From Eubacteriales bacterium (GTDB taxonomy: Bacteria > Bacillota > Clostridia > Saccharofermentanales > UBA5734), in the NCBI GenBank assembly GCA_028685755.1, contig JAQUDJ010000002.1, positions 100,122-133,609 on the forward strand: DNA of 33,488 nucleotides, in the 5' to 3' direction. The notes below the pieces were generated by a model. The model did no database searches. It had not been told where the DNA came from and saw nothing but the letters and a program-made list of their open reading frames with translations. Of this stretch, positions 1-33,488 are shown in pieces. The position numbers were made by a program, and so were the translations under genes. The number at the start of each line of letters is the position of its first letter. Position 1 is the first letter of the stretch.

Positions 1-2577
1 GGTTACACGCCGCGACCACAAGGCGGCCCAGGTGGCTACAATCAAGGTGGTTCAGGTGGCTTTAACCAAGGTGGTGGTTACAACAACCGTCCACAGGGGG
101 GACCTGGTGGTTATAATCAAGGCGGCCCTGGCGGACCAAGCGGTGGTCCTGGTGGCTACAACAACCGTCCACAAGGTGGTCCCGGTGGCTATAATCAAGG
201 CGGCCCAGGTGGCCCAAGCGGTGGTCCTGGTGGCGGCTACAACAACCGTCCACAAGGTGGCCCCGGTGGATACAATCAAGGTGGCCCCGGTGGCTATAAT
301 CGCGCTCCAGGCGGCCCAAGTGGCGGCCCTGGTGGCTATAATCGTGGTCCAGGTGGTCCAAGTGGCGGTCCTGGTGGTTACAATCGTGGTCCAGGTGGAC
401 CAGGTGGTAGCTCAGGCGGTTACAACCGTGGCCCTGGTGGTCCCGGTGGTGGCTTTGGTGGCGGTGGTTTTGACAAAGACAAAGATCGCGCACCGAGCTT
501 CGGCAGCCGCCCACAAGGCGCAGCTCGCCCCAAACCAGTCGTACCCGTCGAATTACAAGGCAAAGATTCAACACAGCGTCCGCGTGGCCCCGAGCCAAAG
601 CGTGACGATCGTCGCGAGCCTAAAAAGGATACCCTCAAAAGCACAGCGGATATCCGTGACAAGCACAACACCCTGCGACAACAGGCTGCTGTTGTTTCGG
701 GCAAGGGCATCAATGACGCATTAAGTGATCCGAGCGTGCTCGATACACTTTACACGGACAACATCAAAGGCAAACGTGGTCGAGGCAATATGCGCCGTGC
801 TGCTGAAGCGCCGGTCCGTGCTGTTTTGACGCAAGTCTCGTTGCCGGATGCATTGACTGTTAAAGAATTCTCCGAGGCAATCAAAAAAACGTCGGCTGAA
901 GTCATCAAGAAGTTGATCAAATATGGTGTTATGGCGACATTAAACCAGGCGATCGACTTTGATACAGCATCGTTAATTGCTGACGAATTTGGCATTAAAT
1001 GTGAAAAACTCGTTGAAGTCACAGAAGAAGAAATCCTCTTTGACGATACCGATGACAACGAAACCGATCTCAAACAACGTCCACCAGTCGTTGTTGTTAT
1101 GGGTCATGTCGATCACGGTAAAACATCGATCCTCGATCGGATCCGTTCAGCAAATGTCGTATCCGGTGAAGCCGGCGGGATCACGCAACATATTGGTGCG
1201 TACACGGTCCGCGTTAAGAACCGCCAGATAACCTTCCTTGACACCCCAGGTCACGAAGCGTTTACCACGATGCGTGCTCGCGGTGCCCAGGTCACCGATA
1301 TTGCGATTCTCGTTGTTGCAGCAGATGACGGTGTCATGCCGCAGACAATCGAAGCGATCAACCATGCCAAAGCTGCAAACACCCAGATCATCGTGGCGAT
1401 CAATAAGGTCGACAAAGAGGGTGCCAATATCGACAAAGTCAAACAGGAATTATCACATTACGAGCTCATCCCAGAAGAATGGGGTGGTAACACGATCATG
1501 GTCCCAGTCTCGGCAAAAGTCGGCACGGGCATGGATGACTTGCTCGAAATGATCCTCCTGTCAGCCGATATCCTCGATCTTAAAGCCAACCCAGACAAAC
1601 AAGCTAAGGGTACAGTCATTGAAGCCAAGCTCGACAAAAACCGTGGCCCGGTTGCGACAGTTCTCGTTCAGCGCGGTACCCTCCGCACGGGCGACACCTT
1701 GGTCACCGGTTCAATCATTGGTAATGTTCGTGCAATGGCCGATGACAAAGGTAACCTCGTCAAAAAAGCTGGTCCTTCGATCCCAGTCGAAATCCTCGGG
1801 TTGCCGGAAGTCCCGGAAGCTGGCGAAATCTTCTATGCCGTCACCGATGACAAAGTCGCCCGTGTATTGGCTGAGAAACGTCGCGTCATGCAACGTGAAA
1901 AGCAGCTTCGTGCTAGCTCACATGTTTCACTCGACACCTTATTTACCAAACTCGCTGCTGGTGAAGTCAAAGATCTCAACATCATCGTCAAAGCAGACGT
2001 TCAAGGCAGCGTCGAGGCGGTTCGTCAGTCCATGGAAAAAATTGCCAACGACGAAGTCCGCGTCAAAGTTATCCACGGTGCAGTTGGTGCGATCACTGAA
2101 TCTGACGTTCGCTTAGCTGAAGTCAGCAACGCGATTGTTATCGGCTTTAATGTTCGCCCAGCCGCTAATGTTGCCGATCTTGCCAAAGACACCAATGTTG
2201 ACGTCCGTCTCTATCGCGTCATATACAATGCAATTGAAGATGTCGAAGCGGCTATGAAAGGGATGTTGGCACCCAAGTTCAAAGAAAACATCCTAGGTCA
2301 CGCCGAAGTTCGCCAGGTCTTCAAGGTTACAGGCGTTGGCACGATTGCCGGCAGCTATGTCACCGATGGCAAAATCGTTCGTGCCGCCGAAGTTCGCGTC
2401 CTCCGTGATAGCATTGTCATCCATGAAGGCAAGCTTGCTTCACTGAAACGCTTTAAAGACGATGCAAAAGAAGTGGCAACAGGCTACGAATGTGGTATCG
2501 GTATCGACCGCTTCAATGACATTAAAGAAGGTGACATCTTTGAGGCCTTCGAAATGCAGGAAATCGAGAGGAGCTGA
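1..2577 (+). CDS. infB: Translation initiation factor IF-2 (5' end outside window)
   Basis: GTPase that delivers initiator fMet-tRNA to the 30S subunit and promotes 70S joining in the cytoplasm. The reading frame is open from base 1, so the gene begins upstream; 858 residues are visible. Window residues 1 to about 155 are a low-complexity Gly/Pro/Tyr/Asn/Arg segment, followed by a basic linker and an IF2_N-type helical region (about 280-330). The GTPase domain follows: G1 GHVDHGKT at 368-375, then the GGITQHIG switch, DTPGH, NKVD and a SAK G5 motif. After it come the domain II beta barrel and the C-terminal tRNA-binding domains, ending normally at TGA 2575-2577. An internal ATG at 736 opens a shorter frame but is not the start, because the upstream frame is continuous and typical of IF-2 N-termini. 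rbfA follows after 6 nt, the usual infB-rbfA order. Identification is certain; only the N-terminus is missing. Confidence 0.98.
79..420 (+). repeat. Coding tandem repeats in the IF-2 N-terminal region
   Basis: Two period classes can be read directly. Units starting with TACAACAACCGTCCACA lie at 79, 157 and 238 (spacings 78 and 81 bp), encoding a 26-27 residue unit that begins [12 protein letters not shown] shorter 42-bp unit starts at 295, 337, 379 and again at 421, encoding 14 residues that begin YNR and are rich in GGP. All spacings are multiples of three, so copy-number change would keep the infB frame. The encoded segment is predicted to be disordered. Flanking bases 1-78 carry related but less regular GGYNQGG text. 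Confidence 0.9.
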
Positions 2578-2583
2578 TCAGCC

Positions 2584-2949
2584 ATGCAACGTTCCGACCG
2601 CGTCGGTGACGAGATTCAAAAAGTCGTGGCTGACCTGATTCAAAACGAAATCAAAGACCCGCGTCTGCCACCGATGACCTCGGTTGTCGAGGTGCGGGCC
2701 TCCCGCGACTTGTCTCATGCTCATATTTACATCAGTGTTTTAGGCAATGACCAACAAAAGAAAGATTGCGCTGCAGCTTTACGTAGTGCATCGGGTTATA
2801 TCAGGCGTGAATTATCACATCGCATCCGTTTGCGCATTGCTCCAGAACTCCATTTCATCGTCGATGAATCAATCGAGCGCGGTTTCCGCATGAACAAGCT
2901 GATTGACGAGGCGATGGGAAACATCAAAGATAATGAACCCAGCACGTGA
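2584..2949 (+). CDS. rbfA: Ribosome-binding factor A
   Basis: Small KH-fold factor needed for late 30S assembly and 16S 5'-end maturation, especially in the cold. The 121-residue length is typical. The N-terminal RSDRVGDEIQKVVADLIQNE helix and the following KDPR segment match the family, as does the central LSHAHIYISVLG strand and the RIRLRIAPELHFIVDES ending with an SIERG-like motif. The ATG at 2584 is preceded by a strong GAGAGGAG site inside the end of infB (2567-2574). The 3' end overlaps the next gene. It sits in the classic infB-rbfA-DHH-truB-ribF order, so co-transcription with infB is likely. No irregularity is seen. Confidence 0.96.
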   Translation: MQRSDRVGDEIQKVVADLIQNEIKDPRLPPMTSVVEVRASRDLSHAHIYISVLGNDQQKKDCAAALRSASGYIRRELSHRIRLRIAPELHFIVDESIERGFRMNKLIDEAMGNIKDNEPST

Positions 2950-4009
2950 TCGAATCCTTGATGCGATTCTCGAAACAGTCCGTCGCCATGGCGCGATCGG
3001 ACTGTTTCCGCATGTCGGGGCGGATGGCGATGCGCTCGGCTCAGCGATTGGCTTAGCCTTAGCTTTAAACAAAGCTGGCGCCAAAACGCGAGTTTTCACA
3101 GATGAGCCGGTCAGCAATCGATTGAATTTCATTCCTGCATTGTCGCTAGTGACTGTTCACCGTGATCTGACGCCCGACAATTGGCCGGACCCGATGGATT
3201 TGGCGATCGCTGTTGATTGCACCGAGCCAGAACGTCTCGGTTGCCGCCAACCGCTCTATTTAGAAGCGGAGGCTCAAGCCGCATTGGATCACCATGTATC
3301 TAGCGGTGAATCAGGTGGCCTCAAGATGATCGATCCAGAAGCCGCCGCGACTGGTGAGATCATGGCAGATTTAATCACGCTTTTAGAAGCCCGTTTAGGT
3401 CTGTCGTTGATGGACAGTGACTCGGCCAAAGCCCTGATGACAGCGATCGTTTCGGATACTGGTGGGTTTGTCTATTCCAATACATCATCGAGATCTTTTG
3501 CCACCGCGGCCAGACTAATGACCTTTGACCCTGATTTGCGCCAAATCACTTACCGCTTATTCGACGAAACGAGCAGAACTCGCTTGCGTCTAACGGGGCG
3601 TATGTTTTGCGATGCAACATTTCTAGCCGAGGGCCGGTTGGTCTATGCCAGCGTCGATCAGGCTCTCTTGCGCAGTCTTGATGCCTCGGATCAGGATCTT
3701 GACGGGATCATCGCCGATTTACGTAAAGTCGCTGGTGTCGAAGTGGCGCTAATGTTTCGGGAATTAGTTGATGGTGGCGTTCGCATCAATATCCGGAGCA
3801 ATGACCATTTTCATGCGGCCCAATTTGCCGCTCTCTACGGTGGTGGCGGTCACGCCAAAGCCGCCGGCATGACAATCAAACATGCAACCCTCGATGAGGC
3901 CGTTACTATTGTACTTGTAAAAGCGGGTGAGTGGCTTGAGCAGACCCCGGTCTTAACCGCTGATTCTAGACCTGGGGTCTATTATTCAGCTGCAAAACAA
4001 GGTGTTTAA
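2933..4009 (+). CDS. nrnA: DHH/DHHA1 phosphoesterase, NrnA-type nanoRNase / pAp phosphatase
   Basis: Manganese-dependent hydrolase family that degrades short oligoribonucleotides and, in many members, dephosphorylates pAp or cleaves pApA. Taking the ATG at 2933 the protein has 358 residues. The DHH-domain motifs are in order: GADGDALGS (about 29-37), AVDCTEPERLG, DHH at 119-121, and SDTGGFVYSNTSSR; the C-terminal DHHA1 domain carries GGGGHAKAAG. A TTG at 2903 would add 10 residues with no better ribosome site, so ATG 2933 is preferred; this overlaps rbfA by 17 bp. The stop codon shares one base with the truB start (TAATG). Location between rbfA and truB is the usual one for NrnA in Gram-positives. 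Whether it acts mainly on nanoRNA, pAp or cyclic dinucleotide products cannot be told from sequence. Confidence 0.93.
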   Translation: MNPARDRILDAILETVRRHGAIGLFPHVGADGDALGSAIGLALALNKAGAKTRVFTDEPVSNRLNFIPALSLVTVHRDLTPDNWPDPMDLAIAVDCTEPERLGCRQPLYLEAEAQAALDHHVSSGESGGLKMIDPEAAATGEIMADLITLLEARLGLSLMDSDSAKALMTAIVSDTGGFVYSNTSSRSFATAARLMTFDPDLRQITYRLFDETSRTRLRLTGRMFCDATFLAEGRLVYASVDQALLRSLDASDQDLDGIIADLRKVAGVEVALMFRELVDGGVRINIRSNDHFHAAQFAALYGGGGHAKAAGMTIKHATLDEAVTIVLVKAGEWLEQTPVLTADSRPGVYYSAAKQGV

Positions 4010-5106
4010 TGACGCAACAGCCAGCTAAAAAACTCGAAAAAGACGGTATTTTATTAATTGAAAAACCCCGCGATCTGACGTCGTTCGGGGTTGTTTCTCG
4101 TTTGCGTCGTTTGATTGGTGAACGAAAAATTGGCCATACAGGGACCTTAGATCCCTTTGCGGAAGGCTTACTAGCCGTTTGTGTTGGACAAGCCACTCGC
4201 GTCGTTCAGTTCATGGATACGTATGACAAATCGTACCGTGTGCGTATATTATTCGGCCAAGCGACTGATACAATGGACCTGACTGGTACAATCATCGAAA
4301 GCAGATCGTTTTTGCCAGGTGAATTAAAAGCGTTACAAGATTCAGATTTTCAAGTCATCCGAGAGGCCGTTGCGGCGTTGGTTGGGCCCTCCATGCAAAT
4401 GCCCCCCATGTACTCGGCGGTTAAAATCGACGGCCAACCATTGTACAAGCTCGCGCGTGAAGGTCAAACTATTGATCGCCAGAGCCGCCCAATTACGATC
4501 TATCTTGCCGACATTGATCAGATCGACTGTCGCCCAGAACACGATCAAGTTGAACCGTATCTAGCGCTTGACTTGACTTTGAAAGTTTCAAAAGGCACCT
4601 ACATCCGTGTGATCGCGGATGAATTAGGCCGTCACTTAGGGTGGTTTGCGCATGCGATCTCGTTGGAAAGACTCACGGTTGGTCCTTTTAGCCGTGATCA
4701 TGCGATCAGCCTCGATCAGTTAGACCTATTGTTTGATCAACAACTTGAACGGAATCTTGCCCAGAACCAGGTTTGGCAGACGTTGATCAATCAAGGACTT
4801 GTTTACACAATGGATGACGCACTCGCCGATATGCCGACCTTGAACGTGCCGATGTATCTAGCGTTGCGCCTCGCCCAAGGTCAGAACGTGGTGCTTCATG
4901 CAGGCGATCTGACCACTTTTGCCCAAACATCTTTTACCCCTGAATTTGATCTGCGTCTAGCTGTACGTTGTTCTGTCGGTTTACTTGGTGTCATACGATT
5001 GACGCTTCCTTCGGAATTAACGGATTTGCCGGTATCCCCACCGTATGGATACCGATTGATGCCCGAAAGGATATTCTTGTCGCATGAACGTCTTTTACCC
5101 GAATGA
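4009..5106 (+). CDS. truB: tRNA pseudouridine(55) synthase
   Basis: Isomerises U55 in the T-loop of tRNAs. The 365-residue protein is longer than the usual 300-315. The catalytic motif GHTGTLDPFAEGLL is present with the nucleophilic Asp at residue 48. Other family motifs are the N-terminal GILLIEKPRDLTSF, the YDKSYRVRILFGQATDTMDLTG segment, and the MPPMYSAVKIDGQPLYKLAREG loop followed by KGTYIRVIADELG. The extra length lies after the core, around residues 230-290, before a C-terminal TruB_C/PUA-like part (NVPMYLALRLAQGQNV). The start overlaps the previous stop by one base, and the 3' end overlaps ribF by 23 bp, so translation of the block is probably coupled. Confidence 0.96.
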   Translation: MTQQPAKKLEKDGILLIEKPRDLTSFGVVSRLRRLIGERKIGHTGTLDPFAEGLLAVCVGQATRVVQFMDTYDKSYRVRILFGQATDTMDLTGTIIESRSFLPGELKALQDSDFQVIREAVAALVGPSMQMPPMYSAVKIDGQPLYKLAREGQTIDRQSRPITIYLADIDQIDCRPEHDQVEPYLALDLTLKVSKGTYIRVIADELGRHLGWFAHAISLERLTVGPFSRDHAISLDQLDLLFDQQLERNLAQNQVWQTLINQGLVYTMDDALADMPTLNVPMYLALRLAQGQNVVLHAGDLTTFAQTSFTPEFDLRLAVRCSVGLLGVIRLTLPSELTDLPVSPPYGYRLMPERIFLSHERLLPE

Positions 5107-7327
5107 CACGTGGGACCTCACTGTTCACAGAGGCGTTGCTTTAGGTTTTTTTGACGGTGTCCATCGCGGCCACCAAGATTTAATTAGAACCCTTGTTTAT
5201 CTTTGTGAGCAACGGCACTTAAGGCCAACCGTTTTTACGTTTCCTGAACATCCGCTCGTGACGATATCGCCAGAAGGCCAATTCCCTGGCTATCTTTCGA
5301 CTCTTGAGCAACGGATGCAGCGCATTGCCGATACAGGTATCCAAGAGGTTTTTTTACAGGACTTTACGACAGCGTTTGCCGCGCTGCCGCCGCTTGAATT
5401 TCTCAATTCCATCTTAAAAGACCATCTGCAAGCACGCCTTATCGTCGTCGGTAATGACTATCGCTTTGGTTATGAAGGTGAAGGGGACCTCGTCCTTTTG
5501 CGAGCGTGGGCGGCTGAACACCAGATCGAAGTGGTCATCGTTCCAGAGGTCAGACTTTATGGTGAAAAGGTCTCGAGCTCGCGGATTCGGCGCTTAATCG
5601 CAGCAGGGGATACCCAAATTGCTGCAAGTTGCTTGGGATTGCCTTTTCAGATGACCGGCCATGTCGTTGAAGGTAAAAAACTTGGCCGCAAACTCGGCTT
5701 TCCGACGGCGAATATGGCCATTTCACCAGATCTTGCAGTCCCGGCTTTTGGCGTCTATGTGACAAGGACTCGGGTTGGCAATCGAATGTATGAATCGATT
5801 ACCAATATTGGGATCCGCCCAACCATTCAAGATTCTGCCCCCAAACCGAATATCGAATCATTTCTTTTTGATGCGGATTTGGATCTTTATAGTCAAGAAA
5901 TAACCGTCGAATTTCTATACCGCTTACGCCCTGAGGTTATCTTTGATTCGTTACTTGAGTTAGCCGAGCAGGTTGAAATCGACCTTTTGCAAGCTCGTGA
6001 CTATCACCGGACGGCTGAACATGGATACGAAATTACCCGGATTAACGGCACGCCAGTCCGTGTCCTCAAAACGACACGCTTTGCTCAGGCCACCGCTATT
6101 TTGACCTTCCGGCTTAAAATCACACGAGCTGAAGCAAGTCTCTTTTCGATGTTGTCACGCTTGCTGACGGCCTCTTGTCAGCGTTATCCGACGCGGTCTA
6201 GTTTGTCAGCAGCACTCGACAGTCTTTATGGCGCAAGCATCGAAAATGAAGTCAGCAAAGACGGAGATCTGTTAAGTCTACATTTTGCGGTCAATGCCCT
6301 CATGAATTGGACGAATCAAACATCACCCTTTGCTGCCGCGCTAGATGTCCTATTTGACTTGCTCGAAAAACCAGACTTTGATCAAGATGGACATTTCACA
6401 GAAGCGATGTTTGCAGCAGAGCGAGATGGCTTGCGGATGGAATTGCTATCCCGCCAGAACGATAAAGCAAAGTTTGCCCTCGATCAATGTATGAACCGGT
6501 TATGTGGCGACCAACCTGCTGGACTGCGGGCGTCAGGTGATTTGGTGACGCTTGAAACGATTCAACGCGAGGACTTAACGGCAGCATATCGCCGCCTCAT
6601 AACAGATCTTGATTTTCAAGTATCAATTGCAGGCAACCTTTCCAATGACCTTATTGAGCACTTGTTTGAACGCGTCCGTCAATTGCGGACCAACACGCCG
6701 GTCTTGCCCGAAGCGCATGAAGCCTATCGGCCTGTTTACTTGCTGCGCCCAGGTGCCTTTAGCGCACAGGCGCTTGACAACAAAAATTTGCGCGAGTCCA
6801 AACAAGTCGAACAAGCTCGGATCTGCCTAGCTCTTACCGGACTGAAGCCCTATTTCAGCCATCAATCAATTATTGATACCGTGATGAATTCAATGCTTGG
6901 CGGTGATGTTCACTCATTACTCTTCGATGTCGTGCGTGAGCAAATGGGTTTAGCCTACAGTGTTTACTCTGTCAATAGTCGTTATCTTTCCACGTTGCTC
7001 GTGATCGCTGGCGTCGCACCTGACCGTGTCGATGAAGCCTTAGCTGCTATCTTGGAACAAGTCAATAATCTCAAGACTGGCACATTTTCACCCCGCTTAT
7101 TTGAACGGGCAGTGACCCTCGTAGAAAGCACGATTCGCACAATTCCGGATGACTTAGATAGCTTGCTCGCCCACATGATGAACGGGGTGACCCTCGGTCG
7201 GACTGTATCTATTCATGACTCGTTGAGTTTACTCGAGAGTGTTACGATTGAACAAATCATTGAACGAGCAGGGCATCTCAATGTGCAAAATAGCTATATC
7301 CTGACAGCAAAGGGGGAGACCCTGTGA
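5084..7327 (+). CDS. ribF: Fusion: RibF riboflavin kinase/FAD synthetase + inactive M16 (YmfF-like) domain
   Basis: A single 747-residue frame holding two proteins normally made separately. Residues 1 to about 307 are a complete RibF, which makes FMN and FAD from riboflavin: adenylyltransferase motif GFFDGVHRGH at 21-30, the SSSRIRRLI motif, and flavokinase motif GRKLGFPTAN at 201-210, then NIGIRPT and the usual C-terminal helix ending near QARDYH. About seven residues later (from Y315) an M16C-type domain of about 430 residues begins and runs to the end; its SLYGASIENEVSKDGD segment and VREQMGLAYSVYS near the C-terminal third are typical of YmfF-like insulinase relatives. The zinc motif HxxEH is absent; the equivalent helix reads MLSRL (356-360). 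Start ATG 5084 has GAAAGGA upstream and overlaps truB. No separate ATG or GTG start exists in frame at the junction; a TTG at 5987 lacks a ribosome site. The next gene, an M16 with an intact motif, overlaps by 4 bp. Confidence 0.93.
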   Translation: MNVFYPNDTWDLTVHRGVALGFFDGVHRGHQDLIRTLVYLCEQRHLRPTVFTFPEHPLVTISPEGQFPGYLSTLEQRMQRIADTGIQEVFLQDFTTAFAALPPLEFLNSILKDHLQARLIVVGNDYRFGYEGEGDLVLLRAWAAEHQIEVVIVPEVRLYGEKVSSSRIRRLIAAGDTQIAASCLGLPFQMTGHVVEGKKLGRKLGFPTANMAISPDLAVPAFGVYVTRTRVGNRMYESITNIGIRPTIQDSAPKPNIESFLFDADLDLYSQEITVEFLYRLRPEVIFDSLLELAEQVEIDLLQARDYHRTAEHGYEITRINGTPVRVLKTTRFAQATAILTFRLKITRAEASLFSMLSRLLTASCQRYPTRSSLSAALDSLYGASIENEVSKDGDLLSLHFAVNALMNWTNQTSPFAAALDVLFDLLEKPDFDQDGHFTEAMFAAERDGLRMELLSRQNDKAKFALDQCMNRLCGDQPAGLRASGDLVTLETIQREDLTAAYRRLITDLDFQVSIAGNLSNDLIEHLFERVRQLRTNTPVLPEAHEAYRPVYLLRPGAFSAQALDNKNLRESKQVEQARICLALTGLKPYFSHQSIIDTVMNSMLGGDVHSLLFDVVREQMGLAYSVYSVNSRYLSTLLVIAGVAPDRVDEALAAILEQVNNLKTGTFSPRLFERAVTLVESTIRTIPDDLDSLLAHMMNGVTLGRTVSIHDSLSLLESVTIEQIIERAGHLNVQNSYILTAKGETL

Positions 7328-8667
7328 ACGCAAGTCAAACCACCCACTTGACGACTGACCACCACGCCTTTACCTTGCTCGAAACGGTCGATCCGCTGAC
7401 CAGCCATGTCATGCGTACCTATCGTCATCGATCGGGTTTTCTGGTGAAAATATTGCCTCGGCCTGGGTTTTCACGCCGCTTCGCCGCGCTAACCGTACCG
7501 TATGGGTCCATCCATACAACCTTCGTACGTGAAGGACTGACGACGACTGTCCCGGATGGTAGTGCGCATTTTCTCGAACATTGTGTCTTTTCAAGAGATG
7601 AGCAAGGGGGCTTGTTAGGTCGTCTTTCGGCGCTCGGTGCATCAGCCAACGCTTATACGAGTCACACGCACACGATGTACTATTTTTCCAGTGTGGCATC
7701 ATTTAGTGAAGGTTTAGAACTCTATCTCGACGCCGTGCTCAATCCCTACTTAGAAACAGATCGTATCGACGTGGAACGGCCAGTTATATTGGCTGAGCTT
7801 GACCAGTATCTCGACGATCCGGATACAGTCTGCTATGTGCAACTTTTGAACAGCTTGTACCATAATCACCCGGTGCGCCAAGACATTGGTGGCACCGCAG
7901 CGTCAGTCAAACAGATCACCAGCGAACATCTCAAGTCTGTTTGGTCAACTTTTTATCAGCCGGGAATGCTATCCCTAACACTTGTTGGCGATTTGGAAGA
8001 AATGCAAATCCTCAAAAGCTTAGGCGCGCGTCTCGCGACCGCGCAACCGGTGCGTGGCCAAGCCGTTCTCGACACCGAACCGGAAACCCCTGAAAATCAA
8101 CCTGTGATCAAAGCGATGGATGTTTCCGCACCTTCTTTTTTAGTCGGGATCAAAGATCCAACTATTTTACCGCAACATCCGCTCGAAGGTCGGGAGCTCG
8201 TGCTGCGACAAAGGATGGCGCGTCTTGCCTTTGACACCCTTTTATCACCTGCCTCGGCATTGTATGAAAAACTTTTTGAGCGTGGCCTAATCAATGATTC
8301 ATTTGGCTATCATTACGCCTGTGAACCAAACTTTGCGTTCCTAGCGGCAGGTGGCGAATCGAAAGATCCTCAAGCTGCCGGGGAGGCTTTGATTATCGGC
8401 TTGCAACATGCGTGGCGCCAAGGCCTCGATCCGGAATTGTTCGAGATCCAAAAACGAGCCGCCGCCGGTGATTTTGTTCGCTCGTTAGATTCAATTGAAC
8501 ACAGTGGTCTCGTCCAAGCGCAATGCAACCAATATGGACTCGATCTCTTCGATTATCCGGCCCTCTATGATAAGATGAATGCCGAAACGGCCATGCAACA
8601 GCTTGGTTTTCTCGGTGATCCGGCAAGCTACACGATGTCAATCATTACCCGCCAAAGTGAAGACTAG
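7324..8667 (+). CDS. M16 zinc metallopeptidase (YmfH-like, intact HxxEH)
   Basis: Insulinase/processing-peptidase-fold protein of 447 residues. The inverted zinc motif is H82-F-L-E85-H86, and a likely third ligand, E158, lies in the AELDQYLDDPD segment about 72 residues later, at the spacing expected for M16. SALGASANAYTSHTHTMYYF between them matches the substrate-strand region. The GTG start overlaps the preceding TGA by 4 bp and has a strong AAGGGGGAG site. M16 proteins of this type work as pairs of one active and one inactive subunit; the inactive partner here is the C-terminal half of the preceding RibF fusion, so a heterodimer is inferred. Bacillus YmfF/YmfH are the closest known arrangement. 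Substrate is unknown; secreted or membrane peptides are possible, though no signal peptide is seen here. Confidence 0.92.
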   Translation: MNASQTTHLTTDHHAFTLLETVDPLTSHVMRTYRHRSGFLVKILPRPGFSRRFAALTVPYGSIHTTFVREGLTTTVPDGSAHFLEHCVFSRDEQGGLLGRLSALGASANAYTSHTHTMYYFSSVASFSEGLELYLDAVLNPYLETDRIDVERPVILAELDQYLDDPDTVCYVQLLNSLYHNHPVRQDIGGTAASVKQITSEHLKSVWSTFYQPGMLSLTLVGDLEEMQILKSLGARLATAQPVRGQAVLDTEPETPENQPVIKAMDVSAPSFLVGIKDPTILPQHPLEGRELVLRQRMARLAFDTLLSPASALYEKLFERGLINDSFGYHYACEPNFAFLAAGGESKDPQAAGEALIIGLQHAWRQGLDPELFEIQKRAAAGDFVRSLDSIEHSGLVQAQCNQYGLDLFDYPALYDKMNAETAMQQLGFLGDPASYTMSIITRQSED

Positions 8668-8714
8668 CAACTGCCCAGATAGCCACCTTGAAAAACCTTT
8701 TGGAGGAAATAGAT

Positions 8715-9635
8715 ATGTCTCTAGCATCCGCCCTCGCCGCAGTCCCAGTTAATGTCGATTTCCCTGGCCTTGGGATCCAAAATTTGCCCGTAAATCGTGT
8801 GGCTTTTGAAGTTTTTCATATTCCCGTTTACTGGTACGGCCTACTCATCGCATCATCGATCATTCTCAGCTTGCTCCTCGCGATGCGCCATGCGGATCGT
8901 TTTGGCTTAAAAGCCGATGATGTCATGGATGTCTTCATTTTCATCATCCCGGCCATGATTATTTCCGCGCGGGCTTATTACGTAATCTTCAACTGGGGAT
9001 ATTATAGCCAAGACTGGATGCGTGTGTTCAACACTCGTGAAGGCGGTATGGCTTTTTATGGCGGCGTGATTGGAGCCTTGCTGACGGCAATCATCGTATT
9101 AAGGGTCAAAAAAATCAACATTGCCTTGTTCGTCGATTTTTTAATTGTTTATGTCCCTCTTGCTCAAGCCATTGGCCGTTGGGGCAATTTCTTCAATCAG
9201 GAAGCGTTTGGTATCAATACCAAACTGCCATGGGGTATGATCAGCCAATCCACGACCACGTATCTCCTGTCGGTGCCTGGCACCGATCCCTTTTTGCCAG
9301 TTCATCCGACTTTCTTCTATGAATTTGTCGCGAACCTCGTCATTTTCATTGTTTTGATCCAGATACGTCGCAATCGCCAGTTTGATTATCAGGTGTTCTT
9401 GAGCTATCTACTCACCTACGGTGTCGTCCGGTTCTTCGTTGAGGGGATCCGCACCGATGCCTTGATGCTCGGCCAAACAACGATCCGAGTGTCACAGGTG
9501 TTGTCCGCTGTAATGGTTGTAGCTTCGGCCGTACTATTGCTCGTTTTAAGTCTTCGCACTGCGAAAAAACGTCGCCTCGCAAAAACAGAATCATCCGATT
9601 TTGTGGAAATTTCAAAACCTGATTCGAATGGCTGA
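8715..9635 (+). CDS. lgt: Prolipoprotein diacylglyceryl transferase
   Basis: Integral membrane enzyme that transfers diacylglycerol from phosphatidylglycerol to the lipobox cysteine of prolipoproteins, the first step of lipoprotein maturation. Start ATG 8715 is chosen because TGGAGGA lies 7-8 nt upstream (8701-8707); a TTG at 8688 would add nine residues ahead of that site. The 306-residue protein has about seven hydrophobic segments. Family motifs are YWYGLL, the EGGMAFYGGVIG loop, the Lgt signature GRWGNFFNQEAFG (about 154-166), HPTFFYE, and RFFVEGIRTD near the last helices. It follows the M16 gene after 47 nt and overlaps rodA by 8 bp, so it probably belongs to the same transcription unit as its neighbours. 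Confidence 0.97.
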   Translation: MSLASALAAVPVNVDFPGLGIQNLPVNRVAFEVFHIPVYWYGLLIASSIILSLLLAMRHADRFGLKADDVMDVFIFIIPAMIISARAYYVIFNWGYYSQDWMRVFNTREGGMAFYGGVIGALLTAIIVLRVKKINIALFVDFLIVYVPLAQAIGRWGNFFNQEAFGINTKLPWGMISQSTTTYLLSVPGTDPFLPVHPTFFYEFVANLVIFIVLIQIRRNRQFDYQVFLSYLLTYGVVRFFVEGIRTDALMLGQTTIRVSQVLSAVMVVASAVLLLVLSLRTAKKRRLAKTESSDFVEISKPDSNG

Positions 9636-10758
9636 TACGGGTGTCACACAACTTAAACGTGACGGTTACTTCAGTGCGATCGATTATTGGCTACTGATTC
9701 CGGTTTTGGCTGTGACCATGATTGGTCTTTACGTTCTCAACAAGGTTTTGAGCACCGGTTTTGAAGATTACCCGCTCAATTTCTACAAACAAGTGGGCGC
9801 AGTCTTGATTGGTCTTGTCTTAGCGATGATCATTGGTCGGCTTGAATTGCCAACCTTGCGACTGATTGGCTTTAGTGTCTATGGCATGAGTATTGTGTTG
9901 CTCGGCCTCGTTTTAGTGGATGGTTTTTCCATGGCTGACACCTGGGGCGCCGATAGTTGGCTCAAATTGCCAGTTGTTGGGACATTTCAGCCTTCGGAAT
10001 TGGCAAAAATCGGCCTAGCGATGGTCACCGCGGATATTTTTGAGTCGATTAATTTCAAGCGCGTCAGCGCACTGACCGGGACGGGCATGATGATAGCCAC
10101 ATATGCAGTACCCATCGGATTGATCATGCTGCAGCCTGATTTTGGAACGACCATGGTCATCGTTTTCATGTTTATTTGCACCCTGTTTGTGTTTGGTATC
10201 AAATGGCGTTATGTCCTGTTGGGGTTATCAACCGCCGTCATTGCCATCCCGCTTGCTTGGATATTTTATTTTTCTGATTATCAAAAAAATCGAATATTGA
10301 CCTTTTTATATCCCGGACATGATCCAGACGCCTCCTATAATCTCTTGCAGGCTCAAGCCGCCATCGCATCCGGTGGGCTCTCCGGCAGTACGCGGGAATA
10401 TCCGATTCATGTTCCGGTCAAATGGTCCGACTTTATTTACACGGCCGTCTCCGAACATATGGGATTCATTGGAACCACGGCATTAGTGGCCCTGATCTTT
10501 TTCTTTTTAATTCGCAGCTTATTCATCGCCTCGCAAATTCAACCCCATCGGCCTGCCGCGGCCTATATGGTCGTCGGGCTGACTTCATCGCTCGCTTTTC
10601 ACTACATCGAAAACTTAGGTATGTGCGTGGGTTTGATGCCAATCACCGGCATTCCGCTGCCTTTTGTTAGTCTCGGTGGCACTTCTATGGTCGTTAATTT
10701 TATTGGCCTAGGTGTCATGCTCAACATTGCGATTGAGCGAAATTTAATGCGGCGCTAA
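9628..10758 (+). CDS. rodA: Rod-shape SEDS peptidoglycan glycosyltransferase RodA
   Basis: Membrane glycosyltransferase of the SEDS family that polymerises lipid II for lateral wall growth with a class B PBP. The 376-residue protein (from ATG 9628; a TTG at 9601 would add nine residues) has about ten membrane segments. Motifs include FQPSELAKIGLAM, the extracellular-loop WSDFIYTAVSEHMGF containing the candidate catalytic Asp268, and the C-terminal TGIPLPFVSLGGTSM signature. A second SEDS protein at 19546 lies in the dcw cluster and is the FtsW candidate, which supports the RodA assignment here. The start overlaps lgt by 8 bp without a strong ribosome site, suggesting coupled translation. Its usual partners mreBCD are not adjacent. 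A hairpin terminator candidate follows. Confidence 0.92.
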   Translation: MADTGVTQLKRDGYFSAIDYWLLIPVLAVTMIGLYVLNKVLSTGFEDYPLNFYKQVGAVLIGLVLAMIIGRLELPTLRLIGFSVYGMSIVLLGLVLVDGFSMADTWGADSWLKLPVVGTFQPSELAKIGLAMVTADIFESINFKRVSALTGTGMMIATYAVPIGLIMLQPDFGTTMVIVFMFICTLFVFGIKWRYVLLGLSTAVIAIPLAWIFYFSDYQKNRILTFLYPGHDPDASYNLLQAQAAIASGGLSGSTREYPIHVPVKWSDFIYTAVSEHMGFIGTTALVALIFFFLIRSLFIASQIQPHRPAAAYMVVGLTSSLAFHYIENLGMCVGLMPITGIPLPFVSLGGTSMVVNFIGLGVMLNIAIERNLMRR

Positions 10759-10833
10759 ACCGCCTTGCCAACATGACAGAACACGATCTTTGACCCTGCT
10801 ACCCATCAATTAGCTACCCAAAAACACAAGATG

Positions 10834-10864
10834 ACTGCCGATTCGCAAGGGTCGGCAGTATTTT
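10834..10864 (+). terminator. Candidate intrinsic terminator after rodA
   Basis: A perfect 8-bp stem, ACTGCCGA (10834-10841) pairing with TCGGCAGT (10852-10859), with a 10-nt loop, followed by ATTTTA. The U-tract is short, so termination may be partial. It lies 75 nt after the rodA stop and before the mraZ promoter, where separation of the two transcription units would be expected. Confidence 0.6.
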
Positions 10865-10867
10865 ATA

Positions 10868-10914
10868 TTACAAGTTCTTTACAAATGCATGGCGCCTTGT
10901 AACGCAAGTTGTAA
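10868..10914. promoter_or_regulatory. Four TTACAA/TTGTAA half-sites in dyad arrangement
   Basis: TTACAA occurs at 10868-10873 and 10879-10884 (11 bp apart), and its inverse TTGTAA at 10897-10902 and 10909-10914 (12 bp apart). The set is symmetric about position 10891: TTACAAG pairs with CTTGTAA and TTTACAA with TTGTAAA. Spacing within each pair is close to one helical turn. The last copy coincides with the proposed -35 box of the mraZ promoter. This suggests an operator for an unidentified regulator, but no known consensus was recognised. Confidence 0.45.
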
Positions 10915-10937
10915 ATCCCATCAAAGGCGAGTAAAAT
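10909..10937 (+). promoter_or_regulatory. Sigma-A-like promoter of the mraZ (dcw) cluster
   Basis: TTGTAA (10909-10914, 4 of 6 against TTGACA) and TAAAAT (10932-10937, 5 of 6 against TATAAT) are separated by exactly 17 bp. Transcription would begin near 10944, about 75 nt before the mraZ start, and directly before the proposed MraZ boxes. The location after a terminator candidate and before mraZ fits the main promoter of the cluster. Confidence 0.6.
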
Positions 10938-10944
10938 CTCTAAT

Positions 10945-10960
10945 AAGTGGTGAAAAGTAG
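10945..10960 (+). promoter_or_regulatory. Candidate MraZ-binding boxes
   Basis: AAGTGG (10945-10950) and AAGTAG (10955-10960) recur with a 10-bp period. MraZ proteins bind short direct repeats with a GTGG or AAGTGG-like core spaced by one helical turn near their own promoter. The boxes lie just at or after the expected transcription start, where bound MraZ could block initiation. The second copy departs from the core by one base, and no clear third copy exists. Confidence 0.45.
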
Positions 10961-11017
10961 TAGAGTAATTCACTTATGTGGATGATTGTGGTGCTTTTCG
11001 ATCCTGAGGAGAAGCAA

Positions 11018-11452
11018 ATGGCGCGTTTCACCCACACGATTGATGCCAAAGGCCGTGTATTTGTACCGGCTCGATTGCGAGATAGCATCGGGGCCTCTTT
11101 GATCGTGACATTGAGCTTAGACGAGGGTTACCTGTCGGCTTATACGCCAGAGGCTTTCCGTGCCATTCGTGAACAGATCGGCCAGCTATCGGGTACTGAC
11201 CCGGCAGTCCGCCGTCTCAAACGCACCATCATCGGTGAAGCGATGCCCTGTGATCTCGATGGCCAAGGCCGAATATCCGTGAGTGATGAACTGTGGGCCG
11301 CTATCGGTGTCCGACCGAGTGAAGAAATTTGCTTCATAGACATGTTCGACAAACTCGAAATTTGTGCCAAATCCTTCTATGACAGTCGCAAAGATGAACA
11401 GCGATCGCTGGCTTCAGTTGATCTGACTCGTTTCGATGTCCGCGGCCTCTGA
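11018..11452 (+). CDS. mraZ: Transcriptional regulator MraZ
   Basis: DNA-binding regulator of the division and cell wall cluster, made of two tandem AbrB-like (SpoVT-type) swapped-hairpin domains that assemble into a ring. The 144-residue length is typical. Domain 1 has the DAKGRVFVPARLR motif near the start and domain 2 the CDLDGQGRISVSDELW motif. ATG 11018 is chosen because a GAGGAGA site precedes it by a few bases; an ATG at 10976 would add 14 residues that do not fit the family N-terminus, which begins near MARFTHTIDAKGR. It is the first gene of the cluster and overlaps rsmH by 17 bp. Autorepression is likely given the direct repeats around 10945-10960. Confidence 0.97.
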   Translation: MARFTHTIDAKGRVFVPARLRDSIGASLIVTLSLDEGYLSAYTPEAFRAIREQIGQLSGTDPAVRRLKRTIIGEAMPCDLDGQGRISVSDELWAAIGVRPSEEICFIDMFDKLEICAKSFYDSRKDEQRSLASVDLTRFDVRGL

Positions 11453-12395
11453 TTTTGGCCATTTGTCCGTACTTTACCGCCAGTCGCTTGAGCAGCTGGC
11501 GATTGACCCTGCCGGCTGTTACATCGACTGTACACTCGGCGGCGGGGGGCATTCCTCCGGCATTTTGAGCAAGCTTGGGCCGCAAGGCCATCTCTACGGT
11601 TTTGATAAGGACCAAGACGCTCTCAGAGCTGCAGCCACGAAACTTGAAAGCATTCATAGTCCCGCGACCGTGCACTTGATTCATCGTGATTTTTCAGAAA
11701 TTGCTCAAGCTTGTATCGAACAGCAAATCCCCCAAGTTAATGGTTTACTCGCAGATCTCGGTGTTTCCTCGTGGCAACTTGATCAAGCAGAACGTGGCTT
11801 TTCCTATAGCCATGATGGCCCGCTCGATATGCGCATGAATCAGACAGCTGGACAGACCGCAGCCGAACTCGTCAACACAGCGAGTGAAGCCGAATTGACC
11901 CGGATCTTGCTCGATTACGGTGAAGAACGATATGCCCGACGTATCAGCCAAGCAATCATCCGCTATCGCAATGAACAACCCTTTGCCACAACCGCTGAAC
12001 TCGCCGCTGTCGTCAAACGGGCGATGCCGGGACAAGGCTTGAAAGAAGCCCAACACCCCGCCAAACGAACGTTTCAAGCCATCCGCATTGCCGTTAACGG
12101 TGAACTAAGCGCCTTAGAAAGTCTTTTGAAAGCCCTCCCCGATATCCTAGCCCCCGGTGGTCGCGCCTGCATCATTACCTTCCACTCGTTAGAAGACCGC
12201 CTCGTCAAAGAAGCCTTCCGCCGCTGGGAATCCCCTTGCACCTGCCCCCGTGAATTCCCGGTTTGCATTTGTGGTCAGAAGTCACTCGGTAAAATGATCA
12301 GCAAAAAGCCCATTATCGCCGATGACCAGGAAATGAAAGAAAATCCACGGGCACGTAGTGCCAAACTCCGAGTTTTTGCGAAAGGAGCAGTGTAA
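11436..12395 (+). CDS. rsmH: 16S rRNA (cytosine(1402)-N(4))-methyltransferase RsmH (MraW)
   Basis: SAM-dependent methyltransferase that modifies C1402 in the ribosomal P site. The 319-residue protein is of normal length. It begins with HLSVLYRQSLEQL, then the SAM-binding motif DCTLGGGGHSSGIL, LADLGVSSWQLDQAERGFSY, the inserted helical domain with TTAELAAVVKRAMPG, and the C-terminal FHSLEDRLVKEAFRRW. A CTCPREFPVCICG segment near the end gives a Cys cluster seen in many homologues. The ATG at 11436 lies within the end of mraZ, so translation is probably coupled. This is the standard second gene of the dcw cluster. Confidence 0.97.
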   Translation: MSAASDFGHLSVLYRQSLEQLAIDPAGCYIDCTLGGGGHSSGILSKLGPQGHLYGFDKDQDALRAAATKLESIHSPATVHLIHRDFSEIAQACIEQQIPQVNGLLADLGVSSWQLDQAERGFSYSHDGPLDMRMNQTAGQTAAELVNTASEAELTRILLDYGEERYARRISQAIIRYRNEQPFATTAELAAVVKRAMPGQGLKEAQHPAKRTFQAIRIAVNGELSALESLLKALPDILAPGGRACIITFHSLEDRLVKEAFRRWESPCTCPREFPVCICGQKSLGKMISKKPIIADDQEMKENPRARSAKLRVFAKGAV

Positions 12396-12399
12396 GAAG

Positions 12400-12975
12400 A
12401 TGGTTGAACACGGTAATTTAGCCTTTGAACCACTTTTCCAAGATAGTGACCAAGCCCTAGATTGGGCCAATCCACTGCCTTCAGCTGCGCGTCGGATGTT
12501 GCTCGAAGACCCAATCTCTCGCACCGTTTCGCTCCAAGAAAAAGCAAAAAAGGTTCGCCACAATCTGACGATTCGTCGTTATAAAAATCTAGCAGGCTTA
12601 ATCCTTTTGATCATCACAGTTTCGGCTATTTTTAGCACAATACTGTGGCGCCAAGCGATGATCCTCGAGCAGAATTTTGGCAATTTAAAAATGGAACGAA
12701 CGATCAAAAAAACCAATCAAGAAACAGGTCAGATAGCGGAGGCGCTTGCTGCTCGCACGGATCTTGAACAAATCAAACTACAAGCAATCACAGAACTTGG
12801 CTTACAAGAGCCTGCACATAAACAGGTCGTGACCGTAGATATCCCCAATACCGACCGTGTCGTTTTTGCTGGTAATGGTAATCGGCAGGTGAGTCAGGAA
12901 GTCATGCTCGCGGATAGTTTCACGGCGATTGAAGGGTTTTTCAAAACACTTTCGATCCCAGGTCAGACTCCGTGA
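12400..12975 (+). CDS. ftsL: FtsL-like bitopic division protein
   Basis: Short membrane protein of 191 residues in the position of ftsL, between rsmH and the division PBP. A cytoplasmic segment of about 70 residues ends in a basic RHNLTIRRYK stretch, followed by one membrane helix (LAGLILLIITVSAIFSTILW, roughly 66-85) and an external coiled-coil-like region rich in E, K and Q that ends with an LGLQEP motif near residue 137, as in FtsL/FtsB proteins. FtsL joins FtsB/DivIC and FtsQ/DivIB to activate FtsW and its PBP. ATG 12400 is preferred to a GTG at 12358 because AAAGGAG lies at 12381-12387. Sequence identity in this family is always low, so the assignment rests on topology and position. The last 4 bp overlap the PBP gene. 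Confidence 0.8.
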   Translation: MVEHGNLAFEPLFQDSDQALDWANPLPSAARRMLLEDPISRTVSLQEKAKKVRHNLTIRRYKNLAGLILLIITVSAIFSTILWRQAMILEQNFGNLKMERTIKKTNQETGQIAEALAARTDLEQIKLQAITELGLQEPAHKQVVTVDIPNTDRVVFAGNGNRQVSQEVMLADSFTAIEGFFKTLSIPGQTP

Positions 12976-15344
12976 GTCGTTCCAACACCGAACATAAAAA
13001 TCGTGTTAGTTTTCGCAAACCCAGCCGTACAGGGCTGGTTTTGTTCAGTCTGCTCCTTGTAGCCTTTGCTGGTTTTCTAATTTATCGCTTATATGACTTG
13101 CAAATTGTAAAATTTGCAGAAAACGCTGAAAAGGCGGCCGGGCAACATTATCGCAAAGTCGCGGAAATGCCAGACCGCGGTAAAATATACGACAGCAACG
13201 GCATTGAATTAGCAGGCACTACCTATATTTATCAAATTGGAATGACCCCTAAAGATGTCCGCTCGTTGACAAAAAGTATTACCCGCGACGAAATCAGCGC
13301 TGAAGTTGCAAGGCTCCTAGAACTTGATCCAGAGGCTGTTACAAAGCAATTTCAAGATACAGAGTCTGTTTATGTTCAGCTCAAAAAAGATGTTGCTCGC
13401 GATCAAGCGATGACATTGATCGCTTATTTGAGTGAACAAGATATTGGCGGCTTTGCCATCGATTCAGAACCGCGCCGCTTTTATACGAATGGCGATTTAG
13501 CGAGCCAAATCCTTGGTTACACGCGGTATGACTTAGGTAATCTGGTCGGTCAACTCGGTTTAGAAATGCAATATAATTCGTTGCTGACCGGCTCGCCAGG
13601 ATACACCTATGTCGAAACCGATAACTATAAGAATAAAGGCGAGCTGCCATTTTCGGTGCCAACGAGCTTGCAAGCAAAAGATGGCCTCAATCTACAACTT
13701 ACTCTCGATATCAATATTCAACGCATTGCGCAACAAGAACTTGCTGATGCAATCCGCGTCAATGACATCAAAGACGGCGGTTCGGTTATCGTCATGGATC
13801 CGTTTACTGGAGCGATTTTGGCCATGGCTTCATATCCCTATTTTAGCAGCCAAGATCCGACCGCCAGCCCCGAGACGCAAAGTGATTTGACTTGGACAGG
13901 TTCATCACAAGAAGATATCGACTACCTTTCAAGTACGGTCTGGCGCAATCGGGCAATCTCCGATACTTATGAGCCGGGATCAACCTTCAAATCAATCACA
14001 TCGGCGATCGCACTCGAAGAAAATTTAACCCATGAAAATGAGTTGTTCAGTGACAGCCCAATGTATGTTTTAGGTCAAGAAATTCACTGTTATACAATCG
14101 TTGGGCACGGCACAGAATCCTTGAACGACGCATTCTGGCATTCCTGCAATCCCATTTTCGCGCAGCTTTCACAACGCATTGGGGTGACGCGTTATTACGA
14201 TTACATTCGAGCCTTTGGCTTTAGAGAACCAACCGGTATTGACTTGCCTGCTGAAGAAGCAGGCCAAATTCATGAAAAACCGACTGAACTCGATATGGCC
14301 ACACTTTCCTACGGTGAATCAGCCAATATCACACCAATTCAATTGGCAACCGCTTACAGTGCTTTTGCCAATGGTGGCAATCTTGTCAAACCTCATCTGG
14401 TCCATTCGACAACCGACGCATCAGGGGTCGTTGTGCGGGAATATCAACCTGAAACGGTTCGTAAAGTTATATCTGAACAGACCTCAACCCGGGTTCGCGA
14501 AATGCTCAAAGGTGTCGTGACTTTTGGCACAGGCTCAAAGTCCTACGTCGAAGGGTACACTGTGGCTGGCAAAACGAGCACCTCGACCGACGAAGCTGGC
14601 GACCATACCCTTTCATTTGTCGGAATCGCACCAGCCGATAGCCCGAAACTACTTGCTCTCGTAGTGCTCAATAAGCCGGAAGATAAAAAAATGACATCCA
14701 CAGTCGCAGCTCGCACCTGTGGTCGAATCATTTCGCAATCGCTCGAATACCTCGGCCAAGCTCGCAATTACAGCGATAATGACGTGACCCGTTTGTCGAA
14801 ATTGAATGAGGTCCCTGACTTAACCGGCATGACGCTCGCCGTGGCCCGTAAGGAGCTCGTCAAGGTTGGCCTCAACCTTGAAGCAGGGGATACGGGGATG
14901 GGCGAACAGACCATTATTTTGACACAATATCCAGCTGCCAAAACAGGCCTTCATCCCAATGGAATTGTCTTTGGGTATCCGGCCGAGCAGCTCCCTGTGG
15001 ACCTAGTTGTTGTACCGGATTTTTCTCAAAAAACGGTCAACGAATGTTTGAGTGCCGCCGCATTGAGCGGTCTGAACATCCGCATTGAAGGGGATGGTCT
15101 CGGGACCGCCTATAGTCAATCGCCCGAGCCCTCAATCAAAAACAGAACAGCGGTCACGCCTGAAACGACCGAAAGCCCCGAAAACACCGATGACACAGCG
15201 GAAACAACTACGACCGAAGCAACGACCGTGCCGACAGAAACAACCGCACCGACCACTTTGGATGACAGCACGGCACAACTAATTGATGGCAAACTCCCCC
15301 GCGGCGGCATCGTTTCGATTTGGTTTGCGGCAGCAGAAGAGTAA
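12972..15344 (+). CDS. ftsI: Class B penicillin-binding protein with PASTA domains (FtsI/PbpB/SpoVD type)
   Basis: Membrane-anchored D,D-transpeptidase that crosslinks septal peptidoglycan with FtsW. The 790 residues contain a short cytoplasmic tail, a membrane helix (about 21-43), the PBP dimer domain (from the MPDRGKIYDSNG motif) and the transpeptidase domain. The nucleophile motif is S337-T-F-K340 and the second motif S391-C-N393. The third motif reads K534-T-S536, not the usual KTG. Two PASTA regions follow: residues about 612-675 (VPDLTGMTLAVARKELVKVGL) and a second from about 680 that begins VPDFSQKTVNECL and breaks after SQSP with a Thr/Glu-rich stretch of about 50 residues, before resuming as LPRGGIVSIWFA at the C-terminus. 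The GTG start overlaps ftsL by 4 bp. PASTA domains also occur in SpoVD, but no endospore-specific context is visible. Confidence 0.93.
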   Translation: MSRSNTEHKNRVSFRKPSRTGLVLFSLLLVAFAGFLIYRLYDLQIVKFAENAEKAAGQHYRKVAEMPDRGKIYDSNGIELAGTTYIYQIGMTPKDVRSLTKSITRDEISAEVARLLELDPEAVTKQFQDTESVYVQLKKDVARDQAMTLIAYLSEQDIGGFAIDSEPRRFYTNGDLASQILGYTRYDLGNLVGQLGLEMQYNSLLTGSPGYTYVETDNYKNKGELPFSVPTSLQAKDGLNLQLTLDINIQRIAQQELADAIRVNDIKDGGSVIVMDPFTGAILAMASYPYFSSQDPTASPETQSDLTWTGSSQEDIDYLSSTVWRNRAISDTYEPGSTFKSITSAIALEENLTHENELFSDSPMYVLGQEIHCYTIVGHGTESLNDAFWHSCNPIFAQLSQRIGVTRYYDYIRAFGFREPTGIDLPAEEAGQIHEKPTELDMATLSYGESANITPIQLATAYSAFANGGNLVKPHLVHSTTDASGVVVREYQPETVRKVISEQTSTRVREMLKGVVTFGTGSKSYVEGYTVAGKTSTSTDEAGDHTLSFVGIAPADSPKLLALVVLNKPEDKKMTSTVAARTCGRIISQSLEYLGQARNYSDNDVTRLSKLNEVPDLTGMTLAVARKELVKVGLNLEAGDTGMGEQTIILTQYPAAKTGLHPNGIVFGYPAEQLPVDLVVVPDFSQKTVNECLSAAALSGLNIRIEGDGLGTAYSQSPEPSIKNRTAVTPETTESPENTDDTAETTTTEATTVPTETTAPTTLDDSTAQLIDGKLPRGGIVSIWFAAAEE

Positions 15345-15371
15345 AAGGTTGCCGAGCCCGCGCTAAAACCA

Positions 15372-15439
15372 TACAATTGTAGGCTGATAACAACGAAATC
15401 ATGTCACACAAAAAGAATGCCGCAACAATTTACGCGGCA
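15372..15439. promoter_or_regulatory. Palindrome and hairpin in the PBP-murE gap
   Basis: The 126-nt gap before murE is the only sizeable break inside the cluster. It holds a perfect 10-bp palindrome TACAATTGTA (15372-15381) and, further on, a stem TGCCGC (15418-15423) with GCGGCA (15434-15439) around a 10-nt loop. The bases after the stem (AGACAACTGGTTTTATTTTG) are not an immediate U-tract, so simple termination is unlikely; an mRNA-processing or attenuation role is possible. No convincing -35/-10 pair was found here. Confidence 0.35.
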
Positions 15440-15470
15440 AGACAACTGGTTTTATTTTGGGAGATGAACA

Positions 15471-16976
15471 ATGAAATTTGCAGAACTCCTTTTGGGCCTT
15501 CAAATCGTTCGCCACGGTGGCGATTGGTCAGCAGATCTCAATCAAGTCGTTTATGATTCGCGAAAAGCCCGGCAAGGCTCACTTTTTGTATGTGTCACAG
15601 GTTTTGTTACGGATGGCCATCAGTATATTGATCAAGCCATCAACCAAGGCGTTTCAGCTTTACTTGTCGAACATGTCACACCGGCTTTATTAGCAGCTGA
15701 CTGCAAGGTTGCCTGGGCAGAAATTGCCGATACGCGGCGCGGCCTGGCCCATGTGTCGGATCGGTTCTTTGACCATCCCTCAGGCAAGATCCAAATGATC
15801 GGCATCACCGGGACCAAAGGCAAAACGACGACAACTTATATGGCTCGCGCGATTCTCGCCGCGGCGGGTCGGCAAGCGGGTCTGATTGGTACTGTCGCCA
15901 ATATCATCGGCGATCAAATCACCTACGCTTCACGCACTACGCCGGAATCATATGATTTGCAGGCACTTCTCGATGATATGGTTGTCCAAAAGCAAGATAG
16001 TTGCGTCATGGAAGTCTCATCACAAGGTTTGATGCTTGATCGTGTGTACGGTTGCGATTATCAAGTTGGCGTCTTTACCAATCTCTATAACGACCATATT
16101 GGACCGCACGAGCATGCTACCATGGATGATTACCTAGCCGCCAAGCTTCTGCTGATGTCGCGTTGTCATCAGGCCATTATCAACCGTGATCTTGAAATTT
16201 ATGACCACGTATTAGCTGCGGCACAAAACGCACAGGTTCCAGCACTCGCGTACGGTTTGTCATCCAATGCCGATATTCGGGCAGAAAACTTGCACCAAAT
16301 AACCCAAAACGGCCTGGTTGGCACGGCGTTTGATTTAGTTAGCCCGTGGTTTAGCGGCGAAGTTTTTGTTGGTATGCCTGGTAAATTCAATGTTTACAAC
16401 GCCCTTGCCGCCATTGCAAGCACCGCGTGTCTTGGTGTCGATTTTGCGGCAATTCGCCTCGGCTTAGCAACGATTGCAGTCCCAGGCCGCGTGCAACCAA
16501 TCCCGACAGGTCGCGATTTTCAAGTCATCGTCGATTATGCACATAACGCTGCCAGTTTAGATAGTTTGCTCAAAACGATGCGCGAATACACCAAGGGACG
16601 GTTGATTGTCTTGTTTGGCAACGGTGGAGATCGCGCTCGTAGCCGTCGTTTCGAAATGGGCGAAGTCGCTGGTCGTTTGGCTGATTTGACTGTCATTACC
16701 TCCGACAATCCACGGACTGAAGATCCGATGGCGATCATAGAAGATATCATCACCGGCATTGCGCCAACAGGTGGGCGCTACGAGATTGTGCCAGATCGCC
16801 GCACCGCCATTGGCTACGCGATCGACCTGGCACAACCAGGTGATATGGTCGTCATCGCCGGTAAAGGTCATGAGAATTACCAGATATTTAAAGACAAAAC
16901 GATTCACTTTGATGATGCTGAAACAGCTGCCGAAATGTTAGCCATGGCTCATTCGGCTGATGCCTCGCGAGTTTAA
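15471..16976 (+). CDS. murE: UDP-MurNAc-tripeptide synthetase, mDAP-adding
   Basis: Cytoplasmic ATP-dependent ligase that adds the third residue to UDP-MurNAc-L-Ala-D-Glu. The 501-residue protein shows the Mur ligase layout: UDP-binding N-terminal domain (VVYDSRKARQGSLF), central ATPase domain with GITGTKGKTTTTYMA (P-loop at 111-121), the TTPESYDLQ and MEVSSQGL motifs, DHIGPHEH, the AAKLLLM lysine that is normally carbamylated, and the C-terminal domain. The D412-N-P-R415 motif followed by TEDP is the meso-diaminopimelate signature; lysine-adding enzymes differ there. ATG 15471 follows a GGGAGA site by a few bases. murF begins 6 nt after the stop. Confidence 0.96.
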   Translation: MKFAELLLGLQIVRHGGDWSADLNQVVYDSRKARQGSLFVCVTGFVTDGHQYIDQAINQGVSALLVEHVTPALLAADCKVAWAEIADTRRGLAHVSDRFFDHPSGKIQMIGITGTKGKTTTTYMARAILAAAGRQAGLIGTVANIIGDQITYASRTTPESYDLQALLDDMVVQKQDSCVMEVSSQGLMLDRVYGCDYQVGVFTNLYNDHIGPHEHATMDDYLAAKLLLMSRCHQAIINRDLEIYDHVLAAAQNAQVPALAYGLSSNADIRAENLHQITQNGLVGTAFDLVSPWFSGEVFVGMPGKFNVYNALAAIASTACLGVDFAAIRLGLATIAVPGRVQPIPTGRDFQVIVDYAHNAASLDSLLKTMREYTKGRLIVLFGNGGDRARSRRFEMGEVAGRLADLTVITSDNPRTEDPMAIIEDIITGIAPTGGRYEIVPDRRTAIGYAIDLAQPGDMVVIAGKGHENYQIFKDKTIHFDDAETAAEMLAMAHSADASRV

Positions 16977-16982
16977 GCCCAG

Positions 16983-18506
16983 ATGCCTAACTGTTCGCTA
17001 AACCAAATTCTTGAATGGACGGAAGGTCAAGTCCGTGTGCCAGAGGGCCTTTTTGTGCCTGCGCAATTTGCGAACATTTCGACCGATACACGGGCGATTA
17101 ACCAAGGAGATCTTTTCTTAGCGTTACGTGGTGTTAAATATGACGGCCATGACTTTCTGAATGATGCAGCAGCCTCTGGTGCGATCGGCTTCGTCGTCGA
17201 CGCCCGTTTTGCCGCTGATCACGTTAAAGAGGTGGGTTTTTCAGGCATTTTAATTGTTGTTCCAGACACGTTAATTGCGTTACAGGCGATCGCACACGGC
17301 TACCGCAAGACATTATCAGCACCTGTGATCGGGATTACGGGCAGTGTTGGCAAAACGACCACGCGTGGCCTCATCGCTGCCTGCTTGCAGCCCGTTTTGA
17401 AAATTTGCCAGACTAGCGCCAATAACAACAATGAAATTGGCTTACCCAAGACTATCTTAACGGCGACTGCAGCTGACCAAGTCGTGATCTTAGAAATGGG
17501 CATGCGCGGCCTTGGCGAAATCGAACTGTTAAGCCACATCGCGCAGCCGGATATTGCGGTAATCACAAATATCGGGTTCTCCCATATTGAACGACTAGGC
17601 AGTCAACAGGGTATTTTACAAGCTAAATCAGAAATAATCGCCGGCTTAAAACCTGGCGGCTTATTGGTGCTAAATGCCGATGATCCGCATTTGCTAGAAC
17701 TGGCTCACATACTCCAATCGACGACCCGTATCGCCCTCGTCACCCTTGATGCAACTATTCCAATGACCTGGCCAAACGTGCCGATTTTTTGCGCCGAATC
17801 GATTACAATAGACCAAGAGACCTCACGGTTTACACTCTCTGTGCGGTCTCCCTCAGCTGATGTAAAGTCCGGAAAAGTCATTGTGCACCAACCCATTCCG
17901 GTCACCTTGCCTTTGCCTGGTCGTCATTTGATTAGCAACGCCTTATATGGCCTGGCCTGTGCCGCAGAATTAGGTGTTGACCTAGCCGTGGCGGCACAAG
18001 GGGTTGGACAATTTAGCCCGACTGGCAATCGTCAACGACTGATTCAGGCCGGCTCGATCTTGGTTATGGATGACTCTTATAATGCCAGCCCGGAATCGAT
18101 GCTTGCCGCGATGCAGACCCTCAAAATCGCAGCAACCGGACGTCGGCTCATCGCAGCCCTTGGGGGCATGCTCGAACTCGGCGATTATGCGGAGCGCGCC
18201 CACTATTTGGTTGGCCAAGGCGCTGCGGAAGCTGGATTTACACACGTTTTGGCGATCGGGCCACAGGCCGATGCTATTCGTGAAGGCTTTAATGCTTCAA
18301 TATGCAAGGATCAAGTACCCGTTGCCAGAAAAGTTGAGACGTTTACCGAACAGGCCGATTTGATTCACTATTTATTGTCAATCATATCGCCGGCCGATGC
18401 CTTGCTCATCAAAGGATCCCGTGGCTTTGCCATGGAACACGTGACAGCAGCAATCCTGCAGCGATTTGCCCCTGATCTAAAAAAGGAGAACACCACGCAT
18501 GCTTGA
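16983..18506 (+). CDS. murF: UDP-MurNAc-tripeptide:D-Ala-D-Ala ligase
   Basis: Completes the cytoplasmic pentapeptide by adding D-Ala-D-Ala. The 507 residues are slightly longer than the usual 450-460. The N-terminal domain has ISTDTRAINQGDLFLALRG, the central domain GITGSVGKTTTRG with Lys124 in the P-loop, NNNNEIGLP, LEMGMRGLGEIELL and ITNIGFSHIERLGS, and the C-terminal domain DDSYNASPESMLAAM, all MurF-specific rather than MurC/MurD. Extra length lies around residues 250-300 (a segment between the central and C-terminal domains). The stop lies inside the mraY start region, an 8-bp overlap. MurD, which acts before MurE, is not encoded in this window. Confidence 0.96.
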   Translation: MPNCSLNQILEWTEGQVRVPEGLFVPAQFANISTDTRAINQGDLFLALRGVKYDGHDFLNDAAASGAIGFVVDARFAADHVKEVGFSGILIVVPDTLIALQAIAHGYRKTLSAPVIGITGSVGKTTTRGLIAACLQPVLKICQTSANNNNEIGLPKTILTATAADQVVILEMGMRGLGEIELLSHIAQPDIAVITNIGFSHIERLGSQQGILQAKSEIIAGLKPGGLLVLNADDPHLLELAHILQSTTRIALVTLDATIPMTWPNVPIFCAESITIDQETSRFTLSVRSPSADVKSGKVIVHQPIPVTLPLPGRHLISNALYGLACAAELGVDLAVAAQGVGQFSPTGNRQRLIQAGSILVMDDSYNASPESMLAAMQTLKIAATGRRLIAALGGMLELGDYAERAHYLVGQGAAEAGFTHVLAIGPQADAIREGFNASICKDQVPVARKVETFTEQADLIHYLLSIISPADALLIKGSRGFAMEHVTAAILQRFAPDLKKENTTHA

Positions 18507-19533
18507 AGTCGTGCTGAACGTTTTGACAACTCCCTCAGTTTGGATGGCACTCACCGTGCTTGTGCTCACGATTCTGGCTGGCTTAGCTGGTCTACCGTTG
18601 CTCCGTTACCTCGGGGTCGGCCAGACAGTCCGGGATGATGGCCCTAAAACCCATTACATAAAAACGGGCACACCGACATTTGGTGGCTTCTTTTTCTTAG
18701 TCTCGATCGTCGTGGTTTATCTGATTGCAGGCCTGGTTGATGGATTTACCAATCCACAAACGATGCTTTTGTTGCTGATGTTAACTTTTGCTTTCAGTGG
18801 ATTTTTAGACGATTACATCAAAGTGCGCATCAGTAAAAAGGGTTTATCCGTTAAGCATAAAACAATACTTTTGATGACGTTCTCGATCTTGTTTACCGCA
18901 TATTATTTATTTGCAATGCCAGTTGAACCATTTCTCGTGATCCCGGGTTTACCCCAACCCATTCTGATCATGGGCTGGTGGAAATTACTGTATGCGCCGT
19001 TTGTCATTGTCTATTTATTTTTCATCACAAATTCGGTTAATTTGACTGACGGTGTCGATGGCTTAGCGAGTACTGTAACTGTAGTTTCTAGCCTAGCCCT
19101 TGTCGCAGGTGGAATGATTTTAATTCCCTTAGGCTTAGATCAGGGTCTGCTAAATGCCGGTATGGCTTACAGCGCAATGATCGCGGCCGGCTGCTTGGGC
19201 TTTTTGGTATATAATCGATACCCCGCCAAGGTCTTTATGGGTGATACCGGCTCGCAAGCGTTAGGCGCCGGTTTGGCGGGGATCGCATTGTATTATGGCG
19301 CGCCTTGGCTGTTAGGTTTTGTCGGTTTGATTTATGTTATTGAATCACTATCTGTGATTATCCAGGTTGCCTATTTCAAACGGACCGGTGGTAAGCGAAT
19401 TTTTAGAATGTCGCCAATCCACCATCACTTTGAATTAGGTGGCTGGAAAGAAACCAAAGTCGTCTTGATCTTCACTGCTGTCACATTAGTCGGTAGCTTG
19501 ATCGGACTCTATTTACTGGTTCTAGTCGGTTAA
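18499..19533 (+). CDS. mraY: Phospho-MurNAc-pentapeptide translocase MraY
   Basis: Ten-helix membrane enzyme that transfers phospho-MurNAc-pentapeptide from UDP to undecaprenyl phosphate, making lipid I. Length 344 residues is usual. Motifs in order are KTGTPTFGG, the catalytic-region D104-D-Y-I-K, N178-S-V-N-L-T-D-G-V-D187-G-L, FMGDTGSQALGAGL, and the MSPIHHHFELGG loop with H308-H310. The ATG at 18499 has an AAAAGGAGAA site and overlaps murF by 8 bp. In many Gram-positives murD follows; here ftsW comes next after 12 nt. Confidence 0.98.
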   Translation: MLEVVLNVLTTPSVWMALTVLVLTILAGLAGLPLLRYLGVGQTVRDDGPKTHYIKTGTPTFGGFFFLVSIVVVYLIAGLVDGFTNPQTMLLLLMLTFAFSGFLDDYIKVRISKKGLSVKHKTILLMTFSILFTAYYLFAMPVEPFLVIPGLPQPILIMGWWKLLYAPFVIVYLFFITNSVNLTDGVDGLASTVTVVSSLALVAGGMILIPLGLDQGLLNAGMAYSAMIAAGCLGFLVYNRYPAKVFMGDTGSQALGAGLAGIALYYGAPWLLGFVGLIYVIESLSVIIQVAYFKRTGGKRIFRMSPIHHHFELGGWKETKVVLIFTAVTLVGSLIGLYLLVLVG

Positions 19534-19545
19534 AAGGAGAACCAG

Positions 19546-20898
19546 ATGCGTTCGAACGAATTGATACCCAATCCAGGAAACCAAATACATGATAGCTCGC
19601 GCAAAATCAGCCAAGCGATTCATTTAAGTCCGCCCCTGCGAATTCATGGTGGCTTATTGATCGTCACACTATTCATGGTCTGTTTTGGTTTAGTGATGCT
19701 CTTTTCAGCAAGTATGAGCGACAGCTTTAGCGCCAATGGCGGCAATTCATTATTCTATATTGCCAAACAAGGCACGATCACCCTGATTGGTCTCATATTA
19801 GCGCTTATTTTAGCGGTTATTTTCCCGGTTTCTGCGTTTGATAAACCGATCATCACGATTTCGACGTATATTTTGACGACCGGGCTTTTAGTCTATGTTA
19901 AATTTTTCGGATCGATCGTCAACGGCGCTAAACGCTGGATTATCATCGGCCCTTTGAGCATTCAGCCCTCGGAATTTGCCAAGCTCGCCGCGGTTTTGTT
20001 TTTGGCAGGCTACTTTTCACGCTTGCGTGCTCGTCGATTACGCGGTGAAATCAAATATCGCTCGGGTCTGCACCGCTTCATTGGTGATGGCTGGCGCGAT
20101 ATTCTCAAGCCTGGCTTTTTGATGATAGTCTGGTTAGGACTGATCATTTGGCAACCCCATGTTTCGGGGTTTGCAATCTTAAGTGTCGTCATTTTGGCCT
20201 CGTTTTTAGCGGCAGGATTGCCGCTGCGTTCTTGGATTAGCGGCATCTTGCAAGCCCTCGTTATTTTAGTGATTCTGGCTGGAATTCTCTTTGCGGTTTT
20301 TAGTGTTGTCCTCAAAGAACAGACGGTTATGGATGTCATAAAGAGTAACTTTACCCACGCCTTTAAACGCGTCGAAACCTTTCAGAACGACGAAAAAGCG
20401 ACCGCAGATGAATCGTATCAGGTCGATCAGTCCGTTATTGCAATTGGTTCAGGTGGTTTAACCGGCGTCGGGCTAGGAGAAGGCCGGCAAAAATACAATT
20501 ATCTGCCGGAAGCGCATAATGATTATATTTATGCGATTATCGGCGAAGAATTAGGCTTTGCCGGAACTGTTAGCATCATTTTGCTGTTTTTGATTTTTCT
20601 AATGATTGGTCTGCGGATCGCTTGGCGAGCGAGTAATCCCTTTGCCGCGATCCTAGCTGGCGCTTACACCATTCTCATCACGACGCAAGCCTTCCTCAAT
20701 ATTGCGGTTGCGACCAATTCGATGCCGGCGACTGGCATTTCATTGCCTTTTTTTAGCTATGGTGGGACGTCTAATTTATTCTTTCTCTTGGCGATCGGAT
20801 TTATTTTGGCAGTCTCGCGGACCGGGCAAATGACGAGTGCCAAAAATCGCCGCCTCATGAATGAGATCGACATGCTAACACGTCGGGAGGGTTTATGA
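19546..20898 (+). CDS. ftsW: Septal SEDS glycosyltransferase FtsW
   Basis: Lipid II polymerase of the divisome that works with the class B PBP. The 450-residue protein has a cytoplasmic tail of about 30 residues, then about ten membrane segments. SEDS motifs are IQPSEFAKLAAVLFLAGYF, the external loop GGLTGVGLGEGRQKYNYLPEAHNDYI with candidate catalytic Asp326, the IGEELGFAGT segment and the C-terminal PFFSYGGTSNLF. The KYNYLPEAHND text and its place between mraY and murG favour FtsW over RodA; SpoVE is a possible alternative name in sporulating relatives. The start has an AAAAGGAGAA site; the 3' end overlaps murG by 4 bp (ATGA). Confidence 0.94.
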   Translation: MRSNELIPNPGNQIHDSSRKISQAIHLSPPLRIHGGLLIVTLFMVCFGLVMLFSASMSDSFSANGGNSLFYIAKQGTITLIGLILALILAVIFPVSAFDKPIITISTYILTTGLLVYVKFFGSIVNGAKRWIIIGPLSIQPSEFAKLAAVLFLAGYFSRLRARRLRGEIKYRSGLHRFIGDGWRDILKPGFLMIVWLGLIIWQPHVSGFAILSVVILASFLAAGLPLRSWISGILQALVILVILAGILFAVFSVVLKEQTVMDVIKSNFTHAFKRVETFQNDEKATADESYQVDQSVIAIGSGGLTGVGLGEGRQKYNYLPEAHNDYIYAIIGEELGFAGTVSIILLFLIFLMIGLRIAWRASNPFAAILAGAYTILITTQAFLNIAVATNSMPATGISLPFFSYGGTSNLFFLLAIGFILAVSRTGQMTSAKNRRLMNEIDMLTRREGL

Positions 20899-22073
20899 GC
20901 ACCTTGTCCGACACGCAGTTGCCGCTCGCACCACATCCTCTTGTGACCATGTCGGCGCCAAAAGTGCGGCGCTATGTGATCGCAGGCGGTGGTACAAGCG
21001 GCCATATCAATCCCGCTTTGGCCATTGCAGACCAGCTGATGCGCGACAATCCAGCGGTGGAAATTCAATTTTGCGGGACTGCTCGAGGCCTTGAAAGTCA
21101 ACTCGTACCGCGAGCTGGCTATGCATTCACTGCGATTCGGGCGCGTGGCTTGCCCCACCGCGTCAATCGCGAATTGTTCCGTGCAATCGCTGACTTTTTT
21201 GCTGGCCGTGCTCAATGCCGTAATTTACTCAAGACGTTTTGTCCTGATGCCGTCATTGGCACGGGTGGTTATGTTTGCAGTCCACTTGTAGCCGCCGCCT
21301 CCAGCTTAAAAATCCCGGTCCTCCTGCATGAACAAAACGCGTTTCCTGGGCGCTCCAATCGCTTGCTGGCCCATCGCAGCCAAGTAGTCTGCATCAGTAT
21401 GCCAGGTGCTGAAAAACACTTCAAAACCAAAGCGCCGATCATTTTGACGGGTAATCCGGTGCGGGAGATTTTTTTTAAATTAACGCGCAAAATAGCCCGG
21501 CAGCAACTCAATTGGAACGATAAGACTATTCATATTTTAGTGACCGGTGGTAGCTTAGGGGCGAAACGTTTGAATGATGCGGTATTAGGTTTGGCAGCAG
21601 ATGCCGCATTTGCTGCGCTGCAACAGTCGATATCGCTTCAGATTCATGTGGCGTGTGGTCAACGCCACATCGAAACTGTCCAAGCAGTTGCCCGAAACCT
21701 TGAATGGCTCGATGTTCACGAATACTTGCATGATCTGCCGACCTATATGGCCGCTTCGGATCTTATCGTCGCCCGTGCGGGCGCCATGACTTGTGCCGAA
21801 TTAGCTGCATTAGGAAAACCCTCACTCCTCGTGCCCTATCCATTTGCCGCAGGTGATCACCAGACTGAGAATGCCAAAGTTTCAGAACACGCCGGTGCCG
21901 CGATCCGGATCGCAGATCAGGACATGACGCCAACTCGGCTAAGTACTGAATTGGCTCAATTGCTTATGGATCCTGCTCGCCTTGAGAAAATGGGCCAACA
22001 AGCCAAAACGCTCGCTTTCCCAGATGCAGCTAGCCAAATCTGCCGTCATTTATATGCCACACAAACGCCGTAA
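20895..22073 (+). CDS. murG: UDP-GlcNAc:lipid I N-acetylglucosaminyltransferase MurG
   Basis: Membrane-associated GT28 enzyme that converts lipid I to lipid II on the cytoplasmic face. The 392 residues include an extended N-terminus of about 24 residues before the family start. The N-terminal Rossmann domain has AGGGTSGHINPALAIADQL and the lipid-contact loop GTGGYVCSPL, followed by HEQNAFPGRSNRLLA. The C-terminal UDP-GlcNAc domain has TGGSLGAKRLNDAV and RAGAMTCAELAALGKPSLL, then PYPFAAGDHQTENA. The ATG overlaps ftsW by 4 bp with a CGGGAGG site. A later ATG at 20949 would also give a plausible MurG start. Confidence 0.97.
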   Translation: MSTLSDTQLPLAPHPLVTMSAPKVRRYVIAGGGTSGHINPALAIADQLMRDNPAVEIQFCGTARGLESQLVPRAGYAFTAIRARGLPHRVNRELFRAIADFFAGRAQCRNLLKTFCPDAVIGTGGYVCSPLVAAASSLKIPVLLHEQNAFPGRSNRLLAHRSQVVCISMPGAEKHFKTKAPIILTGNPVREIFFKLTRKIARQQLNWNDKTIHILVTGGSLGAKRLNDAVLGLAADAAFAALQQSISLQIHVACGQRHIETVQAVARNLEWLDVHEYLHDLPTYMAASDLIVARAGAMTCAELAALGKPSLLVPYPFAAGDHQTENAKVSEHAGAAIRIADQDMTPTRLSTELAQLLMDPARLEKMGQQAKTLAFPDAASQICRHLYATQTP

Positions 22074-22893
22074 ACAATCGCCTAAAGGGCGCACCCCTCG
22101 TCAGCTGTCTACGTCGCGCAACCGCTGGATTGGCTTTTTAAGCTTGCTGGTGCTTGTGGCACTCGTCATTTTTCTCCCAGCTTTTCATGCACAAGAAATC
22201 CGTGTTTCACCGACACGCGCAATGACCGCTGATCAGATTCGGGCAGTTGTCCCAATCAAACCCAATCAACATTTGCTGGTCGGCCTTGGCCCAGATTTGA
22301 TGCATGCTTTGCGATTGCGCAATCGCAAGGCCGAATCACAATTAAGGGCGAATTTTCCCTATATACGTGATGTTGAAGTGCGCTTAGATTTTCCAGGTGC
22401 CATCAATATTGTCATTGAAGAACGCATTGAAGTGGCCTATGTGGCAATCCCAGACGGCTGTGTGATGTTAGATAAAGAAGGCTTTGCGCTCCGGATTTTA
22501 CCAGAATCACCTTCTGGCATTCCCTTTATTTCAGGTGTTCAAGTCACATCCTTAATCCTCGGTCAAAAGTTGACAGTCAGCTCACTACCGGAGATGAATG
22601 GTGCGGTCAGTACGCTCAGTGCTATAATTGATGCCGACAAAGATACCCGAACACCTCAGAAATTACTTAGTCAGATCCGTTCGATTCGCCCATTATCCGA
22701 CGGCCGCTTATTCTTAACCCTTGCACTGCCAGCCACTGGCGATGAGCTCACCGTTACAGCTGAAAATAGTGCAGATCTACTTGATGATATGCTCTGGTTG
22801 CGCTTCGCTATGGATCAAGGCGCACTCAACGATCGCGGCAAAGGGGTCCTGGATTTAACCGGTTCCCGCAAGATATTTATCCCAGACGCCTGA
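22054..22893 (+). CDS. ftsQ: Cell division protein FtsQ/DivIB
   Basis: Bitopic divisome protein of about 279 residues: a short, very basic cytoplasmic tail (PHKRRKQSPKGRTPRQ), one membrane helix (about residues 27-46, GFLSLLVLVALVIFLPAF), a POTRA domain (EIRVSPTRAMTADQIRAVV through FPYIRDVEVRLDFPGAINIVIEER) and a beta domain (VAYVAIPDGCVMLDKEGFAL). The start is uncertain: ATG 22054 overlaps murG by 20 bp with no clear ribosome site; ATG 22024 or TTG 21982 would extend the tail. Translational coupling to murG is likely. The C-terminal part is only weakly conserved, as usual. Confidence 0.88.
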   Translation: MPHKRRKQSPKGRTPRQLSTSRNRWIGFLSLLVLVALVIFLPAFHAQEIRVSPTRAMTADQIRAVVPIKPNQHLLVGLGPDLMHALRLRNRKAESQLRANFPYIRDVEVRLDFPGAINIVIEERIEVAYVAIPDGCVMLDKEGFALRILPESPSGIPFISGVQVTSLILGQKLTVSSLPEMNGAVSTLSAIIDADKDTRTPQKLLSQIRSIRPLSDGRLFLTLALPATGDELTVTAENSADLLDDMLWLRFAMDQGALNDRGKGVLDLTGSRKIFIPDA

Positions 22894-22907
22894 CAGGAGG
22901 ATCTTAC

Positions 22908-23273
22908 ATGTTTCCACTCATCGGCTTGATCGCTGGTTTATTAATCGGCTTACTGCTCAACATTGATATTCCAAGTGCCTATTCATCCTATGTTGCCGTT
23001 GGGATACTTGCCGCTATCGATTCTGTAGTCGGTGCGATCACCGCCAATCTTAAAAATAAATTCGACACGCGGATGTTTGTCACGGGGTTTCTAGGCAACA
23101 GCGCGATCGCTGTTCTGCTCGCTGCCCTCGGCGATCAGCTCGATTTGCAGCTCTCACTTGCAGCCATTTTTGCTTTTGGTAACCGCATATTTGTTAACAG
23201 TTCGACAATCCGTCGGTTATTGATCGAACGATTAGATCAAAAACGTGCCGCGCGAAAGGTACCCACCCCGTAG
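22908..23273 (+). CDS. sbp: Small basic protein Sbp (DUF1290)
   Basis: Membrane protein of 121 residues with three or four hydrophobic segments and a basic C-terminus (RRLLIERLDQKRAARKV). The N-terminal PLIGLIAGLLIGLLLNIDIP and the AAIDSVVGAITANLKNKFD and FGNRIFVNSSTIRR motifs are characteristic of the DUF1290/Sbp family, found between divIB and ftsZ in Gram-positives. Function is not established; conserved position implies a link to division or envelope assembly. A strong CAGGAGG site precedes the ATG. It is the last gene of the mraZ block before the 236-nt gap to ftsZ. Confidence 0.93.
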   Translation: MFPLIGLIAGLLIGLLLNIDIPSAYSSYVAVGILAAIDSVVGAITANLKNKFDTRMFVTGFLGNSAIAVLLAALGDQLDLQLSLAAIFAFGNRIFVNSSTIRRLLIERLDQKRAARKVPTP

Positions 23274-23353
23274 AATCGATCATTTGCAGCAATTCCAAAC
23301 CCATCCGAAATATCATTGAAAGTTCCCATATGTTGTAATCAACGGTTAAAACA

Positions 23354-23395
23354 ACACCAAATATTGTTGTTTACCAGCAACAATTGGTGTAAAAT
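23354..23395 (+). promoter_or_regulatory. ftsZ promoter candidate inside a long dyad
   Basis: TTGTTT (23367-23372) and TAAAAT (23390-23395) are 17 bp apart and form a plausible promoter with a weak -35. The same bases carry an imperfect dyad: ACACCAA (23354-23360) and TTGTTG (23364-23369) mirror CAACAA (23378-23383) and TTGGTGT (23384-23390), giving 13 bp arms with a 3-base bulge (ATA) in the left arm and an 8-base centre. The dyad covers the -35 and the spacer, as expected for an operator. As DNA or RNA it would also form a hairpin. Confidence 0.5.
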
Positions 23396-23405
23396 CGTAA
23401 CAAAT

Positions 23406-23480
23406 GGGCCAATAATGCCCTGAGTTTTGTACATTACCGGTCGCCTTATTGGCACTCCGGTTATCCGGATCTGTCGATCC
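23406..23480 (+). promoter_or_regulatory. Structured 5' leader of ftsZ
   Basis: Several hairpins can be drawn in the leader: GGGC (23406-23409) with GCCC (23417-23420); ACCGG (23436-23440) plus GCC (23443-23445) with GGC (23451-23453) plus CCGGT (23457-23461) around TTATT; GGATC (23467-23471) with GATCC (23476-23480). An alternative long-range pairing, GCCAATAA (23408-23415) with TTATTGGC (23446-23453), would exclude the first two. No known riboswitch class was recognised. The ftsZ ribosome site GAGAGGAGA (23494-23502) lies just after. Confidence 0.35.
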
Positions 23481-23509
23481 ACCTTTTACAGACGAGAGGA
23501 GATACTACT

Positions 23510-25036
23510 TTGGCAGATTATAAATTAAGTATTAGCATGGAAAACGATCATATTGCCACGATAAAAGTAATCGGTATTGGCGGCGGTGGCTGCAATGCTG
23601 TTGACCGAATGATTGAAAGTTCTGTTCAGGGCATCGAATTCATCGCAGTCAATACTGACAACCAAGTCCTCCAACGCTCCAAGGCGAGCAATCGTGTCCA
23701 AATCGGTGAAAAAATCACTCGCGGCCAAGGCGCCGGCGCAAACCCAGAGGTCGGCTCGAAAGCCGCGATCGAATCTGCAGAAGAGATTAGTGAACTGATC
23801 AAAGGGACTGATATGCTCTTTATCACGGCCGGTATGGGTGGGGGCACCGGCACCGGTGGCGCACCGATCATCGCGCAGATCGCTCGCGAACTCAATATCT
23901 TGACTGTCGGGGTCGTCACTCGACCCTTCCGTTTTGAAGGTTCCCGCCGCATGCAGAATGCCGAAAAGGGCATTCGTGAGCTTGAAAAGTACGTTGATTC
24001 CTTAATCGTAGTCCCGAATGAAAAATTATTGGAAATTGCTGACCAAGACACTTCACTAGATGAAGCCTTTATCCTTGCTGATCAGATTTTGCGATACGGT
24101 GTGTCAGGCATCTCCGACCTCGTAGCCGTACCAGGTCTGATCAATCTCGACCTCGCTGACGTGCGACGAATCATGACACAAGCTGGCGTTTGCCACATGG
24201 GGATTGGTCGGGCATCCGGTGAGGGCCGCGCAGCTGCTGCAATTCGGCAAGCGATCAACAGCCCATTACTCGATACGACAATCGATGGCGCTCGTGGCGT
24301 CATCATGAACTTCACCGGTGGTCGCGACATGAAGATTCGCGAAGTTGACGAAGCTGCATCCATCGTGCGCGACGCGGTTTCGCCCGATGCTGACATTATC
24401 TTTGGTGCGACTCACGATGAAACGATGCATGATGAGATCATGATTACCGTCATCGCCAGCGGTTTTGACAAAGAAGCCGGTTCGATTGGCCGGGATTTTG
24501 ATCATGCCCGGAACAAGGCGACAGCTGCTTCCACACAACCCCCGGTCCCACAGCGAGCGGAGCCGGTTACCTATGCCGAAACCAAAGCGACAAACCCTTT
24601 TGATACGATGAATAATTACCCCACCGAAACACGATCTGCCAAGAATGATTCTGATTTTGGCGTGCCCGATATTTTTACTCGTAGTTACGCAACACCAGAA
24701 TCACCCAAAAATCCAGAATCCGGTTTTCATATGGTTGGGGCGGTCGATGCAGAATCACAAGATAATCCGATTTATGATTCAATTGGGGCAACCACAACCG
24801 ATTCCACCAATACACCGAGCATGCCCTCACAGGACACGCAGCAGGTACCGAATTTCGAAGCGATGTACAGTTCGCCTGCCATGGCCTCGACCTATACTGA
24901 CCTGACCTCGGCGCGTCCAGAACCAGCTGTTCGCAAAGAACCTGAACCGATTCGCCCAGCTCCTCCCCAGAAGAGCAAGCAGTCCCGCATGCTCCCGTGG
25001 TTTTTACAAGACAACGATTCTCGTTATAACGACTGA
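23510..25036 (+). CDS. ftsZ: Cell division GTPase FtsZ
   Basis: Tubulin homologue that forms the cytokinetic ring. TTG start at 23510 is supported by GAGAGGAGA seven bases upstream and gives the family-typical short N-terminus before IKVIGIGGGGCNAVDRMI. The tubulin signature GGGTGTG is at 110-116. The globular domain ends near residue 320 (VIASGFDKE), followed by a disordered linker of about 170 residues rich in P, T, S, D and N, and a C-terminal peptide around LPWFLQDN that corresponds to the conserved IPxFLR-like tail that binds FtsA/SepF-type partners. At 508 residues it is much longer than the common 360-400, all from the linker. It has its own promoter candidate and leads into nrdR after 21 nt. 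Confidence 0.98.
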   Translation: MADYKLSISMENDHIATIKVIGIGGGGCNAVDRMIESSVQGIEFIAVNTDNQVLQRSKASNRVQIGEKITRGQGAGANPEVGSKAAIESAEEISELIKGTDMLFITAGMGGGTGTGGAPIIAQIARELNILTVGVVTRPFRFEGSRRMQNAEKGIRELEKYVDSLIVVPNEKLLEIADQDTSLDEAFILADQILRYGVSGISDLVAVPGLINLDLADVRRIMTQAGVCHMGIGRASGEGRAAAAIRQAINSPLLDTTIDGARGVIMNFTGGRDMKIREVDEAASIVRDAVSPDADIIFGATHDETMHDEIMITVIASGFDKEAGSIGRDFDHARNKATAASTQPPVPQRAEPVTYAETKATNPFDTMNNYPTETRSAKNDSDFGVPDIFTRSYATPESPKNPESGFHMVGAVDAESQDNPIYDSIGATTTDSTNTPSMPSQDTQQVPNFEAMYSSPAMASTYTDLTSARPEPAVRKEPEPIRPAPPQKSKQSRMLPWFLQDNDSRYND

Positions 25037-25057
25037 TCAACAATCGGGAGGCTCGCC

Positions 25058-25513
25058 ATGCGCTGTCCGTTTTGTGCGCACGATGAAGATCGCGTCATTG
25101 ATTCCCGTCCCTCTGACGAAGGCTCTGCCATTCGGCGGCGGCGGGAATGTATTTCCTGTGGTGCGCGATTCACGACTTACGAGAAAGTCGAAAATCTCCC
25201 CCTGCTTGTCATCAAGAAAGACGGCACCCGCGAACATTTCGACCGTGAAAAATTAATTAACGGCATCTTAAAGAGCTGTGAAAAGCGCCCTGTTTCGACA
25301 AACCAAGTCGAAGCGATCGTCAATAGTATCGAAACAAATAACCAAAACTCCTTAAAACGCGAAGTGACCTCCCACGAGATTGGCGAGATGGTGATGGAAG
25401 GTCTCAAACGGATTGATGAGGTTGCTTATGTGCGATTTGCCTCGGTTTATCGCCAGTTTAAAGATGTGAATTCCTTCCTTGACGAACTAAACCACATGCT
25501 CCGCCAGCCCTAA
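25058..25513 (+). CDS. nrdR: Transcriptional repressor NrdR
   Basis: Nucleotide-sensing repressor of ribonucleotide reductase genes. At 151 residues it has the usual length: an N-terminal zinc ribbon with C3-P-F-C6 and C31-I-S-C34, the [17 protein letters not shown] region, then an ATP-cone domain ([32 protein letters not shown]) that binds ATP or dATP. A GGGAGG site precedes the ATG. NrdR boxes were not identified near it, and its regulated nrd genes are not in the window. Placement just after ftsZ may couple replication supply to division, but this is only suggestion. Confidence 0.97.
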
Positions 25514-25542
25514 TTGAACGGCGTAGCAGGGAAGAGGTCCAG

Positions 25543-26253
25543 ATGAAAAAGGCCCTGATCGTTGATGACGATCCGCATATCAGTGAACTCTTACGGTTAT
25601 ATTTCAATAAAGATGGCTTTGACGTAGTCAGCTGTTTCGATGGGATTGAAGCGATCGAACGTTTTCCGCAAGCACAACCAGACATCGTTATTTTAGATCT
25701 CATGCTCCCAGGTAAAGATGGTTACGATGTGCTGCGCGATATTCGCCGGCATTCCAACGTTCCTGTCATCATGCTGACAGCTCGCGGTGACACCTTAGAC
25801 AAAGTGGTCGGACTCGAACTCGGAGCCGACGATTATGTCCAAAAGCCTTTTGAACCGAAAGAACTGATGGCGCGAGTCAAAGCCGTCCTTCGTCGTGCTG
25901 AACCAGATGGCGAGCTCCAAAAAAATCCGTCCGACCAAACTGCTGGCGAATGGGTCGAATATCCTGGGATTCGCATTGACAAGTCCCGTTATAGCGTCAC
26001 TGTCAGTGGACAGAATTTAGAGATGCCACCGAAAGAACTCGAACTTCTGTTCTTTTTATCATCGCATCCGAATCGAGTTTTTACCCGCGAACAATTACTT
26101 GAAAACATCTGGGGCTTCGACTTTTTCGGCGAATCCCGCACGGTCGATGTTCATATCAAGCGTATCCGTGAAAAAATCGAAGACATGGGTGAACATCCTG
26201 ACTGGCAGATCAAAACGGTCTGGGGTGTTGGCTACAAATTTGAAGTCTTTTAA
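25543..26253 (+). CDS. OmpR/PhoB-family response regulator
   Basis: Two-domain regulator of 236 residues. The receiver domain carries the acidic pair DDD at 8-10, the phosphoacceptor D52 (ILDLMLPGKDGYDVL), the LTARGD Thr and the KPF lysine near 100. After a short linker, a winged-helix DNA-binding domain (PPKELELLFFLSSHPNRVFTREQLLENIWGFDFFGESRTVDVHIKRIREKI, in two parts) completes the protein. It resembles WalR/PhoP-type regulators, but targets cannot be deduced. It lies 29 nt after nrdR, with a GGGAAGAGG site, and 75 nt before its likely cognate kinase. Confidence 0.95.
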   Translation: MKKALIVDDDPHISELLRLYFNKDGFDVVSCFDGIEAIERFPQAQPDIVILDLMLPGKDGYDVLRDIRRHSNVPVIMLTARGDTLDKVVGLELGADDYVQKPFEPKELMARVKAVLRRAEPDGELQKNPSDQTAGEWVEYPGIRIDKSRYSVTVSGQNLEMPPKELELLFFLSSHPNRVFTREQLLENIWGFDFFGESRTVDVHIKRIREKIEDMGEHPDWQIKTVWGVGYKFEVF

Positions 26254-26328
26254 TGTGGCGATTTTGTCGTTGCTGCAAAGCGCTGGAACACATCAAAAAC
26301 GCAACCTGATTTCAGGGTCGCACCACGG

Positions 26329-27846
26329 ATGAAACATCGCTTTTCAATGCATTCGCTTTATGGGCGGACAATCCTGCAGCTGGCGATGGCTATTTTAGTC
26401 GTCTTTTCGGTTATGGGTGTTTTTTATTATGGCATTGTGACGACTGCGAGTGCGAGGCAGCAATCTAATCAGCTTCTAGGTAGTACGCAAGCGATTGCCG
26501 AAGTTGTTGGACCGTCTTTCAATGCATCTCGCGGTGAAATTACCAGTTCACAAGTCATAAGTTATTTAAATTTCACAGCGCGCTCAACGGGCGCCCTTGT
26601 GTGGGTCATCGACCGCCAAGGCAATTTTGCCTTCATGACAAATACACCTGTCACACTAACTGAGTCATTTGAACTGATAGATGAGCAATGGAATTTGCCC
26701 GATACATATCGAGGTGGGGCAGACCTAGGTACATCAGGGCGATCTTCTATTGGCGATTTCTCAGGGCTCTTCCGCAGTACTGGTCAACGGTGGATCAGCA
26801 CAACCGTTCCTTTGCCTTCACCAACTGGGGCATACATCGGCGAAATCCAACTGCACAGGCCTGTTGTCACCGAAAGCTTCAACAGCTTTTTAATGGCTAA
26901 CAGCTTACTGCTTTCAATGCTCGTCGCCTTTATCCTCGCGCTGTTTTTCCTAGGCTTACTGTCGCGCAACATCACCCGCCCCATTCGCCTTTTAGCCCAA
27001 ACTGCAGATCGGGTTTATCGTGGTGACCTAACTGCTCGTGTCAAACTCAGTGGTTTTTCGGGGAGTTCTCAGCCCAGCAAACCAGCGCTTGTCACGGATG
27101 ATCTGATGATTCTTGTCGAAACCATGAATTCAATGATCGAGAAATTAGAAAATCAAGAACGTACGCGCCGTGATTTCATTTCAAGTGTTACACACGATTT
27201 GCGAACGCCGCTGACGTCAGTCCGGGGTTTTGTCGAAGGAATCCTCGACGGAACTGTCCCCGAAGAGAAAATCGGCACCTATTTGGATATCGTTAGGCAA
27301 GAAGTCATGCGTCTGCAAACGATGGTCAATACCTTATCAGAAGCCAGTCGCTTTGATAGTGGGACGGTCCAGCTTGATCAAACCGTCTTTGATATCTATG
27401 CTTTACTCAAAGAAGATGTTTATGGTCTCGAATCCCTGCTGAACGAAAAAAATATCAGTGTTCAGACTGATTTTGAAAGCAGCGAACAAGATCGTCTCCT
27501 AGTCGTCGGTGACCGAGCCGCAATCAGCCGAGTTGTTTATAACATCATCTCCAATGCCATTCGTTATACACCAGTAGACGGCATCATTTCGCTAACAACT
27601 CGGCGCAACAATCGAACGCATCTGATTGAAATTGTCATTGAAGACAGTGGGCCAGGGATTTCCTCAGCGGAATGGCCTTTTATATTTGATCGCTTTTATA
27701 CAGTCGACAAAAGTCGAACCGGCAAAAGTTCAGGTCTTGGATTATTCATTTGCCGCACCATACTTGCAGCCCATGGTCAGCGGATTACCGTATCCAACAG
27801 TGAACTCGGCGGGGCGTGTTTTACATTTACTTTAGCTATGCCATAA
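26329..27846 (+). CDS. Membrane sensor histidine kinase (HAMP-HisKA-HATPase)
   Basis: Likely sensor for the upstream regulator; 505 residues. Membrane helix 1 is at about 14-36 and helix 2 at about 187-209, enclosing an external domain of about 150 residues with no obvious named fold. A HAMP linker (SRNITRPIRLLAQTADRVYRGDL) follows, then a HisKA domain with phosphorylated H289 in SVTHDLRTPLTSVRG and an HATPase domain with N-box NIISNAIRYTP, G1 EDSGPGIS, F-box FDRFYTVDKSR and G2 SSGLGLFICRTIL. All catalytic motifs look intact. There is no PAS domain between HAMP and HisKA, unlike WalK. The ATG has only a weak ribosome site, and the 75-nt gap from the regulator is unusually long for a two-gene pair. 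Confidence 0.94.
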   Translation: MKHRFSMHSLYGRTILQLAMAILVVFSVMGVFYYGIVTTASARQQSNQLLGSTQAIAEVVGPSFNASRGEITSSQVISYLNFTARSTGALVWVIDRQGNFAFMTNTPVTLTESFELIDEQWNLPDTYRGGADLGTSGRSSIGDFSGLFRSTGQRWISTTVPLPSPTGAYIGEIQLHRPVVTESFNSFLMANSLLLSMLVAFILALFFLGLLSRNITRPIRLLAQTADRVYRGDLTARVKLSGFSGSSQPSKPALVTDDLMILVETMNSMIEKLENQERTRRDFISSVTHDLRTPLTSVRGFVEGILDGTVPEEKIGTYLDIVRQEVMRLQTMVNTLSEASRFDSGTVQLDQTVFDIYALLKEDVYGLESLLNEKNISVQTDFESSEQDRLLVVGDRAAISRVVYNIISNAIRYTPVDGIISLTTRRNNRTHLIEIVIEDSGPGISSAEWPFIFDRFYTVDKSRTGKSSGLGLFICRTILAAHGQRITVSNSELGGACFTFTLAMP

Positions 27847-27935
27847 GTTGTTCACAATCCATTCAAATTTATTGGCTAGAATGTTAGTACACAACTTTTT
27901 CTGACAAGATTTTTGAGTGATCATGGAGGCTGGCT

Positions 27936-29201
27936 TTGAAATTTCGCACAAGCAACGCGATTGCCCTGATTGCAGTAGGCCTAACAGCGGCTTTTGCATC
28001 ATCCCTGCTGACCTCCTGGCTTTTCTATCGCGACCCTTTTGGTCTAACTCTGACAAGCCAGTCAGCTTCCGAAACGCTTGATGATACGCCCACGACGACG
28101 AATCTTGTACCGACCATGGTCGAGATAACCGTTCCAACGACGGCTACTTTGGAAACACAACCCGCACCGACGCTCGTAGATCCAAGCATTTTAGGTGACG
28201 CGGCGAAGGAGCAGCTCGCGCAACTAATTAATGGTACACTCGTCCAATCGTTATACGAAAGAATCTCACCGAGTGTGGTGGGCATTCGTGTGACTGTCGA
28301 GTCCGCAGATTCAGCCACCCCGCTGACAGATCGCGGATCAGGTTTGATTTATAAAGCAGACGGCTTGATTTTAACGAGTACCGATGTTTTAGGCATTGCA
28401 ATGAATCGCTATGGAGAGCTCTTGGAGAATACGATCATCCAAGTGCAAGTCGCTAGTGAATCGGAACCTTTTGTAGCACAACTCATTGGGAAGGATCGTT
28501 TGACCGGAGTGGCAGTGCTTTCAATCGAACCCGGTCTGACAAAATTGCAACCTGCCGTGTTTACATATGCCCCAACCTTGAAAGTAGGACAACATGTCTT
28601 CTTTGTGAGTTATCCGGATGACCTAATTGAATCTGGCTCAATGACGAGTGGTCTGATCAATGCCCTGCACGAACCAATTCAGCTAGAAGATGGTACCACT
28701 GTCGAGATGATTCGCTCGGATGCCCCGATTCTAACTAATGGCGGTGGCGGCCCACTAATCAACTTAGCCGGTGAAGTCATCGCTTTATCAAGCTCAAGCC
28801 AATTAACAGACACATATGACAGCCTCAGTTACGCGATGCCATCTTCGGCCGCCTTATCTGTTGCAGATAGCTTGATCAGCCAGGGCTTCGTTGCAGGCCG
28901 CGCCTGGCTCGGTGTAGCGGTCCTCAAGGATGAAAGCTTTGAAGAATTGCAAGCGTTGTACCATTTCCCAGATGGCCTCTATGTCAGTCACGTGATCGAG
29001 GATAGTCCTGCCTATATCGCCGACATCCGGCGTGGTGATATTATTACTGCAGTTAACGATAAAGCCGTTGACAAGCATCAAAGCCTTGCCTCAATTTTAA
29101 CCCAACATGCAGCGGGTGATCAGATTAATGTCACGGTCTATCGCCGTAGCAATGGTAAATCATTGACCTTGAAAGTGTATCTTAAAGAATATGTTGAATG
29201 A
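27936..29201 (+). CDS. Membrane-anchored HtrA-like pseudoprotease with PDZ domain
   Basis: 421 residues in the S1C/HtrA layout: an N-terminal membrane helix (about 7-29), a Pro/Thr-rich external linker (about 43-85), a trypsin-like domain (about 105-310) and a PDZ domain (from WLGVAVLKDESF, about 323, to the end). The protease core aligns well with family landmarks, yet all three catalytic positions differ: GLILTSTDVLG places D150 where HtrA has His, LTGVAVLSIE places G191 for Asp, and NGGGGPLINLAGEV places G270 for Ser in GNSGGPL. It is therefore predicted to be inactive, perhaps a PDZ scaffold or sensor. TTG start 27936 follows ATGGAGG. Its position behind a two-component system resembles htrC behind walRK in Bacillus. 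nth follows after 6 nt. Confidence 0.9.
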   Translation: MKFRTSNAIALIAVGLTAAFASSLLTSWLFYRDPFGLTLTSQSASETLDDTPTTTNLVPTMVEITVPTTATLETQPAPTLVDPSILGDAAKEQLAQLINGTLVQSLYERISPSVVGIRVTVESADSATPLTDRGSGLIYKADGLILTSTDVLGIAMNRYGELLENTIIQVQVASESEPFVAQLIGKDRLTGVAVLSIEPGLTKLQPAVFTYAPTLKVGQHVFFVSYPDDLIESGSMTSGLINALHEPIQLEDGTTVEMIRSDAPILTNGGGGPLINLAGEVIALSSSSQLTDTYDSLSYAMPSSAALSVADSLISQGFVAGRAWLGVAVLKDESFEELQALYHFPDGLYVSHVIEDSPAYIADIRRGDIITAVNDKAVDKHQSLASILTQHAAGDQINVTVYRRSNGKSLTLKVYLKEYVE

Positions 29202-29207
29202 TCATAA

Positions 29208-29843
29208 ATGACCACTAAAAAGCAACGTGTTGCCGCTCTCGTCGCTCGACTTGAAGCCTATTACCCAGATGTTTACTGCACACTCAACTTTAACAGCGCA
29301 CACGAATTACTCGTTGGGGCCATTCTTGCAGCACAGTGTACGGATGCTCGGGTCAATCTCGTGACGCCCGCACTTTTTGCGCACTATCCAACACCCCAGG
29401 CTTTTGCCACCGCCGATCGTACTGATTTGGAAACGCTGATTCGATCTGTCGGACTTTTTCGCAACAAGGCAAAAGCGATTCAGGCCGCCAGTCAAACACT
29501 AGTTGAACGATTTGCCGGTATAATGCCAGACAATTTGAATGATCTCACTGCATTGCCAGGGGTCGGCCGCAAAATTGCCAATCTGATCCTAGGGGACTGG
29601 TTTGGGCAACAAGCAGTCGTTGTCGATACGCACTGTGCCCGTATTTCTAAATTGCTAGGGCTAACTGAGCGCGATGATCCACCAGGTGTCGAAAAGGACT
29701 TGATCAAAGTACTCCCGCCAGATAAGCAAACGCTCTATGGCCATTTGATGGTGACCCTTGGGCGCGAAATTTGTATCGCCAGACGCCCCCAGTGTGACCG
29801 TTGCCCAGTGAAAGACTTGTGTGATTATGGCCGATCTGCTTGA
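29208..29843 (+). CDS. nth: Endonuclease III
   Basis: Base-excision repair DNA glycosylase/AP lyase that removes oxidised pyrimidines. The 211-residue length matches E. coli Nth. The helix-hairpin-helix LPGVGRKIANLIL contains catalytic Lys122, and VVDTHCARI contains catalytic Asp140, spaced as in E. coli (K120, D138). The C-terminal 4Fe-4S cluster ligands are C189, C196, C199 and C205 in the Cx6Cx2Cx5C pattern. No clear ribosome site precedes the ATG, so it may rely on the upstream gene. The end overlaps recG by 17 bp. Confidence 0.97.
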   Translation: MTTKKQRVAALVARLEAYYPDVYCTLNFNSAHELLVGAILAAQCTDARVNLVTPALFAHYPTPQAFATADRTDLETLIRSVGLFRNKAKAIQAASQTLVERFAGIMPDNLNDLTALPGVGRKIANLILGDWFGQQAVVVDTHCARISKLLGLTERDDPPGVEKDLIKVLPPDKQTLYGHLMVTLGREICIARRPQCDRCPVKDLCDYGRSA

Positions 29844-31905
29844 CACCCCCGTTACAGCTCTCAATGGCGTCGCCGGTAAACGGGCAGCGCTGCTTAAACG
29901 TCTAGGGATCAGTTCATGGCTCGATCTGATGACCTGGTATCCACGGGCCTTTGAAGATTGGTCATCTGCAACGCCGATTGATCAGCTCCAAGATGGCATT
30001 GATCAAACTTTTACAGCGGCCCTTTCCGGCAAGGTCCAAAGTCACCGCAAAGGGCGATTGACGATTACGCGCGCTGTTTTTCGCGATGAAAGTGCCGCAA
30101 TCCGTGCTGTTTGGTTCAACCAACCGTGGGTGGCGGACAAACTCAAAGCCGATCAAAGCTATCGCTTATTTGGGCGGGTCAAACGCCGTGACGGCGAATT
30201 TTCGATCCAAAGCCCATCGCTTGAAGTCGTCGAAGCAGACAGCAAGGGAAAAATACGTCCGATTTATCCGACCACCGAAGGCCTCTCGCAAGGAGTTTTG
30301 CGGAGCTTGATTTTGCCCCTTTTGCAAAAAGTGATGACCAATATCCCCGAGCCTTTACCCTTTTGGGTCCGCAAAAAGCACCACCTCTGTGCCATCGACT
30401 ATGCGATTGCTCGGATTCATCAGCCAGAATCACTTGATGAAGTAGAAATTGCCCGCAATCGCCTCGTTTTTGAAGAACTATTTCTCCTACAATCAGGTCT
30501 TTATTTATTGCGGCGGGCGCGTCAGAACAGCCAGATTGGCATCCCGATTCACCTTTCTGCAGCACTTCACAGCCGTGTGATGCAAACTGAAGCGCAGTTG
30601 CCCTTTCAGCTGACCGCAGCCCAAGTTGCTGCTATAGCCGCCATTCGCCGCGATCTCCAGACAGACCGCCCGATGAATCGGCTCATTCAAGGGGATGTTG
30701 GCTCCGGCAAAACCGTCATTGCGGCCTTAGCGATGCTCGAAGTCGCGCTATCTGGCCACCAAGCGGTGATGATGGCCCCGACGGCCATCCTCGCGAATCA
30801 ACATCAACAAACCCTCGAAAAATTACTCGCCGGGTCGGGCGAACCGGTCGCCCTCCTGACCGGCGCGACACCTGCTGCCAAAAGGCGCGAAATTTTAAAA
30901 GGCCTGGCAGACAACACGATTCGTTTGCTCGTGGGTACACATGCAGTGATCGAGGACAAAGTCGAATTACCACAGCTGGCGCTGACGATTACAGATGAAC
31001 AACACCGCTTTGGCGTGCGGCAGCGCATTCGCCTATCCCGCTCAGAGCATGAGAAAACAGTTACCCCACATGTATTGGTCATGTCAGCGACGCCGATCCC
31101 TCGGACACTCGCCCTGATTCTCTATGGCGATTTGGACATGACTTTAATCGACCAATTGCCAGCTGGACGAGAACCGATCAAGACATACACCGCCCGCAGT
31201 GGTGACCGCGAACGTGTCGAGAACCTGATCCGCAAACAAGTAGCTGAAGGGCGGCAAATTTACGTCGTCTGTCCGATGATCGAGGAGCAAGAGTCGGTGG
31301 ATCTTGAGTCTGCCGTACAGACGTATAATCGCTTAGCACAGGACGTTTTTCCAGACTTGTCAGTTGGACTGATCCATGGCGGTCTCAAGTCTTCAGTCAA
31401 AGATCAAATCATGCTGGCCTTTAATGCGGGTGAACTATCCATACTCGTCAGCACGACGGTCATCGAAGTTGGAGTCGACAATCCTAATGCATCGCTAATG
31501 ATGATTGAAAATGCAGAGCGATTTGGTCTTGCACAGCTTCATCAATTGCGCGGTCGTATTGGCCGGGGTCCACATAAATCGATCTGTATTTTAATGAGTG
31601 ACACGGATGATGAGTTAGCTCGAGAACGCCTCCGCACCCTTTGCCAGACGACGGATGGCTTTGTCCTCGCACAAAAAGACTTAGAACTACGGGGCCCGGG
31701 CGATTTTTTTGGCACGCGCCAACACGGGCTGCCTGATTTGCGCTTGGCCAATCTCTATCGCGACCGCGAGGTGCTTGTTGCCGCTCAGGAAACGGCGCAA
31801 GAACTCTTTTTGCGTGACCCAGACTTAACCGAACCTGAGCATCTCGCCATGGCCAGAGCCCTGATTCGGCGTTTTGGGGAGACTTTTCAACAAATCCAGT
31901 TATAA
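29827..31905 (+). CDS. recG: ATP-dependent DNA helicase RecG
   Basis: Fork-reversal and branch-migration helicase that rescues stalled replication forks. From ATG 29827 the protein has 692 residues (a GTG at 29821 would add two). It has the N-terminal wedge/OB-fold region (GVAGKRAALLKRLGI and the LSGKVQSHRKGRLTIT strand), Walker A GDVGSGKT at 289-296, DEQH at 390-393, MSATPIPRTLALILYGDLD, the motif V/VI text VSTTVIEVGVDNPNASLM and LHQLRGRIGRG, and the C-terminal LRGPGDFFGTRQHGLPDLR. All are intact. It is translationally overlapped with nth, a common pairing of repair genes. Confidence 0.97.
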   Translation: MADLLDTPVTALNGVAGKRAALLKRLGISSWLDLMTWYPRAFEDWSSATPIDQLQDGIDQTFTAALSGKVQSHRKGRLTITRAVFRDESAAIRAVWFNQPWVADKLKADQSYRLFGRVKRRDGEFSIQSPSLEVVEADSKGKIRPIYPTTEGLSQGVLRSLILPLLQKVMTNIPEPLPFWVRKKHHLCAIDYAIARIHQPESLDEVEIARNRLVFEELFLLQSGLYLLRRARQNSQIGIPIHLSAALHSRVMQTEAQLPFQLTAAQVAAIAAIRRDLQTDRPMNRLIQGDVGSGKTVIAALAMLEVALSGHQAVMMAPTAILANQHQQTLEKLLAGSGEPVALLTGATPAAKRREILKGLADNTIRLLVGTHAVIEDKVELPQLALTITDEQHRFGVRQRIRLSRSEHEKTVTPHVLVMSATPIPRTLALILYGDLDMTLIDQLPAGREPIKTYTARSGDRERVENLIRKQVAEGRQIYVVCPMIEEQESVDLESAVQTYNRLAQDVFPDLSVGLIHGGLKSSVKDQIMLAFNAGELSILVSTTVIEVGVDNPNASLMMIENAERFGLAQLHQLRGRIGRGPHKSICILMSDTDDELARERLRTLCQTTDGFVLAQKDLELRGPGDFFGTRQHGLPDLRLANLYRDREVLVAAQETAQELFLRDPDLTEPEHLAMARALIRRFGETFQQIQL

Positions 31906-31959
31906 TAGACCCAGTTATCTTTACATATTTAAAATATCTTCACCTGAAAGGGGCTTTTC

Positions 31960-32511
31960 ATGCCGCGCATCATCTCCGGCCGCTCCGGCGGTATCCAGCT
32001 CGTCGCCCCCAAAGGTCTTGATACGCGGCCCACTGCGGACAAAACCAAAGAAGCTTTGTTTTCCATTTTGACAAATTCGATTCCGGCGTGTCATTTTCTG
32101 GATTTATACGCCGGCACGGGTCAAGTAGGCTTAGAAGCTGCCAGCCGTGGTGCGGCTCGGGTGATTTTAGTTGAACAAGCCAAGTCAAGTCTCGAGGCCA
32201 TCGCAATTAATTTGCAAAAAAGTCGCCTAAGTGACGTAACGAGCGTTCGGCGTGGTTCGGCACAAAGCATCGTTCGGCAACTCGTCGCTGAGGGAGCGAA
32301 ATTTGATCTGATATTTCTCGATCCACCATACCGGATTGCTCTCGAAGACTTTCAAAAACTCAGTGCCGATTTGGTTTTGTTATTACAACCGGCAGGTCGT
32401 GTGATCCTCGAACACGATGCCAGCAGCATCGCATTAGATAATGTCATGGAATTGCAAAGAACTAGAAGTTGTCAGTATGGGACGGCCATGCTATCCTTTT
32501 ATCAAATCTGA
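31960..32511 (+). CDS. rsmD: 16S rRNA (guanine(966)-N(2))-methyltransferase RsmD
   Basis: SAM-dependent methyltransferase of helix 31 in 16S rRNA. The 183-residue protein starts RIISGRSGGIQL, has RPTADKTKEALFSIL, the SAM motif LDLYAGTGQVGLEAASRG and the catalytic D121-P-P-Y124 (FLDPPYRIAL). Length and motif order are normal. The ATG follows a GAAAGGGG site by five bases. The 54-nt gap after recG is A/T-rich with a TATAAT at 31901-31906 but no matching -35. coaD follows, the usual pairing. Confidence 0.96.
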   Translation: MPRIISGRSGGIQLVAPKGLDTRPTADKTKEALFSILTNSIPACHFLDLYAGTGQVGLEAASRGAARVILVEQAKSSLEAIAINLQKSRLSDVTSVRRGSAQSIVRQLVAEGAKFDLIFLDPPYRIALEDFQKLSADLVLLLQPAGRVILEHDASSIALDNVMELQRTRSCQYGTAMLSFYQI

Positions 32512-32529
32512 CCCTTTTTGGGGAGTAAA

Positions 32530-33063
32530 ATGACGGTATATATTTATCCGGGAAGTTTTGACCCATTTACCAATGGCCATTTTGATATCGCCCGGCGAGC
32601 AGCTGGTCTGTGTGATCGGTTAATCGTTGCCGTTTTAACAAATAGCCGCAAAAAATCACATTTTACCTCTGCAGAACGCGTCGCGATGGCTCGAGTTGCC
32701 TTGCAAAGTATTCCCAATATCGAAGTCGAAGCCTTTGAAGGGTTACTCGTTGATTTTTTTAAGCAACACCAGGCAAGTGCCGTGGTTCGCGGCCTCCGCA
32801 GTGAGTCAGATTTCCGTTTTGAAGCAGAACTGGCTGCCGCTAATAAATTGCTTTTACCGACCTACGAAACATGCCTATTGCCCTGCCGCATCGATTTGGC
32901 GTTCAATAGTTCGTCAATTGTCCGCGAAGTCGCGGCCTATGGCGGTGATATTTCAAACATGGTCCCGGCTGCACTCGTGAACCAAATCACAGTCCGTTTG
33001 CGCAAAGACGCAGGACTGTCGCAGGCTCAACACCTAAATTCGGAGGATTCATCTCATATATGA
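32530..33063 (+). CDS. coaD: Phosphopantetheine adenylyltransferase
   Basis: Penultimate enzyme of coenzyme A synthesis: ATP plus 4'-phosphopantetheine to dephospho-CoA. The 177-residue protein begins with YPGSFDPFTNGHFDIARRA, holding the nucleotidyltransferase T/HxGH motif as T14-N-G-H17. Family text VVRGLRSESDFRFEAELA and the C-terminal FNSSSIVREVAAYGGDIS, matching the SSS(L/I)V(K/R)E ATP-binding loop, are present. ATG 32530 is chosen because GGGGAG sits at 32520-32525, while an earlier TTG (32518) precedes it. The stop overlaps the next start as ATGA. Confidence 0.97.
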   Translation: MTVYIYPGSFDPFTNGHFDIARRAAGLCDRLIVAVLTNSRKKSHFTSAERVAMARVALQSIPNIEVEAFEGLLVDFFKQHQASAVVRGLRSESDFRFEAELAAANKLLLPTYETCLLPCRIDLAFNSSSIVREVAAYGGDISNMVPAALVNQITVRLRKDAGLSQAQHLNSEDSSHI

Positions 33064-33488
33064 TTGACGCTGCACACCAAGGGCTCAACCAGGATGAAGA
33101 TATTGACGCCCTACTTGAAAGATTAGAAAGCCATGTCATATCGGCGCGATCAGTCCCATTTTCAGATAATTGCATGGTCGATCGCGAAGAAATGCTCGTT
33201 TTGATCACCATGATTCGTGATGAATTGCCGGGCGAACTCAAACAAGCCAAGTGGCTCCTTGACCAAAATCGTCAGTTGATTGCCGAAGCCCGCAAAGAGG
33301 CTGAGAACATCATGCGCGACGCCGAAGCCCGCATGTCACGGATGATCGATGAACATGAGATCACTCAAAAAGCGCGTTACCAGGCACAGGATATGTTAGA
33401 AAAGGCCAATCAAGCTGCGATCAAAATTCGCGCCGGTTCGATGGATTATGCGCGCAAACGCTTATCCGATCTCGAGGAGCAATTAGCA
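33060..33488 (+). CDS. Coiled-coil protein, SepIVA/DivIVA-like (3' end outside window)
   Basis: Open frame of 143 codons reaching the window edge. After a variable acidic N-terminus (about 38 residues), the text MVDREEMLVLITMIRDELPGEL is followed by KQAKWLLDQNRQLIAEARKEAENIM and a long charged helix with regular hydrophobic spacing, typical of a coiled coil (DEHEITQKARYQAQDMLEKA). No membrane segment is seen. Proteins with this VDREE-IR-LP start are found directly after coaD in many Clostridia, where they are usually labelled ATPase or hypothetical, and the division protein SepIVA of mycobacteria lies near coaD with a similar layout; both points are from memory and need alignment. The ATG overlaps the coaD stop (ATGA), with GGAGG 13 nt upstream. 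Confidence 0.75.
   Translation, partial: MIDAAHQGLNQDEDIDALLERLESHVISARSVPFSDNCMVDREEMLVLITMIRDELPGELKQAKWLLDQNRQLIAEARKEAENIMRDAEARMSRMIDEHEITQKARYQAQDMLEKANQAAIKIRAGSMDYARKRLSDLEEQLA

Follow-up and report, generated by a model that had tools for sequence, protein, structure and literature searches.

Background

YmfF and YmfH are widespread in the Clostridia and Bacilli. In Bacillus subtilis and its relatives, the two proteins are heteromeric M16B peptidases that can cut lanthipeptide leaders (PMC8960859), and a model of the YmfF–YmfH pair is supported by crosslinking (PMC10090944). A substrate-binding feature of the inactive M16B subunits is an R...Y residue pair (PMC8960859).

Here we analyze a 33,488-nucleotide stretch of clostridial DNA (contig JAQUDJ010000002.1; "the window"), in which a YmfF-type subunit is joined in frame to RibF. 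As far as we could find, the RibF–YmfF domain architecture is undescribed; literature searches for a RibF/M16 fusion found none, in keeping with the original prediction, which had been made from the window's letters. All coordinates are on the + strand of the window.

The Fused Gene and Its Operon

The fused gene extends from ATG to TGA at 5084–7327 and encodes 747 aa; its translation is one open frame, without interruption. Its operon neighbors upstream are a gene for an NrnA-like DHH/DHHA1 phosphoesterase (2903–4009, profile match) and truB (4009–5106), which shares the last 23 bases of its 3′ end with the start of the fused gene. Downstream, beyond yfmH, are a gene that we take, from gene context and general knowledge, to be lgt (8688–9635) and an FtsW/RodA-type gene (9601–10,758), named from sequence and context. 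These last two genes served as markers when the locus was compared across relatives. Over the window as a whole (1–33,488), the series infB-nrnA-truB-ribF::yfmF-yfmH-lgt leads straight into mraZ, mraW, a PBP gene, ftsQ and ftsZ, i.e., a division and cell-wall cluster.

The N-terminal half contains an FMN adenylyltransferase (FAD synthetase) domain (FAD_syn, PF06574, 143 bits) at residues 18–167 (5135–5584) and a riboflavin kinase domain (Flavokinase, PF01687, 125 bits) at residues 184–307 (5633–6004). Against the RibF profile TIGR00083, the fused protein scores 241 bits, above the cut-off of 184.35. Motif alignment places the nucleotidyl-transferase motif GFFDGVHRGH at residues 21–30 (5144–5173) and the riboflavin-kinase motif GFPTAN at residues 205–210 (5696–5713). 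Signature and catalytic residues of RibF are invariant or nearly so among 25 fused proteins, with G21, F23, D24, G25, H27, G29 and H30 of the first motif, T208, A209 and N210 of the second, and E258 being invariant. The RibF half is thus complete with its motifs, as first proposed. No other RibF is encoded in the window's genome, and FMN and FAD must therefore come from the fusion. Judged from its sequence, the N-terminal half is probably a plain bifunctional riboflavin kinase/FAD synthetase and would be enzymatically active.

The C-terminal half, residues about 317–742 (6032–7309), is a YmfF-type inactive M16B subunit. The YfmF_fam profile (NF047422) spans residues 322–742 with 232 bits, below the curated cut-off of 285, a value exceeded by none of the 58 relatives compared, and Peptidase_M16_C (Pfam) lies at residues 493–678. 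Membership in the YmfF family is indicated by a fold match over the whole length of the half, by the absence of HxxEH from it, by the R...Y pair, found by motif alignment in RExxGLAY at residues 618–625 (6935–6958) and interpreted after PMC8960859, and by the adjoining yfmH. The pair is kept in most fused YmfF halves and is altered in genomes G028 and G041. The original prediction had called this half degenerate. HxxEH is indeed missing, but the half is not newly degenerate, as the lack of HxxEH is normal for YmfF.

To summarize, the fusion is a complete RibF and a complete YmfF-type subunit in one real frame. Both halves are, by codon comparison, under purifying selection, dN being far below dS in each for the pairs with estimable dS.

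Distribution among Relatives

The comparison covered 58 relatives, 293 genomes from the class and 398 from across the phylum. Full-length, stop-free fused homologs were found in about 30 further genomes, at 28–69% identity, including the single-contig genomes G025 and G028. This conservation bears on the possibility that an assembly or sequencing artefact joined two genes. The genome that contains the window is in 56 contigs, which gives that possibility some footing; the presence of the same fusion in so many genomes, two of them single-contig, reduces its probability to a negligible one, and an error was rejected on this ground. The frame argument made at the outset against a sequencing slip also holds, as the TGA at 6016 and the ATG at 6021 are in two other frames.

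Within the window's order, every relative with YmfF has it joined to RibF, bar pieces at contig ends. The fusion is present in the window's family (f1), in family f4, to which the two single-contig genomes belong, and in one genome of family f3 (G057). In family f2 and the remaining f3 genomes, RibF is normal and both YmfF and YmfH are missing; genomes of the order without YmfF are also without YmfH, fragmented assemblies excepted. In the f2 and f3 genomes without yfmF, lgt follows ribF directly wherever the contig permits, the exception being G053, where lgt was not found beside ribF. The record of Mageeibacillus sp. UBA3781 (L158) likewise reads nrnA-truB-ribF-lgt, without yfmFH. A true absence of the locus was rejected for G002 and G004, since lgt is a mere fragment in the former and missing in the latter, which is read as assembly gaps.

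Outside the window's order, the other fused case among the matches listed is genus g36 of family f15, a member of another order. No further RibF/YmfF fusion is found among the matches listed for the 293 class and 398 phylum genomes. A fused match would rank at the top of such a listing. Elsewhere in the class, yfmF generally lies away from ribF, the nearest case among the matches listed being 2.6 kb distant in G069. Two contig scans were made for the fusion: the first gave no matches, and the second gave unfused RibF only.

Origin of the Fusion

Separate genes, which the original prediction had named as one part of a counter-indication, do exist in relatives, but in another order and not in the window's own. 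In the order that contains g36, most yfmF-bearing genomes have the arrangement nrnA-truB-ribF-yfmF-yfmH-lgt with ribF and yfmF separate, and the ends of these two genes overlap or stand a few tens of bases apart. In an operon tree built from NrnA, TruB, RibF, Lgt and FtsW, the g36 fusion is nested among relatives in which the genes are separate or absent (SH-aLRT 99–100). For the window's order, the tree gives a fused ancestor and several later losses, and no return from fused to separate genes was observed there.

The simplest reading of these trees is that the neighboring genes fused independently, at least twice. It is preferred because, had the common ancestor been fused, the genes would have to have split apart several times. 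The possibility that g36 acquired a single fused gene by horizontal transfer was considered and rejected, as the g36 YmfF groups with the separate YmfF of its own order in the YmfF tree (SH-aLRT 99), although the AU test for YmfF alone does not reject, and so does not exclude, a single fused clade (p 0.13). For RibF, the AU test rejects a single fused clade with a p of 4e-55, a value inflated because relatives that lost the peptidase pair fall inside the window's order.

RibF has also been joined on its other side. Two genomes of the other order hold TruB and RibF in one open frame: G737 (L143:4952–6988, 679 codons stop to stop) and G721 (L149:5050–6771, 574 codons stop to stop); the whole sequence was read for G737 only.

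The Junction

The junction (5951–6043) leads from the C-terminal RibF helix (290–310) into the first YmfF strand (315–320). The single-chain AlphaFold2 model of the window's fusion has a pLDDT of 90.9 and a pTM of 0.89, with both halves at high confidence, a pLDDT of about 89–94 at the junction, and almost no linker between the last RibF helix and the first YmfF strand. A model from the other fusion lineage has a pTM of 0.83. These pTM values, used here in place of an error map, suggest that the two halves hold an ordered relative placement. In Foldseek searches, the RibF half matches the FAD synthetase of Corynebacterium ammoniagenes and other RibF structures, and the YmfF half matches B. subtilis YmfF (9a7y_A, TMt 0.86) and Enterococcus faecalis 3d3y (TMt 0.86–0.88 over both).

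The firm placement of the halves allows a structural role for the tether, and it is one of the points in favor of functional coupling, in which FMN, FAD or riboflavin in the RibF half would alter the assembly or activity of YmfF/YmfH, or RibF oligomers would arrange several chambers. The placement is seen in models of both fusion lineages; moreover, the fusion is present in two lineages and was kept over a whole order with no observed reversion to separate genes. On the other hand, the RibF motifs are those of the plain enzyme, and genomes that lost the peptidase pair retain RibF. The genes were already adjacent, so their repeated fusion needs no functional reason, and TruB::RibF fusions exist in the other order too. 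We consider such coupling unlikely.

A start-codon scan of the junction found no conserved start codon across the window's order; the window's fusion has a weak in-frame TTG at residue 302. All five g36 fusions (L031, L033, L035, L036 and L108) have an in-frame ATG, preceded by a purine-rich stretch and near the position of the yfmF start in sister genomes. The conserved ATG and purine-rich stretch make a second, YmfF-only product possible in g36. In general, the fusion may be cleaved post-translationally, or a separately started YmfF may be made.

Either product would suit the proposal that the fusion is a passive accident, retained only because the stop and start are hard to restore, with the polypeptide being cut or accompanied by an internally started YmfF. 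In sister lineages, the two genes are adjacent and overlapping, which agrees with this proposal, as does the g36 ATG. The window's order, without a conserved junction start codon and with a junction modeled as ordered, speaks against it, and we think it rather improbable.

YmfH and the Peptidase Pair

The zinc-site M16B partner, YmfH, is encoded at 7324–8667 (447 aa; YfmH_fam, NF047421, 296 bits against a cut-off of 250). The gene starts with GTG, and its first 4 bases (GTGA) include the stop codon of the fusion. A motif scan places its zinc motif, HFLEH, at 7567–7581, and the third Glu ligand is found in ILAELDQ downstream. The original prediction of an HxxEH-less subunit directly abutting an active-site partner is thus borne out. 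Analogy with B. subtilis YmfF/YmfH and PttP1/PttP2 suggests that the YmfF half and YmfH form a proteolytic heterodimer.

Nearly all YmfH proteins keep HxxEH. In G033 (L078:3969–5498), the zinc motif reads HFMEY. In G028 (L060:7420–8778), YmfH has KLLSK at the HxxEH position, and in the R/Y pair of the fused YmfF half, R is replaced by K. Both G028 frames are intact despite a dead M16 pair fused to RibF, which fits poorly with a purely proteolytic role in that genome. One could propose that RibF is a lasting scaffold for the peptidase, that the YmfF/YmfH chamber is organized or gated by the flavin-binding or oligomeric state of RibF, and that the pair, in G028 at least, now belongs to the flavin enzyme without proteolytic function; we hold this to be quite doubtful.

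Where the peptidase pair has been lost, RibF always remains, and the YmfF half and YmfH go together. This pattern links the YmfF half to YmfH rather than to flavin, and the fusion is accordingly read as two independent activities in one chain, with coupled production. The original prediction had also tied flavin state to peptidase pairing. This part found no support, given the ordinary motifs of a sole RibF and the joint loss of YmfF and YmfH; flavin control of the peptidase is possible but unsupported.

As to substrates, no LanC-like protein was found in any fused genome searched, so a LanC-dependent lanthipeptide is unlikely, and a link to lanthipeptides was rejected. With regard to the EF-P 5-aminopentanol modification-associated proteins, the window's genome encodes an EF-P (249.6 bits) with a modifiable lysine in the loop PGKGAAFV; YmfF and YmfH are absent from the main text of the EF-P screen paper (PMC5885033).

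Proposed Reading

We think it probable that the fusion is a true two-domain protein that arose by stop loss. The stop codon between neighboring, near-overlapping genes of an nrnA-truB-ribF-yfmF-yfmH-lgt operon would have been lost. The N-terminal half would be an ordinary riboflavin kinase/FAD synthetase, the cell's only one, and the zinc-less YmfF half would form a peptide-cutting chamber with the separately encoded YmfH. The tether would fix the YmfF half to RibF, and equal amounts of both would be produced. The RibF and peptidase activities would otherwise be independent, with no cross-talk expected between them.

Comparison with Known Systems

A deeply conserved covalent link to an essential flavin enzyme, apparently made twice, is a concrete lead on the peptidase's place, and the locus provides natural comparisons in which the pair is fused, separate, lost or catalytically dead. 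The RibF half shares with C. ammoniagenes FADS (2x0k) and Thermotoga maritima TM379 (1mrz) the same domains, the motifs GxFDGxHxGH, SSxxIR, LGFPTAN and NIGxRPT, and the catalytic Glu, with about 30% identity over the structural match. The fusion differs from both in having a 430-residue M16B subunit directly after the last helix. The YmfF half resembles B. subtilis YmfF (9a7y) and E. faecalis 3d3y in its fold, its lack of HxxEH, its R/Y pair and its adjoining YmfH gene; in contrast to those free-standing proteins, it is fused to RibF. The M16B heterodimer Sph2681/Sph2682 (3amj) and the lanthipeptide proteases PttP1/PttP2 have, as here, one HxxEH subunit and one R/Y subunit, whereas no LanC-like enzyme was found among the fused genomes searched.

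Follow-up and report, generated by a model that had tools for sequence, protein, structure and literature searches.

A putative HtrA-fold pseudoprotease kept beside a two-component system across two families of a clostridial order

Organisation of the locus

The window, that is, the whole stretch of 33,488 nucleotides analysed here, belongs to a genome of 2.04 Mb in 56 contigs which carries, besides the HtrA-like protein under study (hereafter HtrA'), two HtrAs with an intact catalytic triad (HDS). The gene order is ftsZ, nrdR, a response regulator (RR), a sensor histidine kinase (HK), HtrA', nth, recG, rsmD and coaD, and the locus lies downstream of murG-divIB-ftsZ; RR and HK are named by their Pfam domains, whereas ftsZ, nrdR, nth, recG, rsmD and coaD are putative names. 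The following features were distinguished.

25543 to 26253, plus strand: response regulator of OmpR type, with Response_reg and Trans_reg_C domains (Pfam), kept in the locus
26329 to 27846, plus strand: sensor histidine kinase, with an ectodomain at about residues 40-182 and HAMP, HisKA and HATPase_c domains (Pfam, model)
27925 to 27929, plus strand: GGAGG, seen in the sequence 6 bases 5' of the TTG start, a likely ribosome-binding site
27936 to 29201, plus strand: gene of the putative pseudoprotease HtrA', an open frame of 421 codons (421 amino acids) from a TTG start to a stop at 29201, with Trypsin_2 and PDZ_2 domains and an HtrA fold
27957 to 28013, plus strand: hydrophobic anchor, residues 8-26, the best 19-residue hydrophobic window, within a model helix at residues 2-31
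28014 to 28244, plus strand: linker rich in P, T and S, residues 27-103, mostly disordered in the AlphaFold2 model
28245 to 28883, plus strand: protease-like domain, residues 104-316, without the triad (Pfam, alignments, model, structure match)
28383 to 28385, plus strand: codon of D150, in the column of the catalytic His (phmmer and MAFFT alignments)
28506 to 28508, plus strand: codon of G191, in the column of the catalytic Asp (same alignments)
28743 to 28745, plus strand: codon of G270, in the column of the catalytic Ser (same alignments)
28899 to 29183, plus strand: PDZ domain, residues 322-416 (Pfam), the more conserved domain among the dead f1 copies (see below)
29208 to 29843, plus strand: nth-like gene, the constant downstream neighbour, starting 6 bases 3' of HtrA'

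The HK and HtrA' genes are separated by 89 bases, in which this strand has no terminator-like site. In the model of the HK ectodomain, which is of good confidence, a long helix leads into a beta-sheet.

Comparisons were made within one order of 188 genomes, in which families and genera received the working labels f1 to f4 and g1 to g30; the window falls in f1, represented by 23 genomes including its own. The same gene order was found in the other HtrA'-bearing loci of f1 as well as in f3, and the HtrA' locus is more than the oddity of one species, being kept in two families of this clostridial order.

Pfam searches placed Trypsin_2 on residues 134-284 (4.6e-16) and PDZ_2 on residues 325-414 (8.8e-16) of HtrA', both over the cut-off. 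The AlphaFold2 model (mean pLDDT 75.6) aligned with the structures of DegQ, DegS, HtrA1 and Deg at Z 26-28, and HtrA' has the Trypsin_2 fold with a C-terminal PDZ domain by which the HtrA/Deg (S1C) group is recognised. It scored under the cut-off of every named NCBIfam HtrA subfamily, the best being the Do family (145.3 of 416.2 bits). A reading of the sequence alone had already proposed an S1C fold, a PDZ domain and a membrane anchor for this protein; all three were borne out by these searches and by the model, and the coordinates and residue numbers that it gave (D150, G191, G270) proved exact. It had not touched on the neighbouring genes, which turned out to be the most telling evidence.

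A second pairing of an HtrA with a two-component system exists in the window's genome: on the minus strand of contig C2 (positions 4379-7526, L077), one of its two intact HtrAs lies by an RR and an HK, in the order HtrA, RR, HK. Elsewhere in the window, an IF-2-like gene starts with tandem repeats rich in Gly, Pro, Asn and Tyr (29-461; TRF periods 24, 42 and 78) ahead of its IF2_N domain. A frame of 205 amino acids between mraW-like and ftsI-like genes (12358-12975), in the place expected for ftsL, gave no Pfam match at 1e-4. Finally, the segment 5084-8667 contains a frame of 747 amino acids for an FAD synthetase/riboflavin kinase, apparently fused to the inactive domain of an M16 peptidase, and another M16-like frame follows it.

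Catalytic positions, history and constraint

In phmmer alignments D150, G191 and G270 stand opposite the catalytic columns of solved HtrA chains, and a MAFFT alignment with the paralogues of the same genome and with relatives gave the same placement. The claim of the sequence-only reading that His, Asp and Ser are all replaced is thereby upheld. The oxyanion position is also altered, with N268 instead of Gly. By its fold HtrA' is a relative of the HtrAs and, as judged from these alignments, not an HtrA protease, the catalytic His-Asp-Ser triad being absent.

The catalytic columns were compared in 45 copies from the locus and in 20 paralogues encoded outside it in genomes of f1 and f2; six readable f3 copies added later bring the locus copies to 51, a fragment lacking these columns (G008) being excluded. 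At least one triad residue is missing in 49 of the 51 readable copies, in many combinations, and the two with an intact triad both belong to genus g7, whereas HDS was found in all 20 paralogues from outside the locus. The oxyanion Gly is kept in 22/22 active copies (the 20 paralogues and the two from g7) and occurs in 0/15 dead f1 copies and in 0/27 readable dead f3 copies. Dead triads in f1 read DGG (1), DGQ (4), GGS (2), AGS (2), SGS (2), SGT (2), SGA (1) and SNF (1). Those of f3 read SDA (14), SDS (6), SDP (4), -DP (1), QDN (4), HDN (1), HDK (1), -DN (1) and SD- (2), where a dash denotes an absent, masked or gapped column; the two f3 copies which retain the column His carry Asn or Lys in the Ser column. 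Loss of all three residues is limited to some relatives, others lacking one or two.

Orthologues sharing the substitutions of the window copy had been suggested as something to look for: orthologues deficient in the triad are indeed the rule, and identical substitutions were not found, since the four nearest relatives of the window copy carry D, G and Q and other genera differ again. Selection would accordingly have acted on the non-protease state and not on the D/G/G replacement itself, the exact substitutions differing between relatives. No substitute catalytic residue and no set of Cys or His at the old active site was common to the dead clade among the aligned copies. In seven of the 15 dead f1 copies, from genera g3, g5, g8 and g9, Cys269, immediately ahead of the former catalytic Ser, is accompanied by Cys287, 18 residues on; another three have a single Cys of this pair, and the window's genus lacks both. 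In those relatives the two may form a disulphide bridging the former active site; the pair was dropped as part of the explanation because of its absence from the window's genus.

Trees built after removal of the N-terminal part and the catalytic columns separate the dead copies from all others with 100/100 support. In a rooted tree, which has long branches, the canonical paralogues cluster with seven HtrAs from other orders (100/96), and the intact locus copies of g7 adjoin the dead clade, in a group (96/83) with intact off-locus copies from g3 and g4. The first tree was built without G024 and G061, the column-stripped tree also without P_f1g2_G005, G037 and G032, and eleven further near-duplicates were omitted from the rooted tree. 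The intact off-locus neighbours of the dead clade (L101 and L102 in g3, L095 and L096 in g4) are possibly remnants of an active sister copy. The simplest history, as read from these trees, would be that an active HtrA was duplicated and one copy lost catalysis once, after which its triad drifted; a duplication after which one of the copies suffered a loss is also reported for the MamE family (PMC4794232). The intact locus copy of g7 may be the ancestral active copy retained, or may have been placed there later.

All locus copies that were read have open frames. Over residues 104-416, relatives of the window gene gave dN/dS values of 0.036-0.080 in the nine dead pairs that yielded an estimate, comprising six pairs within the window's genus (0.036-0.061) and three others (0.080, 0.072 and 0.045); one active pair gave 0.029. 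A short f3 copy (G024) was considered as a decayed remnant and this was dropped, a masked stretch making its length uninformative. The sequence-only reading had taken the intact frame as a sign that this is not simple decay, and had pointed to a selected non-proteolytic role: the open frame of 421 codons and the purifying selection seen in the relatives agree with the former, and the triad-deficient orthologues with dN/dS far below 1 support the latter. On these comparisons, HtrA' is almost certainly a pseudoprotease that has been kept.

The distribution of constraint between the two domains differs between active and dead copies. In pairwise counts, which are taken among related sequences and are not independent events, all 231 pairs of active copies have the protease domain as the better conserved of the two. 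The PDZ domain leads instead in 95% of 105 pairs of dead f1 copies (mean identity 0.557 versus 0.460), in 70% of 325 pairs in f3, where the shift is weaker (G024 and G061 omitted), and in 48% of 91 pairs in genus g20, which has no shift. W324 and the motif PAY at 358-360 are fixed in 15/15 dead f1 copies, and are found in 4/22 and 3/22 active copies, respectively. The shift of conservation toward the PDZ domain in f1 fits ligand sensing.

Association with the kinase and possible roles

An HK orthologue is present in 52 of the 61 f1 and f3 genomes, a 53rd and weaker match (G014, 207 bits) being taken for a paralogue. In 49 of these 52, HK directly adjoins the HtrA of the locus (intact in g7, otherwise dead); in the remaining three a contig break falls between the two genes (G080) or the contig ends inside HK (G021, G067). 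Nine genomes lack HK. In the four of these whose loci could be read through, HtrA' is gone as well (4/4); neither HK nor a locus-type HtrA' was seen in G005, G040 and G065, whose loci are cut off or unread, and in G061 and G072 HtrA' sits at a contig end, at the place expected for HK. In readable loci, HtrA' is found only where the kinase is present, and the two are lost together. The reverse does not hold. In f2 (6/6 loci read) and f4 (4/5), nth comes after HK without an intervening HtrA, the remaining f4 locus (G036) showing no recognisable window gene after HK, so that HtrA' is not required for a working kinase. As far as gene content tells, HtrA' needs the kinase and the kinase does not need HtrA'.

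The RecG-corrected distance correlation of HtrA' with HK in f1 was 0.75, the highest of nine genes; in f3 it was 0.68, with RR, ftsZ and divIB at 0.71-0.73 (rows shorter than 70% of the median length were dropped). This correlation may be regarded as supportive and not specific. Disagreement of the HK tree with the RecG tree was also considered as a trace of a joint history of HK and HtrA', and was dropped because a single clade of f3+f4 kinases was not rejected by an AU test (p 0.185).

The losses take more than one form. In L168 (G014), L178 (G007) and L170 (G029) nrdR leads straight to nth and the whole RR-HK-HtrA' block is lost; in L169 (G009) nrdR and RR are followed by nth, HK and HtrA' being lost. 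These whole or partial losses fall in genera g4, g6 and g15, and the flanking genes are retained.

Gene order and joint loss suggest, with about an even chance in our judgement, that HtrA' serves the adjacent kinase as an accessory sensor which bears a PDZ domain and does not cut. DegS offers a precedent for the sensing part: it is described as a sensor whose protease is triggered when its PDZ domain binds the C-termini of misfolded proteins (PMC12826053). Envelope two-component systems linked with an active HtrA are described for other Gram-positives, namely CssRS (PMC10715036) and CroRS (PMC11326707). Tethered to the membrane, HtrA' would work on its outer side without cutting. Envelope proteins that are misplaced or misfolded may be bound by its PDZ domain at their C-termini or at exposed strands. 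The protease-like body, the part that reacts to PDZ binding in DegS-type enzymes, would relay this to the HK ectodomain by contact and not by proteolysis; HK and its OmpR-type regulator could then tune envelope genes. HtrA' would thus be an accessory sensor of a two-component system, in a role akin to that of YycH and YycI for WalK. That an old, multi-family lineage of HtrA pseudoproteases has become a dedicated PDZ-gated co-receptor of a histidine kinase is a tentative extension, to which we give somewhat less than an even chance. The same tentative standing applies to the evolutionary course which goes with a co-receptor, in which a DegS-like output would have switched from proteolysis to kinase contact and selection would have moved from the body to the PDZ domain. 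The intact HtrA at the same locus position in g7 counts against the accessory-sensor reading, and the shared gene order could reflect co-expression only.

We consider it rather unlikely that HtrA' is instead a holdase or chaperone, whose PDZ domain and body bind unfolded secreted proteins and which belongs to the operon or regulon of the kinase without signalling to it. A protease-inactive HtrA of Bacillus subtilis reportedly lowers secretion stress and raises amylase yield, an effect read there as chaperone-like (PMC10715036). The conserved PDZ domain and the low dN/dS would fit a chaperone equally well, and stress-response HtrAs often sit in a two-component operon or regulon, but joint loss with HK, while at least two other HtrAs usually remain, is unexpected for a general chaperone.

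A regulatory subunit of the active paralogues, joining or capping their trimers and tuning their proteolysis as MamO does for MamE, appears improbable. The genome of the window has two HDS HtrAs on which it might act, and MamO is reported to activate MamE-dependent proteolysis (PMC4794232); however, active HtrAs occur in every family, with or without HtrA', and HtrA' tracks the kinase and not any given paralogue. More doubtful still is a function apart from the kinase, whether as a scaffold for the divisome or the cell wall or in binding metal: the position of the gene after murG-divIB-ftsZ would suit a scaffold, but the loci of g4, g6 and g15 retain ftsZ and its neighbours without HK and HtrA', and metal binding finds no shared Cys/His set at the old active site. 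Ordinary decay, which the variation of the triad columns between genera in the manner of unconstrained positions might suggest, is scarcely credible with frames open throughout and dN/dS far below 1, as is a protease with relocated catalytic residues, given that the oxyanion Gly is lost too and that no clade-wide substitute exists.

Comparison with known systems

Several described systems resemble the accessory sensor that we favour, each in part. MamO and the inactive MamE share with HtrA' a degenerate triad and a non-glycine oxyanion position, and in both cases duplication has left inactive copies alongside active ones (PMC4794232). In that paper these proteins belong to the magnetosome island of alpha-, delta- and gamma-Proteobacteria, whereas HtrA' belongs to a two-component locus of Clostridia and, unlike them, forms a dead clade spanning two families of one order. 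The NCBIfam MamO model gave HtrA' 22.6 of 800 bits, under its cut-off.

In gene order the locus resembles PepD-MprAB of Mycobacterium, in which an HtrA-like gene lies immediately 3' of the genes for a response regulator and a sensor kinase (PMC3062566); the order RR, HK, HtrA was found in the window and in its relatives. PepD is likewise a membrane HtrA with a single PDZ domain, and the solved Rv0983 chain was among the structural matches of HtrA'. It is an active protease (PMC3062566), whereas HtrA', by its sequence, has neither triad nor oxyanion Gly. None of the models used assigned the RR and HK of the locus to MprAB.

DegS of E. coli (3gdv, 1sot and others) has the same architecture of an anchor, one protease-like domain and one PDZ domain, and its structures align with HtrA' over residues 91-421 at Z 26-27. 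The difference lies in the output: DegS cuts RseA after its PDZ domain has bound C-termini (PMC12826053), and HtrA' is without the three catalytic residues. The score of HtrA' with the DegS model was 101.2, the cut-off being 408. Neither YycH nor YycI is known as an HtrA, and WalRK models stayed under their cut-offs (212.8 of 725 for HK with WalK, 249.9 of 340 for RR with YycF). The likeness to YycH and YycI with WalRK is one of proposed role only, that of membrane accessory proteins tuning a neighbouring kinase.

A class-wide search (query A1, 1e-55) gave matches in 56 of 391 genomes, an even sample of a larger group; outside the order no match in this sample exceeded 233 bits, against at least 577 for the three family members that it contained, and the seven matches from outside the order that were aligned all read HDS (7/7). 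On viral contigs, 60 pattern-matching stretches encoded no HtrA' relative. In open-licence PMC papers, mostly taken as titles and the beginnings of abstracts, no description was found of the HtrA' locus or of a kinase-tied HtrA pseudoprotease.

HtrA pseudoproteases such as MamO, and HtrA genes which follow two-component systems, as in PepD-MprAB and others, are already known. What appears to be new, on the sequences compared here, is the pairing of the two in a lineage of two families, absence from the open-licence literature being no proof of novelty. HtrA proteins have mostly been studied as proteases, with chaperoning as a side role. In a lineage that has given up proteolysis and retained the PDZ domain and a two-component partner, the sensing of ligands is uncoupled from cutting, and the order provides natural controls at one locus, with a dead copy in f1 and f3, an intact copy in g7 and a kinase without HtrA in f2 and f4. 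With these controls one can test what message a protein of HtrA type conveys to a kinase. Compared with the MamO and MamE proteins, the present lineage further indicates that pseudoprotease evolution in the HtrA fold is not confined to magnetosomes.
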